From contig NZ_SOEE01000007.1 of assembly GCF_004366035.1 (NCBI RefSeq), positions 62,001 to 126,000 of the forward strand: 64,000 nucleotides of DNA, written 5' to 3'. The translations under genes were made by a program, and so were the position numbers. Positions 1 through 64,000 of the stretch are shown here, piece by piece (positions within the stretch are counted from its first letter, which is position 1; each line of letters opens with the position of its first letter). This stretch comes from Cytobacillus oceanisediminis (GTDB lineage Bacteria > Bacillota > Bacilli > Bacillales > Cytobacillaceae). The notes beneath the pieces were generated by a model. It was not told the origin of the DNA. It saw only the letters and a list, made by a program, of their open reading frames with translations, and searched no databases.

Positions 1-258
1 TTGCCTGCACACTTCATGATTATTGAAGAATTAAATGAAGATGGCAGCGTATCCGAAAAACTTGGCACATTATTTGCTGAAAATCACGGACTAAATATTG
101 AAGACGAAGGGGAGTTCAGAAAATTGGTTTCTGAGAATCTTCCTCCTCAGCCAAATGCTTATCAGGAAATCCGCGAAACAAATATGGGGAAAATCAGCCC
201 GGACGAAGAAAAACAGCGTGAAATGGAAATCGGTCCAAATCGCTGTGCCGTAAGATAA
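1..258 (+). CDS. MBL-fold hydrolase, C-terminal end (cut by window edge)
   Basis: The frame is open from the first base and ends at TAA 256-258, so this is the last 85 residues of a gene starting outside the window. The tail is acidic and hydrophilic and closes with GPNRCAVR. No metal-binding motif is visible because the catalytic part would lie upstream. The call rests on neighbours: a TusA gene and a TauE/SafE exporter follow in the same direction, the order of B. subtilis yrkH-yrkI-yrkJ, where YrkH is a metallo-beta-lactamase-fold protein of the persulfide dioxygenase type. If so it is cytosolic and works on sulfane sulfur. The family assignment is inference from context plus resemblance of the tail. 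Confidence 0.6.
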
Positions 259-311
259 TCTTTTAGTAATATAATTCAAAATACTAATAATAAAAATTGG
301 AGGAATGGAAC

Positions 312-539
312 ATGAACGCAGCAAAAGTACTGGATGCAAAGGGTTTAGCTTGTCCAATGCCCATCGTAAAAACGAAGAAAGCAATAGGTGAAATCGAATC
401 AGGGCAAGTGCTTGAAGTTCATACAACAGATAAAGGCGCCGTTAAAGATTTGGCTGCCTGGACAGAGTCAACAGGACATGAGCTTTTAAAACATGAGGAT
501 GACAATGGAGTGTTAAAGTTCTGGATAAAAAAAGGCTAA
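312..539 (+). CDS. TusA-family sulfurtransferase (YrkI-like)
   Basis: A 75-residue cytosolic sulfur carrier. The N-terminal motif GLACPMPIV contains the CPxP signature whose cysteine carries the persulfide in TusA proteins; the full length is normal for the family. ATG 312 is chosen because GGAGG at 299-303 lies 8 bases before it; an in-frame TTG at 297 overlaps that ribosome binding site and is unlikely. It follows the MBL-fold gene by 53 bases and precedes a TauE/SafE exporter, so it probably passes sulfane sulfur within a detoxification or relay pathway rather than serving tRNA thiolation. Family certain, exact role inferred. Confidence 0.9.
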   Translation: MNAAKVLDAKGLACPMPIVKTKKAIGEIESGQVLEVHTTDKGAVKDLAAWTESTGHELLKHEDDNGVLKFWIKKG

Positions 540-550
540 TCTATTAAAAG

Positions 551-578
551 GTAAAAGGGGGTTTCTACTCCCTTTTAT
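551..578 (+). other. Intercistronic hairpin between tusA-like and tauE-like genes
   Basis: TAAAAGGG (552-559) can pair with CCCTTTTA (570-577). No T tract follows, and the ribosome binding site AAGGAGGAG of the next gene comes about 10 bases later. It may act in mRNA processing or partial attenuation; function is not shown. Confidence 0.35.
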
Positions 579-601
579 CGCTAAAAGGAGGAGATAGCCA
601 C

Positions 602-1378
602 ATGGATTTAACCTTTTTACTCGTTATATTTTTAATTGGTTTTATCGGGTCTTACATTTCCGGCATGGTAGGAATTGGAGGCTCTATCATTAAATATCCT
701 ATGCTTTTATACATTCCGCCTTTATTTGGATTAGCTGCTTTTTCTGCTCATGAAGTATCCGGAATCAGTGCAGTACAGGTGTTTTTTGCAACAATCGGGG
801 GAGTCTGGGCTTACAGAAAAGGCGGATACCTGAATAAAACACTTATTATTTATATGGGTTCAGCTATACTAATTGGAAGTTTAATCGGGAGCTACGGTTC
901 AAGGTTTATGACTGAAGGCGCCATTAATCTTGTATATGGTATATTGGCTTTAATTGCGGCAGTCATGATGTTCGTGCCGAAAAAAGGATTGGATGATATT
1001 CCCTTAGCTCAAGTAAGGTTCAATAAATGGCTTGCAGCCTTTTTTGCTTTGATTGTCGGCATCGGAGCTGGAATCGTAGGTGCAGCTGGTGCATTTTTAC
1101 TGGTTCCTATTATGCTGGTTATATTAAAGATCCCTACGAGGATGACAATTGCGACATCATTGGCCATCACGTTCATTTCATCGATTGGATCTACAGCTGG
1201 TAAATTGGCAACCGGCCAGGTGGACTATTTTCCAGCTGCCATAATGATCATTGCCAGCTTAATTGCTTCTCCATTAGGAGCTGCTGCAGGAAAGAGAGTG
1301 AATACAAAAATCCTCCAAGTCATATTGGCTGTTTTAATTCTGGCAACATCAATCAAAATCTGGATGGATATTTTATAA
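602..1378 (+). CDS. TauE/SafE-family sulfite/sulfur-anion exporter (YrkJ-like)
   Basis: A 258-residue integral membrane protein with about eight hydrophobic segments and the two-fold repeat of TauE/SafE proteins: the glycine-rich stretch [13 protein letters not shown] near residue 21 recurs in variant form as [17 protein letters not shown] near residue 155. These proteins move sulfite, sulfonates or related anions across the membrane. ATG 602 is preceded by AAGGAGGAG. It sits directly after the TusA-like gene and probably exports the end product of persulfide oxidation. The substrate is inferred from gene order, not from sequence. Confidence 0.88.
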
Positions 1379-1383
1379 TTAAT

Positions 1384-1420
1384 AGGGAGGGGGCAGCGGA
1401 TGCTGTTCCCTTTAAGTTTA
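1384..1420 (+). terminator. Probable terminator after the TauE-like gene
   Basis: GGGGGCAGC and GCTGTTCCC form a stem with two G-U pairs and a GGAT loop, followed by TTTAAGTTT. The T run is weak. Confidence 0.4.
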
Positions 1421-1478
1421 ACCTATCGTTAAGAGGAAAATATATTCTTATACTTTGTTAAGGGGAGAGCTGATTCAA

Positions 1479-1841
1479 ATGGAAGAAGCTAAAGAGTCGA
1501 AATACATACAGCAGCATCTGGCGAATGAAAGAACCTTCCTCGCATGGGTCAGGACTTCTATCGCTGTAATTGGAATAGGCGTTTTGGCTTCAACACTGCA
1601 TTTTAATAATGTGCAGAGAGTAAATAAGTTCGCTGACAGCATTGCCATTTCATTAAGTCTATTTTCTTTGGTTACCGGTCTGACAATCCTGGTATACTCT
1701 ACCCTGAATTACTTTCAGGTCAGAAAAAGAATTAACATGCAGACCTACTCATCATCCCAATCTCTAATATACTTAATAACAGCTGTTATCTTTTTGATAT
1801 TTATCTTATTGCTAACCTATTTATTTGTTATTTTAATTTAA
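1479..1841 (+). CDS. DUF202 (YidH-family) small membrane protein
   Basis: A 120-residue protein with a charged N-terminus, the characteristic stretch NERTFLAWVRTSIAVIGIG, and three hydrophobic segments. That ERTFLAWVRT signature marks the DUF202/YidH family, whose biochemical role is unsettled. ATG 1479 is preferred (AAGGGGAG about 11 bases upstream) over an in-frame TTG at 1455. It stands alone between the sulfur genes and a convergent YitT gene. Inner-membrane location is inferred from hydrophobicity. Confidence 0.85.
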   Translation: MEEAKESKYIQQHLANERTFLAWVRTSIAVIGIGVLASTLHFNNVQRVNKFADSIAISLSLFSLVTGLTILVYSTLNYFQVRKRINMQTYSSSQSLIYLITAVIFLIFILLLTYLFVILI

Positions 1842-1875
1842 CTGCCGCATCCAGGGTTCAGCAGCAAAGGATATC

Positions 1876-2769
1876 TTAGTGAATGGCTTTCTTTTTAAAT
1901 CTGCCGCCTCTGACTTCAGCAATATCAGCTACTGCCAAAAAAGCACTCTGATCTATTTCTTCGACAATTGATTTTAATTTTGCTTCTTCTAGTCTGGTTA
2001 TGACACAAAAAATTACTTTTTTGTCATCTCCAGTGTATGCACCTTCCCCATTCAAGTAGGTAACGCCTCGTCCAAGCCGGGCCAGAATCGCTTCGCCTAT
2101 TACCTTGTGCTGGTCGCTGATGATCCAGGCGGATTTGGATTCATCCAATCCGCTGATGACAACATCAATAGTCTTGAAAGCAATGAAATATGCAAGGATT
2201 GAATACATGGCACGGTCCCAGCCGAAAACAAATCCTGCAGTAGCAAAAATGAAGACATTGAAAAACATAATAATTTCCCCGACAGAGAACGGGAGTTTTT
2301 TATTTACCAGAATAGCCAGAATCTCTGTTCCATCTAAAGATCCCCCGTATCTGATCACCATTCCGACCCCAAAGCCAAGAACAATACCGCCAAATACTGT
2401 AGCTAACAGCAAGTCCTCCGTAAATACGGGAACATCATGCAAGAGGAGGGTAGTGGCTGATAATACCGCAATGCCCAGCAATGTAGACAAAGCAAAGGTC
2501 TTCCCTATCTGTTTGTATCCTATGTAAAAAAATGGAATATTTAAAATGAATATAAACCAGCCGAGTTTCCAGCCGGACATGTGAGAGAGGATAATGGAGA
2601 TTCCTACTATTCCGCCATCCAGAATTTTATTGGGCACTAGGAATTCTTCGATTCCGACCCCCATAAGGATGGCTCCAAATATGATGAAGAAAATCCTTTT
2701 TGCAAGTTTGCCTTTAGTCAACCCTTTATGTACATTTGCTTCAACAGCAGCTTCAAGTGAAACGTTCAT
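1876..2769 (-). CDS. YitT/DUF161-family membrane protein with DUF2179 tail
   Basis: A 297-residue protein: about six membrane segments in residues 25-200 (including GGIVGISIILSHMSGW and GGSLDGTEILAILVNKK) followed by a soluble DUF2179 domain of about 80 residues with GRGVTYLNGEGAYTGDDK. This layout matches the YitT/YqfU/YpjC group, which is widespread in Bacillus and without an agreed function. ATG 2769 has GGGGGT a few bases upstream. It is convergent with the DUF202 gene and has its own promoter region upstream. Confidence 0.88.
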   Translation of the reverse strand: MNVSLEAAVEANVHKGLTKGKLAKRIFFIIFGAILMGVGIEEFLVPNKILDGGIVGISIILSHMSGWKLGWFIFILNIPFFYIGYKQIGKTFALSTLLGIAVLSATTLLLHDVPVFTEDLLLATVFGGIVLGFGVGMVIRYGGSLDGTEILAILVNKKLPFSVGEIIMFFNVFIFATAGFVFGWDRAMYSILAYFIAFKTIDVVISGLDESKSAWIISDQHKVIGEAILARLGRGVTYLNGEGAYTGDDKKVIFCVITRLEEAKLKSIVEEIDQSAFLAVADIAEVRGGRFKKKAIH

Positions 2770-3120
2770 AAATGACCCCCATTTTAATTGATGAAAAATC
2801 TGTCAGACTAACGAGCATCTTTAATAAGCTAATAACATAATATGATAGCTTGTGCCACTTTAGCTCAAATTAATTATTCGATAAAGCTGATAAAAACTAT
2901 ATCTAATTATAACATTTCTTATATTAAATAAGGGATACCCTGATTCATAATGAAAAGTTGTGAGTCCTTATTAGAATAATTTCAGTTCTGGTGGAAAGGC
3001 GTCTTTTTTATTTATCTATCAAAAATGGAATGAATATTTTATTAAAATACGATTAGCTCAAAGGTCTTAGGGGAAATAAACACATACAAGCTATAAGCTG
3101 ATTAAGGGAGGAGTAGTAAA
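2770..3120. other. Intergenic region between divergent yitT-like and yihY-like genes
   Basis: AT-rich, 351 bases. It must hold the promoters of the two divergent genes, but I see no convincing -35/-10 pair, structured RNA or small ORF with a ribosome binding site apart from GGGAGGAG before 3121. Confidence 0.5.
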
Positions 3121-4023
3121 ATGCATAAGGTTATTCAATTTGGCAAGAAGCTCGGAAAGGAATTTAAGAAAGATCGGGCAACCGGGCTTGCAGCCGAACA
3201 AGCCTATTATTATATGCTCTCCATTTTTCCTTTGTTAATTCTGCTTATCTCTATTGTTCCATATCTTTCACTGGATCCTCAAAAAGCATTATCATACTTG
3301 CAGAGTGTAATGCCGTCAGATTCATTTAATGTTGTTGAAGATAATGTAGTGGATATCATTACCAAGCCGAACGGCGGCCTGCTGACGTTCGGTATCATAG
3401 GTACTTTATGGTCCGCTTCTAATGGAATGCAGGCTTTCATAAGAGCCATGAATGACGCCTTTGATGTGGAGGAGACGAGGTCATTTATAAAATCCAGACT
3501 AATATCCATAGGTTTGACTCTTGGTTTGCTCGCAGCATTCATCATTGCTATGGTTCTTCCCGTGTTCGGAAAAGTCATCATGAACTTTGTTGAGAATTTT
3601 ATTAATATACCTGATGGGATGCAGATCCTGATCAATGTATTGAGATGGGCCATTGCTTTTGTAATCATGGTTACAGTCCTGGCTATTCTTTATAAGGTGG
3701 CACCGAATAAACATTTTCCTTTCAAACAGGTCTTGCCAGGTGCAATAGCCGCAACAGTTATGTGGCAGCTTATATCATTTGGATTGTCCTTTTATGTAAG
3801 CAATTTTGGGAATTATTCCGCCACATACGGAAGCCTAGGCGGAGTCATTGTATTGATGCTATGGTTCTTTTTAACCGGACTTGCCCTTGTTATTGGCGGG
3901 GAAATCAGTGCTCTCTATCACAGAAATAATACATTCAAGCCTGGCAGAGGAAAGAAAGATGACAAAGATAATTCCAAGGTGCAAACAGATGCAGAAGCAT
4001 ATCGTACACTTTCAATAAAATAG
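3121..4023 (+). CDS. YihY/BrkB-family membrane protein (YfkH-like)
   Basis: A 300-residue integral membrane protein with six predicted membrane segments. Family features include AAEQAYYYMLSIFPLLI near residue 25, LWSASNGMQAFIRAMN near residue 97 and FGNYSATYGSLGGVIVLM near residue 235. The C-terminus is hydrophilic and charged. YihY proteins were once called ribonuclease BN in error and have no proven activity; B. subtilis carries YfkH. ATG 3121 is preceded by GGGAGGAG. The gene is monocistronic, ending in a bidirectional terminator. Confidence 0.9.
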   Translation: MHKVIQFGKKLGKEFKKDRATGLAAEQAYYYMLSIFPLLILLISIVPYLSLDPQKALSYLQSVMPSDSFNVVEDNVVDIITKPNGGLLTFGIIGTLWSASNGMQAFIRAMNDAFDVEETRSFIKSRLISIGLTLGLLAAFIIAMVLPVFGKVIMNFVENFINIPDGMQILINVLRWAIAFVIMVTVLAILYKVAPNKHFPFKQVLPGAIAATVMWQLISFGLSFYVSNFGNYSATYGSLGGVIVLMLWFFLTGLALVIGGEISALYHRNNTFKPGRGKKDDKDNSKVQTDAEAYRTLSIK

Positions 4024-4031
4024 GAAAAAAT

Positions 4032-4057
4032 AAAACGAGGGCTCAGCCCTCGTTTTA
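4032..4057. terminator. Bidirectional terminator between convergent genes
   Basis: AAAACGAGGGC and GCCCTCGTTTT form an 11-bp stem with T runs on both strands. On the minus strand the stem overlaps the stop codon of the DUF948-like gene. Confidence 0.85.
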
Positions 4058-4369
4058 TTTGATGTGGTGGATAAAAGGTATTTTGATGGTCCACCATTTC
4101 TTTATTTTCTTCGGTGTTTCTTTTACAGCGGAAATCGTATTATTAAAGGTCTGTTTCTTATAATTGATATCTCTTTGAATTTCTTTCTGGGTTGCTGTCA
4201 GTTCATCAACCCCATTTTTTAATTGATCTGCTTTTAGCTGCATAACAGTGCTTATAGCTGTCAGTTTCTTAATTGCCGGTTTGGCATCCTTGTATGCTTT
4301 AAAAGCATAGAAGCCCAGAAAGATCAGGGATGCTGCAATAAGAATCAAACTTGCATATACAATGAACAT
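4055..4369 (-). CDS. DUF948-like single-pass membrane protein
   Basis: A 104-residue protein: one N-terminal membrane segment, then a long helical region rich in K, T and Q that looks like a coiled coil, as in DUF948 proteins. Function unknown. The start ATG 4369 is chosen because AGGAGG sits 9 bases upstream; longer frames from ATG 4387 or TTG 4411 would bury that ribosome binding site inside the gene. It is convergent with the YihY gene. Confidence 0.7.
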   Translation of the reverse strand: MFIVYASLILIAASLIFLGFYAFKAYKDAKPAIKKLTAISTVMQLKADQLKNGVDELTATQKEIQRDINYKKQTFNNTISAVKETPKKIKKWWTIKIPFIHHIK

Positions 4370-4572
4370 TGTGACCTGCCTCCTCATGCTGGTTTTTAAG
4401 AAAATTTTCAAACTTCGATTACTCCTGGCTCCGGCCCCTTCCCCCTCGAGTTTTCGGGGGTAACCAAGGCACTTTGCTTTCCTTATTGTTTACCCATTAC
4501 AAAAAAAAATTAACATTAAACCCCTGTAACCAACTTTAAGATAAAGGGGAATACTCAGAATAAATTAAAGAA

Positions 4573-4601
4573 TTGACCTTCATATATGAGTTTGCTAGAA
4601 T
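4573..4601 (+). promoter_or_regulatory. Sigma-A-type promoter of the purine permease transcript
   Basis: TTGACC (4573-4578), 17-base spacer, TAGAAT (4596-4601). Transcription would start near 4608, about 70 bases before the riboswitch aptamer. Confidence 0.75.
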
Positions 4602-4676
4602 TGTTTTCATTATATTAATATATAATTTTATTGGGCAGGACATTGATCAATTGATGTGCTGTGGCAATAGATTTTA

Positions 4677-4743
4677 CCTGTATATGTTCAGAGATAGGGT
4701 CTGAGCGTTTCTACCGGGCTGCCGTAAATAGCTTGACTACAGG
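4677..4743 (+). promoter_or_regulatory. Purine (guanine-class) riboswitch aptamer
   Basis: The P1 helix is CCTGTA (4677-4682) with TACAGG (4738-4743). Between them lie the invariant GTTTCTACCGGG and CCGTAAAT blocks. The ligand-pairing base in GACTAC is C (4737), which specifies guanine/hypoxanthine; adenine riboswitches carry U there. It controls the downstream NCS2 purine permease. Confidence 0.95.
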
Positions 4744-4793
4744 GGATATAGCTTGTTCGAATCGGCATGCTATTTTCTTCTGTTTCTTATGGC

Positions 4794-4821
4794 AGCTTCG
4801 CATATTGCGGAGCTTTTTTTA
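4794..4821 (+). terminator. Riboswitch expression-platform terminator
   Basis: AGCTTCGCA pairs with TGCGGAGCT (one G-U) around a short loop and is followed by a run of T. Guanine binding should favour this terminator and stop transcription before pbuG. Confidence 0.85.
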
Positions 4822-4848
4822 TTGGTTACTAAATAAGGAGGGAATGGC

Positions 4849-6144
4849 ATGTCATCTTTTTTCCGGTTTCATGAAAGAGAAACATCATATAAACAGGAAA
4901 CAATCGCAGGTTTAACGACATTTTTATCAATGGCATATATATTAATTGTAAATCCAATTATACTTAGCCAGGCTGGAATGGATAAAGGAGCTGTCTTTAC
5001 GGCTACTGCACTGTCGGCAATTATTGGCTCTTTATTAATTGGCTTGCTGTCCAATTATCCAATTGGGATTGCACCAAGCATGGGACTCAATTCTTTCTTC
5101 ACTTTTTCTGTCTGCATCGGGATGGGCATTCCATGGCAAACGGCTTTAACTGGTGTATTTGTTTCAGGGATTTTATTTGTGATTTTAAGCTTATTAAAAA
5201 TACGGGAAAAAATTATTAACATTATACCCAAGGATTTAAAGCATGCAATAGCAGGGGGCATTGGCTTTTTTATTGCTTTTATCGGATTGAAAAATGCCGG
5301 TCTGATTGTAGGAAATGAGGCGACATTTGTTGCAATTGGCGATTTTAAATCCCCAGTCACACTGCTTGCAGTTTTCTGTTTTATCTTAACAATCGTTTTA
5401 ATGGTAAGGGGAGTTAAAGGTGCCATTTTCTATGGTATGGTCATTTCAGCTGCTGCTGGAATGTTAATTGGCCTTATCGATAAACCGGAAAAAATTGTTG
5501 GGGCCATTCCGAGCCTTGAACCGACATTTGGTGAAGTTTTTCTGAATATTGATCAAATCTTTACGCCGGAAATGCTGGCAGTCATATTCACTTTCTTATT
5601 TGTTGCCTTTTTTGATACGGCTGGAGCCTTAATCGCCATTGCAAGCCAGGCGGGATTGATGAAGAATAATGAAATCCCTAATGCTGGAAAAGCGCTTCTG
5701 GCAGATTCAAGTGCTACTGTAGTCGGTTCGGTGCTTGGAACTTCTACAACTGCCTCCATGATTGAGTCCAGTTCAGGGATTGCGGCCGGAGGAAGGACAG
5801 GATTCACTTCTGTTATCATCTCTGCATGCTTCGCTATTGCATTATTCTTTTCTCCATTGCTCGGTGTAATTACCGCCGAAGTTACGTCTCCGGCACTTAT
5901 CATTGTCGGAGCACTGATGGCTATGGAAGTTAAACATATCGATTGGGGAAAATTAGAAATTGCTATTCCGGCATTTGTAACGATCTTAATGATGCCCCTG
6001 ACTTTCAGTGTAGCAACGGGGATTGCACTTGGCTTCATCTTATACCCAATCACAATGCTGGCATTGAAAAGGCCAAAAGAAATTCATCCAATAATGTATG
6101 GACTATGTATTGCATTTATGGGGTATTTTGTTTATCTTGCATAA
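4849..6144 (+). CDS. pbuG: Hypoxanthine/guanine permease, NCS2 AzgA type
   Basis: A 431-residue permease with 12-14 membrane segments. AzgA-type motifs are present: TTFLSMAYILIVNP near residue 22, GIAPSMGLNSFF near residue 70, FFDTAGALIAIASQAG near residue 255 and TSTTASMIESSSGIAAGGRTG near residue 300. It imports purine bases by proton symport. ATG 4849 follows AAGGAGGGAATGGC. Regulation is visible: its own promoter, a guanine aptamer and a terminator lie upstream. Both PbuG and the paralogue PbuO fit the sequence; the guanine riboswitch favours PbuG. Confidence 0.92.
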   Translation: MSSFFRFHERETSYKQETIAGLTTFLSMAYILIVNPIILSQAGMDKGAVFTATALSAIIGSLLIGLLSNYPIGIAPSMGLNSFFTFSVCIGMGIPWQTALTGVFVSGILFVILSLLKIREKIINIIPKDLKHAIAGGIGFFIAFIGLKNAGLIVGNEATFVAIGDFKSPVTLLAVFCFILTIVLMVRGVKGAIFYGMVISAAAGMLIGLIDKPEKIVGAIPSLEPTFGEVFLNIDQIFTPEMLAVIFTFLFVAFFDTAGALIAIASQAGLMKNNEIPNAGKALLADSSATVVGSVLGTSTTASMIESSSGIAAGGRTGFTSVIISACFAIALFFSPLLGVITAEVTSPALIIVGALMAMEVKHIDWGKLEIAIPAFVTILMMPLTFSVATGIALGFILYPITMLALKRPKEIHPIMYGLCIAFMGYFVYLA

Positions 6145-6151
6145 GGAAGAG

Positions 6152-6180
6152 GGCTGCCTGTATACTCAGGCAGCCTTTTT
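6152..6180 (+). terminator. Terminator after pbuG
   Basis: GGCTGCCTG and CAGGCAGCC form a 9-bp stem followed by TTTTT. Confidence 0.9.
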
Positions 6181-6320
6181 GTGAATCCTATAATTGCTTT
6201 GAAAAAATGGCTTTCTGCTGGATATCATTAAATGTTTGACTCCACTCCTTTAGTCTAAATTAAAAGAAAACAATAAAAATTAAAAAATCATTGAACAATA
6301 AGCCAAAGTAATACATAATA

Positions 6321-6342
6321 TATATGAGCATATATTCATATA
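6321..6342 (+). promoter_or_regulatory. Probable CzrA operator upstream of czcD
   Basis: The AT-rich imperfect inverted repeat TATATGAGCATATATTCATA resembles the 12-2-12 site of ArsR/CzrA repressors. It lies directly before the czcD ribosome binding site, where repressor would block transcription until zinc or cobalt is bound. Confidence 0.7.
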
Positions 6343-6355
6343 AGGAGTGGAACGA

Positions 6356-7279
6356 ATGGGACACAGTCATGGTCACGGACATGGGCATTCACATGATCAC
6401 CATCACACAGGCAATAAAAAGGCTTTAATGTGGGCATTTATTTTGATTGCTTCATTTATGATTGTAGAAGTAATTGGAGGAGTATGGACTAACAGCCTTG
6501 CACTGCTATCGGATGCTGGACACATGCTGAGTGATGCAGCTGCGCTTGGCTTAAGTTTTCTGGCAATCAAAATAGGGGAAAAAAAGGCGACAAATTCAAA
6601 AACATTTGGCTATAAACGATTTGAAATTATTGCTGCTTCAATTAATGGAATTACACTGCTCTTGATTTCTCTCTATATTTTCTATGAAGCCTACAGCCGC
6701 ATTCTTGAGCCGCCGGCTGTTCAAAGTATGGGAATGCTGGTGATTTCATCAATCGGGCTGCTCGTAAATATCGCAGCGGCATTTATTTTAATGAGTGGGG
6801 ATAAGGACCATAACTTAAATGTTAGGAGCGCTTTTCTGCATGTTCTTGGTGACTTGCTTGGTTCTGTTGGAGCTATAACAGCTGCGCTTCTAATTTATTT
6901 CTTCGGCTGGGGCATTGCGGACCCCATTGCCAGTTTAATGGTAGCAGTTCTCATCCTTATAAGCGGATGGAGGGTGGTAAAAGAGTCTTTTCATATTTTA
7001 ATGGAAGGGACACCTTCCCACCTGAACCCTGAGGATATTAGAAAGAAACTCCTTGGCCTAGCACATGTAAAAGATGTTCATGATCTTCATATTTGGACGA
7101 TTACTTCAGGTTTTCCTTCTCTTAGCTGTCATCTTGTGATTGAACATGATGGCGGTCACGATGCAGTACTTCATGCGGCGCAATCGGTACTGCATGATGA
7201 ATATGGCATTGAGCATAGCACAATTCAAGTGGAAGGAGAAAGAAAAGGCTGCCCCGGCCAAAATGAAAGCTGCAATTAA
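6356..7279 (+). CDS. czcD: Cation diffusion facilitator, zinc/cobalt exporter
   Basis: A 307-residue CDF transporter. It has a histidine-rich N-terminus (HGHGHGHSHDHHH), six membrane segments with the zinc-site residues in SDAGHMLSDA (helix 2) and HVLGDLLGS (helix 5), and a cytosolic C-terminal domain with HDLHIWTITSG. It exchanges Zn2+ or Co2+ for protons. ATG 6356 follows AAGGAGTGG; an in-frame GTG at 6347 lies inside that site. The convergent neighbour is czrA, and a CzrA-like operator precedes the gene, so zinc-induced derepression is likely. Confidence 0.95.
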   Translation: MGHSHGHGHGHSHDHHHTGNKKALMWAFILIASFMIVEVIGGVWTNSLALLSDAGHMLSDAAALGLSFLAIKIGEKKATNSKTFGYKRFEIIAASINGITLLLISLYIFYEAYSRILEPPAVQSMGMLVISSIGLLVNIAAAFILMSGDKDHNLNVRSAFLHVLGDLLGSVGAITAALLIYFFGWGIADPIASLMVAVLILISGWRVVKESFHILMEGTPSHLNPEDIRKKLLGLAHVKDVHDLHIWTITSGFPSLSCHLVIEHDGGHDAVLHAAQSVLHDEYGIEHSTIQVEGERKGCPGQNESCN

Positions 7280-7292
7280 TAGGGGCCAAAGT

Positions 7293-7610
7293 TCATGAAT
7301 GCTGGCTATGTTCGATTGCCTGGTTCAATAAACTAATGACGTGTTCATCATCATGGCTGTAGAAAAGAGTGGTTCCTTCACGGCGGAATTTTACCAGCCT
7401 CAGGTTTTTCAAAAAGCGCAGCTGGTGAGAAACCGTAGACTGAAGCAGTGATAAATTTTCGGCAATCTCATTTACCGAATACTCCCCGTGAAATAATAAA
7501 TGAAGAATTCTAAGCCTGGTTGGATCTGATAATGCTTTGAATGTCTGGGAAACCATGAATAAGGTTTCTTCATCCAGATCGGCTGGGTTCTGCGCGTTTT
7601 CTTCTGTCAT
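7293..7610 (-). CDS. czrA: ArsR-family zinc/cobalt-responsive repressor
   Basis: A 105-residue winged-helix repressor. The HTH contains [16 protein letters not shown] and [19 protein letters not shown]. The C-terminal helix carries DEH followed 11 residues later by HSQH, the D-x-H...H-x-x-H pattern that binds zinc at the dimer interface of CzrA. ATG 7610 is preferred (AGAGGTG just upstream), although GTG 7619 is also possible. It is convergent with czcD. No second operator is obvious before czrA itself. Confidence 0.95.
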
Positions 7611-7656
7611 TTTGTTCACCTCTGCCTTCCATTATAATTCTGTTCTGAATAAAACG

Positions 7657-7686
7657 AAACCGCAGAGGTGTTCCCTCTGCGGTTTT
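7657..7686 (-). terminator. Terminator for the secreted-protein gene
   Basis: CCGCAGAGG and CCTCTGCGG form a 9-bp stem; on the minus strand it is followed by a T-rich run. It lies just after the stop of the gene at 7693. Confidence 0.85.
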
Positions 7687-7692
7687 AACATA

Positions 7693-8331
7693 TTATTTTT
7701 TCTTTCTGACTTCCTGGTGAATTTCATCAACCAGTTTTTTCATTTCTGCATGGATTTGTTCCTTTTCCAGTTTCAGTTCCTTTTTTATTTCAGGCATTGA
7801 TTTTCCTTGTTCCTTCATTTGAATTATTTCGCCCAGATCCTTATTTGCCGCCTTTGCCATTGCTGCACCTGAAATAAGGTAACGAAGAGGGACTCCTTTG
7901 TCAAGATACCCCTGCAGCACTTGAGGGGACTTTCCGGAATACTCGGAGACCTTTTGCAGAACAACTTGTTTATTGGTTTCCAGGAACTTATCCATGTGAT
8001 GCTGGTGCTTTTTTATTTTCTCTAAATCCACTCCATACTGCTGTGCTGTTTTTTCCCAGGAAGAGTTATTTTTTTTATAAAATGCCAATATGTCCCCAAC
8101 CTGTTTATTTGAAAACTTTGCAATGTGGGCAGCTATGAAGATTTCCTTTTTGGTGAATCCTTGTTCCAGAAGGGACTTCATTAGGGATTCGTCAATCATT
8201 CTGTGATGGTGTTCATGCTTCTGCTCTTGTGCCGGTGATTGCCCCTTTGGTGCTGTTTCGGCGTTAACGGATAAAGCCGCCCCCATTAAAATAATGGAAA
8301 AAGACAATACTAATAGTAATTTTTTATTCAT
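7693..8331 (-). CDS. Secreted protein with an internal two-fold repeat, unknown function
   Basis: A 212-residue protein with a Sec signal peptide (MNKK, hydrophobic core, cleavage likely after SVNA at residue 24) and a short H/E-rich linker with HEHHH. Residues 50-106 and 138-193 align without long gaps: QGFTKKEIFIAAHIAKFSNK in the first matches KGVPLRYLISGAAMAKAANK in the second. Both copies look all-helical and are joined by a histidine-containing segment (HQHHMDK). ATG 8331 follows AAAGGAGTG; longer frames lack a ribosome binding site. It is divergent from a two-component operon, which might regulate it. I do not recognise the family. Confidence 0.75.
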   Translation of the reverse strand: MNKKLLLVLSFSIILMGAALSVNAETAPKGQSPAQEQKHEHHHRMIDESLMKSLLEQGFTKKEIFIAAHIAKFSNKQVGDILAFYKKNNSSWEKTAQQYGVDLEKIKKHQHHMDKFLETNKQVVLQKVSEYSGKSPQVLQGYLDKGVPLRYLISGAAMAKAANKDLGEIIQMKEQGKSMPEIKKELKLEKEQIHAEMKKLVDEIHQEVRKKK

Positions 8332-8514
8332 GCTGCACTGCACTCCTTTCAAAATTATAATTCGTATATAGCATTTCCCAAGATATAGCGAAAGCATAAA
8401 TAAATTTGGTTATCTTTTTCACGAAAACGTTAAGGACAGATATATTCATTGAAAAAAAACACTCATTTCGATTACATTAAGAAAAGAAGACTGTTCGAGG
8501 ACGGTGATGGGAAA

Positions 8515-9216
8515 ATGAAAATACTTGTTGTGGAAGATAATGAAAGTGTCTGTTCAATGCTTGAGATGTTCTTTATGAAAGAAGGGTACCAGGGTGTCTT
8601 TGTACACGATGGGCAGCAGGGGTTTGAGCATTTTAATAAAGAAAGATGGGACCTGCTTATTGTTGATTGGATGCTTCCTATTATGGATGGAGTGACTCTC
8701 TGCCGTAAAGTAAGGGAATTGAGCAAAGTCCCGATCATTATGCTGACGGCTAAAGATAGCGAGTCCGATCAGGTTCTGGGCCTTGAAATGGGTGCTGATG
8801 ATTATGTGACTAAGCCATTCAGTCCGCTGACGCTAATGGCTAGGATCAAAGCGGTGACACGCAGGTTTCAGGCTGAAGCAGGATCAGTGGATGAATCCCA
8901 CTATGTTGCCAGTGAATACTTCAAAATCAGCAAAGAATCCAGAGAGGCCTATTATAATGGGCAGCTTCTCAAGAATTTGACCCCAAAGGAATTTGACTTG
9001 CTGTATTATCTTGTAAAACATCCGAAACAGGTTTTTACAAGAGAGCAGCTGCTTGATAGTGTATGGGGTTATCAGTTTTATGGAGATGAAAGAACGGTAG
9101 ATGTACATATTAAAAGGCTCAGGAAAAAAATAGGTACAGATGAGCAGCCTTTTATCCATACAGTATGGGGTGTGGGCTATAAATTTGATGAAACGGCAGC
9201 AGACAATGAAAGTTAA
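8515..9216 (+). CDS. OmpR-family response regulator (YclJ-like)
   Basis: A 233-residue two-domain regulator. The receiver holds the acidic pair ED (residues 7-8), the phospho-acceptor Asp51 in LLIVDWMLP, and K in DDYVTKPFSP. The C-terminal winged helix contains LTPKEFDLLYYLVKHP and GDERTVDVHIKRLRKKIG. ATG 8515 is the first residue of the receiver fold; the longer frame from TTG 8449 adds an unrelated leader. The paired kinase gene overlaps its end by 11 bases. The divergent secreted-protein gene is a candidate target. Confidence 0.92.
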   Translation: MKILVVEDNESVCSMLEMFFMKEGYQGVFVHDGQQGFEHFNKERWDLLIVDWMLPIMDGVTLCRKVRELSKVPIIMLTAKDSESDQVLGLEMGADDYVTKPFSPLTLMARIKAVTRRFQAEAGSVDESHYVASEYFKISKESREAYYNGQLLKNLTPKEFDLLYYLVKHPKQVFTREQLLDSVWGYQFYGDERTVDVHIKRLRKKIGTDEQPFIHTVWGVGYKFDETAADNES

Positions 9217-10627
9217 ATATTTTTATCAGCTGCTGATAAGTCATGTCAGCATCCTTATTCTGGCATTTCTGTTATTAAGCCTTCTTTTCTCCCAGTTTGT
9301 TGAGAGTTATATTTTTGAGAATAAAGTGGCAGAGCTTGATTCCTATGGCGAACAGATCCTGACTGATTTAACAGTCAGGATAGAGGGTGATGAACAATTT
9401 TTAACAGAATACAGCCAGCTGCTTGATGCAAGGAATATAAAATACATACTCTTTGACCATAAAGGGAGGGTCTTATATCCCGACCTTAAATCAGATCCGA
9501 TGATTCAGCTGACCAAATCTGAGTGGGCTGAAATTTCGAAAGGAAATAAAGTAACTGTAAAGCATGATATAGAACGCTTCGGCCAGGAGGTAACATTGGT
9601 TGCCATGCCTTATATGCAGGGGGGCAATCTGGTTGGCGGAGTTTTGCTTCTGTCACCTATAACTGGAGCAATGGAGGTTGTCAGCCAATTAAATCGATTT
9701 TTGCTATATACCATCTTTATTTCACTCTCTGCGACCATTCTGTTAAGCCTGGTTCTCTCTAAAAATCTAATCAAGAGGATAACGGATCTCAGGAATGCTG
9801 CCTCTATGATTTCTTCCGGGAACTATGATGTGAATGTACCATACACTTATATGGATGAAATCGGTGAATTGACTAAAGACTTTAACGATATGGCAGCCAG
9901 ATTGAAGGAATCTAATGAAGAAATTAAAAGACTGGAGAATAGAAGGAGGAAATTCATTGCTGATGTCTCGCACGAGCTGAGGACTCCTTTGACCACCATC
10001 AGCGGCTTGGCTGAAGGCATTAAAGGCGGGCTGATTCCGGAAGCGGAAAAAGAAAAAGGGATGATCCTGATTGACAGGGAAGCAAAGAGACTTATTCGTT
10101 TGGTAAACGAAAATCTGGATTATGAAAAGATCCGGTCCAATCAGCTGCAGCTGAATAAAATGGATATTGATCTTCTGGAAGCATTTGAAATAGTTAAGGA
10201 ACAGCTGGAATTTCAGGCAGGGGAAAAAGGAAACAGGATATATCTTGAGGCAGAAGAAGGAGTTTCAGTTCATGCAGATTATGACCGGCTAATTCAAATT
10301 TTGGTTAATATTGTTAAGAATAGCATTCAATTCACCTATCAAGGCTCCATATTTTTAAGAGGACAAGAAGATCCTGATCAAACAGTGATTGAAATAGAGG
10401 ACACGGGCATAGGCATCGATCCTCAAGAAATCGAGTCTATCTGGCTGCGTTTTTATAAAGCGGATCTATCCAGGACCAACCATTCCTTTGGTGAATTTGG
10501 CATTGGGCTTTCCATTGTTAAACAGCTTGTTCAGCTGCACAGCGGAGAGATTGCTGTCAGCAGTGAAAAAGAGAAAGGGACTAAATTTACGATTAAGCTT
10601 CCTCGGAAAACAGCATCTTCGCAATAA
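9206..10627 (+). CDS. Membrane sensor histidine kinase paired with the response regulator
   Basis: A 473-residue kinase: membrane segment at about residues 8-30, extracytoplasmic sensor domain of about 125 residues, second membrane segment near 160-185, HAMP, dimerisation domain with His256 in DVSHELRTPL, and an ATPase domain with N box (VNIVKNSIQF), DTGIGI and FGIGLSIV. ATG 9206 lies inside the regulator gene, suggesting translational coupling; ATG 9188 is a possible alternative. The signal sensed is unknown. Similar to B. subtilis YclK in context. Confidence 0.9.
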   Translation: MKVKYFYQLLISHVSILILAFLLLSLLFSQFVESYIFENKVAELDSYGEQILTDLTVRIEGDEQFLTEYSQLLDARNIKYILFDHKGRVLYPDLKSDPMIQLTKSEWAEISKGNKVTVKHDIERFGQEVTLVAMPYMQGGNLVGGVLLLSPITGAMEVVSQLNRFLLYTIFISLSATILLSLVLSKNLIKRITDLRNAASMISSGNYDVNVPYTYMDEIGELTKDFNDMAARLKESNEEIKRLENRRRKFIADVSHELRTPLTTISGLAEGIKGGLIPEAEKEKGMILIDREAKRLIRLVNENLDYEKIRSNQLQLNKMDIDLLEAFEIVKEQLEFQAGEKGNRIYLEAEEGVSVHADYDRLIQILVNIVKNSIQFTYQGSIFLRGQEDPDQTVIEIEDTGIGIDPQEIESIWLRFYKADLSRTNHSFGEFGIGLSIVKQLVQLHSGEIAVSSEKEKGTKFTIKLPRKTASSQ

Positions 10628-10635
10628 GGAAAAAA

Positions 10636-10667
10636 AAGGAACAGCCCTCTGACAGGCTGTTCCTTTT
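10636..10667. terminator. Bidirectional terminator between kinase and CorC gene
   Basis: AAGGAACAGCC and GGCTGTTCCTT pair over 11 bp, with A and T runs on the two sides, so it serves both convergent genes. Confidence 0.88.
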
Positions 10668-10673
10668 AATCAT

Positions 10674-12029
10674 TTATGATAATACCTCTGTTTCTGTAAA
10701 AGGCACTTCTTTTGTGGGTGCCGACTCTTCTGTTTCTGGTACTGCAGTTACTTCAATATACTTAATATGGTGCTCTTCCATATCCAGGATTGTAAACCGG
10801 TAATTTTCATGTTCGATCATATCGCCTTGTTTGGCTTCGTAATTTTCTGTCAAAATCCAGCCGCCGATGGTATCGATATCTTCATCATTGATGTTTGTTC
10901 CCAGCAAGTCATTAACTTCGCTGACAAGAACTTTTGAATCAATAATATATTGGCCTTCTTGCGTCTTTCTGACCATGGGCACCTCATCCATGTCGAATTC
11001 ATCACGGATCTCACCCACAATTTCTTCAATGATATCCTCAACAGTGACTAACCCTGAGGTACCGCCGTATTCATCCATTAAGATTGCCATGTGAATTCGT
11101 TCTTTCTGCATTTTTAGCAGCAGCTCATGAATAGGTATGCTGTCAATGACCCTGATAATGGGACGAATGTAAGATTCAAGGGTGCTTGATGATAATTCCC
11201 TGTTCATAATGAGATCTGTCATGACTTCTTTAATATTGACCATGCCAATGATATGATCCTTATCTCCATCTATAATGGGATAGCGAGTGAATTTCTCTTC
11301 CTGAACGATTTGCAGGAAGTCTTCAAGTGTATCATCTTTTGAGAGAGAAACAATTTCTGTACGCGGAACCATTATTTCTTTGGCGATACGATTATCAAAC
11401 TCAAAGATTTTATTTACATACTTAAACTCAGATTGGTTGATTTCGCCGCTTTCATAGCTTTCCGATAAAATAATGCGAAGTTCTTCTTCAGAATGTGCCA
11501 ATTCGTGTTCAGAAGCAGGCTTTAATCCAAACATGCTGGTCAATAGGCGGGCAGAACCATTTAGCGCCCAAATAATCGGATACATAACCCGGTAAAACCA
11601 GATTAAAGGACGTGTTGTTAACAGTGTAACCGCTTCTGCCTTTTGTATCGCCAGAGTCTTTGGAGCCAATTCCCCCACAACTACGTGCAGGAAGGTAATA
11701 AAAGCAAAAGCAATGCTGAAGGAGATAACATGCGAAATGGAAGATGGCAATCCGAAACTATTGATCACTGGCCGCAGCAGGTGTTCAATTGTCGGTTCAC
11801 CCAGCCAGCCAAGACCCAGGGCTGTAATGGTAATTCCCAGCTGGCAGGCTGAAAGGTATTCATCCAAATTCGATATGACTTTCTTCGCAGCAATTGCATT
11901 TTTATTACCTTCTTCAATTAGCTGATCAATCCTGGAACTTCGTATTTTAACAATGGCAAATTCCGATGTAACGAAAAAAGCCGTTAAAGCAATTAAAATG
12001 GCTATAAAAACCAAGTTTAATATGTCCAA
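10674..12029 (-). CDS. CorC/HlyC-type CBS-domain transporter (YhdP/MpfA-like), copy 1
   Basis: A 451-residue membrane protein: DUF21 domain with three to four membrane segments (residues 1-150, with [10 protein letters not shown]), two CBS motifs (about 215-340, with IMVPRTEI and MDEYGGTSGLVTVEDI) and a C-terminal CorC_HlyC domain. Such proteins export Mg2+ or tune its transport; B. subtilis YhdP (MpfA) is a magnesium exporter. The start is TTG 12029 with AAGGGG a few bases upstream, but a much stronger AGGAGGTG lies 37 bases upstream behind a hairpin. A paralogue lies 0.8 kb upstream, with a disrupted MerR gene between. Confidence 0.9.
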   Translation of the reverse strand: MDILNLVFIAILIALTAFFVTSEFAIVKIRSSRIDQLIEEGNKNAIAAKKVISNLDEYLSACQLGITITALGLGWLGEPTIEHLLRPVINSFGLPSSISHVISFSIAFAFITFLHVVVGELAPKTLAIQKAEAVTLLTTRPLIWFYRVMYPIIWALNGSARLLTSMFGLKPASEHELAHSEEELRIILSESYESGEINQSEFKYVNKIFEFDNRIAKEIMVPRTEIVSLSKDDTLEDFLQIVQEEKFTRYPIIDGDKDHIIGMVNIKEVMTDLIMNRELSSSTLESYIRPIIRVIDSIPIHELLLKMQKERIHMAILMDEYGGTSGLVTVEDIIEEIVGEIRDEFDMDEVPMVRKTQEGQYIIDSKVLVSEVNDLLGTNINDEDIDTIGGWILTENYEAKQGDMIEHENYRFTILDMEEHHIKYIEVTAVPETEESAPTKEVPFTETEVLS

Positions 12030-12044
12030 ATAAGTTCCCCTTAT

Positions 12045-12074
12045 CCCGCCTAAACGGGCAGGGTGTCACCTCCT
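12045..12074 (-). promoter_or_regulatory. Distal Shine-Dalgarno plus hairpin in front of CorC copy 1
   Basis: On the minus strand AGGAGGTG (12074-12067) is followed by a small hairpin, CCCG (12058-12055) with CGGG (12048-12045), then the TTG start 37 bases from the Shine-Dalgarno. Copy 2 has an analogous layout. Confidence 0.45.
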
Positions 12075-12093
12075 GATTTTGTGAAAAATGGGA

Positions 12094-12512
12094 TCAGCTG
12101 GTTAAGTCTGAAAGGGAACGGAGCAATGCAGTGCTTTCAATAGTCAGCTTCTTGGAAAAGCCATCTTTCTGTTCATCATCCAGTGTATTAATAAGCGGCA
12201 TGAGAACAGCTATTTCTTGATGAAGCTGTTTAATCTGCAATGTGACTGCGTTAATATGCTTTTCAACTTCCCCTGTCTGAATCTCCCTTTTCGTTTTCAT
12301 TTCTAGTTTTCTCTTAATCTCTTCAAGCGGAAGATGCAGCAGTTTGCATTCCTCAATAAATCTTAAATCAGACAATACTTCTTCTGAATATATGCGATAA
12401 TTTGATTTTGAGCGTTTCGCTTTTATTAGGCCAATGCTAGTGTAGTAATCTATAGTTCTTTTAGAAACATTAGCAATATTGGCTAATTCGCCGATACGAT
12501 AGTAAGCCCCAT
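12094..12512 (-). pseudogene. MerR-family regulator with a frameshift at its start codon
   Basis: Read on the minus strand, the frame encodes a complete MerR HTH (YYRIGELANIANVSKRTIDY, then TSIGLIKAKRSKSNYRIYSE) and a C-terminal coiled-coil helix ending in LRSLSDLTS, about 138 residues. That frame has no ATG, GTG or TTG before the HTH: it runs TGA TAT GAT GGG GCT TAC. The only suitable ATG codons (12515 and 12512), with AGAGGTG upstream, are one base out of frame at the run GGGG (12510-12507). Adding one G restores MGAYYRIGEL. It lacks the paired cysteines of copper-sensing CueR. The defect could be real, phase-variable or a sequencing error. Confidence 0.75.
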
Positions 12513-12847
12513 CATATCACCTCTGTTTTGAATACTTATATCCCATGAAAGTGCTTTACATCAAGAGATATAGTTAGAATCAATTATACGTTAGCACAAA
12601 CCATACAGTCAAACGTAGTAGTTTGGAAAAAAGGGTTATATTTATTTTATGAAATTATGCATAAAATATGAAGTGAAAAGATTCGGAAAAATTAAATTTT
12701 TTTAGTGCCCAAAAGAGCCATATAGACTTATTCAATCTGAAGGTAAGGCAGCTTTCTGACAGGCAGAGGACTATATCAGCATTTGCAGCCGGATGGCAAA
12801 CAAAAACCAAGAGCAAAAAAAACGCTCCCGGTCATTTCAAATAAAGG
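12513..12847. other. Intergenic region between CorC copy 2 and the MerR gene
   Basis: This 335-base stretch holds the MerR promoter (12583-12612). Near 12811-12827 the run of A between GAGC and GCTC gives only a weak stem; I see no convincing terminator for CorC copy 2 and no small gene. Confidence 0.5.
12583..12612 (-). promoter_or_regulatory. Sigma-A-type promoter of the MerR gene
   Basis: On the minus strand TTGACT (12612-12607), an 18-base spacer, and TATAAT (12588-12583). A slightly long spacer is common at MerR-controlled promoters. It reads toward the MerR gene and perhaps on into CorC copy 1. Confidence 0.7.
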
Positions 12848-14140
12848 TCATATTTTCACAACTTCAATATAGGAAATATGATGCCCTTCCATTTCCTTAA
12901 TAATAAATCTGAATCCTTCTTCTTCGATAAAGTCTCCTTGAGCGATATCATACTTCTGCGTCATTATCCAGCCTCCGATGGTGTCTACATCATCATCAGA
13001 TAATGATGTTCCAAGAAGATCATTTGCCTCTGAAATCAGCAGCTTTGCATCCAGGATATAATGATTTTCTCCTGACTTTTGAATAAACGGAAGTTCGTCG
13101 GCATCGAATTCGTCTCGAATTTCACCTACTATTTCTTCGAGAATATCTTCAACTGTGACCACTCCAGCTGTTCCGCCGTACTCATCAAGGAGAATTGCCA
13201 TATGGAAACGCTCTTTTTGCATTCTTAGGAGCAAATCGTGAATGGGTATGGTTTCAATCACCCTGATGACAGGTTTAATATATTGCCGTAAAGGATGTTT
13301 GCCTTCGCATTTTTTTCTAACGCAGTCAGTTAAGATTTCCTTTACATTAATAATCCCGAGAATATTATCTTTATCACCCGCCGTAACAGGATATCTGGTG
13401 TATCGCTCATTCAATATGAGGTCCAGGGTTTCTGCCAATGATGAATCTTCCGAAAGGGTAACGATCTCGGTTCGAGGAACCATTATCTCTTTAGCAATTC
13501 TATTGTCAAACTCAAAAATTCGATCTACATACTGATATTCTGATGGATTGATTTCTCCGCTCTTTAAGCTTTCAGATAGGATAATCCGAAGCTCTTCCTC
13601 TGAATGGGCCATTTCACTTTCCGATACAGGCTTCAGTCCAAATAATCCTGTAATAATTCTTGCTGAACCATTTAAAATCCAAATAAATGGATACATAATC
13701 CTGTAAAATAATATTAATGGTTTTGAAAAAGATAACGTTATTGCCTCTGCTTTCTGTATGGCAATGGTTTTTGGAGCCAGTTCTCCAATAACCACATGGA
13801 GAAATGTCACAACAGAAAAAGCAATGACAAAAGAGAGGATATGAGTTATGGAAGCCTGTAAGTTAATGCTTTCAAATACGGGATGGAGCAGCCTCTCAAT
13901 AGTCGGTTCACCAAGCCAGCCGAGGCCCAGTGCTGTAATCGTAATCCCAAGCTGACAGGCAGATAAGTATTCATCCAGACTGCTTATAACTTGTTTTGCT
14001 GAACGGGCTTTAGCATTTCCCTCCATAATAAGCTGGTCAATTCGTGAAGTCCTTACTTTAACAATGGCAAATTCAGATGCAACAAAAAAAGCAGTTAATG
14101 CAATTAAGAAAATTAATAAAAATAGGTTAAGGGTGATCAT
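12848..14140 (-). CDS. CorC/HlyC-type CBS-domain transporter, copy 2
   Basis: A 430-residue paralogue of the gene at 10674, nearly collinear with it: DUF21 membrane domain ([15 protein letters not shown]), CBS pair ([27 protein letters not shown]) and CorC_HlyC tail. It lacks the longer acidic C-terminal extension of copy 1. A role in Mg2+ or related cation export is inferred from the family. ATG 14140 has only AAGGG inside a hairpin upstream; a perfect AGGAGGTG is 32 bases away. The two copies look like an old tandem duplication split by the MerR gene. Confidence 0.9.
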
Positions 14141-14146
14141 ATAAAA

Positions 14147-14180
14147 CCCTTACACGATATGTAAGGGGCCGGCACCTCCT
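14147..14180 (-). promoter_or_regulatory. Distal Shine-Dalgarno plus hairpin in front of CorC copy 2
   Basis: On the minus strand AGGAGGTG (14180-14173) is followed by an 8-bp hairpin, CCCTTACA (14167-14160) with TGTAAGGG (14154-14147), then TTTTAT and ATG 14140. Folding the hairpin would bring the Shine-Dalgarno to normal spacing. The same stem plus TTTT could instead be a short attenuator. Confidence 0.5.
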
Positions 14181-14291
14181 TTATTATAAGTACTTTTCCC
14201 TTATTCATGAATTTTACAGATAAACCAGGAATAAAGGATTTCCTTAATAAGAAATTACCCTTAATTAGGAGGAAGGTAACCGGTAAATAAT

Positions 14292-14317
14292 AAAAAAGCC
14301 TGATGGCAGGCTTTTTC
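14292..14317 (-). terminator. Terminator, probably for the acetyltransferase gene
   Basis: AAAAAGCCTG and CAGGCTTTTT form a 10-bp stem around a four-base loop, with T runs on both strands; it lies about 65 bases past the acetyltransferase stop. Confidence 0.75.
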
Positions 14318-14340
14318 GAAAGATAAAGATATAAGTTCTG

Positions 14341-14368
14341 AAGTTAGATAACTGTCTAGCTCCAGGCG
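14341..14368 (-). repeat. Intergenic repeat family A, truncated copy
   Basis: The core TAGATAACTGTCTAGCTCC followed by AGGCG recurs in inverted orientation at 35133-35157 and in variant form at 53533 and near 25480. Only the outer end of the element is present here. Confidence 0.6.
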
Positions 14369-14382
14369 TCATCCGGTTTTAT

Positions 14383-14925
14383 TTAATAACTCCATTCTCT
14401 TGCCAGAAGTCCATATACGGCAAGGTCGTGATATCGATTATAAAGGTACTCTCCATCCCGGATGATTCCTTCTTGACGAAAGCCGAGCCTCTCCGGTATC
14501 GCACGGCTTTTTCCATTTCTGATCCCGCAGCGTATTTCGATTCTGTTCAGTCTTAAATCAAAGAAAGCATGATTAATCATGGCTTGCACACTTCGTGTCA
14601 TAATTCCGCTTCCCTCAAAATCTTTTGCAAGGTAATATCCAATGCTGGTTTGTCTGTTATTCCAGTCGATCTGGTGAAAACCAATAGAGCCTGAAAGCTT
14701 TCCCTGATAACGGATTCCTGCATTAAAGCCGTTGTTATCGGCAAACTGTTTCAGCCATATTGGAATAATAGAGTGATACTGTACAGGTGAAGCCATATTA
14801 TCTACCCATGGGAGCCATTCTCTTAAATGACTGCGGTTGCTGTCCACCAGGTTGAAAAGCTCTTCTGAATGATGCAGCTGGAATAATTGCAATTCTATAT
14901 CTTCATCTGCTTTTAAGGAAAACAT
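14383..14925 (-). CDS. GNAT acetyltransferase, RimL/YdaF type
   Basis: A 180-residue N-acetyltransferase. The N-terminal part (LREWLPWVDNMASP) and the core (SGSIGFHQIDWNNRQTSIGY, then YLAKDFEGSGIMTRSV) match the RimL/YdaF group, and the C-terminal half has IPERLGFRQEGIIRDGEY. These enzymes acetylate ribosomal or other protein N-termini or small amines; the substrate here is unknown. Start ATG 14925 has GGAGATGG upstream. The gene appears monocistronic and ends in a terminator. Confidence 0.88.
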   Translation of the reverse strand: MFSLKADEDIELQLFQLHHSEELFNLVDSNRSHLREWLPWVDNMASPVQYHSIIPIWLKQFADNNGFNAGIRYQGKLSGSIGFHQIDWNNRQTSIGYYLAKDFEGSGIMTRSVQAMINHAFFDLRLNRIEIRCGIRNGKSRAIPERLGFRQEGIIRDGEYLYNRYHDLAVYGLLAREWSY

Positions 14926-15032
14926 GGGACCATCTCCTCCAATAATCTGTAAATATATTAATAATAATCTGAAATTGAATAAAAATATATATTTTGGTTC
15001 AAAATTATGTAAGCTATTAAGCCAGGAATAAG

Positions 15033-15064
15033 AAAAAGCTGCTCCTCAATTGGGAGTCAGCCTT
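15033..15064 (-). terminator. Terminator for the cytosolic histidine kinase
   Basis: On the minus strand AAGGCTGACTCC pairs with GGAGCAGCTTTTT (one bulged A), followed by a T run; the stem overlaps the stop codon. Confidence 0.7.
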
Positions 15065-16196
15065 TGACTTTTGCCTGTTTTTCAGTTGGCAGGATTATGC
15101 TGAAAACGGTCCAATCCGACTCTGTATCACAGGTAAGAGTCCCTTGATGTTTTTCAATTATCTCTCTGCATACAAATAAACCAAGCCCTGTTCCAAGTGT
15201 TTTTGTTGTAACAAATGGTTCGAAAATGGAACTGACGAGATGCTCTGGAATTCTCGGCCCATTGTTGGCAATATCTAGTTTTATGTGTCCTTCTGGAGTC
15301 CATTTGCTTTTAATATGAATGACTGGGTCGCTGCGGTACTGAGTAAGCACATCAATGGCATTGAAAATAATATTAATGAATACTTGACGGATTTCATCAG
15401 CATAGCCATTCAAATATATATCTTTGTTCATATCCTGAAGAATCTTAACCTTTCCATCCAGGATACTGGGATATAGAAATATCAGGACTTCATCTATTAA
15501 TTCATTTAGAGAGAAAGTGATTTTCTCTTTTCCGATCAGTTCCTTTTTAGAGAGGAGCAAAAATTGTGAAATTCTAAAATTCAGCTGCTCCAGTTCATTT
15601 GAAATGATATCCAAATATTTCATGGTAGGATTTTCGGATTTTAACAGCTGGATAAACCCCTGTACAGATGTAAGCGGATTTCTGAATTCATGAATAAAGC
15701 TGGAAGTCATCTGGCCCAGCAGAGTCAATCTATCTTTATGGGTGGAATCGATAAATTGTGTCTTTTCCTTAATAATCTGATCTTTGGCATCCGTATATCT
15801 GGATACAGCGTGATATAAGAATTTATCGAAGCAATAACCGATTTTTTCGTACAGGCTCTGAAGTTCATGAAAATGTATTTCGGAACGATTCAATATATCG
15901 AGAAAGATTGTTCTTCCCAAGTTGACATTATAAACAAAGTCTCCGATATTAATTTCTGCTTTCACTCGCTGCTCAGCGACAGAGTAGGCCAGCTTCTGAA
16001 TATATTCTTCAAGTTCATCGCCGTCTTTTATCAGAAATTGAATAATCAATTGGAACATGGCGGTGCCATTATCTTTGATTTTATCTTTAAAAGGATCATC
16101 CTTATTAATAAGGATTTTTTCATTCCATTCACTTAAAAGGTTTTCTTTCTCCGTTAGCAGAAGTTCCAATATAGCCTTATTTGTTTCAATCGTCAT
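15057..16196 (-). CDS. Cytosolic sporulation-type sensor histidine kinase
   Basis: A 379-residue kinase without membrane segments. Residues 1-140 form a helical sensor resembling the HisK_N domain found in Bacillus sporulation kinases; His169 lies in the phospho-acceptor box HEFRNPLTSVQGF, typical of Kin-family phosphorelay kinases; the ATPase domain has FNAIDVLTQ, ANNGPRI and GTGLGLFVCREI. ATG 16196 follows TGGAGGG; an in-frame upstream start lacks one. No response regulator is adjacent, consistent with an orphan kinase feeding Spo0F/Spo0A. That destination is inference. Confidence 0.87.
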   Translation of the reverse strand: MTIETNKAILELLLTEKENLLSEWNEKILINKDDPFKDKIKDNGTAMFQLIIQFLIKDGDELEEYIQKLAYSVAEQRVKAEINIGDFVYNVNLGRTIFLDILNRSEIHFHELQSLYEKIGYCFDKFLYHAVSRYTDAKDQIIKEKTQFIDSTHKDRLTLLGQMTSSFIHEFRNPLTSVQGFIQLLKSENPTMKYLDIISNELEQLNFRISQFLLLSKKELIGKEKITFSLNELIDEVLIFLYPSILDGKVKILQDMNKDIYLNGYADEIRQVFINIIFNAIDVLTQYRSDPVIHIKSKWTPEGHIKLDIANNGPRIPEHLVSSIFEPFVTTKTLGTGLGLFVCREIIEKHQGTLTCDTESDWTVFSIILPTEKQAKVKG

Positions 16197-16385
16197 TTTA
16201 CCCTCCACTTTTTCACATTAAAACAGTTATCCCATAGATTTCGATAGATTACAGCAAAATCCTCTGTTAATTTAATGGAAAATAACAGTAATTTTACCCT
16301 ATGGATTATGGCTGTACTTGTGACAAAAAGCACACTCGTTTTTTTAGGAGAATTGATATATTTAAAGAACAAGGCAGTTTTTTAT

Positions 16386-16440
16386 TTGTAAAATTGTCAC
16401 TATTTCTTTTATAATATAGAAACAGGTGTAAATTTACACC
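16386..16440 (+). promoter_or_regulatory. Promoter and palindromic operator of the XRE regulator
   Basis: TTGTAA (16386-16391), 18-base spacer, TATAAT (16410-16415), then a perfect 16-bp palindrome GGTGTAAATTTACACC at 16425-16440, starting about where transcription begins. The position suits repression, most simply autorepression by the encoded XRE protein. Confidence 0.75.
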
Positions 16441-16466
16441 AACAACAAAAAGGGAATGAAGCTGCA

Positions 16467-16934
16467 TTGACTAGAGATGAAATTATACTGAAAGTTTCAG
16501 ATAAGATCCGTCTTATCCGTACAGAGGCAGGATATACACAGGATAAGATGGCGGAAATTATTGGTGTTTCAAAGAAGACCCTGGTTCAAATTGAGAAAGG
16601 GCGGGCAGAAGCAGGATGGTCGACTGTGGTGGCTGTTTGTGCCTTATTCAGGGAAACGGAAACAGTCAGGTTTCTGTTTGGAAACGAACCCCTTGAAGTT
16701 CTGGAGACAATTGCTAGAGAGGGAATCGATTATAGGAAAGAAAAGACTCTTGGCGGAAAGCTCTGGTGGCGGGAATTGAAGAGAAGCAACGGTTTGATCC
16801 TTCAGCAGAATATCATCAGCCAGCATTACAGGATTATTGATCAGGACCATTTTAGAATTTACAGCAGTTTCGATGAAGCATCTTCTAAGGAACGGTTTGA
16901 GGAGCTGGCTGCAGAAAATAAAGGTCTTCAATAA
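16467..16934 (+). CDS. XRE-family transcriptional regulator
   Basis: A 155-residue DNA-binding protein. The HTH spans about residues 10-65: IRLIRTEAGYTQDKMAEIIG, then VSKKTLVQIEKGR. The C-terminal 90 residues (LGGKLWWRELKRSNGLILQ) are not a domain I recognise. The start is TTG 16467 with AAAGGG upstream at a rather long distance; the ATG at 16456 is out of frame and stops at once. A perfect palindrome at the promoter suggests autoregulation. Target genes are unknown; the convergent neighbour is a universal stress protein. Confidence 0.85.
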   Translation: MTRDEIILKVSDKIRLIRTEAGYTQDKMAEIIGVSKKTLVQIEKGRAEAGWSTVVAVCALFRETETVRFLFGNEPLEVLETIAREGIDYRKEKTLGGKLWWRELKRSNGLILQQNIISQHYRIIDQDHFRIYSSFDEASSKERFEELAAENKGLQ

Positions 16935-16956
16935 TAGGTTTATTCTATTAATATAA

Positions 16957-16978
16957 AAAGCAGCCGCCGGGCTGCTTT
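16957..16978. terminator. Bidirectional terminator
   Basis: AAAGCAGCC and GGCTGCTTT form a 9-bp stem shared by the convergent XRE and universal-stress-protein genes. Confidence 0.8.
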
Positions 16979-16984
16979 CCTGTT

Positions 16985-17521
16985 TTAAGGGATTTGCGGA
17001 TTTTCCTTATCTTTAGCTATAAGCACAGGGCAAGGAGCATTTTTGGCAATTTTTGTGCTGGTGCTCCCAAGGAACATCTTTTTAATTCCGCCTTTGCCTG
17101 AGCTGCCCACTATAATTAAATCGGCATTTTCGACAGCAGCATATTCAGATATGCTGTCAGCGGGACTTCCTTCTATAACATCGAACTTTACATTAATGTT
17201 ATATGGCTCAAGTATTTCCCTTGCATTAAAAAAAGTATTGTCAACACTATGTTTCACTTTTGCGTGAGTCGTGGCAGAGGATTCATCATGATATACCGGC
17301 AGGGGCGGTATTTGAATTCCTTCCAGCAGATACCCATTTGTCCTTACAGGCTCTATTGCCTTCTCATTGCTTATGGGAACATTTTCAATTGTCTCCTCAA
17401 AGACTTGTGTAATCAGAAGCTGGGCTTCAGGGTGCTGCTTAACCAATTCGATCGCCATATATAAAGCCTGTCTGCTTCCATCTGTATCATCATAACCTAC
17501 TACAATTTTTTTAAAGAACAT
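16985..17521 (-). CDS. Universal stress protein (UspA family)
   Basis: A 178-residue cytosolic Usp protein. It starts with KKIVVGYDDTDGSRQALYMA (family beta-1 and ATP loop), and near the end carries GSSGKGGIKKMFLGST, the G-x2-G-x9-G(S/T) nucleotide-binding motif, followed by NAPCPVLI. A longer insert in the middle (residues 50-90) makes it larger than the usual 140-150. ATG 17521 follows AAGGGGTG. ATP binding is predicted; the physiological role is unknown. Confidence 0.92.
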   Translation of the reverse strand: MFFKKIVVGYDDTDGSRQALYMAIELVKQHPEAQLLITQVFEETIENVPISNEKAIEPVRTNGYLLEGIQIPPLPVYHDESSATTHAKVKHSVDNTFFNAREILEPYNINVKFDVIEGSPADSISEYAAVENADLIIVGSSGKGGIKKMFLGSTSTKIAKNAPCPVLIAKDKENPQIP

Positions 17522-18034
17522 ACTAGTTCACCCCTTCTTAAGGTAAGGAAACTTATTGGACATATACCCTTTATTGCAAGAAGCCAATCATTGAGAAATC
17601 AAATGGCTCCTGAAAAATTTGTGCATACCCCCATAAAAAACGATATTGCTTCGTAGACTATTAATAAAAATGAGGCAAACTCATATGGAATGCTATGAAG
17701 CAGTCCAGTTCCAAGCGTCTGCAAAAATTCCATTTTATCAAAAAGCATTCGGCCTACGATTGCTTTTTTTCATTGATGCCGGGTTTGGGAGATTTGCCGG
17801 CTTTTAAACTGGATTATAAATACCAGGTCTTACAGACTAAAAAGAAAATGTACAAAAGATGATAAAAAATTTGATTTTTTGGGTATATGTATATGTCTGG
17901 AAGAATTATAGTTTTTAGCTGGGAACAAAATACTATATGAAAACATATTCTTTGCAGGTATGCTGATATCGTTATAGCCTGAAGGTGACGTTAAACTGGC
18001 AAAATGATATTCAGCAAGAGATATTGGAGGAAAT
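17522..18034. other. Intergenic region upstream of the PBP gene
   Basis: 513 bases. AAAAAGCA (17740-17747) and TGCTTTTTTT (17760-17769) could make a weak terminator-like hairpin. I found no convincing gene; a 40-codon frame from ATG 17682 has no ribosome binding site. The pbpF ribosome binding site TTGGAGG is at 18024-18030. Confidence 0.45.
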
Positions 18035-20110
18035 ATGAGAAAGAGAACTTCTGTTATTAAAAAGTTTCAGTCAACTTGGAAAAAGCTGCACCTGACACAG
18101 GTAGCCATATTGCTTGCATCTACATTAGTCTTGGCTTTCTTAAGCTTCGTATATTTTTCATACAAGGATGCGGATATAAGTGCACTTGAAGCAGGGCTTG
18201 CACAATCTACAGTCATTTATGACGCTGATGAGGAAGTAGCCAGCAAGATTTCTGCAAACAAAAATGAAGGCATTTCAATCGATCAAATTCCTGATCATAT
18301 GAAGAATGCGGTTATTGCCATTGAAGACCATCGTTTTTATGAACATGGAGGAATCGATTTAAAAGGTATAGGCAGAGCCTTTTTTACAAACCTGAAGGCT
18401 GGCGGAATTGTTGAGGGTGGCAGTACGCTTACTCAGCAGCTGACTAAAAACGCCTTATTGTCTTCAGAGAAAACATATAAAAGGAAGCTGGAAGAATTCT
18501 TCCTTGCGCTTGAGATAGAAAAGGAATACAGCAAAGATGAAATTCTTCAGATGTATTTAAACCAGGTTTATTTTGGAGAAGGCGCCTGGGGGATAAAGCG
18601 TGCAGCAATGAAATACTATGCAAAGGATGTTGAGGATCTCTCAATTAGCGAAGCAGCACTGCTTGCAGGGCTGGTTAAAGCCCCTTCTGCGATAAATCCT
18701 TACCAAAATGAAGAAATAGCAATTGAAAGAAGAAATCTCGTGCTTGATCGCATGAAGGAACACAGCTTTATTTCAGAAAAGGAATGGGAAAAAGCTAAGA
18801 ATGAAAAGCTTGTTTTTGAAGACGGCGGGGGAGATCCCCTTAAAGGGAAGTACCCTTACTATGTAGATGTGGTTCTTGAAGAAGCTATTAATAAGTATAA
18901 TATTTCCCTTGATGATCTTCTTAGCAACGGTTATCAAATATACACAGAGCTTGATCAGGATATGCAGGGCAGTGTAGAAGAAACCTACAAAAATGATCAA
19001 TTATTCCCTAAAGGTACGGGGGAACAGCCAGTGCAAAGCGGAGCCATACTTCTGGATCCCCACAATGGCGGAATCCGTGCTCTTGCAGGGGGAAGAGGTG
19101 AACACACCCTTCTGGGACATAACCGCGCTGTCCATAAAGTAGGCCAGCCTGGCTCGACAATGAAGCCGATTGTACCATACGCAGCTGCACTGGAAGCGGG
19201 TTGGGGAATTACTGATGAACTTAAAGATGAGAGAATGACATTTGGCGAAGATTATGAGCCGAATAACTATAATGGCCAGTTCCGGGGAAATGTGCCGATG
19301 TATGAAGCGGTCAAGGATTCTTTGAATGTTCCTGCTGTATGGCTTTTGGATGAGATCGGTGTGGAAAAAGGGGTGGATGCCGCAAAGCGGTTTGGCATAC
19401 CTGAAGCTGCCATCAATCAAAATCTGGCACTCGCCCTTGGGGGTACAAATGAAGGAGTTTCACCGCTAACCATGGCACAGGCATATGCTGTGTTTGCAAA
19501 TGGCGGTGAAAGGCCGGAAGCCCATTCCATTACAAAAATAGTTGATAAAGATGGAGAGACAGTTGCTGAATGGAAAGGTGAAAACAAGAGAGTCATTTCA
19601 AAGGATGTTGCAGATAAAGTGACAACCATGCTTCTTGGGGTAGTTCAGCATGGTACAGGGAAGGCTGCCCAAATACCCGGCAGAGAAGTTGCGGGGAAAA
19701 CTGGAAGTACACAAATGACCATTGAAGGCATAGATGGCGTTAAAGACCAATGGTTTGTCGGCTATACACCACAGCTGGTAGGTGCTGTGTGGGTTGGCCA
19801 CGATATGACAGATGCAAAAAACTATCTTACAACCTCTAGCAGTGAAGGCACGGCTCCGATATTCCGGGAAATCATGGCAGAAGCCCTGAAAAACCAGGAA
19901 GCAGAATCATTTCATGTCCCTCAAATTGCTGGCCTGATGGAACAGAGGGAAAGGGAGCAGCAAAGAAAAGCATGGGAGGAAAACATAAGAAAAGAAACAG
20001 AGAAGGTAAAAGAAAAAATTGAAAAAGAAAAGGAAAAATGGAAAGAGAAATGGAGTAAAGGGAAAGAAAAAGATAAAAAGAAAGAAAAAGATAAAGGTAA
20101 AGAAGAATGA
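18035..20110 (+). CDS. pbpF: Class A penicillin-binding protein (PbpF-like)
   Basis: A 691-residue bifunctional cell-wall synthase: short cytosolic N-terminus, one membrane anchor (about 20-45), glycosyltransferase domain with EDHRFYEHGG, GGSTLTQQLTKN and YLNQVYFGEGAWG, then the transpeptidase with catalytic Ser374 in GSTMKP, SLN in DSLNVPAVW and KTG in GKTGST. It polymerises and crosslinks peptidoglycan outside the membrane. The last about 60 residues are almost only K, E, W and R (EKVKEKIEKEKEKWKEKW and beyond). ATG 18035 follows TTGGAGGAAAT. It is closest in length and layout to B. subtilis PbpF (PBP2c), which acts in spore germ-cell-wall synthesis. Confidence 0.9.
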   Translation: MRKRTSVIKKFQSTWKKLHLTQVAILLASTLVLAFLSFVYFSYKDADISALEAGLAQSTVIYDADEEVASKISANKNEGISIDQIPDHMKNAVIAIEDHRFYEHGGIDLKGIGRAFFTNLKAGGIVEGGSTLTQQLTKNALLSSEKTYKRKLEEFFLALEIEKEYSKDEILQMYLNQVYFGEGAWGIKRAAMKYYAKDVEDLSISEAALLAGLVKAPSAINPYQNEEIAIERRNLVLDRMKEHSFISEKEWEKAKNEKLVFEDGGGDPLKGKYPYYVDVVLEEAINKYNISLDDLLSNGYQIYTELDQDMQGSVEETYKNDQLFPKGTGEQPVQSGAILLDPHNGGIRALAGGRGEHTLLGHNRAVHKVGQPGSTMKPIVPYAAALEAGWGITDELKDERMTFGEDYEPNNYNGQFRGNVPMYEAVKDSLNVPAVWLLDEIGVEKGVDAAKRFGIPEAAINQNLALALGGTNEGVSPLTMAQAYAVFANGGERPEAHSITKIVDKDGETVAEWKGENKRVISKDVADKVTTMLLGVVQHGTGKAAQIPGREVAGKTGSTQMTIEGIDGVKDQWFVGYTPQLVGAVWVGHDMTDAKNYLTTSSSEGTAPIFREIMAEALKNQEAESFHVPQIAGLMEQREREQQRKAWEENIRKETEKVKEKIEKEKEKWKEKWSKGKEKDKKKEKDKGKEE

Positions 20111-20129
20111 TTAACAATATACATTTAAT

Positions 20130-20159
20130 GAGTACAGTGAAAAACTGTACTCTTTTTTT
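20130..20159 (+). terminator. Terminator after pbpF
   Basis: GAGTACAG and CTGTACTC, 8 bp, followed by seven T. Confidence 0.88.
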
Positions 20160-20507
20160 AGGGGGTTCTGCATCATGGCAGAATAATTGACACCTTCCGG
20201 CAATTAGCGAAAAATCTATCGGAAGGACAATAAGTGAAGCTGAATGGTGACACCTGAACATCCAATTTTTGCAGGCAAAAATACCATAACCTTTCAATTG
20301 TAGGATTGGCATCAGAATTCTGACGTATATGATTTTCGGCATTTCACATTGGTGGGAAAAGACGGAACCTGGGATGTGGCGGAAAGAAATTACCAGTGAG
20401 GGTCCATTAAATATAAACGTAAAAAGCTGCTGCTGGGAGCTGGATTCCGGCTGTTTAAATGGTTGAAGAATCTGGTTTTTATCAGCCATTTAACATAGCT
20501 TATAAAT
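20160..20507. other. Gene-free stretch with a possible coding remnant
   Basis: No intact frame with a ribosome binding site. On the plus strand short frames look protein-like in succession: MVTPEHPIFAGKNTITFQL then stop (from 20244), and in another frame YDFRHFTLVGKDGTWDVAER. They may be remains of a decayed gene, or chance. Confidence 0.3.
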
Positions 20508-20532
20508 AAAAAAAGGCCGGATGGCCTTTTTT
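20508..20532 (-). terminator. Terminator for the 23-residue small-protein gene
   Basis: On the minus strand AAAAAAGGCC and GGCCTTTTTT around a four-base loop, with a T tract, 12 bases past the stop. Confidence 0.8.
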
Positions 20533-20544
20533 AATAGAAATTAT

Positions 20545-20616
20545 TTAGAATAACCAGCTGATTATCGCGCCAATTACCACAATCGCTCCAACTACCATAA
20601 AAATTGTACGTATCAT
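20545..20616 (-). CDS. Tiny hydrophobic membrane peptide, 23 residues
   Basis: The frame MIRTIFMVVGAIVVIGAIIS ending in WLF encodes one membrane helix with a single positive charge before it. The ribosome binding site GGAGTGA is placed correctly and a strong terminator follows at once, so it looks like a real, separately ended gene rather than noise. Small hydrophobic proteins of this size occur in Bacillus, often unannotated. Function unknown. It lies downstream of, and could be cotranscribed with, the HPr-like gene 37 bases upstream. Confidence 0.65.
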   Translation of the reverse strand: MIRTIFMVVGAIVVIGAIISWLF

Positions 20617-20653
20617 TTATCTTCACTCCAATCACTTTGCAATAAAATGGTCA

Positions 20654-20977
20654 TTATAGCTGAAATGTTTCAGCCGAATTAATTAAGCGTTTTTCAGACA
20701 TACGAAGCACTGAAACATGGTTGCTGCACATTTCTTTGATTTCTTCCAGGTGCTTCTGAACTTCATTTCCTTCTACAATGATTTTTAGGGTCGTTTGCGG
20801 CTTCACTGTTAATAGGAAAGACACTAATTTAGACAGGTTTGAGGCATCCACAGCTTTGTGTTTGCTGTAGAGGTATGTAGTGCCTTCAAATTGTTTTGCT
20901 CCTTGATAAATTTCAAGCATTTTCTTCATTGTGAACCTATTTTGAACTAAAACATTGGTAGAAATAATTTCTTTCAT
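20654..20977 (-). CDS. HPr-fold protein lacking both HPr phosphorylation sites
   Basis: A 107-residue protein that follows the HPr pattern from strand 1 to the last helix: VQNRFTMKKMLEIYQGAKQF, KAVDASNLSKLVSFLL, LKIIVEGNEVQKHLEEI. The catalytic His15 region (HARPA in HPr) reads QNRFTM, with no histidine, and the regulatory Ser46 position reads Asn, so it cannot take part in PTS phosphotransfer or HPr kinase signalling in the usual way. About 20 extra residues follow the fold. ATG 20977 has AAGGAGATT upstream. Role unknown; possibly a protein-binding regulator. Confidence 0.7.
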   Translation of the reverse strand: MKEIISTNVLVQNRFTMKKMLEIYQGAKQFEGTTYLYSKHKAVDASNLSKLVSFLLTVKPQTTLKIIVEGNEVQKHLEEIKEMCSNHVSVLRMSEKRLINSAETFQL

Positions 20978-21239
20978 TTTAATAATCTCCTTTTCAAAAA
21001 GTATTTTATATATTAATCGATTAATGATGTGGTTGTACTAGGGATTTACCCATGTAATCTGTACCGTAAACCACCCTGAATCAAAGTGTGAATAATTACC
21101 TTTTTTAAGTCGTTAATGATAACCAGGGTTAAGGCACTATCAGTCTCCGGAAGGAGATAAAAACCATCAAAAGCCGCTTAATCAATTGTTTGCCATTATT
21201 TAAACTGGTGATATAAACCGTGAAAATGAGGTAAAAGGG

Positions 21240-22526
21240 ATGGAAAAATTCAAAAGAATCTTTCAAAATGCAAATTATGTGAAATTATTCTTCGCTAACT
21301 TTACTTCTCAGATGGGCAGCACGATTGGTTTAACTGCATTCATGTTTTATTTGCTTGACCGTTTCTCGGAACAGCCTTTTTATGCTACATTAACTGAATT
21401 GATGTTCTCTGTTCCGACTCTGGCGGTGTTTTTTTTAGTTGGAGTGTTTGCGGATAGGATGGATCGCCAGAAAATTGCTTATTATTGTGACTGGATCAGC
21501 TCATTATTATCAATTGTACTTTTGCTGACTGTTATCATCGGCTGGATGCCGCTCATATTTGCAGTATTGTTCCTGAGGAGTGCAATCCAGAAATTCTTCT
21601 TTCCCGCTGAGCATGCAATGATTCAAGGAATATTGAAAAACGAAGATTATACCACTGCTGCGGGCTTAAACCAGGTTGTGATGAGTCTTTTCATGCTGTT
21701 CGGAAATGGCCTTGGTATTTTTGTATACTGGACAATGGGAGTATACGGCGCAATTATGACTGATGCTCTTACCTTTATCATCAGTGCATTATTAATAAGA
21801 TCCTGCCGTATCCCCGAAGAAGTCCGCCTGCCGAATGGCGGCCATAAACTTAAAGACTTGAATATCGCGCTTGTCTTCAAGGACTTTAATCTTGGAATGA
21901 AATATATTCTAAAGCACAGGTTGTTATCTGCTCTGCTTGTTGGTTTCTTCGTTTTCGGAGTGGTAAACGGCGGGTTTTCCATAATGCCAATTTTTATGCT
22001 GAAATATAAGCTGGATCCGCACGCCTATGAGGAATATTCAGTCCTGCTTGGAATAACCTTTGGGATTGGCGTTCTGATTGGGAGCGTTGCCGCCTCTTTG
22101 CTTGCTCAAAAATTCAAACTTTATCAGCTGATCATTGCGGGATTATTGTTATCCGGGAGTTTCATCATTGCTGCCTCTTTTGCAGAAAGCACGTTCATTT
22201 TCCTTTCTCTATTATTTGCTGCAGCATTTGGCCTTCCTTTAGTGAACATTGCCATTGGCGGCTGGATGCCAAGCATTGTTGATCCGAAGATGATGGGAAG
22301 GGTACAGGGATGGATAAGCCCGCTGATGATGCTTTCCCAATCCTTAACACTCGGATTTATTGCTGTCAGCTTTCCTGGACTTCTCAAAGTGGAAATGCTT
22401 TATTGGATGGTAGGGGGCTGTTTAGCGCTTGTTGGTGTTTTTTACAGCCTTATGCTTCCAGGTTTGACGAAAAAGTCAGAAAAAAGAAGTGAAGCACATT
22501 CTTCGGAACAGACTGGTGCAGTATAA
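21240..22526 (+). CDS. MFS transporter
   Basis: A 428-residue major facilitator with twelve membrane segments. The loop 2-3 signature appears as GVFADRMDRQKIAYYCDW, and the second half repeats the fold with GGWMPSIVDPKMMGRVQGW. This group resembles the putative enterobactin/macrolide exporters (YfiS, YkuC type), suggesting drug or siderophore efflux; the substrate cannot be told. ATG 21240 has GAGG 8 bases upstream. It stands alone with its own terminator. Confidence 0.87.
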   Translation: MEKFKRIFQNANYVKLFFANFTSQMGSTIGLTAFMFYLLDRFSEQPFYATLTELMFSVPTLAVFFLVGVFADRMDRQKIAYYCDWISSLLSIVLLLTVIIGWMPLIFAVLFLRSAIQKFFFPAEHAMIQGILKNEDYTTAAGLNQVVMSLFMLFGNGLGIFVYWTMGVYGAIMTDALTFIISALLIRSCRIPEEVRLPNGGHKLKDLNIALVFKDFNLGMKYILKHRLLSALLVGFFVFGVVNGGFSIMPIFMLKYKLDPHAYEEYSVLLGITFGIGVLIGSVAASLLAQKFKLYQLIIAGLLLSGSFIIAASFAESTFIFLSLLFAAAFGLPLVNIAIGGWMPSIVDPKMMGRVQGWISPLMMLSQSLTLGFIAVSFPGLLKVEMLYWMVGGCLALVGVFYSLMLPGLTKKSEKRSEAHSSEQTGAV

Positions 22527-22540
22527 TGTAATAAAAGACT

Positions 22541-22568
22541 AAAAGTCCCTATTTTAGGGGCTTTTTAT
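22541..22568 (+). terminator. Terminator after the MFS gene
   Basis: AAAAGTCCC and GGGGCTTTTT pair (one G-U) around a seven-base loop, followed by T. Confidence 0.75.
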
Positions 22569-22595
22569 TTGTGAAAAAACTTTTTAAATAAAATA

Positions 22596-22620
22596 TGAAC
22601 GTTTTCATCTCTTGAGCGTC
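22596..22620 (+). promoter_or_regulatory. ECF-type promoter of the sigY operon
   Basis: TGAACG (22596-22601), 15-base spacer, CGTC (22617-22620). ECF sigma factors use AAC-type -35 and CGTC-type -10 elements, and SigY is known to transcribe its own operon; the site lies 59 bases before sigY. Confidence 0.7.
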
Positions 22621-22678
22621 TTATGAGTGAAATAAATAGGTAACAATGGGATGATAGGGAAGAGAGGAACAGAAGCTG

Positions 22679-23242
22679 ATGGAGGAGAAAGACCTTATAA
22701 TAAACGCCAAACGAGGAGATCAGCTCGCTTTTGCCATGCTTTTTAAAAATAACTATTCCTTTCTGGTTAAATACTTAATCAAAATCACCATGAATCCTGA
22801 TGAAGCTGAAGAGCTTGCCCAGGAAACAATGGCCAAATGTGTTGAAAAAATTGGCCTCTTCAATGGCAAATCGAAATTTTCTTCCTGGCTGATTTCCATT
22901 GCGACCAATTTGTATATTGATCAGAAGCGAAAGTTGAAAAGAGAGAGTAAATGGAAAGCAGAGGAAGAAGTATCCCGACGCATGAAATGGCATCTTGAAA
23001 GCCGAAATGAAGAATGGAATGATGCCTTATCTGCATTGGGGAAATTAAAAGACGAGATAAGGATACCTATCGTTCTTAAACATTATTATGGCTACTCATA
23101 TGAGGAAATAGGAGAAATGATGAAGATATCTTCAGGCACTGTCAAATCAAGAGTGCACAATGGAATCATGTCTGTAAGGGAGGAGTTGAAGCTTCATGGC
23201 GAACAGGAAAGTGCTGCAGCTCGAACACGATCATCAAGATGA
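22679..23242 (+). CDS. sigY: ECF sigma factor SigY
   Basis: A 187-residue sigma-70-family factor with regions 2 (AEELAQETMAKCVEKIGLF, SKFSSWLISIATNLYIDQKR) and 4 (YYGYSYEEIGEMMKISSGTV, KSRVHNGI). It directs RNA polymerase to a small regulon. The following genes are collinear with B. subtilis yxlC-yxlD-yxlE, its known anti-sigma partners, which fixes the identity. ATG 22679 has AGAGG about 11 bases upstream. The tail overlaps yxlC by 47 bases. An ECF-type promoter upstream suggests positive autoregulation. Confidence 0.92.
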   Translation: MEEKDLIINAKRGDQLAFAMLFKNNYSFLVKYLIKITMNPDEAEELAQETMAKCVEKIGLFNGKSKFSSWLISIATNLYIDQKRKLKRESKWKAEEEVSRRMKWHLESRNEEWNDALSALGKLKDEIRIPIVLKHYYGYSYEEIGEMMKISSGTVKSRVHNGIMSVREELKLHGEQESAAARTRSSR

Positions 23243-23546
23243 AAATTATCTGTCTGCTGTAAAGAAGATAGAAGACGGATTGGAATCGCTGGAAGAAAAT
23301 GTCCCGGTTTATACACCTGATCTGCAATTTTTTGAAAACTTAGTTGCGGAGCAAAAACAGTCGATGAAAAGGAATTTGATCAGGGACTTAGCTATTTTTA
23401 CTGTAGCGGCTCTCCTCATTGTAACTTCTTTATTATTCATGCTGTATCAGGTTCCAGCTGTATTTTTTATTCTGCAGGGAATTGTTACTGTTTTTATTAT
23501 GGCTTATAGTACAGTCAGCTTTGTTAAGCAGGTGAATGGCACATGA
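23196..23546 (+). CDS. yxlC: Anti-SigY factor YxlC
   Basis: A 116-residue membrane protein: an N-terminal cytosolic part of about 65 residues that could hold the sigma factor, then two membrane helices (LAIFTVAALLIVTSLLFML, FFILQGIVTVFIMAYSTV). ATG 23196 follows GGGAGGAG and lies inside sigY, implying coupled translation so that sigma and anti-sigma are made together. In B. subtilis YxlC and YxlD together silence SigY. Assigned by position and topology. Confidence 0.85.
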   Translation: MANRKVLQLEHDHQDENYLSAVKKIEDGLESLEENVPVYTPDLQFFENLVAEQKQSMKRNLIRDLAIFTVAALLIVTSLLFMLYQVPAVFFILQGIVTVFIMAYSTVSFVKQVNGT

Positions 23547-23743
23547 GCAGCGAAGAAATTTCCCTCCCTTTGCTGATTGCTGTGGGGATCATCTTAATTG
23601 CACAGAGTACCTTCCTATTCCTGGATGCAAGAAAGAATGGCCACAATTATTGGCTATGGGGAATTATCGGTTTAATTCAGGCGCCAATGCCGACGCTGTT
23701 TTACTTGATTTTCGTCAGAAAGATTTGGCAGAAAAAAGACTAA
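23543..23743 (+). CDS. yxlD: Anti-SigY factor YxlD
   Basis: A 66-residue protein of two membrane helices with DARKNGHNYWLWGIIG between them, a pattern shared with phospholipase-D-nuclease-N-like small membrane proteins. Its ATG overlaps the yxlC stop (ATGA), so the two are translationally coupled. In B. subtilis YxlD acts with YxlC against SigY. The stop is followed by yxlE after 15 bases. Confidence 0.85.
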   Translation: MSSEEISLPLLIAVGIILIAQSTFLFLDARKNGHNYWLWGIIGLIQAPMPTLFYLIFVRKIWQKKD

Positions 23744-23758
23744 TTGAGGGATGGAAGG

Positions 23759-23962
23759 ATGAAAAAGTTAAAACAGATGCTGCTGCTTACAGCCACAGGA
23801 GGCCAGCTGCTTGGAATAGCCATGCTGTTCATCAATATTAAGGCAGCGATTATGTTTTATATCTTATATACTTTAATGATTTTTGCGATATTTATTGTAC
23901 TGATAGCTGAAAGAAAAAAAGAAAAAGAGGAGGAAGAGCAAAATGATTATCGTGACTACTGA
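23759..23962 (+). CDS. yxlE: YxlE, small membrane regulator of the SigY operon
   Basis: A 67-residue protein with two membrane helices and a strongly acidic/basic tail (ERKKEKEEEEQNDY). ATG 23759 has GAGGG 8 bases upstream; the in-frame TTG at 23744 would sit before that site. In B. subtilis YxlE is a minor negative regulator of SigY. It overlaps the next gene by 20 bases. Assignment rests on size, topology and order. Confidence 0.8.
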   Translation: MKKLKQMLLLTATGGQLLGIAMLFINIKAAIMFYILYTLMIFAIFIVLIAERKKEKEEEEQNDYRDY

Positions 23963-24260
23963 TGCGGTACCTGGGAAAGAGATTAAAGAAATTAAAGGTT
24001 TTGTAAGAGGGAGTACAGTACAGACAAAACATATAGGAAAAGATATTCTAGCAGGATTGAAAACAATTGTAGGCGGAGAAATTGGCGAATATACTGAAAT
24101 GATGGATGAAGCAAGACAGAAGGCCATAGGCAGAATGGTTGAAGATGCAAAAGCAAAAGGGGCCAATGCAATCATTGGAATGCGTCTGCAGACATCAGCT
24201 GTTATGCAGAATGCTGCAGAGATCATTGCATACGGAACCGCAGCTATAATTGAAGAATAA
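23943..24260 (+). CDS. YbjQ/UPF0145-family protein at the end of the sigY operon
   Basis: A 105-residue soluble protein with the YbjQ signature: TDAVPGKEIKEIKGFVRGST near the start and GANAIIGMRLQTSAVMQNAA near the end. The fold is a pentameric/decameric beta-alpha protein once called heavy-metal-binding; its role is unknown. ATG 23943 overlaps the end of yxlE and has GGAGGAAGAG upstream. In B. subtilis this operon position is held by the ABC transporter genes yxlF and yxlG, which are absent here. Cotranscription with sigY suggests a link to the SigY response. Confidence 0.85.
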   Translation: MIIVTTDAVPGKEIKEIKGFVRGSTVQTKHIGKDILAGLKTIVGGEIGEYTEMMDEARQKAIGRMVEDAKAKGANAIIGMRLQTSAVMQNAAEIIAYGTAAIIEE

Positions 24261-24267
24261 CAGGAGA

Positions 24268-24298
24268 AAAACCAGCTGACACTTTAGCTGGTTTTTTT
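24268..24298 (+). terminator. Terminator of the sigY operon
   Basis: AACCAGCT and AGCTGGTT form an 8-bp stem followed by seven T. Confidence 0.88.
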
Positions 24299-24641
24299 AT
24301 TTTGATAGATATGACTGGTTTCTTTTTGTGATAAATAGGGAAAGATTTGCAGGTGAATATTTGGCAGAAAATACTTGAAAGGAAACTAGTGAATTTTTTG
24401 TGATTTTAAAAGCAATTTACATTGAAATCCTTTACAATAGAGTGAAACTTCTTTTAAATAAGGCTTTTTTAGTTTTTTTAACTTAGTTTAATATACCGAG
24501 GAGCTCTGTTCCTTTCCTCGGAAAGCAAGTGCCCGCAGTGGAGATGAATGGGCTGAATTTATAGGCAAAATACAATCTATAAGAAAATAGCTTTAAAAAC
24601 AACACTATGAAAATGACACTTGAATGTGGATTGGAGTTTAT
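24299..24641. other. Intergenic region before the hydrolase gene
   Basis: Apart from the truncated repeat B copy at 24498-24592, this 343-base AT-rich stretch shows only the TTGGAG ribosome binding site of the following gene. I see no small gene or structured RNA. Confidence 0.5.
24498..24592 (+). repeat. Intergenic repeat family B, truncated copy
   Basis: Shares GGAAAGCAAGTGCC, GCAGTGGA, GAATTTATA and ATCTATAAGAA, in the same order and spacing, with the long element at 56459-56692. The left half is replaced by a short stem of CCGAGGA with TCCTCGG. Confidence 0.75.
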
Positions 24642-25430
24642 ATGCTATATTACCGTACGTATGTAAAAGATGAATCATTGCCATGGGTTACCTTTGTTCA
24701 TGGTGCAGGGGGCAGTTCTGCAATTTGGTACAAACAAATGAGAGAGTACAAAAAGCATTTCAATGTTCTGCTGGTAGATTTGCGGGGACATGGTCAATCT
24801 GGAAGAGGCACCTGGGAAGAAGGAGATCATTTTTCGGAAGTATCTCTGGAAATAGTTGAGGTGCTTGATCATCTTCAGATCACCGAGTCCCATTTTGTAG
24901 GTATCTCGCTGGGAACAATAGTGATCCAGACAATTGCGCAGGATCATCCGGAAAGAGTGGCTTCCATGATTTTGGGCGGAGCCATAACAGAATTGAACTG
25001 GCGTACAAGATTTTTAATAGCCATTGCCAATTTAACTAAGTATATGCTGCCGTATATGCTTCTTTATCAGCTTTTCGCCTGGATTATCATGCCAAAAAGA
25101 AATCATCTTGAATCAAGACATGCCTTCGTAAGACAGGCAGCAAAAATGTGCCAAAAGGAATTCATCAACTGGCTGTCCTTAACAAAGTCAGTCAATCCGT
25201 ACCTTGGAAAAATCCAGTCAAGCATATCCCACATTCCTACCCTTTTCATTATGGGGCAGGAAGACCATTTGTTTATTAAGTCTGTAAAGATCATTGCCCA
25301 GAAAGCGAAAACAGCTACAGTCAAAGTCATTACAGGTGCAGGACATGTATGCAATATTGATAAGCCTGATGCCTTTAACCAGATAACCATCGATTTCATC
25401 AGGAGGCAGAAAAGAAGATTGGCATCATAA
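24642..25430 (+). CDS. Alpha/beta-fold hydrolase
   Basis: A 262-residue cytosolic hydrolase. Motifs in order: oxyanion loop HGAGGSSAIW, VLLVDLRGHGQS, nucleophile elbow GISLG (Ser about residue 94), acid residue in MGQEDHLF and catalytic histidine in GAGHVC. The cap domain contains hydrophobic stretches (KYMLPYMLLYQLFAWIIMP) that may contact lipid. The substrate could be an ester, lactone or halide; not deducible. ATG 24642 follows TTGGAG; ATG is preferred over the in-frame start at 24624. It ends against a repeat element. Confidence 0.87.
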   Translation: MLYYRTYVKDESLPWVTFVHGAGGSSAIWYKQMREYKKHFNVLLVDLRGHGQSGRGTWEEGDHFSEVSLEIVEVLDHLQITESHFVGISLGTIVIQTIAQDHPERVASMILGGAITELNWRTRFLIAIANLTKYMLPYMLLYQLFAWIIMPKRNHLESRHAFVRQAAKMCQKEFINWLSLTKSVNPYLGKIQSSISHIPTLFIMGQEDHLFIKSVKIIAQKAKTATVKVITGAGHVCNIDKPDAFNQITIDFIRRQKRRLAS

Positions 25431-25500
25431 GAATAGCGGAAGCGTCTTGTCCACCCCCGACACCTCGAGGGGGGAGGCTGCTTGCGCTAGACAGTTCTCG
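25431..25500 (-). repeat. Intergenic repeat family A, short copy
   Basis: Read on the minus strand it runs AACTGTCTAGCGCAAGCAGC, a stretch with CCTCGAGGTGTCGGGGG, and ends GCTTCCGCTATTCTT, the typical borders of the family A element also seen at 53533. Confidence 0.6.
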
Positions 25501-25562
25501 AGGTTTTAAATTTTTTAAACGAGCAGATGACAGAAAATTTTTAAGAATAGGAAAAAGGCGGA

Positions 25563-25591
25563 TTGACTTTTGGTGAGAGCGGTGATAATCT
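25563..25591 (+). promoter_or_regulatory. Sigma-A-type promoter of the bmr leader
   Basis: TTGACT (25563-25568), 17-base spacer, TAATCT (25586-25591). The first leader ORF begins about 30 bases after the predicted start site. Confidence 0.7.
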
Positions 25592-25628
25592 TACCAATAT
25601 GGAAAAAAATGAAAAGGAGGGTTACAAA

Positions 25629-25709
25629 ATGATCTTAATTCATCATCAACAAAAAACAACAGAAAAAAGAAAATTTGTAACCTCTTCTTTAAAGCATATA
25701 AAAATGTAA
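25629..25709 (+). CDS. Leader peptide 1 of the bmrCD operon (26 residues)
   Basis: MILIHHQQKTTEKRKFVTSS continuing LKHIKM, with an ideal AAGGAGG 8 bases before the ATG. It is immediately followed by hairpins that end in T runs. The leader codons GTA ACC (within TGTAACCT, 25676-25683) are complementary to AGGTTACA (25742-25749), which forms part of the downstream terminator stem. In B. subtilis bmrCD is preceded by the leader gene bmrB and is induced by ribosome-targeting antibiotics through attenuation; this ORF occupies the same place but is shorter than BmrB as I remember it. Role by position and RNA pairing, not by sequence similarity. Confidence 0.7.
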   Translation: MILIHHQQKTTEKRKFVTSSLKHIKM

Positions 25710-25729
25710 ACAGGATCTGCCTGTACATT
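25703..25729 (+). other. Hairpin overlapping the leader 1 stop codon
   Basis: AATGTA (25703-25708) pairs with TACATT (25724-25729), with inner pairing of CAGG and CCTG. A ribosome finishing leader 1 would melt it. Confidence 0.55.
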
Positions 25730-25735
25730 TTGAAG

Positions 25736-25770
25736 GAGCACAGGTTACATTTTGTGACGTGGGCTCTTTT
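25736..25770 (+). terminator. bmr leader attenuator 1
   Basis: GAGC pairs with GCTC at the base and GTTACA with TGTGAC (one G-U) above, followed by TTTT. Its left arm overlaps AGGTTACA, which can instead pair with the leader coding region (25676-25683); the two structures exclude each other. Confidence 0.65.
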
Positions 25771-25778
25771 GTCTATTT

Positions 25779-25813
25779 AAGACATATCGCATGCCGCGGT
25801 ATGTCTTTTTTTG
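25779..25813 (+). terminator. bmr leader attenuator 2
   Basis: AAGACATA (25779-25786) and TATGTCTT (25800-25807) with a GC-rich top, followed by seven T: a strong intrinsic terminator about 250 bases before bmrC. Confidence 0.85.
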
Positions 25814-25922
25814 TCCGATAATACAAAAGTAGCAAAAGGAATTGCAGGTTCAGCCTGTTTCCATATATTTAAGCTTTTATAAGCGGCTGTTTCGGCAGCA
25901 ATACAAAAAGGAGGGTAATTTT

Positions 25923-25982
25923 ATGAATGCTTTCAGAATGAAAAGAAAGACAATTTTGCCGGAGGATCTGGATGGAGGCTAG
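25923..25982 (+). CDS. Leader peptide 2 of the bmrCD operon (19 residues)
   Basis: MNAFRMKRKTILPEDLDGG, preceded by AAGGAGGGTAATTTT, as good a ribosome binding site as that of leader 1. It lies between attenuator 2 and a hairpin (26007-26038: ATGAAAGCTC with GAGCTTCAT) that immediately precedes the bmrC ribosome binding site. Its translation may tune bmrC translation. The coding potential is only supported by the ribosome binding site and position; it could be a chance frame. Confidence 0.55.
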   Translation: MNAFRMKRKTILPEDLDGG

Positions 25983-26058
25983 TTATGGATTTGCGGCTGT
26001 TTATGTATGAAAGCTCGTGATTAATACTTGAGCTTCATGCGGGAAAGGGGAGAGAACG

Positions 26059-27816
26059 TTGTTTTCGATACTGGGAAAATTAAGCTGGTTTTTTAAAGAA
26101 AACTGGAAAAGGTACACAATTGCCATTACTCTGCTAATCATTGTCGGAATCCTTGATGTAATGCCTCCAAGGCTTGTAGGAATGGCAATTGATGATATTC
26201 ATCTGGGTGAAATGAGCAGTGCTAAAATAATAGAGTACCTTGGTTTATTGGCTATTATCACAATTGTTTCCTATGGAATTACGTATATTTGGATGTATCA
26301 GCTCTTCGGAGGGGCATTTTTGGTAGAAAGAAAACTGCGTTCACAGTTTATGGGACACCTATTGAAAATGACCCCAACATTTTTTGAGAAAAACCGGACT
26401 GGTGATTTAATGGCCAGGGCTACAAATGATTTGAAAGCTATATCGGTTACAGCCGGATTTGGAGTATTGACACTGGTGGATTCCAGCGTATTTATGCTGA
26501 CGATATTATTTACAATGGGATTTTTGGTTAGCTGGAAACTAACCTTTGCAGCAATATTGCCTCTGCCTATCATGGCTTATCTGATAAAGATTTACGGAAA
26601 GAAAATTCATACACGGTTTATGAGTGCACAGGATGCCTTCGGAGAACTCAATGACAGAGTTCTTGAATCCGTTTCGGGAGTCAGGGTAGTGCGGGCTTAT
26701 GTGCAGGAAAGAGCGGATCAGCAGCGTTTCCATGAACTTACTGAAGATGTATACAACAAAAATATTGAAGTGGCCAAAATTGATTCTCTATTTGAGCCAA
26801 CCATAAAAGTGATTGTGGGCTTAAGCTATCTTATAGGACTTGGTTACGGTGCTTATCTTGTTTTCCATCAAACCATCACCCTGGGCCAGCTCGTGTCATT
26901 TAATGTGTATTTGGGTATGCTGATTTGGCCGATGTTCGCTATCGGAGAATTAATTAATGTTATGCAAAGGGGAAATGCCTCCCTTGATCGGGTACAGGAA
27001 ACATTGTCCGCTAAGCAGGATATAAAGAATCCTGAAACTCCGTCTATCGTTGAAACCCCTGCCAGTGTTACCTTTAGTGATGTTCATTTCCAATATCCTT
27101 CCTCAAAAATGGCTAATCTCAAAGGGATTAAGCTGCATATCAAGCGAGGGGAAACGCTGGGGGTTGTAGGGAAAACAGGAAGCGGGAAGACCACTTTCAT
27201 AAAGCAGCTATTAAGAGAATACCCATCAGGCACCGGGATGCTTGCAATTGCAGATGTTCCAATTGAAGAGCAGGAGCTTGAAAGAACGAGGGGATGGATC
27301 GGTTACGTTCCACAGGATCATGTTCTTTTCTCCAGAACTGTCCGGGAAAACATCCTTTTTGGAAAAGAGGAAGCGACTGTAGCAGACATTCAAAAAGCAA
27401 TTGATTTGGCAGCATTCCGCAAAGACCTTGAACTGTTGCCTGAAGGGCTTGAAACAATGGTCGGTGAAAAGGGAGTGGCCTTATCAGGAGGACAAAAACA
27501 GCGGATTTCCATTGCACGTGCACTAGTGAAGGATCCGGAAATTCTGATCCTTGATGACTCACTTTCAGCCGTTGATGCCAAAACGGAGAAAAAGATCATT
27601 GATAATATCCGGACTGAGCGCAAGGGTAAAACTACAATAATTACAACCCACAGGATGTCAGCCGTCCAGCACGCTGATCATATTATCGTCCTTGATGAAG
27701 GAGGAATTGCAGAAGAAGGCACTCATGAGAACTTAATGACTGCGGATGGATGGTACAAGGAACAATTTTTGAGGCAGCAAACTCAAGTCTCTGAGGAAGA
27801 GGAGGTGCTTTCATGA
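26059..27816 (+). CDS. bmrC: Multidrug ABC exporter subunit BmrC
   Basis: A 585-residue half-transporter, the same length as B. subtilis BmrC (YheI): six membrane helices in about residues 15-300, then the nucleotide-binding domain with Walker A GKTGSGKTT (about 372), signature LSGGQ (about 474) and Walker B ILILDD. The residue after Walker B is Asp500 instead of the catalytic Glu, so this half carries the degenerate site of the heterodimer. The start is TTG 26059 with AAAGGGGAG upstream. It overlaps bmrD by 4 bases. Expression is probably attenuated by the long leader. Confidence 0.95.
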   Translation: MFSILGKLSWFFKENWKRYTIAITLLIIVGILDVMPPRLVGMAIDDIHLGEMSSAKIIEYLGLLAIITIVSYGITYIWMYQLFGGAFLVERKLRSQFMGHLLKMTPTFFEKNRTGDLMARATNDLKAISVTAGFGVLTLVDSSVFMLTILFTMGFLVSWKLTFAAILPLPIMAYLIKIYGKKIHTRFMSAQDAFGELNDRVLESVSGVRVVRAYVQERADQQRFHELTEDVYNKNIEVAKIDSLFEPTIKVIVGLSYLIGLGYGAYLVFHQTITLGQLVSFNVYLGMLIWPMFAIGELINVMQRGNASLDRVQETLSAKQDIKNPETPSIVETPASVTFSDVHFQYPSSKMANLKGIKLHIKRGETLGVVGKTGSGKTTFIKQLLREYPSGTGMLAIADVPIEEQELERTRGWIGYVPQDHVLFSRTVRENILFGKEEATVADIQKAIDLAAFRKDLELLPEGLETMVGEKGVALSGGQKQRISIARALVKDPEILILDDSLSAVDAKTEKKIIDNIRTERKGKTTIITTHRMSAVQHADHIIVLDEGGIAEEGTHENLMTADGWYKEQFLRQQTQVSEEEEVLS

Positions 27817-29825
27817 CCACTGGGAAGCGTTTAATCCGGTACGCACTTCATTATAAAAAAACGATTATTGCTGCATTGCTTATGCTTACGATAGCTGTAG
27901 CGGCAGACCTGGCGGGGCCTTTCATAGCGAAGAAAATGATCGATGACCATATCCTTGGCATAGAATCAGTCTGGTATCAGACAGAGGGCGGAGAAGGTGC
28001 TGTAGAATATGATGGTCATTTTTATAAAAGAGAGAAAAACCTTGATCAGGGTGAGCAGAAAATAGATCAGGCCCGAATCTTGCAGGCAGGAAGCCAATTC
28101 GTCTTTATGAGCGGTGACATTGCTTTTGATGGAGAGCGAACCTATAAAGATGGCAAATTGCTTATTGAAAAAAGCGGCCAAACCGAAACATATGAAGGGA
28201 AGGCTTTGACTGGTGAAGAATTGATGCTTTTTTATTCACCTGAGATTCCTAAGATTGTTCAGCTTTTGGCCTTTTACTTTGGATTGCTGGTCATCGCTTC
28301 ATTTTTTCAGTACGGCCAGCGGTTTTTTCTGCAAAAGTCGGCAAATAGGATCATTCAGCAAATGAGAGAGGATGTCTTTGGGCAGATTCAAAGACTGCCG
28401 ATCAGTTACTTTGACAATCTGCCGGCAGGCAAGGTAGTTGCCCGTATAACTAATGATACAGAAGCCATACGTGAGCTTTATGTGACAGTACTGGCAACCT
28501 TTTTTACAAGTGCCATATATATCTCAGGTATTTATATCGCTTTATTTATTTTAGATGCCAAGCTTGCTGCATTCTGTTTAATCCTGCTCCCGATTTTATA
28601 TGTATGGGCAATTGTGTACCGTAAGTTTGCATCGAAATACAATCATGTAATCCGTTCCAGGGTGAGTGATATTAATGGCATGGTGAACGAATCGATTCAG
28701 GGAATGAATATCATCCAGGCGTTTGGCCGCGAAAAAGATACACAAAAGGATTTTGAAAAGCTGAATATAGAGCATTTTACCTTCCAGAATAAACTTTTGA
28801 GCCTGAATTCACTGACCTCACATAATTTGGTGGCAGTGCTGAGAAACGTGGTCTTTGTTGCATTTATTTGGTATTTCGGGGGAGAATCGCTAAATGTATC
28901 ATCTGTCATTTCACTCGGAATGCTTTATGCATTTGTAGACTACATTAACCGCCTGTTTCAGCCGGTGCAGGGTATTGTTAATCAATTGGCCAATCTGGAG
29001 CAGGCACTTGTTGCCGGTGAAAGAGTCTTCAAATTGCTTGATGAAAAGGGCATTGATATTAGTGATAATAAAATATCCCGCTATAAAGGGGATGTGACAT
29101 TCGAACATGTGCACTTTGGCTATAAAGAGAAGGAATATGTGCTGAAGGATCTAAATTTTGAAGCAAAGCACGGAGAGACAGTTGCGCTGGTAGGCCATAC
29201 CGGATCAGGGAAAAGTTCAATCATGAATCTTCTCTTCCGTTTTTATGATTGCCAGGAAGGAAAAATTATGATCGACGGAAGTGATATAAAACAAATTCCA
29301 AGGCAGGAGCTCCGCAAACATATGGGCATCGTCCTGCAGGATCCTTTTTTGTTTACAGGGACCATTGCTTCCAATGTCAGTCTTGATGATCCCGAAATAA
29401 CGCGTGACAAAGTGGAGAAAGCTCTGAAGGATGTCGGTGCAGATAAGATTTTTCAGCATCTTGAAAAAGGTTTCGATGAGCCGGTTATTGAGAAAGGAAG
29501 CACGCTCTCCAGCGGGCAGAGGCAGCTCATTTCCTTTGCGCGTGCCCTTGCCTTTGACCCGGCTATCCTGATACTCGATGAAGCAACATCAAGCATCGAT
29601 ACTGAGACAGAATTGATTATCCAGGAAGCCATGGATGTGCTGAAAAGAGGGAGAACCACTTTTATTATCGCCCATCGTCTGTCGACGATCCGAAATGCTG
29701 ATCAAATCCTCGTTCTGGATAGAGGCAGAATAGTTGAAAAAGGCAACCATGTTGAATTAATGGAGAAAAAGGGTAAATATTACCAAATGTATCAGCTCCA
29801 GCAAGGATCAACACTTGCAGGATAG
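27813..29825 (+). CDS. bmrD: Multidrug ABC exporter subunit BmrD
   Basis: A 670-residue half-transporter that pairs with BmrC. Between membrane helices 1 and 2 it has the family's extracellular insertion of about 100 residues (roughly 50-145, rich in Q, G and charged residues). The nucleotide-binding domain has Walker A GHTGSGKSS, a variant signature LSSGQ, and Walker B ILILDEATSSID with the catalytic Glu590 intact. ATP hydrolysis should therefore occur at the site built from this Walker B. ATG 27813 overlaps the bmrC stop. Terminator at 29830. Confidence 0.95.
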   Translation: MTTGKRLIRYALHYKKTIIAALLMLTIAVAADLAGPFIAKKMIDDHILGIESVWYQTEGGEGAVEYDGHFYKREKNLDQGEQKIDQARILQAGSQFVFMSGDIAFDGERTYKDGKLLIEKSGQTETYEGKALTGEELMLFYSPEIPKIVQLLAFYFGLLVIASFFQYGQRFFLQKSANRIIQQMREDVFGQIQRLPISYFDNLPAGKVVARITNDTEAIRELYVTVLATFFTSAIYISGIYIALFILDAKLAAFCLILLPILYVWAIVYRKFASKYNHVIRSRVSDINGMVNESIQGMNIIQAFGREKDTQKDFEKLNIEHFTFQNKLLSLNSLTSHNLVAVLRNVVFVAFIWYFGGESLNVSSVISLGMLYAFVDYINRLFQPVQGIVNQLANLEQALVAGERVFKLLDEKGIDISDNKISRYKGDVTFEHVHFGYKEKEYVLKDLNFEAKHGETVALVGHTGSGKSSIMNLLFRFYDCQEGKIMIDGSDIKQIPRQELRKHMGIVLQDPFLFTGTIASNVSLDDPEITRDKVEKALKDVGADKIFQHLEKGFDEPVIEKGSTLSSGQRQLISFARALAFDPAILILDEATSSIDTETELIIQEAMDVLKRGRTTFIIAHRLSTIRNADQILVLDRGRIVEKGNHVELMEKKGKYYQMYQLQQGSTLAG

Positions 29826-29829
29826 CAGG

Positions 29830-29852
29830 GAAGCGCCGGAAGGCGCTTTCTT
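29830..29852 (+). terminator. Terminator of the bmrCD operon
   Basis: AAGCGCC and GGCGCTT around GGAA, followed by a T-rich run. Confidence 0.75.
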
Positions 29853-30085
29853 CTTTAGGTTTTTAGGTTTCTTTACATTGATATGATGAGCATATCCGCG
29901 GAAAATTAAATTCATCCTTGAAATCTTTTGTTTTATCCGCGAATCGCATCCCCAATAATTTACACAAACATTTTGTTCAATAAAATTTCACTTTTCGGAC
30001 ACAAAATAGTACTGCGCAAAGAATTTCTGATCAGTCAATTCATGGTACTTTGATATTATCTTAAACATATCTGGGGGAGATTCAT

Positions 30086-30169
30086 ATGGAGGAATTTTCT
30101 ATTACTTTGGTGATAGCAAGCATTATGGTACTTGGATACTTCATAGGATATACTATTGTGAAAGCATAG
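30086..30169 (+). CDS. Tiny membrane peptide, 27 residues
   Basis: MEEFSITLVIASIMVLGYFI then GYTIVKA: a short acidic start, one membrane helix and a lysine near the C-terminus, suggesting N-out topology. GGGGGAG stands 6 bases before the ATG, and a strong terminator begins at the base after the stop codon. That packaging marks it as a genuine one-gene transcript. Its size recalls accessory subunits of membrane complexes, but I do not recognise it. Confidence 0.7.
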   Translation: MEEFSITLVIASIMVLGYFIGYTIVKA

Positions 30170-30197
30170 CTGCCGGCTTTACCGCCGGCAGTTTTTT
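30170..30197 (+). terminator. Terminator after the 27-residue gene
   Basis: CTGCCGGC and GCCGGCAG, 8 bp, followed by six T. Confidence 0.9.
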
Positions 30198-30281
30198 AAT
30201 TCCAATTTTTATCATTAAAGTTTGGAAATAAGGGAAAAGAATAAATATGAATCATAGTGTTAATTTAAGGAGGTATGAAAT

Positions 30282-31664
30282 TTGGCTGATTTCAGAATTG
30301 AAAAGGATACACTTGGAGAAGTAAAGGTGCCTGCGGATAAATATTGGGGAGCCCAAACGCAGCGGAGCAAGGATAATTTTAAAATCGGCATTGAAAAAAT
30401 GCCGATGGAAGTAATTTATGCTTTTGCAAAGGTAAAGCGTTCAGCTGCAGTGGTCAACAATAAACTTGGGAAACTGTCTGATGACAAAAAGGATGCCATC
30501 ACAAGGGCCTGTGATGAAATTCTTGATCATAAGTTTGACAATCATTTTCCGCTGGCTGTCTGGCAGACAGGGAGTGGCACACAATCAAATATGAATGTAA
30601 ATGAGGTTGTGGCGAAAAAAGCAAACGAATTCCTGGAAAAGAAGGGTCAGCAAGAAATTAAAGTTCATCCAAATGATGATGTCAATATGTCTCAAAGCTC
30701 GAATGATACATTTCCGACTGCCATGCATATCGCGGGCTATACCGAGATGGAAGAAAAACTGCTTCCATCATTAAAGGATTTAATAAACACAGTCAAATTG
30801 AAAGAGGGGGCCTTTAATACAATCGTGAAAATAGGCAGGACCCATTTACAGGATGCAACTCCCCTTACATTGGGCCAGGAGATCAGCGGCTGGCGTGCAA
30901 TGCTTGAAAAGAACGAAAAAATGCTGACGGATGCAAAGCAGTACCTGCTTGACTTAGCCATTGGCGGTACAGCAGTGGGTACAGGCATTAATGCAGATAA
31001 GTCATTTGGATCTGAAATGGCAAACGAAATATCCAGACTTACAGGCTATTCATTCAGATCTTCTGAGAATAAATTTCAGGCCCTGACCAGCCATAATGAA
31101 ATTGTCCATGTTCATGGCACATTGAAGGGGCTTGCGGCAGATTTAATGAAAATCGCGAATGATGTCCGCTGGCTCGCGAGCGGGCCGCGCAGCGGAATTG
31201 GGGAATTGTCGATACCAGCAAATGAACCTGGCAGTTCAATCATGCCTGGCAAAGTAAATCCGACACAGAGTGAAGCCCTTACGATGGTGGTTTGCCAGGT
31301 CTTTGGAAATGATGCCTCGATTGGATTTGCTGCCAGTCAGGGGAATTTCGAATTGAATGTGTTCAAGCCTGTTATTATCTATAATCTTCTTCAAAGCATC
31401 AGAATTCTTGCAGATGGAATGGCCTCTTTCAATGAAAATTGCATGATGGGACTGGAAGCTAATAAAGAAGTGATTAATGGCCATGTTGAGAGGTCGCTAA
31501 TGCTTGTAACGGCACTTAATCCGCATATCGGCTATGAAAAAGCAGCGGAAATAGCAAAACTCGCATTCAGTGAGAATTCAACATTGAAAGAAGCAGCATT
31601 AAAAACAGGCTATATTACTGAAGAACAATATGAGAATTGGGTTGTACCCGAAAAAATGATCTAA
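30282..31664 (+). CDS. fumC: Class II fumarate hydratase
   Basis: A 460-residue cytosolic enzyme of the TCA cycle, interconverting fumarate and malate. The superfamily signature [11 protein letters not shown] is present near residue 318, with [14 protein letters not shown] near 97 and [16 protein letters not shown] near 185. It needs no iron-sulfur cluster. The start is TTG 30282, 7 bases after AAGGAGGT. B. subtilis calls this gene citG, where it lies elsewhere, so its position beside bmrCD is a local rearrangement. Confidence 0.97.
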
Positions 31665-31673
31665 ATATTAAAT

Positions 31674-31700
31674 GGCCCTCCTTTCAGAAAGGAGGGCCAA
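31674..31700. terminator. Terminator between fumC and the spore-protein gene
   Basis: TGGCCCTCCTTT and AAAGGAGGGCCA form a 12-bp stem. A T-rich tail follows on the minus strand (for ssp), and the hairpin may also end fumC transcripts. Confidence 0.75.
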
Positions 31701-31731
31701 AGCCAATTTATTCAATTGTTATCTTGCTTTA

Positions 31732-31950
31732 TTAGAAAGAACCGCCGCCAAGCTGTTGTTCAGCCATTTGTACAAGGCGTTTTGTGATTTCTCCGCCAAC
31801 AGATCCGTTAGCGCGAGAAGTTGTTTCTGCACCAAGGTTTACACCAAATTCAGTAGCGATTTCGTACTTCATTTGATCAAGTGCTTGTGCTACTCCTGGT
31901 ACTAGTAATTGGTTTGAGGAATTGCTTCTGCTAGATGATTGGTTGTTCAT
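31732..31950 (-). CDS. Alpha/beta-type small acid-soluble spore protein
   Basis: A 72-residue DNA-binding spore protein. It carries the GPR protease site in [13 protein letters not shown] (cleavage between E and I) and the conserved C-terminal block [20 protein letters not shown]. These proteins coat spore DNA and supply amino acids at germination. The S/N-rich N-terminus is variable as usual. ATG 31950 follows GAGGAGGAAATCAC. A cloverleaf-forming sequence lies 41 bases upstream on the same strand. Expression in the forespore (sigma-G) is expected from the family. Confidence 0.97.
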
Positions 31951-31990
31951 GTGATTTCCTCCTCGAAATATAAGTGTTGGTTTTTTGGTT

Positions 31991-32051
31991 GGGTTAGCTG
32001 GAATTGCACCAGCGCAAGGATTATGTCCTGCTCCACTGCCTGGCGTAACCC
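31991..32051 (-). ncRNA. tRNA-like cloverleaf in the leader of the spore-protein gene
   Basis: On the minus strand: outer stem GGGTTA (32051-32046) with TAACCC (31996-31991); a small arm CCA...TGG; an arm AGGA...TCCT; and a 5-bp, 7-base-loop arm GCTGG TGCAATT CCAGC. That last arm has the geometry and most consensus bases of a tRNA T-arm (T54, C56, A57, A58, pyrimidine 60; only base 55 deviates). AACCA follows the outer stem. At 61 bases, with weak D and anticodon arms, it is not a normal tRNA. It is either a tRNA fossil or a structured leader or small RNA. Confidence 0.5.
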
Positions 32052-32244
32052 ATCGTTTATTTTGCTGGTGCTTGATGCCGCTTTGTTACTCTCTATTATG
32101 TTTGATTTATAAAAGTTTATTCTTTTAGCAAATCGGGAATTTTTTCCTGAAAAGACTTTCTGATTAGGAGTTTTACATAACGAAGCTTAAAAAAACAAAC
32201 CATATTAAATATCAGCTAAGTTAACGAAAGTGAGAGGATTGGAA

Positions 32245-32487
32245 ATGGCGATATGCCCTGTCTGCAACGGGTTTGAGAAACTGGACGCAACCTGCAGCTC
32301 CTGTGGAAGCAGTATGGAGGACAGTGGAAGAGTAATGGATTTTTACGATGATTACAGTGCCTATATGCCAATCGACCAGATGAAAATGGAAGATGGCTAT
32401 CCCCAGGATTATCAAAGGGAAGAATGTCCGCATTTGCTCAAGTGTCCATCATGCGGTCAGGATTCAGTAAAGTTTATAAAAGAATAG
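32245..32487 (+). CDS. Small zinc-ribbon-like protein
   Basis: An 80-residue protein with three CxxC-type pairs, CPVC, CSSC and CPSC, plus a lone cysteine in EECPHLLKC. The middle part is acidic with YDDYSAYMP. The cysteine layout suggests one or two zinc knuckles. ATG 32245 has AGAGG 7 bases upstream. I do not recognise the family; a role in binding nucleic acid or protein is only a guess. It is convergent with msmX. Confidence 0.75.
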   Translation: MAICPVCNGFEKLDATCSSCGSSMEDSGRVMDFYDDYSAYMPIDQMKMEDGYPQDYQREECPHLLKCPSCGQDSVKFIKE

Positions 32488-32563
32488 AATGGAAAAGAAA
32501 AGCTGAGCCGCAATTAGACAAGTTTGTGACCTCGAAGGGGCAGGCGCTGGAGCCAGGCAGTAT

Positions 32564-32588
32564 TAAAAAACCCCGTCATCGACGGGGC
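32564..32588 (-). terminator. Terminator after msmX
   Basis: On the minus strand CCCCGTC and GACGGGG around three bases, followed by TTTTTT. Confidence 0.88.
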
Positions 32589-32595
32589 TTCAATA

Positions 32596-33705
32596 TTATT
32601 CTTTTTCAGAGCGAATTCTTCTTTCGGAGTTTGCATCAAAGAAATGCGCTTTATTCATATCGAAAGCAAGCTCAAGGTTTTGGCCTGGCTTAATATCTGT
32701 GCGGGAATCCACGCGTGCAACAAAATCCTGTCCTTCGATGCTTGAGTAAATCATTGTTTCAGCACCAGTCAGTTCTGAAACGTCAATGCGGGCATTGATT
32801 TTAGAACCGGCAGAAGCATCAATAAATACTGGCTCATCATGAATGTCTTCTGGGCGAATGCCAAGGACAATGTCTTTGCCAGTATAACCTTGATCACGAA
32901 GAACCTTCATTTTACCCTCTGGGACGGCAATCTGGGTTTTGCCAATGACAAACTTTCCGTCTTCAAGCCTTCCGTTAAAGAAGTTCATGGCAGGTGAACC
33001 AATAAATCCGCCTACAAATACGTTTTCAGGCTTCTCATAAACTTCTTTCGGTGCGCCAACCTGCTGGATTACTCCATCTTTCATAACAACCAGGCGGGTA
33101 GCCATTGTCATGGCCTCTGTCTGGTCATGGGTTACATAGATGGTTGTAGTTTGAAGACGCTGATGAAGTTTGGCAATTTCTGCACGCATTTGAACACGCA
33201 GCTTTGCATCAAGATTTGATAAAGGTTCGTCCATCAGGAATACCTTTGCATCACGGACAATCGCACGGCCCAAGGCTACACGCTGCCGCTGACCGCCTGA
33301 CAGTGCTTTAGGTTTGCGGTCAAGATAAGGCTCCAGACCAAGAATTTTAGCAGCTTCCTTTACACGGCGGTCGATTTCGTCTTTGGGAAATTTACGAAGC
33401 TTAAGGCCGAAAGCCATGTTATCATACACAGACATATGCGGATAAAGTGCATAGTTCTGGAAAACCATTGCAATATCACGATCTTTTGGAGGGACATCGT
33501 TGACACGCTTTTCATCGATATAGAAGTCGCCTTTTGAAATTTCCTCAAGGCCTGCAATCATACGGAGAGTTGTTGATTTACCGCAGCCGGAAGGACCGAC
33601 AAATACGATAAATTCTTTATCCTGTATATGAAGGTTAAAATCCTCTACTGCCGTTACTTTATTGTCATAAACTTTATAAATATTATCGAGTTTTAATTCT
33701 GCCAT
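32596..33705 (-). CDS. msmX: Multipurpose sugar ABC transporter ATPase MsmX/UgpC
   Basis: A 369-residue ATPase of the MsmX type that energises several oligosaccharide importers (maltodextrins, arabinans, melibiose and others in B. subtilis). Walker A GPSGCGKST near residue 37, signature LSGGQRQRVALGRAI, Walker B VFLMDEPLSNLD, switch His in YVTHDQTEAM, then a C-terminal TOBE/MalK-like regulatory domain. ATG 33705 follows TTGGGAGGTTACC. As usual for MsmX, no permease genes are adjacent. A cre-like site upstream suggests CcpA control. Confidence 0.95.
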   Translation of the reverse strand: MAELKLDNIYKVYDNKVTAVEDFNLHIQDKEFIVFVGPSGCGKSTTLRMIAGLEEISKGDFYIDEKRVNDVPPKDRDIAMVFQNYALYPHMSVYDNMAFGLKLRKFPKDEIDRRVKEAAKILGLEPYLDRKPKALSGGQRQRVALGRAIVRDAKVFLMDEPLSNLDAKLRVQMRAEIAKLHQRLQTTTIYVTHDQTEAMTMATRLVVMKDGVIQQVGAPKEVYEKPENVFVGGFIGSPAMNFFNGRLEDGKFVIGKTQIAVPEGKMKVLRDQGYTGKDIVLGIRPEDIHDEPVFIDASAGSKINARIDVSELTGAETMIYSSIEGQDFVARVDSRTDIKPGQNLELAFDMNKAHFFDANSERRIRSEKE

Positions 33706-33790
33706 CAGGGTAACCTCCCAATATTCTTTTCTTAATAACAGTTTAATGGATATTTGGGTTTTCCCATATGGCCAAACTGCACAAAAAAGC

Positions 33791-33804
33791 TGAAAGCGTT
33801 TTTA
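33791..33804 (-). promoter_or_regulatory. Probable cre site upstream of msmX
   Basis: TGAAAGCGTTTTTA matches the catabolite-response consensus TGWAANCGNTNWCA except at one position. It lies about 85 bases before msmX. Confidence 0.55.
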
Positions 33805-33818
33805 TGCAATGTGCTCAA

Positions 33819-34712
33819 TCATTTCTGTTCAACAAGCAAACAAGCTAAATAAACAGTCAGGGCACTGTTGAAATCTTTTAATTGAATGCCGGTTTTATCT
33901 GTGAATTTATCCAGCCTGTATTGCAGCGTATTGCGGTGGACATACAATTTTTTCGCAGTTAATGAAACGTTGGAGCTATTCTGTAAAAAAATTTTTATGG
34001 TGTGCAGAAGTTCTGGGTCTTCTTGGAGTAAAGAAAGGCGTGAAAGCAGGCTGTTTTTTAAAGTTGCATCCAGACTTCCGGTGACAAGAGATGGAAACAG
34101 CGTTTCGTATTTCAGCACCTTTTCGGCTGGAAGCAAAGAGGAGGCTTGCTCAAAAAAACGCTGTTCTTCTTTAAAATAATTGCGCAAATGTGCATCCAGC
34201 CTGTTCGGAATGCCGATGTAAAAGGCTGTTTTTACAAAAAAATCGCTTTCAAAAGCATTGGAAATAGCAATGAATTCTTCTTCGGCAAGAGGGGCGTTAG
34301 CTTCCTCAACAATGACTCCTCCAGCTGGCCCGTTCCATAAAATCATAATGTCCTTTTCAAAAAAACCTTTAAAAGCAGCTTCCATATCCTCGCGTATCCA
34401 ATCTCCTTCAGACATCTTAAATTGAATAAGCCTGTACGGAACATCTTTTGCTAATGATGGAAATTCTCCATTGGAAAATAGGTATTGAAACCAGGCCTGA
34501 GAAGCGGGAGCATGGTGTATGGAGCAGTCATGGAATTCAAATAAAGTTTTTAAGAGCATCAGACCGTCTGAAGATACCTCTTGAGATGGGATGCCAAGCC
34601 ATTGACCTGAATCTTCATGATGAAGCCAGTACATATCAGAGTAAAAGCTAAAATCAGGTTTTTCATTTTCAAGCAGAGAGCCCGGATATTGGTCATGTAA
34701 TTTTTTTAACAT
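33819..34712 (-). CDS. PucR/CdaR-type transcriptional regulator
   Basis: A 297-residue protein whose C-terminus carries the PucR-type HTH (NVSLTAKKLYVHRNTLQYRL, then DKFTDKTGIQLKDF). The N-terminal 230 residues do not resemble a standard GGDEF-like or diacid-binding domain that I can name. ATG 34712 follows AAAGGG. It lies directly upstream of msmX in the same direction with a 113-base gap that contains a cre-like site, so it may regulate sugar uptake. No terminator separates the two. Effector unknown. Confidence 0.82.
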   Translation of the reverse strand: MLKKLHDQYPGSLLENEKPDFSFYSDMYWLHHEDSGQWLGIPSQEVSSDGLMLLKTLFEFHDCSIHHAPASQAWFQYLFSNGEFPSLAKDVPYRLIQFKMSEGDWIREDMEAAFKGFFEKDIMILWNGPAGGVIVEEANAPLAEEEFIAISNAFESDFFVKTAFYIGIPNRLDAHLRNYFKEEQRFFEQASSLLPAEKVLKYETLFPSLVTGSLDATLKNSLLSRLSLLQEDPELLHTIKIFLQNSSNVSLTAKKLYVHRNTLQYRLDKFTDKTGIQLKDFNSALTVYLACLLVEQK

Positions 34713-34840
34713 ATCATTACCCTTTAGTTTGATAAATTTTTGTGTTTCTTATATTATAGCAGTTATAATTTAATTGAAAAAATTAACTTAATCTGTGATT
34801 GTTTCTATAAAGTAAATTGAGAGTGTAAGGGGGGAGACTC

Positions 34841-35101
34841 ATGGAATATACACCGGAAATGAAAAACCGCTTGAAGAGGCTGGAAGGGCAGGTGCGGGGT
34901 GTTATCCGAATGATGGAAGAAGAAAAACACTGCAAGGATGTTGTAACACAATTATCTGCTGTCCGTTCTGCAGTTGACCGTGCAATGGGATATATTGTAG
35001 CTAAAAATCTGGAGACATGTATTCGGGAAGCTGCTGACGAAGGCAAAAATGCGGAGAATGCAATCCAGGAAGCAGTGAATATGATTGTAAAAAGCAGATG
35101 A
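34841..35101 (+). CDS. CsoR/FrmR-family repressor, CstR-like persulfide sensor
   Basis: An 86-residue all-helical repressor. It has exactly two cysteines, Cys31 (EEKHCKDVV) and Cys60 (KNLETCIREAADE), and Asn at the position where copper-binding CsoR has His (HxxxC). That two-cysteine pattern without the histidine is the mark of CstR, which senses sulfane sulfur by forming Cys-polysulfide crosslinks. ATG 34841 follows AAGGGGGGAG. Likely targets are persulfide genes like those at the left end of this window, 33 kb away; no such genes are adjacent. Confidence 0.85.
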   Translation: MEYTPEMKNRLKRLEGQVRGVIRMMEEEKHCKDVVTQLSAVRSAVDRAMGYIVAKNLETCIREAADEGKNAENAIQEAVNMIVKSR

Positions 35102-35108
35102 TTAGAAA

Positions 35109-35157
35109 AGCTCCAGGCGCCAGCTTATCGGCGCCTGGAGCTAGACAGTTATCTAAT
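35109..35157 (-). repeat. Intergenic repeat family A, hairpin copy
   Basis: Contains GCTCCAGGCGCC (35110-35121) and GGCGCCTGGAGC (35130-35141), a perfect 12-bp inverted repeat, followed by TAGACAGTTATCTAATT, the reverse of the border seen at 14341. Confidence 0.65.
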
Positions 35158-35184
35158 TCAAAATTATTACAGTTTAATCTTTAT

Positions 35185-35212
35185 AAGAGGCACCTGAATT
35201 AAGGTGCCTCTT
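35185..35212. terminator. Bidirectional terminator
   Basis: AAGAGGCACC and GGTGCCTCTT form a 10-bp stem between the convergent CstR-like gene and the small acidic gene. Confidence 0.75.
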
Positions 35213-35216
35213 AATA

Positions 35217-35402
35217 TTATTCTGCTTCATCTGGAGGTTCTTCCTCATGCAGTTCCCTAGCCTGTTCAATATTAACATCATCACCGCGTCCATGAACGGA
35301 GCCTCCAGACAGACCTTCGTTTATGATTCTGTCTATATCCATATAAGCTTTGTCCCTGCCTTCATAGTTCACGTCCTCTGAAACCTGGCGTTTCTTATCC
35401 AT
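35217..35402 (-). CDS. Small acidic hydrophilic protein, unknown
   Basis: A 61-residue protein with no hydrophobic segment or cysteine, rich in D, E, R and G, with NEGLSGGSVHGRGDDVN in the middle and EEEPPDEAE at the end. It resembles the many small, probably disordered proteins of spore formers. ATG 35402 follows AAAGGAGCG. It has its own terminator. I do not recognise a named family and can give no function. Confidence 0.7.
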   Translation of the reverse strand: MDKKRQVSEDVNYEGRDKAYMDIDRIINEGLSGGSVHGRGDDVNIEQARELHEEEPPDEAE

Positions 35403-35492
35403 GTTTGAATCGCTCCTTTAAATGAAATATCCTGGCGGGATTATTTTTCCAAAAGAACCTTAGGGTCATGCATGGATCCTCTAACTTTTTTC

Positions 35493-35699
35493 TCATTCAT
35501 ACACATGAAATAACATTAATTCATGGATTTGGGATTTCAGGTCATCCTCCTGACCAGCAGGGTCTCCGGATGTCCATTCAATTTTACCGTCAGGATGATA
35601 GATGCCAGTCATTTTTTGCTTTTTAAAGTAAAAAGAAAATGTCCATCCCGGCAATTGTTTATTTTCATATAAAGGTTTGAACTGAAAGTGTGTCAGCAT
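35493..35699 (-). CDS. yheE: YheE (DUF5342) small protein
   Basis: A 68-residue protein: MLTHFQFKPLYENKQLPGW, then FYFKKQKMTGIYHPDGKI and a helical end. It resembles B. subtilis YheE, and lies as expected beside yheD/yheC homologues. ATG 35699 has TGGAGG upstream; the longer frame from 35780 lacks one. Function unknown. Confidence 0.75.
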   Translation of the reverse strand: MLTHFQFKPLYENKQLPGWTFSFYFKKQKMTGIYHPDGKIEWTSGDPAGQEDDLKSQIHELMLFHVYE

Positions 35700-35795
35700 T
35701 AGGATTCCTCCAGATGTTGTAATATCCCGTTTAATGTTCCTGAAAAGGGGAATGGAATAGATGTAGAAACATTTTAACATTAAAAGGAGGCAAAG

Positions 35796-35969
35796 ATGAT
35801 GAAAAGAAACAATAAATTTATGATGTCAGCCATGGCACTTGGAGCAGCTTATTTAATGAGAAACACGGAGGCACGCCAAAAGCTTAAAGACCAGTTTAAG
35901 TCATTCGCCGGAAGTGCCTCTAAAAAAGATAAAATGAAGACAGCGAAAAGCCCTGTAACGACTTATTAA
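35796..35969 (+). CDS. Small basic protein with one hydrophobic stretch, 57 residues
   Basis: It begins MMKRNNKFMMSAMALGAAYL, followed by MRNTEARQKLKDQFKSFAG and a lysine-rich tail. AAAGGAGGCAAAG is placed ideally before ATG 35796, and a strong terminator follows. The hydrophobic N-terminal segment plus short basic tail resembles the YrzQ/DUF3918 group or YtxH-type small proteins, but I cannot name it firmly. It is divergent from yheE. Confidence 0.7.
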   Translation: MMKRNNKFMMSAMALGAAYLMRNTEARQKLKDQFKSFAGSASKKDKMKTAKSPVTTY

Positions 35970-36009
35970 TCCTTTTGCGGTTTTGGATGGAACTTGTAAA
36001 AAATCGCAT

Positions 36010-36048
36010 AAAAATAGCCGTGCACACTATGGTGTACGGCTATTTTTA
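36010..36048. terminator. Bidirectional terminator
   Basis: AAAAATAGCCGT and ACGGCTATTTTT with inner CAC/GTG pairing; T runs on both sides. It ends the ATP-grasp operon on the minus strand and the 57-residue gene on the plus strand. Confidence 0.88.
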
Positions 36049-37226
36049 TTGGTGTGAGAGAAGCCCGCCAGCGAGAAAAATAAGCGGGTCAGTTCTTCAA
36101 TTCTTTTTTCTTCTATCCAAACTTCATCAAAACTCATGGGTTTGGAATTTATTTCATAAATCACATAAGTGCCCTGGTCAGTTAATCCTGCATCAATAGA
36201 GTATTCCCCATAAAAACCTTTCGTCTTCTCAAGGAGCTTTCCTGCCTCGGCTGCTGCAGTATGAATAAACTCATCATGTTCTTTCGTACGGACACTTTCA
36301 TATGGAATCATTACCCCGCCATTCGGTATGTGTGTTGTAATATCCTGTTTCTTAGACTGCCTGATGCCAATCCCTGTAACAGAATAGTTGCCTTCTCTGA
36401 AATGGGCCAGAATTCTAAAATCAAATCGCTTGCCTTCCTTTAAGGCAGGGCTGATCGCTTTTTGTGCTAAATAAGATTTATTCGTCAGAAGAATACCCCA
36501 TTGGTTCCAGAAATTTTCATAATCAGTGAAACTGAATGAATTGTGCAGGCCGTTCAATCGTATTCCATTTCCCAGCTGGCTTAAATGGTAAATCCCTTTG
36601 CCCTTGGACCCGTTTGCGGGCTTTAAGTAGATATTATTATATTTGCGGATAAAATCCTTAAGCTCTTTTGGACTGGAGACAAGAATGGTTGCAGGAATAT
36701 ACTCCTGCAACGGGGGATGGTCCTTAAATAGCTGGAAAACTTCCAATTTGTCCAGAAAACCCGGGTTGAAAAATGGAATATTATGCTCCTTAAAAAAACG
36801 GCTCGCTTTATGAAAGGCTTCAGTTTTTTCAATTTTCCGGAAAGGCACCCTGTTGTAGACAAGATGCGGAAGAGGGCATTTTGCCTCAATCCATTTATCC
36901 TGCTGGGGAAAATAAATATAGCCATTCACTGAATTCTCCCTCAGGTCGTCTGCCGTAAATACATAGGAAACCCCATTTTGCTGAAGTAAGTTTTTCTGCA
37001 GTGACTTAAATAAAGGGCCATTGCCTGCGATAGACTGGTCCTTTCCTTTTCCGGTCAGAATGCCTATCACCGGTCCTGCATTATCGTTTTGCATTGACAA
37101 TGAAAAGGAAATCGAATTTAGTTCCGCCTTCGGCCCAATGGTGCTTAGAGGATGAGGATCCCTTCCCAGTGTACAGCTGGTGCTGCTGAACCATTTCCTG
37201 CTGGCCCAGTTATAATAAATCCTCAT
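36027..37226 (-). CDS. YheC/YheD-family ATP-grasp protein, fourth gene of the array
   Basis: A 399-residue protein. The N-terminal 55 residues (YYNWASRKWFSSTSC) match the extra domain of YheD-type proteins in shortened form. The ATP-grasp core has LVYNRVPFRK, FFNPGFLDKLEVFQLF, the nucleotide loop LKPANGSKGKGIY, DFRILAHF, and the metal site YVIYEINSKP near the C-terminus. These proteins belong to PF14398 and are spore-associated in B. subtilis; the ligation reaction is unknown. Its ATG overlaps the preceding stop by 4 bases, so it is translationally coupled. Confidence 0.88.
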   Translation of the reverse strand: MRIYYNWASRKWFSSTSCTLGRDPHPLSTIGPKAELNSISFSLSMQNDNAGPVIGILTGKGKDQSIAGNGPLFKSLQKNLLQQNGVSYVFTADDLRENSVNGYIYFPQQDKWIEAKCPLPHLVYNRVPFRKIEKTEAFHKASRFFKEHNIPFFNPGFLDKLEVFQLFKDHPPLQEYIPATILVSSPKELKDFIRKYNNIYLKPANGSKGKGIYHLSQLGNGIRLNGLHNSFSFTDYENFWNQWGILLTNKSYLAQKAISPALKEGKRFDFRILAHFREGNYSVTGIGIRQSKKQDITTHIPNGGVMIPYESVRTKEHDEFIHTAAAEAGKLLEKTKGFYGEYSIDAGLTDQGTYVIYEINSKPMSFDEVWIEEKRIEELTRLFFSLAGFSHTNKNSRTP

Positions 37227-38587
37227 CTGATTATTTCCTGGGGTTTCATAATGGATGCTTCGGCAAGGAAGACTGCAAATGCAAGCGAAAGCTTGCGGGT
37301 AAGAAAGTCGAACTCCCGGAGCTGAGGGTGTTTAAATATAGATCTGCCAGGCTTCGAGTTTGCTTCGAAAAGCCACACATGGCCATTTCGGTCCAAGCCA
37401 AAGTCAAAGCCGATTTCACCAATGATTCCTTCCATGTTCCGTTCCAGGGCTTTGCTGATTTTTAATGCCGCCTTACTCAACTTTTCCACTGCTTCTGCTT
37501 TTTCAGCATCGGATTCAAACAATTCTTCCAGGGTTTTGATTTCACCGCCGCTTTTAACATGGGTTGTAACACTGCCGGGCCCCGCCATTTTTGCAGCTGA
37601 AGCTGTTACATTCCATTCCCCATTTTCATCTTTATTCGTATGAATCCTGAAATCAATTGTCCTCTGTTCATGGCGGAGCAAGCGGATTCCCTGCTGAACA
37701 AGCATCCGGCTTAAACTCCGTCCTGCAAAAATATTCCCCATCAGGTTTTCCAGACTGTTAAACTTTCTCAAACGGTTTTCATCCCGAACTCTATATCGGC
37801 AATAATAATGCCCATCCTTTTTATCATAAATAATTTGATGAATCCCAAGCCCCAGGCTTCCATTAATCGGTTTTAGGAAAACATGCCCATAATCAGCGAG
37901 CATTCTTTCAATGACAGAAAATGAAGAAAAAGGGTGGGTTTCCGGCAGGTAGTGACTAATATCATCATCGTTCTGCAGTCTTTCATAAACATCCAATTTA
38001 TTAAAGAAACCAGGATTATACCAGGGAATTAAATAGTCTTTCTGCAGGCGGTCCCGTACTTCTTTAAGTTCGTTCCTTCTTTCGCTTTTTCTATTGGGTA
38101 GCCGATCATATACAACATTCGGAAAAGGCACATCAAACGTTTCCCATCCTTCCTCATGATAAAAAAGCCCCCTGATTGTTCCTTGTTCCCAGTTGATATG
38201 CTGGTCACCGAACAAATACGGAATTGCTCCAACCGTTTTTTTGACAGAAAGCAATTTGGCAAAAAACAGAGTCCGATCCCCGACTGGTCTTAAAGGAAAA
38301 GAGGTAAATCCTGATGTGAAGATTCCTACAAGGGGGCCGAGGTACAGTGTCCCCTTATTGGCAAAGGCATGCAAAGGAATTTTGAGATCAGGGAAATGCA
38401 GCGCATCTGCCATATCTTTACTTATAATGATGGAGTTTTTCTTTGTTTTCTGAAGTAAGAAAACGGCATCTGTCGAATGTGTGCCAAAAGCCAGTTTCGT
38501 CAAATGAGTATGAAGGTTAAGCTCATTAGGAATATAAACTGTTTTGGAGGCAGAATTGGAAATTTCAATTTGATATTGTTTTCTCAT
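37223..38587 (-). CDS. yheD: YheD-like spore ATP-grasp protein, third gene of the array
   Basis: A 454-residue protein, matching the 453 of B. subtilis YheD as I remember it. An N-terminal domain of about 100 residues precedes the ATP-grasp core: VVYDRLPNRKSE, WYNPGFFNKLDVYERL, LKPINGSLGLGIH, DFRIHTNK, GEIGFDFGLDRNG and WLFEANSKPGRS. Catalytic Mg2+ ligands (E, N in FEANSKP) are intact, so ligase activity is plausible. ATG 38587 follows GGAAAGGAG. It overlaps the upstream gene by 23 bases. Confidence 0.9.
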   Translation of the reverse strand: MRKQYQIEISNSASKTVYIPNELNLHTHLTKLAFGTHSTDAVFLLQKTKKNSIIISKDMADALHFPDLKIPLHAFANKGTLYLGPLVGIFTSGFTSFPLRPVGDRTLFFAKLLSVKKTVGAIPYLFGDQHINWEQGTIRGLFYHEEGWETFDVPFPNVVYDRLPNRKSERRNELKEVRDRLQKDYLIPWYNPGFFNKLDVYERLQNDDDISHYLPETHPFSSFSVIERMLADYGHVFLKPINGSLGLGIHQIIYDKKDGHYYCRYRVRDENRLRKFNSLENLMGNIFAGRSLSRMLVQQGIRLLRHEQRTIDFRIHTNKDENGEWNVTASAAKMAGPGSVTTHVKSGGEIKTLEELFESDAEKAEAVEKLSKAALKISKALERNMEGIIGEIGFDFGLDRNGHVWLFEANSKPGRSIFKHPQLREFDFLTRKLSLAFAVFLAEASIMKPQEIIR

Positions 38588-39668
38588 GATTCGTTCTCCT
38601 TTCCAATTCCTTATCGGCTGCCAGGAACTTGGCATAGTGAAGGGGAGCAGTATATAATTCTTCCTTCTTTTCAGGCTGGCTGTTCAGGATGGTTTTTCTG
38701 CCTGGTTTTGAGTTAATATCCAAAATCCAAATGGAGCCGTTGTTTTCCACTCCAATATCAATTCCCATTTCAAATAGCGGAGGAAGCTTTCGTTCAAGCG
38801 CAGCGGGGAGTGTATCGATAATGTCATAAAGCTCATCGCAAAGAAAACTCCTCAATGAAGATGGGTATTCAGTAATCCAGTCCTCGAAAGAAATATTGCT
38901 GCCGCCCGTGCTTAAATTGGACACGATGCCGCCATTTCTGCCTGCCCGAATGCCCCGGCCCAGCTCCCTCCAGGTGCCATTCCTGTCCTTTTGAAGCAAA
39001 ATCCTTATATCAAAGGGCTTTTCTTCCTTGCTCGATAGATTCACATATGGCTGGAAGAGGTACCGCCGTTTTGCCGTCAGGTTATTAAGCCAGCCTGCTG
39101 CTTTTTCAGCGCTTTCAAAGCTGTGGGAAACCTGAGCGTTTTTTTTATCAGTTTTAACAAGAATGTTTTTGCCAGTTTTCTCAATATAATAGATTCCGTG
39201 CCCCTGTGAACCGCTAGCTGGTTTTAAGATGAGGGGATGATCAGGCAGGAGGCTGTCTAAGAACCGGTCAGCGTCAGTATAGGGTTCTGTTTTTAGCAAA
39301 TAGGGTGAAATATTTGTGCAGGAGAGGATTTCATACAATTCAAGCTTATTAGGCAAGCCGTAGCCAAGGAATTGGATGTCATTTCTTGCCTTGAGCCAAT
39401 TTACGATGGACATGCATTGTTTTGAGTGGGAATCATTTCCGTAAAAACAGCGATCATAAAGGATTTCGGGCGCTGTAAATTCTGCTGGCTCCCATCCGCC
39501 TGAAGCAGGGTTATAGAAATCACCTGTAATTCTTTCTGTAATAGGATTGATCTCTGAAGGCACAAACCGGAAGCAGTTAATGTTATATTCATTAGCTCTT
39601 CTGGCCAACTCCATAAAATATGGCTGTTCACTCCGTTTGTTCAATGTCATGATTCCGAATGAAAGCAT
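38565..39668 (-). CDS. yheC: YheC-like spore ATP-grasp protein, second gene of the array
   Basis: A 367-residue protein with the short N-terminal part typical of YheC. Core motifs: ILYDRCFYGND, YGLPNKLELYEIL, LKPASGSQGHGIY, DIRILLQK, MGIDIGVENNG and WILDINSKPG. The Arg and Asn found in the YNR motif of the other copies read D-R-C here. ATG 39668 follows AAAGGAGG. It overlaps the first gene of the array by 41 bases. Substrate unknown. Confidence 0.9.
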   Translation of the reverse strand: MLSFGIMTLNKRSEQPYFMELARRANEYNINCFRFVPSEINPITERITGDFYNPASGGWEPAEFTAPEILYDRCFYGNDSHSKQCMSIVNWLKARNDIQFLGYGLPNKLELYEILSCTNISPYLLKTEPYTDADRFLDSLLPDHPLILKPASGSQGHGIYYIEKTGKNILVKTDKKNAQVSHSFESAEKAAGWLNNLTAKRRYLFQPYVNLSSKEEKPFDIRILLQKDRNGTWRELGRGIRAGRNGGIVSNLSTGGSNISFEDWITEYPSSLRSFLCDELYDIIDTLPAALERKLPPLFEMGIDIGVENNGSIWILDINSKPGRKTILNSQPEKKEELYTAPLHYAKFLAADKELERRTNHEKTISN

Positions 39669-41043
39669 GCTGTAATCCTCCTTTATGGATGAATGATAAA
39701 GCCGTTGCATATTCGATCAGTGCCTTGGCTGAGGGTCTTACTCTTTTTTCTTTGTCTTCGAAATTTTTGGAGGGCTTAGAATTCACTTCGATGATCCATA
39801 GTTTTCCATTTGTATCTAAACCAATATCAATTCCGAGTTCTCCGACAAGCCCTTCGCATTTCTGGCTGATGATCGTTGCTGTTTCAACTGCAAGCTCCTT
39901 CAATAAGGCCAGCTGCTGAACCGCTGTTTTCTGATCAGACAGCATCGAGAAAATTCTTAGAGGTTTCATGATTTCCCCGCCTCTGGCAATGTTTGAAACA
40001 AATTGCTGCTCAGCAGAAATCCTAGCGACTGCAGAAGTGGCTTTCCAGATATCCTGAAAATTTTTGTGGCAGAGCACACGGAAATCAAGTTGCCTGTTTT
40101 TAAAGGTTTGCAGAGGGATGGCCTGCTGTGCCAGAAAAATGGTTTTCTTTTGGTATTGCTGGAACCACTGTACAAAGCGGGTATAATTTTTGAAAGTGAT
40201 TGTATTCTCCCTGCCGTTTCCGGTCGATAGTTCTGCCATTATTTCTTCGCCGTTTAAACTCAGCCTGATAATATTCCGGCCCTGGCTGCCGTGAATGGGC
40301 TTTAGGAATAATAGTCTGTGTCTGGCCAGCATATCTATAATGGTTTGTTCATCTCCTATGGCCGTATCAGGCAGATATGGCTGCATATGATCCTCAGAAA
40401 ATAGCAGGTTATGAACTTCCTTTTTTGATAGAAAACGGTCATTAAACACTGGGATATTAAATTTTATAAGGTTGTTTTTAAATGATTGAAAAGCGGTACT
40501 TGCTTCAAGCATTCGGGAGTGAATCCGGTTATAGATTACACTCGGCAAAGGAACCGGATGTTTTATCCATTTTCTATCCTGAAGGCAGTATCCTTGCAGA
40601 CTGCCTTTAATAAAATCCCTAAAGTGAAACACATAAAAATATCCCCCCATATTTGAAACAACTTCATGCAATTCTTCGCAAAATGAATGAATAGAGCGAA
40701 AGTCAGGCTCTTCGCCATTATCATTGAAATCTGTCATCAGCCCTATAATCGGTCCGGCAGTAATAGTAAGGTCCTTTCGGGAGTAACTGGCAACAAAATG
40801 GAGATCTTCAATTGGCAAGCAGCATTCCTGTAGAAGCGGCTCACTGAAACCAAGCTCATCTTTCGTAATGTTTGCTCCTTCAATGGTTATCTGAATGGTG
40901 TGCTTGCCGATTTGCAGCAAATGGGGCATTTGCAAATCAATATTCCAGTAATGGACGAGAGAGTGGCTAATTTGAATGCGAAATTGATTTTCCTGAAACA
41001 TTTTTACCGGAACAATCGTAATAGGCAATAAAGAAACTGACAT
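39628..41043 (-). CDS. YheD-like spore ATP-grasp protein, first gene of the array
   Basis: A 471-residue protein and the most divergent of the four. The core has VIYNRIHSRM, FNDRFLSKKEVHNLL, LKPIHGSQGRNII (the last glycine of the loop replaced by Asn), DFRVLCHK, GELGIDIGLDTNG and WIIEVNSKPSK. The N-terminal 110 residues form a YheD-type domain. ATG 41043 has GAGG 7 bases upstream; the ATG two codons earlier is too close. It heads a four-gene operon ending at 36010. Confidence 0.88.
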   Translation of the reverse strand: MSVSLLPITIVPVKMFQENQFRIQISHSLVHYWNIDLQMPHLLQIGKHTIQITIEGANITKDELGFSEPLLQECCLPIEDLHFVASYSRKDLTITAGPIIGLMTDFNDNGEEPDFRSIHSFCEELHEVVSNMGGYFYVFHFRDFIKGSLQGYCLQDRKWIKHPVPLPSVIYNRIHSRMLEASTAFQSFKNNLIKFNIPVFNDRFLSKKEVHNLLFSEDHMQPYLPDTAIGDEQTIIDMLARHRLLFLKPIHGSQGRNIIRLSLNGEEIMAELSTGNGRENTITFKNYTRFVQWFQQYQKKTIFLAQQAIPLQTFKNRQLDFRVLCHKNFQDIWKATSAVARISAEQQFVSNIARGGEIMKPLRIFSMLSDQKTAVQQLALLKELAVETATIISQKCEGLVGELGIDIGLDTNGKLWIIEVNSKPSKNFEDKEKRVRPSAKALIEYATALSFIHKGGLQHAFIRNHDIEQTE

Positions 41044-41267
41044 GATCATTCCTCATTTGTTAATCTTTATTTGAGCCTTTTCTAAAAATCCGCATGCTGT
41101 ATACAAATTGATTGCTGATTTTAACCTGCGGCAGGAAGTGCAAAACTCCCATTGATGAAGTTTTCACTGTATAATGAAAAAATAGGCAAAAGCTGATGCC
41201 ATATCGTATGTTCTGGGCAATAAAATGGTGCGTCTAGAGAGGCGCTTGTAACTTAAGGAAGGTAGAG

Positions 41268-42413
41268 ATGAGTATGGAAATTGCAATGACAATAATTTTA
41301 ATGATGTTAATTGGGGCTCTCATTGGCGGGTTTACTAATTACCTGGCTATTAAAATGCTCTTTAAACCTTATAAAGCCGTTTACATAGGTAAATGGAAGG
41401 TTCCATTTACCCCGGGGCTGATTCCTAAACGAAGGGATGAAATGGCTGATCAGATGGGCAAGCTTGTTGTTAATCATCTTTTGACACCAGAAAGCATCAA
41501 GAAAAAGTTCATCAATGCTCAATTTCGGAGTGATATGACTGGGCTGGTTCAAAAAGAGCTTGAGACTATCCTGCTGTCGAAAAAATCAGCAGAGGACATA
41601 CTTGAAGCGTTTGGAATCGCGGATGGGCAAGCGAAAGCAGAAAACCGCATTAACTTATTAATTGAGCAGAAATATGAAAAAATCATTAGTGAATATCGGA
41701 GCCGGCCCCTTAAAGATGTTATTCCTCAGGCTCTTTTAGATAAAATGGATGAAAAAATCCCGGCAATCAGTTCAACGATCCTTCAAAAAGGGATTGATTA
41801 TTTTTCCAGCATTGAAGGGAAATTAAGAATACAAAGAATGGCAGATGATTTTGTCCGTGAACGCAGCGGCATGCTGAGCAACATGCTGCAGATGTTCATG
41901 GGGAACATCAATATTGCAGATAAAATTCAGCCGGAAATCATAAAGTTTTTAAGTAATGAGGGAACATCCGATCTGATTACTGCTCTTTTACAAAGAGAGT
42001 GGGATAAAGTTCTTGAAATGGACACTGCAGTTATTGAAGAGCAGCTTGAAAAAGAACAGATTCTTTCAGTATTAAAGAATATTGCCCATAAGGTCATTAA
42101 TCTGGAGAATTTATTTAAAACGCCTATTTCATCTTTTATGGCCCCTTATAGGACAGTATTAATAGATGAAGTGGCTCCTAAAAGTGTTCAAATGCTTTCT
42201 GATTGGCTTTCAGAAAAAACTGAAATGTTCATGGAAAGACTTCGTCTCGCCGAAATTGTCCGTGAACAGGTCAGCAATTTTTCGGTGGAACGACTGGAAG
42301 AAATGGTCTTTTCCATAATAAAAAGCGAGTTAAAAATGATTACTAATTTAGGGGTCCTCCTTGGGGGGATTATCGGGCTCATTCAAGGATTCATAGCCAT
42401 ATTGATTAATTAA
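41268..42413 (+). CDS. yheB: YheB, DUF445-family membrane protein
   Basis: A 381-residue protein with membrane helices at both ends: IAMTIILMMLIGALIGGFTN and LLGGIIGLIQGFIAIL. A long helical cytosolic or periplasmic part lies between. The conserved NYLAIKMLFKP and FTPGLIPKRRDEMA mark the DUF445 family, and length and position match B. subtilis YheB, reported as spore-associated. ATG 41268 follows AAGGAAGG. It is divergent from the ATP-grasp array and followed by yheA. Confidence 0.92.
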   Translation: MSMEIAMTIILMMLIGALIGGFTNYLAIKMLFKPYKAVYIGKWKVPFTPGLIPKRRDEMADQMGKLVVNHLLTPESIKKKFINAQFRSDMTGLVQKELETILLSKKSAEDILEAFGIADGQAKAENRINLLIEQKYEKIISEYRSRPLKDVIPQALLDKMDEKIPAISSTILQKGIDYFSSIEGKLRIQRMADDFVRERSGMLSNMLQMFMGNINIADKIQPEIIKFLSNEGTSDLITALLQREWDKVLEMDTAVIEEQLEKEQILSVLKNIAHKVINLENLFKTPISSFMAPYRTVLIDEVAPKSVQMLSDWLSEKTEMFMERLRLAEIVREQVSNFSVERLEEMVFSIIKSELKMITNLGVLLGGIIGLIQGFIAILIN

Positions 42414-42521
42414 GGGCATCGCCTCGCGTTTACTGTCATAGTTTGTTATAGTGTAGTGGATGTTCAAAATGGGGAAGATGAATTTTCCTTACTGAACGAG
42501 AATTGGAAGGAGTGTTTTTTT

Positions 42522-42872
42522 ATGGCAGTAAATTTATATGATTCAGCCTATGAATTAGAAAAAGCGGTGCGGGAAAGCGATGAATATAAGGCTCTAAAAC
42601 AAGCATACGATGATGTAAATGCAGATCCGTCTGCCAAAGCAATGTTTGATAACTTCCGCAAAATCCAGATGGAACTTCAGCAAAAACAAATGATGGGCCA
42701 GGATATTACACAGGAAGAAGTAGAGCAGGCACAAAAGACAGTCGCACTTGTACAGCAGCACGCCCAAATCTCAAAGCTTATGGAAGCAGAACAGCGCATG
42801 AGCATGATGATTGCAGAAATGAACAAAATCATCATGAAGCCTCTTGAAGAGCTTTATGGTGCAGTTGAATAA
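42522..42872 (+). CDS. yheA: YheA, YlbF/YmcA-family protein
   Basis: A 116-residue all-helical cytosolic protein: NLYDSAYELEKAVRESDEYK, then MFDNFRKIQMELQQKQMMGQ and QAQKTVALVQQHAQISKLM. It belongs to UPF0342 (YheA/YmcA-like), related to the YlbF-YmcA-YaaT complex proteins that act on RNase Y and the phosphorelay, though YheA itself has no proven role. ATG 42522 follows TTGGAAGGAG; upstream in-frame starts lack one. Terminator at 42888. Confidence 0.92.
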   Translation: MAVNLYDSAYELEKAVRESDEYKALKQAYDDVNADPSAKAMFDNFRKIQMELQQKQMMGQDITQEEVEQAQKTVALVQQHAQISKLMEAEQRMSMMIAEMNKIIMKPLEELYGAVE

Positions 42873-42887
42873 ATCAGTATTGGAATA

Positions 42888-42918
42888 CTCCCGGAATTGA
42901 TTTCGGGGGTTTTTTTTA
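42888..42918 (+). terminator. Terminator after yheA
   Basis: CCCGGAA and TTTCGGG around a four-base loop, followed by eight T. Confidence 0.88.
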
Positions 42919-43003
42919 TAAGAATAAGCATCTTCCTATATTAAACTGAACGAGGTTTGGGTACCTTTATGATAGATATTGATTTAAAGGAAGGGGCAGT
43001 AAA

Positions 43004-43528
43004 TTGAAAAAAGCTATTTTTCTGGACCGGGACGGCGTTTTGAACGAGGTTTTATCAGATAGGGTGAAATTCGTTAACAAGCCTGAGCAGTTATATTTAC
43101 TTGAAGGAGCAGCAGAAGCTGTGGCAGAGCTGACCCAAGCTGGATATGAAATTTTTGTTGTGACCAATCAGGGCGGCGTGGGACTCGGTTTTTTGAAAGA
43201 AAGAGAGCTAAGGAGAATCCATGAAAGGCTGCAGGAGCTTGTTGCAGAAAAAGGCGGTCATATTAAAGAGGTGGCCTATTGCCCTCATAAACCGAAAGCA
43301 GGGTGCGAATGCCGCAAGCCAAATGCAGGCATGCTGGTGGAATTGGCGGAAAGGCACCATCTTGATCTGGCTAAGAGCATTATGGTAGGTGATCACGAGC
43401 GGGACATTGAGGCAGGCAAGAAGGCTGGCTGTAAAACTGTTTTCATCGGCTCTGATCCAACTAGTGCAGATATCCAGGCCTCTTCACTTTTTGAGGCAGT
43501 GGAAGATATTTTGCAAATGCTTAAATAG
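43004..43528 (+). CDS. gmhB: HAD-IIIA phosphatase, GmhB-like
   Basis: A 174-residue HAD phosphatase. Motif I is FLDRDGVLNE (nucleophile Asp), motif II VVTNQGGVG, and motif IV MVGDHERDIEAG. The structural zinc loop of the histidinol-phosphatase/GmhB group is present as CPHKPKAGCECRKP. GmhB dephosphorylates heptose bisphosphates; Bacillus has no LPS, so the substrate may be a cell-surface glycan precursor or another sugar bisphosphate. The start is TTG 43004 with AAGGAAGGGG upstream. Monocistronic. Confidence 0.9.
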   Translation: MKKAIFLDRDGVLNEVLSDRVKFVNKPEQLYLLEGAAEAVAELTQAGYEIFVVTNQGGVGLGFLKERELRRIHERLQELVAEKGGHIKEVAYCPHKPKAGCECRKPNAGMLVELAERHHLDLAKSIMVGDHERDIEAGKKAGCKTVFIGSDPTSADIQASSLFEAVEDILQMLK

Positions 43529-43544
43529 AGGAGTAGTAAAAAAA

Positions 43545-43578
43545 CCGCTTCCAGGATTGTCTGGAAGCGGCATTTTAT
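43545..43578. terminator. Bidirectional terminator
   Basis: CCGCTTCCAG and CTGGAAGCGG, 10 bp, between convergent gmhB and spore-protein genes; T- and A-rich flanks. Confidence 0.85.
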
Positions 43579-43601
43579 TTTACTATGATTGCGTGGAAGG
43601 A

Positions 43602-43802
43602 CTAGCGTGCTCCGCCAAGCTGCTGCTCAGCCATTTGCACCAGGCGCTTTGTGATTTCTCCGCCTACTGATCCATTTGCTCTTGAAGATGTTTCCGGACC
43701 AAGGTTCACACCGAATTCTGTTGCGATTTCATACTTCATTTGATCAATTGCCTGGCTGACTCCTGATACTAAAAGCTGATTAGAATTGCTGTTTCTTGCC
43801 AT
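43602..43802 (-). CDS. Alpha/beta-type small acid-soluble spore protein, second copy
   Basis: A 66-residue paralogue of the protein at 31732. The GPR site [13 protein letters not shown] and the block [19 protein letters not shown] are identical or nearly so; the N-terminus and last residues differ. It coats DNA in the forespore. ATG 43802 follows AAAGGAGATG. Unlike the other copy, its leader shows no cloverleaf. Forespore-specific expression is expected from the family. Confidence 0.97.
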
Positions 43803-43944
43803 GTAAATCATCTCCTTTGGTGTAGTTTTCTTGATTGTTACACTCATAGCTTTAGGAGAGAAAATAAGATTTATTCATAGGTGTATATGGTAAATTAAGG
43901 TAATTTTCGACTGACTCTAATGTGTATTTAACTTGAAATCAGCT

Positions 43945-44026
43945 ATGCGCATATAATTTGGGCATTAGCGCACAGAAAAAACCTTATCCGCACATAAATT
44001 TCCTCCATCCGCACATGAATTTCTAA
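43945..44026. repeat. Short degenerate tandem repeats
   Basis: Two good units of about 21 bases, ATCCGCACATAAATTTCCTC and ATCCGCACATGAATTTC, with two weaker ones before them. They reach into the ykoC stop codon. Similar ATCCGCG...AATT units occur near 29893-29945. Confidence 0.5.
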
Positions 44027-44802
44027 AGTTCGCCATTGTAAAGCTGCAGAAAACCGAATAGCCATGAAATATAGGCACTTGCCAGCACTGCTCCTATAAA
44101 AAAGGCGAAATATGCCCAATCCTTCCAGGAAACAGAGATTTTTTGATAGAAATCCCGGTTTCTATCTCCGGTGAACCCTTTTGATTCCATTGCCATTGCT
44201 GTCCTCTCTGCTTTACGGATCGCTCCGGCAAGGAGAGGAACTGAATACCTCTTAAGTTCTGCGATTTTTTCAGAAAGTGTCCGGGCTTTGGGGATTCCCC
44301 TGATCCGGTGGGCGCTTCTGATAATCTCAAATTCATCTTTCATTAATGGCAGAAACCGATAGCCTGCCATGATTCCATATGCAAGCTTTGGAGAGAGCCG
44401 GCATTGCTGCATAAGACTGAGCAGGAATTCTGTCGGCTTTGTGGTTAAAATGAACAGAAGGGACAGCGAGGTAAAACTTAAAACCCTCATGCCAAGAGAT
44501 AGGGCACGCTGAAAGCCCTCCTCAGTCAATGTGAAGATTCCCCATGTCCATAGGATGGTCTCTCCTTCAATAGTCTTTGAAAAAATCAGAGCTGACCAAA
44601 TATATATTATAGCCATGAAGATAAACGGCGAGAAAAGTAAAATCCATCTTTTGAATGAAACCTTACCAAAAATAAAGGTGGCCCCTGCAGTCACCACTAA
44701 GGTCAGAAAAGGAGTAACCGGGTCAAAGAAAAGGGACAAAATCAATACACAGACAATCACAGTCAGAGCTTTTATGCTTGGGTTAAATTCATGTAAGAGC
44801 AA
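44023..44802 (-). CDS. ykoC: YkoC, ECF transporter T component
   Basis: A 259-residue EcfT membrane protein with about six helices and the coupling motif region IIRSAHRIRGIPKARTLSEK and AMAMESKGFTG that contacts the ATPases. It works with YkoD (ATPase) and YkoE (substrate component) to import thiamine or its pyrimidine HMP. The start is TTG 44802, 7 bases after GGGAGG; earlier in-frame codons (44829) lack a site. It overlaps ykoD by 14 bases. Confidence 0.92.
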   Translation of the reverse strand: MLLHEFNPSIKALTVIVCVLILSLFFDPVTPFLTLVVTAGATFIFGKVSFKRWILLFSPFIFMAIIYIWSALIFSKTIEGETILWTWGIFTLTEEGFQRALSLGMRVLSFTSLSLLFILTTKPTEFLLSLMQQCRLSPKLAYGIMAGYRFLPLMKDEFEIIRSAHRIRGIPKARTLSEKIAELKRYSVPLLAGAIRKAERTAMAMESKGFTGDRNRDFYQKISVSWKDWAYFAFFIGAVLASAYISWLFGFLQLYNGEL

Positions 44803-46489
44803 ACTTGTTCCTCCCATCCATGGCATCAAGTTTGTTCCTGAGTTTTTCTGTGTAAGGAACCTTTAGAGAAGCCATTTTCATAATCTCATGTTCCTTCCAT
44901 AATGAATCAGGCAATCCCTCGTAAATCTTCTCTCCTTCTGAAAGGACAATCACTTTATCGGCATAGGAATGCAGGATTTCCATGTCATGAGTGATCATTA
45001 CCACGGAGCCTCCGCTATGGATCTTTGTTTCCAAAAGCGCCATAAGCTCCGCCGAGGTCCTGGCATCCTGTCCAAATGTTGGTTCATCAAGGAGCAGCAT
45101 ATCCTGTTCATTCACCAGCATCGATGCAACACTTAGCCGCCGCTTTTGTCCCTGACTTAAGGAAAAAGGATGCATGTCAGCGTGCTGGAGCAAGTTCACT
45201 TGATGCAGAACATCTTCAACCATTTTTTGTATTTCGGCATCTGTCATTCGCTGTATTCTCAGACTGAAGGCGATTTCCTCATAAACAGAATCTGCAATAA
45301 ATTGGTGTTCGGGATTCTGAAAAACGTATCCTAATTTTAGTCTTAACTCCTGCTCCTTCCATTGGGAAAGGGAGCGATCATAAAAAAGGATGTTGCCTTT
45401 GGATGGAGCATATAATCCTGTCAGCAGTCTGGAAAGCGTTGTTTTTCCAGATCCATTTGAACCGGCTATTGCCACAAATTCACCCTTATTAACTGAAAAA
45501 CTAATATTTTTAAGCAAATCCTTCCCATCCTTATGAAAAGAAAGATTCTCTGCCGATAGGATGACCGGCTCTTCAGAGACTTGATGTATTGTCTTCCTGT
45601 TATCTAAAATCTGAAGTGCAGTATAGGGATTTACAAATCCATCAATTAATTCCCGATCAGTTAACGGAAGATTTTCCCCTTTGTAAATCCCTGCTTTTTT
45701 TCCTAATAGGCCTGCTCTTACTGCGCTTGGCAGCCAGATACCCTCAAGCGTAAGTTCTTCTGCATATTTATTAAAGCAGTCTGCAGTGCTTCCATTAAAT
45801 AAAGTTTCTCCATCCCGGTTTAGCACCACGCAGCGGTCGGTCAAATCAATCCAATCATCCAGCTTGTGCTCAATTATTAGAAGGGAAAAGGATTGCTCCT
45901 CTTTAAGCTCTTTGATGATGCGGGTAAGTTCATAGCTTGAAGCCGGGTCAAGATTTGCTGTCGGCTCATCCAAAATCAGGATATCCGGATTTAATGACAA
46001 TACACATGCAAGTGCAAGTTTTTGCTTTTGTCCCCCCGAAAGGGTATGTATTAAGGCATGCTTAAATGACAGAAGATGAACAAGTTCCAGTGCTTCATCT
46101 ATCTTGCTCTCAATTTCTTCAGGAGGTGTTTTCATATTCTCAAGGCCAAATGCCAGCTCTTCTTCAACTGTTGGCATGCAAAACTGGCTTTCCGGATCCT
46201 GAAACACAATGCCGATGTGTTGATTAATTTCACCTGGCCGGAATTCATCCAGAATCTTTCCTTTGAAAGAAATGGTGCCATTCAGTTCGCCATCAACGGC
46301 TTCCGGATATAATTTATTTAAGCAGAAAGCAAGCGTGCTTTTTCCGCAGCCGCTGGGGCCTAATAATAGAACAGCTTCCCCTGGGTAAAGGCTGAAATTC
46401 ACATTCTTAAAAACAGGATTCTTCACTTCTTCATGCCGGAAGGAAAGCTGTTCAGTTATTAATAAAGGCTGGTTATGATGTAATGCCAT
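44789..46489 (-). CDS. ykoD: YkoD, fused two-domain ECF ATPase
   Basis: A 566-residue protein with two ABC ATPase domains in one chain. First: GPSGCGKST, LSGGQKQKLALA, ILILDEPTANLD. Second: GSNGSGKTT, the variant signature LSQGQKRRLSVASM, and MLLLDEPTFGQD. Most ECF transporters use two separate ATPases; the fusion is typical of YkoD. It drives uptake through YkoC and YkoE. ATG 46489 lies within the end of ykoE (17-base overlap), with AAGGG about 12 bases upstream. Confidence 0.94.
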   Translation of the reverse strand: MALHHNQPLLITEQLSFRHEEVKNPVFKNVNFSLYPGEAVLLLGPSGCGKSTLAFCLNKLYPEAVDGELNGTISFKGKILDEFRPGEINQHIGIVFQDPESQFCMPTVEEELAFGLENMKTPPEEIESKIDEALELVHLLSFKHALIHTLSGGQKQKLALACVLSLNPDILILDEPTANLDPASSYELTRIIKELKEEQSFSLLIIEHKLDDWIDLTDRCVVLNRDGETLFNGSTADCFNKYAEELTLEGIWLPSAVRAGLLGKKAGIYKGENLPLTDRELIDGFVNPYTALQILDNRKTIHQVSEEPVILSAENLSFHKDGKDLLKNISFSVNKGEFVAIAGSNGSGKTTLSRLLTGLYAPSKGNILFYDRSLSQWKEQELRLKLGYVFQNPEHQFIADSVYEEIAFSLRIQRMTDAEIQKMVEDVLHQVNLLQHADMHPFSLSQGQKRRLSVASMLVNEQDMLLLDEPTFGQDARTSAELMALLETKIHSGGSVVMITHDMEILHSYADKVIVLSEGEKIYEGLPDSLWKEHEIMKMASLKVPYTEKLRNKLDAMDGRNKFALT

Positions 46490-47069
46490 TTTGGGATTTT
46501 TCCCTTCTCAGCTCTTTTCCGATAGGAAAGCTGTTTAATGCCCCCGTTTTAGCAAGACTCTCACTCAGCCATTTCCCTAGCAATCCAGCAAGCAAAGCAC
46601 CGCTAATTAGTCTCACAAAAAACATCGCAGTAACATAATCGGGTGATAGGGCTGCATAGCCGGAAATGAAATAGCCCCAAATAAAGCTTGTAACAGAAGA
46701 GCCCATGCCGGCAGCAATTAAAACCCATGTCCGGTAGTTGTTCCATTTTGCTGCCGCAAAAACAGCTTCTGCTCCAATCCCCTGAATCATGCCTGAAAGA
46801 ATCAGGCGAGGGCCTACTGCATTGCCAATCATGACTTCAATGGCTGCTGCGATGGTTTCCGATAAAAAGGCTGCTCCGGGTTTTCTGATTATATACGCTG
46901 AGATGATTGAAACAATAAACCAAATGCCAAAAATCAGATCATAGCCAATTAAGCCAAACATCCCATATAACACGTTGCCAAATTGCATGAACACCAGGTA
47001 TACAACTGCAAACACAACAGCGAGTACAGACAGGACAATGACCTCACGAAGCTTCCATTTTTCTAGCAT
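46473..47069 (-). CDS. ykoE: YkoE, thiamine/HMP-specific ECF S component
   Basis: A 198-residue membrane protein with five to six helices and the S-component pattern: LREVIVLSVLAVVFAVVYLV at the start and LSGMIQGIGAEAVFAAAKWN in the middle. It binds the thiamine-related substrate and associates with YkoC/YkoD. ATG 47069 has GAAGGGGGC upstream and follows ykoF by 1 base. Substrate inferred from the TPP riboswitch and family. Confidence 0.92.
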   Translation of the reverse strand: MLEKWKLREVIVLSVLAVVFAVVYLVFMQFGNVLYGMFGLIGYDLIFGIWFIVSIISAYIIRKPGAAFLSETIAAAIEVMIGNAVGPRLILSGMIQGIGAEAVFAAAKWNNYRTWVLIAAGMGSSVTSFIWGYFISGYAALSPDYVTAMFFVRLISGALLAGLLGKWLSESLAKTGALNSFPIGKELRREKSQNGITS

Positions 47070-47070
47070 A

Positions 47071-47676
47071 TTACACAGCCCCCTTCTTGGAAGGACTGTT
47101 CGCAGACATATTCACCGTCATGACAATATGAGTGGAATCGCTTTTCTTACTGCTTTCGAAAGCATCTTCCAGCGTTTTAAAAACATCGTGTGCATCTCCA
47201 TCTAATCTTGAAGCATAATGCACACCTTCAGTAAACGTTCCCTGAGCCTTAGCGAGCTCGACTTGGTTCATAATGACGTCCATGTATGAAGGAATCCCCA
47301 TCGGATAAAGCGCGAACTGTACAGCGACCTCCTGGCTGATTCCTGCAGATTTTTTTTCATTCGCCCTATCTTCATTTTCAGCAAGATAAGCATCTCCGGC
47401 AGTATCCCCGGGGCATCCATTTGAAAATGTGCCGTTAAACACTACATGGTCACCATGCCTAACAGTCTCAAGATAAATAGCTTTGACTACATCAAAAACA
47501 TGAATGGACCTGCCGCGCACACAAGTGCTCACATCATCTGTTTCCATCCATACTTTGCTTGTATCCACTTCCTTTAGAGCAGATAAAATAACATCCACAA
47601 ACCTGTCAGTCATTGGATAAATCGAAAACCTGCACCCTGTAATCTCGCTTGTTCCGCATAAGTAATTTTCCTGCAT
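47071..47676 (-). CDS. ykoF: YkoF, thiamine/HMP-binding protein
   Basis: A 201-residue soluble protein made of two similar ferredoxin-like domains: GCRFSIYPMTDRFVDVILSA in the first and VAVQFALYPMGIPSYMDVIM in the second. B. subtilis YkoF binds thiamine and is thought to handle HMP. ATG 47676 follows CCAGGAGG. It is the first gene of the ykoFEDC operon, directly behind the TPP riboswitch terminator. Confidence 0.93.
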   Translation of the reverse strand: MQENYLCGTSEITGCRFSIYPMTDRFVDVILSALKEVDTSKVWMETDDVSTCVRGRSIHVFDVVKAIYLETVRHGDHVVFNGTFSNGCPGDTAGDAYLAENEDRANEKKSAGISQEVAVQFALYPMGIPSYMDVIMNQVELAKAQGTFTEGVHYASRLDGDAHDVFKTLEDAFESSKKSDSTHIVMTVNMSANSPSKKGAV

Positions 47677-47705
47677 TTTGCCATCCTCCTGGATTATATA
47701 AAATT

Positions 47706-47737
47706 AAAAAACTGCATTCCCATAAGGAAATGCAGTT
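47706..47737 (-). terminator. TPP riboswitch terminator
   Basis: On the minus strand AACTGCATTTCC and GGAATGCAGTT form the stem, followed by TTTTTT, between aptamer and ykoF. Confidence 0.85.
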
Positions 47738-47751
47738 GAATGATATCAATA

Positions 47752-47860
47752 CACTAGAAATGATAGCCGTTCACCTGCACTTCCCCACGCTGGTATTATC
47801 CAGATCGGGTGATAAGAGTCAGAACGGATTGTTCTTCTCAGCCAAAAAGCTCCCCTAGTG
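47752..47860 (-). promoter_or_regulatory. TPP (thi-box) riboswitch
   Basis: On the minus strand the outer stem CACTAG/CTAGTG encloses GGGGAGC, GGCTGAGA, ACCC, GATCTGGATAATACCAG and CGTGGGGAAG, the invariant blocks of the thiamine pyrophosphate aptamer. TPP binding should favour the terminator and switch off ykoFEDC. Confidence 0.97.
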
Positions 47861-47892
47861 CAAAATAAGATATGCAGTTTTTTATTGACTCC

Positions 47893-47921
47893 ATCTTAAT
47901 ACGGAGTATACAAATTGTAAA
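47893..47921 (-). promoter_or_regulatory. Probable promoter of the ykoFEDC operon
   Basis: On the minus strand TTTACA (47921-47916), 17-base spacer, TAAGAT (47898-47893), about 30 bases before the riboswitch. Confidence 0.5.
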
Positions 47922-48097
47922 TGACTAATTTATAATTCTTTAAATCAAATGATCTATGAAAACAGATAAACGCCTTCACTGGCACAGGTCAGCTGTGAAA
48001 AAAAATTCTGCATTGTCCATGTCATGTTCTAATCCAATCCTTCCCTTCATAAAAGTGTAATAGGACAATTTCACACCGAGAATAGGGGGCAAAATGG

Positions 48098-48964
48098 ATG
48101 ATATATAGAATGCTTGCTTTAAATATTGACGGAACACTACTCCAATCAAATGGAAGACTTCATAAATCAACAAAAGATGCGATTGAATATGTGCAGCAAA
48201 AAGGAATTTATGTAACACTTGTCACATCCAGAAGCTTTCCATCCGCGAAAAAAGCGGCCAAAGCATTGAAAATCAATTCCTTGCTGGTCACACACAGGGG
48301 GGCTTATATTGCTGCTACTCAGGAAAAGCCTATATTTGTAAAAAGGATACAGGAAGATGAAACGTTTGAAATCGTGCGTCTGCTTGAAGGCTTTACCTGT
48401 CAAATCAGGCTGGTGCACGAAAAGTATTCCCTTGCCAACAAAACCAAGCTAAATACCAATATGCTTGCTAAAACTGTTTTTACAACCGGCGATCCCATTT
48501 TTTACTCGCAGCAATTTGTGGATTCATTAAGTGACACCATTTTAGATGAGCCGGTCACACCGCCAAAAATTGAAGTGTATTTTGAAGATAAAGGCGACCT
48601 TGAGGATGCTCAGGCAGCCATTAGGGGCATGTTTGAAAATGTAGAAGTCATTAAGTTAAGTGATCTTCGGATGGACATTGTTCCTGCCGGAGTTTCAAAG
48701 CTGAATGGTTTGCTCTATTTATGTGAACATCTCGGAATTTCACGAAACCAAATGGTCGTTATAGGTGACTCGGAGGATGATCTGGAAATGATTGAAGCTG
48801 CCGGCCTTGGTGTGGCTATGGGCAATGCCCCTGCCGAAGTCAAAAAAGCAGCAGACTGGCTGACTCGATCCAATGACCAGAACGGCGTAAGCTACATGGT
48901 TAAAGAACATTTCCGCAAACAGCATCCAATTGATTTCCTGAAGAAAATGAATCTATTAAAATAA
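48098..48964 (+). CDS. yhaX: YhaX, HAD-superfamily Cof-type protein with altered nucleophile motif
   Basis: A 288-residue Cof-type HAD protein. Motif II (VTLVTSR) and motif IV (VVIGDSEDDLEMIEAAG) are normal, but motif I reads LALNIDGTLL: the first aspartate of DxDGT, which forms the phospho-aspartate, is asparagine. Phosphatase activity would be lost or greatly changed. The large C2-type cap lies between about residues 80 and 200. ATG 48098 is preceded by AGGGGGC. Position beside hemZ matches B. subtilis yhaX, a sporulation-expressed gene. Confidence 0.88.
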   Translation: MIYRMLALNIDGTLLQSNGRLHKSTKDAIEYVQQKGIYVTLVTSRSFPSAKKAAKALKINSLLVTHRGAYIAATQEKPIFVKRIQEDETFEIVRLLEGFTCQIRLVHEKYSLANKTKLNTNMLAKTVFTTGDPIFYSQQFVDSLSDTILDEPVTPPKIEVYFEDKGDLEDAQAAIRGMFENVEVIKLSDLRMDIVPAGVSKLNGLLYLCEHLGISRNQMVVIGDSEDDLEMIEAAGLGVAMGNAPAEVKKAADWLTRSNDQNGVSYMVKEHFRKQHPIDFLKKMNLLK

Positions 48965-48975
48965 CATCAATGAAA

Positions 48976-49010
48976 GAGAGTTCGATTAGTCTAATCGGCT
49001 CTTTTTTTTT
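48976..49010 (+). terminator. Terminator after yhaX
   Basis: GAG..CGATTAG and AATCG.CTC pair around a small loop, followed by nine T. Confidence 0.8.
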
Positions 49011-49215
49011 GCTTTACGATACTGGAAAAAGAGAAAAGAAGCAGAATGAATATATATAAGTAATCCAACAGGAATCCTTTCCCTTATATTGACCTTGTTT
49101 CCCCATTTCTGTACACTAAAAGAAGTTTGTCAACATGAAAAATAGACACTTTGCAGCTGCCCCAAGAAAAAAAGACATCGGCAGATTAATATATTTTCTA
49201 AAAAAGGTGATCAAT

Positions 49216-50730
49216 TTGAAGATTTCAATTTTAGGTATACAGGATGATCGGTTCCACCGGCCGCTCCGGCTGATCGGGAACCTCTTTTTTGAAGAATGTG
49301 CAGTGATGCTGGGTGAGAATGCCGCAGCCAATCTGACAATTAATTTTCAGCTTGAACATGGAAAGCACATTAAAGCCATGGCAAGGCTTTCTGATAAAGA
49401 TGGCAAGAATCTTTCAGCAAATTTTGAGAAGGAATTCATACCGGCTGAGTCAGAAAAAGAGAATTTCAAACAAATAAAAAATGCAGTATCCCATGTATAT
49501 CTGACTGTGTTGCAGGAATGGACAGGCATTACCCAGAAGTGGGGAATTCTGACTGGGGTACGTCCCACAAAATTGCTTCACCGTGCCATACAGCAGCAGA
49601 CACCTCTCCATGAAGTCCATCAGCAGCTGAAGGAAGAGTATTTGATTACAGATGAAAAAATCCAGCTTATGCAGAATATCGTAGACAGGCAGCTTGCTGT
49701 CGTACCGGATCTTTATGACTTAAAAAATGAAGTCAGCATATATATTGGTATTCCATTCTGCCCGACAAAATGTGCGTACTGCACTTTTCCTGCATATGCG
49801 ATTAATGGCAGGCAGGGTTCAGTAAACTCATTCCTTGGCGGTCTGCATTTTGAAATGCGCAAAATTGGCGAGTGGCTGAAAGAAAATGATGTGAAAATTA
49901 CTACTGTCTATTATGGTGGAGGGACTCCGACAAGCATTACGGCGGAAGAGATGGATATGCTTTATGAGGAAATGTATGACTCTTTTCCAGATGTAGAAAA
50001 CATACGGGAGGTTACTGTGGAAGCCGGCCGTCCGGATACAATCACACCTGAAAAGCTTGAAGTGCTGAAAAAATGGAATATTGACCGCATCAGCATCAAT
50101 CCCCAGTCCTATATTCAGGAGACCCTGAAAGCCATTGGCCGCCACCATACAGTGGAAGAAACCGTGGATAAGTTCCATCTGGCTCGCAATATGGGAATGA
50201 ATAACATCAATATGGATCTGATCATTGGGCTCCCAGGAGAAGGTGTGCAGGAATTTTCGCATACTTTGGATGAAACTGAGAAACTAATGCCGGAATCCCT
50301 GACAGTTCATACTTTATCCTTTAAACGAGCTTCGGAAATGACGAAGAACAAGAAAAAATATAAAGTTGCCGAGCGGGAAGAAATTGAAAAAATGATGGAC
50401 ATGGCTGAGGAGTGGACAATAGAGCATAATTACCATCCTTATTATCTTTACCGTCAGAAAAATATTCTCGGCAATCTTGAAAATGTCGGCTATGCCCTTC
50501 CGAATCAGGAAAGCATCTATAACATCATGATTATGGAAGAACAGCAGACAATCATCGGGCTTGGATGCGGGGCCTCCAGTAAGTTCATTGATCCTCAGAC
50601 AGGGAAAATCACTCATTTTGCAAACCCGAAGGATCCTAAATCGTATAATGACAGTTTTGAGCATTATGCAAATGAGAAATTGAAAATATTAAAAGAACTT
50701 TTTAATAAACACGAATCCCTGGCCGAATAG
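49216..50730 (+). CDS. hemZ: HemZ, radical SAM coproporphyrinogen-dehydrogenase-like protein
   Basis: A 504-residue radical SAM protein. The [4Fe-4S] motif is CPTKCAYC in GIPFCPTKCAYC, followed by YYGGGTPTSI and QSYIQETLKAIGRHH, as in the HemN/HemW/HemZ group. About 170 N-terminal residues precede the radical SAM core, as in B. subtilis HemZ. It is assigned to oxygen-independent coproporphyrinogen oxidation but biochemical proof is weak. Start TTG 49216 has AAAGGTGATC; ATG 49135 in the same frame has no ribosome binding site. Confidence 0.92.
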   Translation: MKISILGIQDDRFHRPLRLIGNLFFEECAVMLGENAAANLTINFQLEHGKHIKAMARLSDKDGKNLSANFEKEFIPAESEKENFKQIKNAVSHVYLTVLQEWTGITQKWGILTGVRPTKLLHRAIQQQTPLHEVHQQLKEEYLITDEKIQLMQNIVDRQLAVVPDLYDLKNEVSIYIGIPFCPTKCAYCTFPAYAINGRQGSVNSFLGGLHFEMRKIGEWLKENDVKITTVYYGGGTPTSITAEEMDMLYEEMYDSFPDVENIREVTVEAGRPDTITPEKLEVLKKWNIDRISINPQSYIQETLKAIGRHHTVEETVDKFHLARNMGMNNINMDLIIGLPGEGVQEFSHTLDETEKLMPESLTVHTLSFKRASEMTKNKKKYKVAEREEIEKMMDMAEEWTIEHNYHPYYLYRQKNILGNLENVGYALPNQESIYNIMIMEEQQTIIGLGCGASSKFIDPQTGKITHFANPKDPKSYNDSFEHYANEKLKILKELFNKHESLAE

Positions 50731-50846
50731 GCGGGGATTTTTTAAAAAAATATATTTTTAGAAAATTTAGAAATATATTAAAGGAATTCCTGAAAATAAA
50801 GAGAATGAAATAGGTAATAAAGATCATAGAAGTCTATGAACCTAAA

Positions 50847-50860
50847 TGTGAGCGCTTTCT
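50847..50860 (+). promoter_or_regulatory. Possible cre site before the acyl-CoA ligase
   Basis: TGTGAGCGCTTTCT matches the catabolite-response consensus with two deviations, 18 bases before the ligase start. CcpA control of a fatty-acid gene would fit. Confidence 0.4.
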
Positions 50861-50877
50861 AAAAAGGGGGAATTATA

Positions 50878-52509
50878 ATGATGATGCAGACACCTTTGAC
50901 TATGACGCAAATGATAAAGCGTGCAGAAAAATATTTTCCAAGGAAGACAATCGTTTCAAGAACAGCAGGCGGAATTCAGAGATTTACATATAAGGAGGTT
51001 GCAGAACGGACAAGGAAGCTGGCAGAAAGCCTGCAAAACATAGGAGTGAAAAGAGGGGACAAGGTCGGGACCCTTGCGTGGAACCATCATCGCCACCTGG
51101 AGGCTTATTTTGCCATTCCATGCAGCGGAGCTGTGCTCCATACGATTAACATTCGTCTGTCACCCCAGCATATTACTTATATAATTAACCATGCTGAAGA
51201 TAAAGTGCTTCTGATCGATCCTGACATTGTACCCCTAATTGAGAAGGTTAAGGATGAACTGAAGACGGTCAAGGCGTTCATTATTATGACGGATGAAGAT
51301 GAATTGCCGGAGACTTCTCTTTCGCCGGTTTATCACTATGAAACGCTTATCAATGAAGCAAGCGGTGCATATGAATATCCTGATGATCTGGATGAAAATT
51401 CAGCAGCTGGAATGTGCTATACCTCTGCAACGACAGGCAACCCTAAAGGTGTCGTCTATTCCCACAGGGGCATCGTCCTTCACAGTATGGCACTGGGTAT
51501 GGCAGATAGTGCAGCGGTAAGCGAGAAAGATATCGCACTTCCGGTAGTGCCGATGTTTCATGTAAATGCATGGGGACTCCCTTTTGCTGCTGTCTGGTTT
51601 GGAACGGCTCTTGTGCTGCCGGGACCGTATTTTACACCTAAACTCCTGGCGGAGCTTATCCAATCAGAAAAAGTCACCATAACAGCCGGAGTGCCGACAA
51701 TCTGGCTCGGACTATTAAAAGAACTTGATGAAAATCAATATGACATGAGTTCACTCCGATCGGTTCTGTGCGGAGGATCGGCTGCACCAAAAGGCATGAT
51801 TAAAGCTTTCGAGCAAAAACACAATATTCCATTCATGCATGCTTACGGAATGACCGAAACAAGCCCTCTTGTTGTTATTTCGACTTTAAAAAGCTATCAG
51901 GAAGAGTTGTCAGCCGATGAGAAGCTGGACATAAAAGCCAAGCAGGGCATACTTGTCCCAGGATTGGAAATGAAGATTGCCGGCAAGGATGGCGAAGCAG
52001 CATGGGACGGAAAGGAAATGGGGGAACTCGCCATAAGAGGACCATGGATTGCTTCCGAATATTACAAGGACGAGCGGACCAATGAGGCGTTCCGTGATGG
52101 CTGGCTCTACACGGGTGATGTCGTAACCATTGATGAAGAAGGGTTTATGAAGATTGTTGATCGGACAAAAGATTTGATTAAGAGCGGAGGAGAATGGATT
52201 TCTTCTGTTGATATCGAAAATGCCCTGATGGCTCATGAATCGGTATTTGAGGCAGCGGTTGTTGCTGTCCCGCATGAGCAATGGCAGGAACGGCCAGTGG
52301 CATGCGTTGTTCTGAAAGAGCCATTTAAAGGGCAGACAACAAAAGAAGAACTTTATGAATTTCTGAAGCCGCAATTTGCAAAATGGTGGCTTCCGGATGA
52401 AATTCTTTTCTTTGAAGAAATACCAAAAACCTCTGTAGGAAAATTCCTCAAAATGGCATTAAGAGATCAGGTCCAAAAAGAATATACAGGTAATGCAAAG
52501 CAGGTATAA
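50878..52509 (+). CDS. Acyl-CoA synthetase (AMP-forming)
   Basis: A 543-residue ANL-superfamily ligase that activates medium- or long-chain fatty acids to acyl-CoA. The AMP motif is [16 protein letters not shown], with YGMTETSP, the hinge GWLYTGDV...[15 protein letters not shown], and the catalytic lysine in [13 protein letters not shown] 50878 follows AAGGGGG. It sits between hemZ and the enoyl-CoA hydratase yhaR, an insertion relative to B. subtilis, and pairs logically with yhaR in fatty-acid use. Chain length specificity unknown. Confidence 0.93.
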
Positions 52510-52510
52510 T

Positions 52511-52540
52511 GCAGCATCCTTCTGCGGATGCTGTTTTTTT
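52511..52540 (+). terminator. Terminator after the acyl-CoA ligase
   Basis: CAGCATCC and GGATGCTG, 8 bp, followed by seven T. Confidence 0.9.
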
Positions 52541-52668
52541 AGTGCAGGTTTTGGAATACAGCACAAATCTTTAATAAGTGACAAAATTAAAAATCTTTAG
52601 ACAAAACACTTTTTAAATATAATAATACTCTTTATAATAAAAGAAGCACAAAAAGGAGGGAAAGGATT

Positions 52669-53460
52669 TTGACAACAGACTTTGTAACAGATACTGTCAG
52701 CGTACAGCTTGATGGGCGAGTGGCCACAGTTGAGATGAACAGGCCGGAATCACTGAATGCATTGAATGTGGAGATGATTAAGGGGCTCCTGACTGCTATG
52801 AAGGATATCAGCCAAATGGATGAGGTGGATATAGTTGTATTAAAAGGAAAGGGCCGCGCATTTTCCTCAGGCGGGGATATTAAAACAATGCTTTTGGAAA
52901 CAAATGAAAGCGACTTCCCGGTTGTGATGGACTGCATCAACGAGCTCGTTGTGACTCTTTATAGCATGCCGAAGCTGACAATCAGTGCTGTTACAGGCGC
53001 AGCAGCTGGTTTGGGATTAAGTCTGGCATTGGCCACTGATTATATTTTGGCAGACAAGAACAGCAAGCTTGCCATGAATTTTATTGGAATTGGATTAATT
53101 CCTGATGGAGGGTCTCACTTCTTCATGCAGCAGCGAATTGGCGAGGATAAAGCCAAGCATTTAATCTGGGAAGGAAAAGTGCTGACTGCAAATGATGCTT
53201 TACAAATGGGGCTGATTCACGAAATAGCAGGAGCTGATTTAAGTACAGCAGTTGATGCAAAATTGAGCAAATGGCTTAACAGCCCAACTGAAGCAATGAT
53301 TAAGACAAAAAAAATTCTTGCAGATAAAAACCGGCCGCTCCTGCTGAAAGTACTTGAGCTTGAAAAGCTCGGCCAGCATAAAATGAGGCAAACAGAAGAT
53401 CACAAAGAAGGAATCCAGGCCTTCATTGAAAAAAGAACGCCTGTGTTTAAGGGCAAATAA
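52669..53460 (+). CDS. yhaR: YhaR, enoyl-CoA hydratase/isomerase family
   Basis: A 263-residue crotonase-fold protein. The oxyanion-hole segments are FSSGGDIKTM and TGAAAGLGLSLALATD; the second catalytic glutamate position of classic hydratases is not clearly present (IGLIPDGGSHFF has Asp-Gly). It acts on acyl-CoA thioesters, possibly as hydratase or isomerase. Start TTG 52669 follows AAGGAGGG. Its terminator follows within 20 bases. Synteny with B. subtilis yhaR supports the name. Confidence 0.88.
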   Translation: MTTDFVTDTVSVQLDGRVATVEMNRPESLNALNVEMIKGLLTAMKDISQMDEVDIVVLKGKGRAFSSGGDIKTMLLETNESDFPVVMDCINELVVTLYSMPKLTISAVTGAAAGLGLSLALATDYILADKNSKLAMNFIGIGLIPDGGSHFFMQQRIGEDKAKHLIWEGKVLTANDALQMGLIHEIAGADLSTAVDAKLSKWLNSPTEAMIKTKKILADKNRPLLLKVLELEKLGQHKMRQTEDHKEGIQAFIEKRTPVFKGK

Positions 53461-53473
53461 GGATGGAACGAAG

Positions 53474-53505
53474 AAAAAGCAAAGAGCTGAGCCCTTTGCT
53501 TTTTT
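53474..53505 (+). terminator. Terminator after yhaR
   Basis: AAAAAGCAAAG and CTTTGCTTTTT form the stem, followed by T. Confidence 0.82.
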
Positions 53506-53532
53506 ATATAATCAGAATGTACATCGCTGAAC

Positions 53533-53892
53533 TCAGATAACTGTCCAGCTCCACATGGAACGCTTCGATAGCATCTTCATCGCACGACTAAGAGCATTAG
53601 CTTTTAGGAGGAGCGCCTCCCCTTCGAGGTCAAAAGCTTATCTTGTTGCGGTTCCTAGGGACTCGGGGTCATAAGCCGTTTTCTTTTAGAAAGAAAACAC
53701 CTTCTTACAGGAACCGTCTTAAGCATGGCATCCCTGAGCAGTCGCCTCATACATTTCGGACAATCCACCCAAAAAGGCAAAGAACGCCTTTCAGGTAGGC
53801 TCGCCTTGAGCTTGAGGCCCCCAGGATGGGGGTCATGCAGACGTTGCCATTTAGTCTGCGTTCCTCAGTGGCAAGGCGCCTCCGCTTTTCTT
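53533..53892. repeat. Intergenic repeat family A, long copy
   Basis: Begins CAGATAACTGTCCAGCTCC and ends CGCCTCCGCTTTTCTT, the usual borders, with internal CCCCTTCGAGGTC and several GC-rich inverted segments. At about 360 bases it is the largest copy here. It fills most of the gap between yhaR and yhzC. Elements with these borders are common in Bacillus-like genomes. Confidence 0.65.
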
Positions 53893-53893
53893 A

Positions 53894-54079
53894 CTATCTA
53901 TGAAACAAAATCAGCTTTCCGGCCGGAGAGGTGCAGCGGTGCGTTTTTTCATCCAAACCTTTTTCCTTAAGAAGGTTTTCTCCCACACTCTTAGCTTCGT
54001 CATCTGTAGCTGCCTGGAATGATTCATCCAATATCTTTTCTCCGTCCTGTTCAAATGCAGTTAGCTTGTATGTTTTCAT
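53894..54079 (-). CDS. yhzC: YhzC-like small protein
   Basis: A 61-residue soluble protein, MKTYKLTAFEQDGEKILDES at the start and THRCTSPAGKLILFHR at the end. It resembles B. subtilis YhzC, located in the same neighbourhood. ATG 54079 has AAAGGAG upstream. The gene's 3' end abuts the repeat element, which may supply its transcript end. Function unknown. Confidence 0.72.
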   Translation of the reverse strand: MKTYKLTAFEQDGEKILDESFQAATDDEAKSVGENLLKEKGLDEKTHRCTSPAGKLILFHR

Positions 54080-54258
54080 AATAAGATACTCCTTTATTAT
54101 AAAATTCAGATAGTTACTATTATTCTTGCATAATTTTTATAAATGTGCAAAATATTTTTTAAAAGAAATGCCGTAAATTAAAATGCTAAATTTTAAAAAA
54201 TAGTGAACCTTTTTTATGTTATGGCCGTATTACCAATTAGGCAAAGGAGGAGTTCGAT

Positions 54259-55158
54259 ATGGCTTTAGAGCTTGAACATGTAACAAAGCGTTTTGGTAAG
54301 TTTACTGCAGTTGATGATTTATCTCTATCTATTCCAGAAAGTGAGATGTTTGGGTTTCTGGGGGCGAATGGCGCCGGTAAAACGACTACCTTCCGAATGA
54401 TACTGGGGCTATTGGATCCCAGCGGGGGAAAGATTACATGGAATGGAAATCCAATCGATTATTCAACTAGTCCTCTGATAGGCTATCTTCCCGAAGAAAG
54501 AGGCTTATATCCAAAGCTGAAGGTTAAGGATCAGGTAGTCTATTTAGCTAAGCTGAGGGGGATGGCAAAGCAGGACTGTTTAAAGGAATTAACATATTGG
54601 CTTGAGCGCTTTAAGGTTCCCGAATATGCCAATAAAAAAATTGAAGAGCTATCAAAAGGAAACCAGCAAAAAATCCAGTTTATTACTGCAGTTATACATA
54701 AGCCTAAGCTATTAATATTGGATGAACCATTCAGCGGGCTGGATCCGGTTAATGTAGAACAGCTGAAGGATGCTGTGCAGGATTTGAAGGATAGCGGAAC
54801 AACGATTGTTTTTTCCTCCCATAGGATGGAACATGTAGAAGAACTTTGTGAGCATTTATGCATCATGCAAAAAGGACGGCCTGTTGTGCACGGGTCTCTA
54901 AAAGAAATTAAACGTTCCTTTGGCAGGAAGAATCTTGTTATCCATGCAGACTATGATTTAAGCTTTTTGGCTGATAGCAGGGGAGTGGTGAAAGCCAGAC
55001 AGACAGCTGAGGGAATTCAGCTGCAGATTTCCGGAGAAGAAGCAGCTGAAGACATTTTCAGGGTGGTTGCAGAGAAGGGTTTTGTCCGTAAGTTTGTACT
55101 GGAAGAGCCGTCCCTGAATGATATTTTTATAGAAAAGGCTGGTGCTTCCTATGAGTAA
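54259..55158 (+). CDS. yhaQ: YhaQ, ABC transporter ATPase
   Basis: A 299-residue ATPase of the NatA/DRA type: Walker A GANGAGKTT near residue 37, an LSKGNQQKIQ signature, Walker B LLILDEPFSGLDPVN, switch histidine in VFSSHRMEHVEE, and a C-terminal regulatory extension of about 80 residues. It drives the permease YhaP encoded next. ATG 54259 follows AAAGGAGGAG. The pair resembles sodium exporter NatAB in layout; the substrate is not known. Confidence 0.92.
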   Translation: MALELEHVTKRFGKFTAVDDLSLSIPESEMFGFLGANGAGKTTTFRMILGLLDPSGGKITWNGNPIDYSTSPLIGYLPEERGLYPKLKVKDQVVYLAKLRGMAKQDCLKELTYWLERFKVPEYANKKIEELSKGNQQKIQFITAVIHKPKLLILDEPFSGLDPVNVEQLKDAVQDLKDSGTTIVFSSHRMEHVEELCEHLCIMQKGRPVVHGSLKEIKRSFGRKNLVIHADYDLSFLADSRGVVKARQTAEGIQLQISGEEAAEDIFRVVAEKGFVRKFVLEEPSLNDIFIEKAGASYE

Positions 55159-56401
55159 TTTTATGACGATCCTTCTTCATACTTACTTAAGCAAGCTGAA
55201 GACCAAGTCATTTATTGCAACGACCCTTATTACTGTGGTGATTGTTGCAGGGCTTGCCAACTTATCAAGTATTATTGATTATTTTAATAAGGATGATGAA
55301 GAAAGAGTTGCAGTGATCGATGAGACTGGTGTGCTGTTAACTCCACTTCAGGAACAAATGGATGCCCTGAATAACAAGATAACTTTAATTGCATATAAAG
55401 GGTCTGAGGCAGAAGGGGAAACTGCTGTTAAAGATGGAGATTATAAAGGACTTTTACTGTTATCCTTTACCACAGATGAACTGCCGGAAGCGGCCTATAA
55501 AGCCAGAAGCATAGCAGATTCAGCCATCCCTTCCGAATTGCAGGGGGGGCTGCAGCAGCTGAAAACACAAATGGCTGCCACTCAAATTAATCTTAGTCCA
55601 GAGCAATTAAGCAAGCTATATGAGCCGGTACCTTTTGATAAGACCGCTCTAGAAGAAAACGCCAAAACAGAAGAAGAACTGAATCAGGCAAGAGGGCTTG
55701 TTTACGTTCTATTATTCATCATTTATTTTGCTGTAATCTTATATGCCAATATGATTGCCATGGAAGTAGCAACAGAAAAGTCTTCCCGTGTCATGGAAAT
55801 CTTAATATCCAGTGTTTCTCCAATCAAGCAGATGTTCGCAAAAATATTGGGAGTTGGGCTGCTTAGCCTGACACAGATGGCACTTATTCTATTAGTAGGC
55901 TATTTTTCAGTCAAACAAAATCTTGATACGATGGAAGGCGGCTTTTTTGAATTCTTCGGCTTTGGAAACATTCCAGCTTCGACCATCGCTTATGCACTCA
56001 CCTTTTTCATTCTTGGATATTTCCTTTATGCCACACTGGCTGCTTTTCTTGGTTCGCTGGTAAGCAGGATTGAAGATATCCAGCAGATGATTACTCCAAT
56101 GACCATGATGGTTGTGGCAGGCTTTATGATTGCTATGTTTGGCTTAAGCCAGCCGGAAGCATCTTTTGTAACAATCACCTCTTATATTCCATTCTTCACT
56201 CCAATGCTCATGTTCATGAGAGTGGGGATGCTGTCACTGCCTGTATGGGAGCCAATTCTCGGAATCGTGATCCTGCTGGCTGCCATTATATTACTGGCTG
56301 TCTTTGGAGCGAGAGTCTACAGGGGCGGAGTATTGATGTATGGAAAGTCGAATTCCTTTAAAGATATCAAAAAAGCCTTACAGCTTACAAAAAACGAATA
56401 A
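55151..56401 (+). CDS. yhaP: YhaP, ABC-2 type permease (NatB-like)
   Basis: A 416-residue permease: one membrane helix near the N-terminus, an extracytoplasmic domain of about 150 residues (DDEERVAVIDETG to LEENAKTEEEL), then five to six helices including FIIYFAVILYANMIAMEVAT followed by EKSSRVMEILISSVSP, the ABC-2/NatB signature. ATG 55151 overlaps the yhaQ stop by 8 bases, so it is translationally coupled; no strong ribosome binding site. Exports sodium, drugs or a peptide by analogy only. Confidence 0.92.
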   Translation: MSNFMTILLHTYLSKLKTKSFIATTLITVVIVAGLANLSSIIDYFNKDDEERVAVIDETGVLLTPLQEQMDALNNKITLIAYKGSEAEGETAVKDGDYKGLLLLSFTTDELPEAAYKARSIADSAIPSELQGGLQQLKTQMAATQINLSPEQLSKLYEPVPFDKTALEENAKTEEELNQARGLVYVLLFIIYFAVILYANMIAMEVATEKSSRVMEILISSVSPIKQMFAKILGVGLLSLTQMALILLVGYFSVKQNLDTMEGGFFEFFGFGNIPASTIAYALTFFILGYFLYATLAAFLGSLVSRIEDIQQMITPMTMMVVAGFMIAMFGLSQPEASFVTITSYIPFFTPMLMFMRVGMLSLPVWEPILGIVILLAAIILLAVFGARVYRGGVLMYGKSNSFKDIKKALQLTKNE

Positions 56402-56458
56402 ACAGGCTGTTGTTCAAGTTTTTGCTTTAAGACAGTTAGTTTAGTTTAACAACTGAGT

Positions 56459-56692
56459 TGATTGGAGCGGAGGGCGCTTGATCCTCGAAAATGCATATGC
56501 ATTTTCTTCGTGCGCCGCTGATTCAGGGAAGATTATTCAATGTCCTGTGGGAGCAGCGGGTCAGGTGAGACCCCGCAGACGCAGAGCGTCGAGGAGGCTC
56601 ACCGCACCCCCCACGGAAAGCAAGTGCCTGCAGTGGAAATCAAAGGACAGAATTTATAAGAAAAATTACTATCTATAAGAATAGCCCTATTG
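56459..56692 (+). repeat. Intergenic repeat family B, long copy
   Basis: Contains TTGGAGCGGAGGGCGC, CTGTGGGAGCAGCGGGTCAG, GTGAGACCCCGCAGACGC, GAGGAGGCTCACCGCACC and GGAAAGCAAGTGCCTGCAGT in the order of a widespread Bacillus intergenic element. The part ATGCATATGCAT near 56490 is an added palindrome. A truncated relative lies at 24498. Frames inside it are not genes. Confidence 0.85.
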
Positions 56693-56727
56693 AAAAAAGC
56701 TCCGTCTTTTAGAAACGGAGCTTTTTT
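56693..56727 (-). terminator. Terminator for the LysE gene
   Basis: AAAAAAGCTCCGT and ACGGAGCTTTTTT form a long stem directly after the minus-strand stop at 56740. Confidence 0.85.
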
Positions 56728-56739
56728 ATATGGGGGTTA

Positions 56740-57372
56740 TTAAGCAAACAATGCCTTTAATCCTTCAAATGCAAAATAAAGCCCAAATCCAATCAGTGAT
56801 ATTCCTGAAAGAATCGAGATAACGATAATTCCTTTTGAAGTTAGGAATTGACGAAACCCTGTGGTCAGTCCAGCTACAAACAGATCCCAGAGCATGAGAC
56901 CCAGAAAAATCATTGTACTGTATAAAAAGAGCTCTGTTTTTCCATAGGCTGCTGCTGTTTTAGCGAGAACTGATCCATAGATGCCCAGCCAGAACAGAAT
57001 GGAAAGAGGACTTGATATAGACATAATAAATCCGGAAAAAAAGCATTTAAACAATGAATCCCGGCTTCGCACATGGCTTATTGAAATTTTATTGGCATTT
57101 ATAATGCTCTCAATCCCTGTATATAAGAGTATAAATCCACCAAAAAGCCACAGGAAGATCTGTACGATAGGGGTGTCCAAAAAATGGACAAGACCAAGAT
57201 ATACAACCAGCATATAAAAGGCATCAGCAAACATGGAGCCAACTCCAACAATCCACGCATGCCAAAATCCATTTTTTAATCCCTTTTCAAGCCTGACAGC
57301 ATTTACCGGCCCGATTGGAGCTGCCAGGGATAGTCCGAGAAACACATAACTTAAATAAATTCCAATTCCCAA
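56740..57372 (-). CDS. LysE-family exporter
   Basis: A 210-residue membrane protein with six helices and the family signature GLSLAAPIGPVNAVRLEKGL near the start, plus SISSPLSILFWLGIYG in the second half. LysE proteins export amino acids or related small molecules. Start TTG 57372 has GGCGGAG 7 bases upstream; the longer frame from 57411 adds a hydrophilic stretch unusual for the family. It interrupts the yhaP-yhaO order on the opposite strand. Substrate unknown. Confidence 0.85.
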   Translation of the reverse strand: MGIGIYLSYVFLGLSLAAPIGPVNAVRLEKGLKNGFWHAWIVGVGSMFADAFYMLVVYLGLVHFLDTPIVQIFLWLFGGFILLYTGIESIINANKISISHVRSRDSLFKCFFSGFIMSISSPLSILFWLGIYGSVLAKTAAAYGKTELFLYSTMIFLGLMLWDLFVAGLTTGFRQFLTSKGIIVISILSGISLIGFGLYFAFEGLKALFA

Positions 57373-57585
57373 TACACCACTCCGCCCTTTAAATTTTCCT
57401 TGAAGCTGCAAACCTGTCCTCTAGGAAAGAGTCCTTGTACATTTTTATGCACATGCTTCCCAGTCTAAAACAAACTTCAGGAAAATTTACAAATGGGCAT
57501 ATATAGCAATTTAATTTCGAATAGGAACGTGCATTCGCTTTTTGGATGAGGTAAAATGAGAGAAAAGGAATGAAAGGAAGTTTAC

Positions 57586-58815
57586 ATGAAAAGGGTTACG
57601 TTTATTCATGCAGCTGATTTGCACCTGGATAGTCCAATGTCCGGTTTGAAGCATTTGCCCCCATCCATTTTTAAGAAGCTCCAGGAAAGTACTTTTGAAG
57701 CATTTACGAAAATAGTTGATTTAGCCATTTTCCATAACGTGGACTTTATCATTTTAGCCGGAGATTTGTTTGATGGTGAAGACAGAAGTATAAGGGCACA
57801 AACACGTTTTCGGAAAGAGATGGAGCGGATGGCTGAATGCGGGATTACTGTTTATGCAGTCCATGGAAATCATGATCATATGGATGGGAGATGGGCACAC
57901 TTGCCTTTGCCGGAAAATGTCCATATCTTTTCCCATGAAGTTGAAGTGGCGAAGCATATTGCTGAAAATGGTACATCCGTTCACCTTTATGGTTTCAGCT
58001 ACCCTAAAAGACATGTGGCGGAACGGATGATCGATCAATATAGCAGGGAAAATGGAGCTGACCTGCACATTGGAATCCTTCATGGTTCTTTTGAAGGCAG
58101 CAGTGATCACGCTCAATATGCCCCATTCCGAATAAATGATTTGCTTGAAAAGGACTTTGATTACTGGGCTCTCGGACATATACATAAACGAGAAATCTTA
58201 ATCTCCCAGCCACCCGTCATTTACCCTGGTAATATACAGGGAAGGAACCGGAAAGAAACTGGTCCCAAAGGATGCTATTTAGTTGATCTGGATAATTCTG
58301 GTGCAAAGACGGAGTTTCTGGAGGCTGCTCCTGTTATATGGGAGAATGCAGAAATAGATGCTTCAAAATCGGAAAGCTATCAGGAGATTTATGAACTTTG
58401 CTTAAGTTTGATTGAAGAAAAGCGCCAAAACAGAAAGGGGACAATCATAAACCTGACACTCAACGATGTAGGCTTGCCTGATCACGAGTTCAGAAGCATA
58501 ACGAATGGTGAGCTGCTCGAATCTTTGCAGGAGGAAGAGGCAGAAGAGGAGTCTTTTGTATGGATATCCGGTCTTGCTGTAAATGAAAAAAGGATGTGGA
58601 ATAAAGAAAAACTGGCACATGAATCGGATTTTTTCAGTGAGCTTTTTAAAACTGCGGGTTATTTTGCAGAGGGCAGTGAAAGTGCTCTGATCTTGTATGC
58701 ACATCCCCTGGCAAGAAGATTTATGGGTGAGCTCACTAAGGATGAAAAACAGAGAATTGCAGAGGAAGCCGAAGCACTGCTTGTGGATCTTCTATACAAA
58801 GCTGAAGGACATTGA
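57586..58815 (+). CDS. yhaO: YhaO, SbcD-like DNA nuclease subunit
   Basis: A 409-residue metallophosphoesterase. All five motifs are visible: HAADLHLD, LAGDLFDG, VHGNHDHMDG, ILHGSFEG and WALGHIHKR. The C-terminal 150 residues are helical and acidic and would contact the partner. It forms a Mre11-Rad50-type pair with YhaN for DNA end processing. ATG 57586 follows AAAGGAAG. It is followed by yhaN 14 bases later, and the two are clearly one operon. Confidence 0.93.
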   Translation: MKRVTFIHAADLHLDSPMSGLKHLPPSIFKKLQESTFEAFTKIVDLAIFHNVDFIILAGDLFDGEDRSIRAQTRFRKEMERMAECGITVYAVHGNHDHMDGRWAHLPLPENVHIFSHEVEVAKHIAENGTSVHLYGFSYPKRHVAERMIDQYSRENGADLHIGILHGSFEGSSDHAQYAPFRINDLLEKDFDYWALGHIHKREILISQPPVIYPGNIQGRNRKETGPKGCYLVDLDNSGAKTEFLEAAPVIWENAEIDASKSESYQEIYELCLSLIEEKRQNRKGTIINLTLNDVGLPDHEFRSITNGELLESLQEEEAEEESFVWISGLAVNEKRMWNKEKLAHESDFFSELFKTAGYFAEGSESALILYAHPLARRFMGELTKDEKQRIAEEAEALLVDLLYKAEGH

Positions 58816-58829
58816 ATGGAGGTGGACCT

Positions 58830-61823
58830 TTGAAAATTACAGATATACAAATTTACGGATATGGAAAGCTTACTGACTTTAGGCTAACTGATGTTCAATC
58901 ATTGCAGGTGATCTACGGAGAAAATGAGGCAGGCAAATCTACAATCATGTCTTTTATCCATAGTATTCTTTTTGGCTTTCCAGCAAAGACTCAATCGGAA
59001 TTAAGGTATGAACCCAAGGAAGGAGCAAAATATGGCGGCAGGCTTACAGCGATTTTTCCGGATAGAGGGAAGGCAGTTATAGAGCGTGTGAAAGGTAAAG
59101 CATCCGGAGATGTCAGTGTCTTGCTCGAGGATGGAACAAGGGGAGGGGAAGAGCTTTTAAACGATCTCCTTCACCACATTGATAAAGGGCTGTATCAATC
59201 TATTTTTTCCTTTAACATTCATGGGCTGCAAAATGTAAATCAAATGAAGGGCGAAGAATTGGGGAGATATTTGTTTTCAGCAGGTTCACTCGGAACGGAT
59301 CATCTGGTTTCTGCGGAAAATATACTTCAGAAGGAATTGGAAAGCCGCTTTAAGCCAAACGGAAAAAAGCCATCCCTGAATGTAAAGCTAAAAGAGATGA
59401 AGCAGCTGCATCAGGAATTGAAAAAAGCGGAGCAAAATAATGAGAAGTATTGGACATTGCTGCGTGAAAAAGAGAATCTTGAAAACGATTTAAACAGATT
59501 ACATCAGAGACTGGAACAAGCTCAGCAGGAGTTTTTCCGTTTAAAAGAATGGCAGGATCTATATCCATTAATAGCAGAGGAGCATGAACTGATTAAAGAA
59601 CGGGAAAAATTTGCAGACATTTCCTTCCCGGCAAATGGGCTTGCTCTTTTGGAGAAACTTGAAAGTGTGATTCAGCCCCTTGAAGGGCGAAGAGCTAGTC
59701 TGGAATCGAGAATAATCAACCTGGAACAAGAGCTGGAAAGTAATCAGCCCGATCATTTGCTCCTTAAGCAAGAACATTACATCAATGCAGCGGTGGAGGG
59801 GCTGCCGTTTTTGGAAAAGTTAAACCAAGAAGAAAAAGAATTATCAATTAAGCTGGAAAGTATTACAGAAGAAATAGTTAATCTTCAGGAAAGACTTCAT
59901 CTCCAAATTGACGAACAGCAGCTTGAACAAGTTGATACGAGTGTTTTTATGAAGGAAAAGGTTAATAATGCGGACAACCGCCGTAACCGTCTTAAAGCAA
60001 TGAAACAGGAATTGGATGATCGATTTAACGATGAAAAATCAGTGCTGGAGAACATAGAACGAAAAATTGGCGAATTGAAAGAACAGCTTCTTAAGGAAGA
60101 GGAACGTTCAGCCATTAAGGAAACATTAAGCTTCACTGCAGATAAGCATAATATCGAAAAAGAACTACAGGATACACAAGAAAGGCTTCAGTTCCTTCAG
60201 GGAGCAGAAAAAAAGGAGCAGGAAACAAGACGGCAAAAAACATACCAGGAGAAAAGGCAGCTGTTTTTCTTGGGAGTCCTTTTTGCTGCTTTGTTCGGCT
60301 GGGGAATCTTTAGCCAATCATGGGTGATTGCAGGTGCAGGATTTATAGGCGCAGCCTTTTGTTTTGCCATTGCAAATAAAAGAGAGCCTAAGGGGCAAGA
60401 CAGCTTTATTAAGAATGAGATAAAAGCTCTGAGTGAAAAAGAACGCTCACTGCTTGATAAATTAAAGCAGCCTGACATTCAGCATGCAGCCAGCCTGGAG
60501 GCACAGCTGAAGAAAGACAGCGACCGGCAAAATCAGCTTATCCAATTGCTGTTTCAACTTGAACAGGCAAATGAAAAATACGAAAAGGTCATTGCCTCTT
60601 TTGAAAAATGGGAGAATGAATGTGCCGAACTTGAAAATGAACTGCTGCATCTGGGTAAACAGCTATTTCTACCTCATGACATCTCCAAAACCTTTTTGAG
60701 TGAAGCTTTTAATCTGATTGAACAGTTAAAAGCCCTCTATAGGGAAAAGAAATACACTGCAGAAAGAAAGGCATCAGCAGAAAAGGGAATCAATGAGAAG
60801 CTCCATACTTTTCATAAGCTAAAGGGCTTATTGGATAGTGAGCCGGGAAGTGTACAGGAAATTGGCTATCAATTGAAAATTAGACTGAAAGAAGAAACGG
60901 AAAAGCATATTAAGCAGGGTGAAAGGGAAGCGGCGCTTCATGAGTTAAAGCTAGAACACAGCACAGTGCTGGCCGAACTTATCCACTTTCAAAAAGAATA
61001 CGAATATCAGCTTTCCCTTGCTGGAACCGATGCAGCTGAAGAATACAGGGAAAAAGCTGCTGAAGCACAGAAGTTAGCAGAACTAGAAGAAAAGATTAAA
61101 CAGGTCCGCAAGCATATTAATCTTAACTCTTTTTCACAGGAAGAAATCAATCAATATTCCAATGTGACAAAACCAGAAGCAGAAATCCAAGCTGTCAGTG
61201 AAGAAGCTGCTCTGCTTCAGGAAAGCATCCCTGGTGTGCAGAGAAAACTTGCTGAGGTCAAATATGAAATTCAAATCCTTGAAGAGGGCGGAACCTATGC
61301 GGAACTCCTTCATAAGTTTGCCTTGCTGAAATCTGAATTTGAAGAAGAAGCAAGGGAGTGGGCAAAATATGCTGCTGCCAAGGATATATTAGATAGAACG
61401 ATAAACAGTTTTAAAAATGAGCGTTTGCCTAAAATGCTGGGAAAGGCAGAGCAATTTCTTTCTTTTTTAACCAATGGCGGTTATGTACGGATTTTTCCTA
61501 AAGAAGAAGGAAGCGGGTTTCTTATAGAAAGTAAGACAGGAGCAGTTTTTGAAGCAAAAGAACTGAGCCAGGCGACTGCTGAACAGATCTACGTATCATT
61601 TAGGCTAGCACTTGCCATGACCATTTATGGCAAGTATCCCTTCCCCATTATTATAGATGATAGCTTCGTGAATTTTGATCATGTCCGTACTGAAAGAATG
61701 ATTAACCTGTTAAAGAACCTTTCAGGCAGGCAAATTTTATTTTTCACCTGTCATAAGCATCTTCTGTCGCATTTTCAGGAAGAACAAATACAATCCGTTG
61801 CAAAGGAAAAGCTGTCTGTCTAA
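58830..61823 (+). CDS. yhaN: YhaN, SbcC/Rad50-like ATPase
   Basis: A 997-residue SMC-like protein: Walker A GENEAGKST near residue 31, long coiled coils (about 190-480 and 560-860), and a C-terminal ATPase lobe with LSQATAEQIYVSFRLALA and Walker B PFPIIIDDSFVNFD. Between the coils are two hydrophobic segments (QLFFLGVLFAALFGWGIF, VIAGAGFIGAAFCFAIA), so unlike Rad50 it is probably membrane-anchored, as noted for YhaN. Start TTG 58830 follows GGAGGTGGACC. Partner YhaO is upstream. Confidence 0.93.
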   Translation: MKITDIQIYGYGKLTDFRLTDVQSLQVIYGENEAGKSTIMSFIHSILFGFPAKTQSELRYEPKEGAKYGGRLTAIFPDRGKAVIERVKGKASGDVSVLLEDGTRGGEELLNDLLHHIDKGLYQSIFSFNIHGLQNVNQMKGEELGRYLFSAGSLGTDHLVSAENILQKELESRFKPNGKKPSLNVKLKEMKQLHQELKKAEQNNEKYWTLLREKENLENDLNRLHQRLEQAQQEFFRLKEWQDLYPLIAEEHELIKEREKFADISFPANGLALLEKLESVIQPLEGRRASLESRIINLEQELESNQPDHLLLKQEHYINAAVEGLPFLEKLNQEEKELSIKLESITEEIVNLQERLHLQIDEQQLEQVDTSVFMKEKVNNADNRRNRLKAMKQELDDRFNDEKSVLENIERKIGELKEQLLKEEERSAIKETLSFTADKHNIEKELQDTQERLQFLQGAEKKEQETRRQKTYQEKRQLFFLGVLFAALFGWGIFSQSWVIAGAGFIGAAFCFAIANKREPKGQDSFIKNEIKALSEKERSLLDKLKQPDIQHAASLEAQLKKDSDRQNQLIQLLFQLEQANEKYEKVIASFEKWENECAELENELLHLGKQLFLPHDISKTFLSEAFNLIEQLKALYREKKYTAERKASAEKGINEKLHTFHKLKGLLDSEPGSVQEIGYQLKIRLKEETEKHIKQGEREAALHELKLEHSTVLAELIHFQKEYEYQLSLAGTDAAEEYREKAAEAQKLAELEEKIKQVRKHINLNSFSQEEINQYSNVTKPEAEIQAVSEEAALLQESIPGVQRKLAEVKYEIQILEEGGTYAELLHKFALLKSEFEEEAREWAKYAAAKDILDRTINSFKNERLPKMLGKAEQFLSFLTNGGYVRIFPKEEGSGFLIESKTGAVFEAKELSQATAEQIYVSFRLALAMTIYGKYPFPIIIDDSFVNFDHVRTERMINLLKNLSGRQILFFTCHKHLLSHFQEEQIQSVAKEKLSV

Positions 61824-61846
61824 TTATAACAGGCAGCTTTTTATTA
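61809..61846 (+). terminator. Terminator after yhaN
   Basis: AAGCTGTCTGT and ACAGGCAGCTT pair across the stop codon, followed by TTT. Confidence 0.65.
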
Positions 61847-61978
61847 TGTAGAGTAAGCAAATCTTACAAAAACTCACAAGCATTTAAAAAAAGTGTGTAA
61901 AGGAACCTTACAAATATCATGTCTTTTCTTTTCTTATTCAGTAAGATGATAAAAAGCGGTTAGGAAGGAGAAAAAAAA

Positions 61979-62338
61979 TTGCCCTGGCTGATTCAAGTAT
62001 TGTTACTCGCTATTTTTCTGATTGCAGGGGAATTTGCGGCTGCGTTCTTTCATATTCCGCTTCCTGGAAGTGTCATAGGGATGCTTATGTTACTAATCCT
62101 ATTGGTAACCAATTCTATTAAATTAGAATGGATAGAGAAAGCAGCATCTTTTCAAATTAAACATATGTCCCTGCTGTTTATCCCCTTTGTCATTGGATTA
62201 TTTTTATCTCCAAATTTTATTCCTCTATTGAATTTTCATTTCCTTTTGGTCCTGATTCTAAGCAGCTTTTGCTGTTTATTGGGCACAGCGTATTCTGTTC
62301 AAATGTATGAGAATATAAAAAGGAGGCGCCAAAAATGA
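61979..62338 (+). CDS. LrgA/CidA-family membrane protein
   Basis: A 119-residue protein with four membrane helices. The family motif appears as FHIPLPGSVIGMLMLLILLV, and LLFIPFVIGLF follows. CidA/LrgA proteins were described as holin-like; in B. subtilis one pair (PftAB) transports pyruvate. Start TTG 61979 follows AAGGAG. The stop overlaps the next gene's ATG by 4 bases. The tail is basic (ENIKRRRQK). It interrupts the yhaN-yhaM order. Confidence 0.9.
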   Translation: MPWLIQVLLLAIFLIAGEFAAAFFHIPLPGSVIGMLMLLILLVTNSIKLEWIEKAASFQIKHMSLLFIPFVIGLFLSPNFIPLLNFHFLLVLILSSFCCLLGTAYSVQMYENIKRRRQK

Positions 62339-63024
62339 GTTCTATTTTATTCAATAGTATAGGGTGCATCTTGATGACTCTTGCCAGTTATATCGCAAGC
62401 CTGCAAGTTTTCAGGAAGTTTAAGAAGAGCTGGTTAAATCCTTTATACACCGGAACTGCGCTCTTGGTTACCATTCTTTTATTGTGCAACATCCCTCTAT
62501 CAGTCTATCAAAAAGGAAGCAGTCTGTTTGAACTACTCCTCCAGCTTTCGGTTGTCTCTTTTGCTGTTCCTTTATATAAGGAGTGGCCCTTAATGAAAAG
62601 ACATCTTAAGAAAATATTCTCAGGAGTCTTTGCCGGAACCTCCTTAGGCATATTTTCAGTTTACATCATGTCACAGGTTTTTCACTTTAATCAGGAGATT
62701 ATTGCATCTCTTATTCCACGATCAGTAACACTCCCGGTAGCCTTAACGGTCTCTGATGGCTTAGGAGGGACTACAGCCTTTACCGTTTTCTTTGTGCTAT
62801 TTTCTGGTCTTTTTTCCGTTATGCTGGGCCCAAACCTATTGAAGTGGCTTGGAATAAATAGTAAAGCCGCCAAAGGATTGGCAATGGGCACTTCAGCACA
62901 GATGCTGGGAGCCAGCCGTTCACTTATGTGGGGAGAGGAAGAAGGTGCCATGGGGTGTATAGCCATGACAACTTCTGCAATTATCCTTTCGTTATTCATT
63001 CCAATATTGCTGCTTTTGCTGTAA
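62335..63024 (+). CDS. LrgB/CidB-family membrane protein
   Basis: A 229-residue protein with six to seven membrane helices and the LrgB block SLIPRSVTLPVALTVSDGLG, plus GTSAQMLGASRSLMWGEEEG near the end. It forms a unit with the LrgA-type protein upstream, joined by an ATGA overlap. Possible roles are pyruvate transport or control of autolysis; no LytSR-type regulator is next to it. Terminator at 63039. Confidence 0.92.
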   Translation: MSSILFNSIGCILMTLASYIASLQVFRKFKKSWLNPLYTGTALLVTILLLCNIPLSVYQKGSSLFELLLQLSVVSFAVPLYKEWPLMKRHLKKIFSGVFAGTSLGIFSVYIMSQVFHFNQEIIASLIPRSVTLPVALTVSDGLGGTTAFTVFFVLFSGLFSVMLGPNLLKWLGINSKAAKGLAMGTSAQMLGASRSLMWGEEEGAMGCIAMTTSAIILSLFIPILLLLL

Positions 63025-63038
63025 CCTTCAAATACCAC

Positions 63039-63073
63039 AAAAACCCATTCATGAAAACGTGAATGGGTTTTTA
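63039..63073 (+). terminator. Terminator after the LrgB gene
   Basis: AAAAACCCATTCA and TGAATGGGTTTTT form a 13-bp stem with T run. Confidence 0.9.
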
Positions 63074-63226
63074 TGACGGGCAAAAGTCATGATTAATTTA
63101 GGAGAGTGCAGGATCTGTGTGGTATACTAGTTTAATAGAAATGCATGTTTAATAAGGGCTGCCAAAGACTGTATGGATGTTAGTGCCCTTTTTAAACAAC
63201 CTCGTGAAGGGAGCGTCGGTGCGCGT

Positions 63227-64000
63227 ATGTCAAAAGGAATTGTTTATTACGAAGTAGGAGAACAAATCGAGCTTTTTCTGCTAATCAAAAGTGCAGCTAA
63301 AGGGATTGCAAGTAATGGAAAACCGTTTTTGACCCTAATTTTCCAGGACCAAAGCGGAGAAATTGAAGCAAAGCTTTGGGATGTGTCTGATGATGATGCG
63401 AAAAACTACAGCCCTGAAACCATTGTAAAAGTAACAGGGGATATTTTAAATTACCGTGGACGCAATCAGCTAAGAATCCGCCAAATTCGGCCGGCGTCCC
63501 CAACAGACCCGGTCAAGCTGGCAGACTTTCTTGAAACAGCGCCATTAAGTACAGATGAAATGATGAGTAAAATTACTCAATATATATTTGAAATGAAAAA
63601 CCCGAATATCCAAAGGGTTACTCGCCATTTATTGAAGAAGCACCAAAAGGACTTTCTTGAATATCCGGCCGCTACGAAGAATCATCATGAGTTCGTATCC
63701 GGTCTTGCCTATCATGTAGTTTCCATGCTGGATTTGGCAAAGGCAATTTCAGGTTTGTATCCAAGCCTGGATAAGGACTTATTGTACGCTGGAGTCATTT
63801 TGCACGATTTAGGAAAGATTACAGAACTGTCTGGACCGATTTCAACTTCTTACACAATAGAAGGAAACTTGCTTGGACATATTACCATTATGATCAATGA
63901 AATTGGTAAAGCAGCTGAGGAACTGGGAATTAGCGGTGAAGAAATTATGATTCTTCAGCATATGGTTTTATCCCATCACGGCAAAGCGGAATGGGGCAGT
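63227..64000 (+). CDS. yhaM: YhaM, 3'-5' exoribonuclease (cut by window edge)
   Basis: The first 258 residues, open to the last base. Residues 1-110 form an OB fold ([37 protein letters not shown]); the HD domain begins with [15 protein letters not shown], followed by ILHDLGKI and [11 protein letters not shown], giving the metal-binding His/Asp set. YhaM degrades RNA from the 3' end and cleans up short tails after termination. ATG 63227 has GAAGGGAG about 13 bases upstream. About 50-60 residues are missing beyond the window. Confidence 0.95.

Follow-up and report, generated by a model that had tools for sequence, protein, structure and literature searches.

What is a sequence that can fold like a tRNA doing directly upstream of a spore-protein gene? 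The initial annotation of a 64,000-nucleotide stretch of Cytobacillus oceanisediminis DNA (contig NZ_SOEE01000007.1, positions 62,001 to 126,000; hereafter the window) described such a sequence on the minus strand ahead of an ssp gene, and suggested a tRNA fossil, a mimic read by tRNA enzymes or a structured leader of the spore-protein mRNA. We located the sequence exactly and found it as described, with corrections. The pairing GGGTTA/TAACCC of the outer stem is real, but the stem has 7 bp rather than 6, formed by TGGGTTA (32046-32052) and TAACCCA (31990-31996). The letters AACCA reported after the stem are there; because the stem is 7 bp long, they are parsed as A72 followed by the discriminator A73 and CCA, which together form an unpaired tail (31986-31989). 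The full element, from acceptor position 1 through the A of CCA, is 67 nt long (31986-32052). It scored 89.4 and 77.5 bits with the covariance models R1 and R2, both of which include the window sequence. From 32052 to 31986 the order is TGGGTTA, two bases, a D-like arm CCA-GGCAG-TGG (32033-32043), one base, an anticodon-like arm GCAGGACATAATCCTTGC (32014-32031), a T-like arm GCTGG-TGCAATT-CCAGC (31997-32013), TAACCCA, A and CCA. As annotated, the T arm has 5 bp and a 7-nt loop with a single departure from the tRNA T-loop consensus, which is G for U55, and the anticodon region is degenerate: its loop is no anticodon loop, and among relatives the length of the arm is highly variable.

The gene that follows on the same strand (31732-31950) encodes an alpha/beta-type SASP of 72 amino acids (PF00269 match, 81.2 bits). 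Its ATG (31950) lies 35 bases from the CCA, with a Shine-Dalgarno sequence GAGGAGG in between (31958-31964). Upstream of the element we noted GAATA (32118-32122) and, 17 nt further on, CATAATA (32094-32100), which resemble the -35 and -10 of a sigma-G promoter. A start site placed from the -10 would give the transcript a presumed 5' extension of 32053-32087 ahead of the element. A loose form of this sigma-G-like pattern fits 67 of 87 leaders with the element, a figure that stands without a chance control. One terminator-like hairpin was found 3' of the gene (31673-31699; mean of 0.5 in shuffles). The 160-base leader has only one match in its own genome, and we therefore rejected a mobile repeat. 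In the same genome, one of the eight SASP-family loci has the element upstream. A second SASP-family gene in the window (43617-43781, minus strand; contig 105617-105781) is without a tRNA-like leader. Other RNAs of the window at Rfam gathering score were a purine riboswitch (4658-4759, plus strand), a TPP riboswitch (47765-47866, minus strand) and a Bacillaceae-1 RNA (53818-53870, minus strand).

Programs that search for tRNAs did not recognize the element. ARAGORN reported no tRNA and no tmRNA in the window, and no tRNA in the element loci L032 and L039-L067. The Rfam tRNA family RF00005 gave no match at gathering score in the window, none up to E 10 on 31900-32230 and none up to E 1 in 10 element loci. 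No other Rfam family gave an acceptable match to the element in these searches; a match to RF04354 in one locus (L208, E 0.95) overlapped the element in antisense orientation, was far below the cut-off and was discarded.

We then asked whether the cloverleaf is the structure that the RNA adopts. Taken alone, the window sequence is unconvincing as a structure, since the cloverleaf is not its minimum-energy fold and it is equalled or surpassed in folding by 13 of 200 shuffles (z -1.71). When relatives were folded singly, the cloverleaf was the minimum-energy fold of L022 (z -2.96), L031 (z -3.74) and L030 (z -3.54), and it was not that of L024 (z -2.21). In a second set of relatives it was the minimum-energy fold in 4 of 4, including a B. 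subtilis-type leader (L266) whose SASP protein is presumably SspB. RNAalifold, applied unprompted to 19 distinct elements of the genus, returned exactly the cloverleaf as consensus. Three measures exceeded every shuffle in this set: the covariation score, the share of paired cells and the count of cells changed on both sides. No excess over shuffles was seen for pairs with two-sided change (2 vs 1.7) or for further pair types (7 vs 7.9). Inside the genus alone the covariation signal is thus weaker, with two of five measures not above shuffles. A competing pairing of GCTGGTG with an upstream CACCAGC was rejected as not kept, CACCAGC occurring in 3 of 30 genus leaders (L002, L009 and L010).

The initial annotation had proposed a search for compensatory changes among related genomes, and these were found in a wider alignment, A2, of 91 matches drawn from 87 sources. 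Near-identical loci were excluded from it (L003-L015, L017, L019-L021, L023, L026, L028, L046, L048, L050, L054, L056, L162, L164, L190 and L197). In A2, 97.2% of cells pair, compared to 83.0% in shuffles, and two-sided changes occur in 232 cells (53.5 ± 8.2 in shuffles; at most 29 in slid controls). They affect 16 of 19 pairs (10.6 in shuffles) and all four helices: 6 of 7 acceptor pairs, both core pairs of the D-like arm (a third pair shifts among species), all 5 pairs of the anticodon-like arm and 3 of 5 pairs of the T-like arm. Because the shuffles ignore kinship and A2 was fitted to a covariance model, we recounted the acceptor and T stems without a model or gaps, by fixed distance from both ends of the element. 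Pairing was present in 76-87 of 87 elements at each acceptor position and in 81-87 of 87 at each T-stem position, with pair exchanges such as UA to AU at 1-72, GC to AU at 4-69 and UA to CG at 51-63. Note that four second copies were dropped before all 87-element counts (bases and pairs, tRNA identity and information per position). We are nearly certain that the 5' leader of a single alpha/beta SASP gene here encodes a conserved tRNA-like RNA.

To what genes is the element attached? The genus was searched with leader and gene as query, and the best 30 loci came from 30 of 36 genomes. Each of them has the element, and its CCA is intact in every case; the presence of the SASP gene follows from its inclusion in the query. 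We also searched R1 in 299 genomes of the order. The 29 best matches besides that of the window are each followed closely by an alpha/beta SASP ORF, and CCA is present in 29 of the 29 best matches outside the own genome (scores of at least 51 bits). A SASP ORF follows in 57 of 57 further matches among those listed with lengths other than 77-79 nt. Matches of 77-79 nt were left out as presumed tRNAs, tRNA-Gln being confirmed for those of the own genome only, so that true elements of this length were passed over. Among 44 genomes of another genus, that of G253, the best 30 matches precede a SASP ORF in 30 of 30 cases.

Pattern scans, which require only the stretch from the T arm to CCA (plus a Shine-Dalgarno sequence in scans for the G55 form), gave a similar picture. 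In genomes of named species 82 stretches were obtained, of which 80 were listed; 79 of these 80 have a SASP ORF, and the remaining stretch (L075) ends 44 nt past the match. The genera include Cytobacillus, Mesobacillus, Neobacillus, Rossellomorea, Robertmurraya, Anoxybacillus, Heyndrickxia, Lederbergia, Parageobacillus, Aeribacillus, Metabacillus, Siminovitchia and Peribacillus. The G55 pattern with Shine-Dalgarno sequence occurs in 84 of the 299 genomes of the order and in 38 of 117 genera (0 in the reversed control among the rows listed). Of 398 genomes sampled from the phylum, 4 contain it, each a member of the own order; U55 forms are missed by this pattern. All 39 loci fetched from these order and phylum searches, that of the window included, precede a SASP gene. 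A class-wide model search (E up to 1e-4) gave, among the matches listed, none shorter than 77 nt outside the order; matches of 77-90 nt were taken as tRNAs from their length. Thus, the element appears to be widespread in the order, and not to be in all of its genera as judged by the G55 pattern, which misses U55 forms. A few loci deviate: L077, L093 and L096 lacked a 5' acceptor strand by a simple rule (L093 was later fully matched by R2 over 131 nt), L177, whose element is identical to that of L077, has C1-A72, and L308-L310 show no obvious 5' acceptor strand in the stretch inspected. In every locus with downstream DNA the element lies 16-140 nt from the SASP start, and these sets, which overlap one another, contain no copy without a SASP gene. 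The annotated possibility of a structured leader of spore-protein mRNA is therefore supported, the element being tied to alpha/beta SASP genes.

Next, we analyzed which features of a tRNA have been kept. Among the 87 elements, U54 is present in 86, C56 in 81, A58 in 86, a purine at position 73 in 87 and CCA in 84. The 7-bp acceptor, the 5-bp/7-nt T arm and the N73-CCA of a functional tRNA are all there. Not kept are U8 (6 of 87), the 7-nt anticodon loop and the arm lengths. At position 55, G occurs in 72 elements and U in 14; this replacement of U55, together with the usual lack of U8, may make for an abnormal elbow. The unpaired RCCA matches the helices in conservation. It is present at its place in 84 of 87 elements, in 0 of 87 at each register shift from -3 to +4 and in 3-4 of 87 at +5 to +7. 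The three exceptions, L165 (AAA), L193 (CCC) and L202 (CCG), are natural tests of the role of CCA. Note that the covariance model used for collection contained CCA, and counts near threshold are biased for this reason. The borders of the element are sharp: information is 1.52 bits at C(-3), compared to 0.07-0.44 bits further upstream, and 1.31-1.91 bits across RCCA, compared to at most 0.94 bits after it. U is absent at positions 74 and 75 in 87 of 87 elements. The flanks are A-rich, with 44% A and 24% C in the 20 nt upstream and 58% A and 2% G in the 12 nt past CCA, and the median distance from the end of the element to a Shine-Dalgarno-like site is 17 nt. In conclusion, the element corresponds to the upper half of a tRNA joined to a lower half that varies, and selection acts strongly on its acceptor stem, T arm and RCCA tail.

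Immediately 5' of the element (32053-32055 in the window), C(-3) is conserved in 78 of 87 elements and a purine at -2 in 83 of 87, followed by any base at -1; neither conserved position has an evident pairing partner.

In some leaders the element is duplicated. Two elements in tandem precede the SASP gene in 13 of 18 loci inspected, the 13 being from named Mesobacillus, Neobacillus, Bacillus and relatives (L071, L073, L074, L085, L088, L089, L095, L097, L109, L119, L120, L126 and L145); the 18 were chosen from 80 for long spacers or arms, and the fraction is therefore no rate. The first copy ends in GCCA in 13 of 13. The second copy lacks CCA in 13 of 13, and its T loop is the canonical TTCRA. 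This asymmetry fits the idea that the outermost copy alone would be presented to RNase P.

What might read such a structure? The conservation of the shape across many Bacillus-type bacteria suggests that a tRNA-maturation enzyme acts on a sporulation message. The RNase P RNA of this genome is of class B and carries GGU in a loop that we take to be L15. PMC4919913 describes RNase P as gauging the length of the acceptor/T stack and base-pairing its L15 with the RCC at the 3' end. According to PMC12710915, viral tRNA-like structures and further RNAs with RCCA are also cut by the enzyme, one non-tRNA substrate having required 3' RCCA. RNase Z of B. subtilis, as described in PMC10100781 and PMC4919913, acts on precursors that lack CCA, which is an antideterminant for it, and its activity is enhanced when a U lies no more than 2 nt from the discriminator. 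The conserved features of the element appear from their sequence to be those that RNase P and tRNA-end enzymes read: the acceptor/T stack and 3' RCCA of an RNase P substrate are present, in a host with GGU in the presumed L15. A freely varying anticodon arm is expected if the top half alone is read.

On this basis we propose that the SASP leader is a false pre-tRNA. The forespore sigma-G transcript would start ~35 nt upstream of the element, leaving a short 5' extension. RNase P would clamp the acceptor/T stack, with its L15 loop pairing with RCC, and would cut at or near position 1, or merely bind there. CCA would serve as an antideterminant for RNase Z, so that fold and coding region stay joined. 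The mRNA would thereby have, or gain, a compact tRNA-like 5' end, a 'cap' resisting 5' exonucleases, with the A-rich Shine-Dalgarno linker left open, and the outcome would be a stable and well-translated SASP mRNA late in sporulation. That some tRNA-end enzyme recognizes the element is likely. The false pre-tRNA as a whole is the explanation that we tentatively prefer, with confidence near the balance point, and RNase P cleavage as proposed is predicted slightly more hesitantly. We count against it that CCA is missing from three elements and from all second tandem copies, that G55 prevails, and that C(-3) is conserved, for which we know of no RNase P reason. The deviating minimum-energy folds of the window sequence and L024, the CCA in the collecting model and the uncontrolled sigma-G count are further points against it.

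The readings of the initial annotation were thus borne out in part, as an enzyme-read mimic and a structured leader together, the mimic resting on the match between conserved parts and what tRNA-end enzymes read. The fossil was rejected. A decaying tRNA-Gln gene would account for the silence of ARAGORN and for the degenerate core bases and anticodon loop, but strong covariation (two-sided changes at 16 of 19 pairs), an unpaired RCCA kept across many genera and a fixed site before SASP genes leave it practically no probability. Descent from tRNA-Gln is a different matter and, by sequence comparison, plausible. The five secondary R1 matches in the own genome with E below 0.01 are all tRNA-Gln(TTG) genes; the secondary matches of R2 are the same five, followed by two at tRNA-Trp positions. 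In an anchored identity comparison with 37 own-genome tRNAs, of which seven called without CCA were misanchored, tRNA-Gln ranked top (26.2 of 35) and tRNA-Trp next (23.8). U1-A72, a determinant for GatCAB, is kept in 81 of 87 elements. The element might accordingly imitate tRNA-Gln and bind a protein of Gln-tRNA synthesis, GatCAB or GluRS, with SASP translation or stability responding to that protein much as in the E. coli thrS operator. However, the likeness comes largely from UGGG/CCCA, and no anticodon is kept, so that GluRS has nothing to read. Moreover, the 1-72 pair is A-U in 5 of 87 elements (L194, L201, L203, L207 and L212) and C-A in one, and the flipped pair speaks against a strict tRNA-Gln identity role. 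We consider this regulatory mimicry unlikely.

Similarly improbable in our view is a plain stability hairpin, a 5' shield against RNase J1/Y recruited from a tRNA with no tRNA enzyme acting. The element's place near the presumed 5' end, the A-rich linker and the lack of a terminator-like site between element and gene in the window agree with such a shield, but any hairpin would serve, leaving the unpaired RCCA, U54, C56, A58 and the 7+5 bp geometry unexplained. The pre-tRNA-like ends with encoded CCA could also point to excision of a discrete small RNA of tRNA-like form, for which the SASP mRNA would be a mere host transcript; according to PMC10100781, exonucleases mature the 3' ends of CCA-encoding tRNAs in B. 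subtilis. The invariable position 16-140 nt before a SASP start, the short distance to the Shine-Dalgarno-like site and the lack of SASP-less copies in the sets make excision still less probable. A multi-arm conserved leader on one gene class could, finally, be a ligand-sensing or T-box-like switch controlling SASP transcription or translation, and T-loop modules do occur in riboswitches. But no terminator-like site was found between element and gene in the window, making attenuation less likely, no shared pairing over the Shine-Dalgarno sequence was evident by eye in the aligned genus leaders, and Rfam gave no T-box or other riboswitch match over the element in the window, in 31900-32230 or in 10 element loci. 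A switch is therefore a very doubtful alternative to the false pre-tRNA.

Comparison with known systems sets the element apart from each of them. It resembles bacterial tRNA-Gln(UUG) in its 7-bp acceptor starting with UGGG, 5-bp/7-nt T arm, purine discriminator and CCA, but lacks an anticodon loop, rarely has U8, mostly has G55 and is located inside an mRNA leader. The E. coli thrS leader also has tRNA-like arms, its operator mimicking the anticodon arm of tRNA-Thr for the cognate synthetase; in contrast, the element has lost the anticodon and keeps the acceptor/T half. In the tRNA-like domain of tmRNA the D arm is reduced and the lower half is replaced by another helix, as in the element. That domain likewise represents the top half of a tRNA (PMC3985003), whereas the element is without the alanine identity pair G3-U70 (GU in 1 of 87, GC in 85 of 87) and its 3' side runs into the SASP gene. 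Viral 3' tRNA-like structures of the TYMV type are CCA-ended tRNA mimics too, and are cut by RNase P according to PMC12710915; unlike these, the element is a bacterial mRNA 5' leader and a cloverleaf without pseudoknot. T-box riboswitches are leader RNAs connected with tRNA, but they bind a tRNA rather than imitate one, and the element has no Rfam T-box match.

Among the papers listed from the open-access literature, subscription papers and preprints being mostly outside this scope, we found none that describes SASP leaders with a tRNA-like element. The main text of a 2010 survey of structured RNAs (PMC2864571) contains neither 'spore' nor 'acid-soluble', and the sole open-access paper with both 'small acid-soluble' and 'tRNA-like' is an origin-of-life theory paper (PMC6617141). 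In one study, unlike an earlier one, the abundant mRNAs of dormant spores did not include those of sspA and sspB (PMC7407066). According to PMC10100781, very few mRNA targets have been supposed for B. subtilis RNase P.

A long-studied class of sporulation genes, to which the common forespore reporter sspB belongs, thus carries a conserved leader RNA structure. A far-reaching version of the proposal, which we think improbable when taken as one joint claim, is that each transcript combines two functional RNAs, the message for the spore protein and an RNA resembling tRNA-Gln, with a CCA end, that is processed or bound by RNase P and perhaps by exonucleases, the CCA enzyme, EF-Tu or GatCAB, and that the state of tRNA maturation in the closing forespore sets the amount of DNA-protecting protein. 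If RNase P reads the element, it would add to the few supposed mRNA targets of this enzyme in B. subtilis, and the leader would be a bacterial, cellular counterpart of the viral tRNA-like structures. Whether the reader is RNase P or another tRNA enzyme, tRNA maturation would be linked to the protection of spore DNA.
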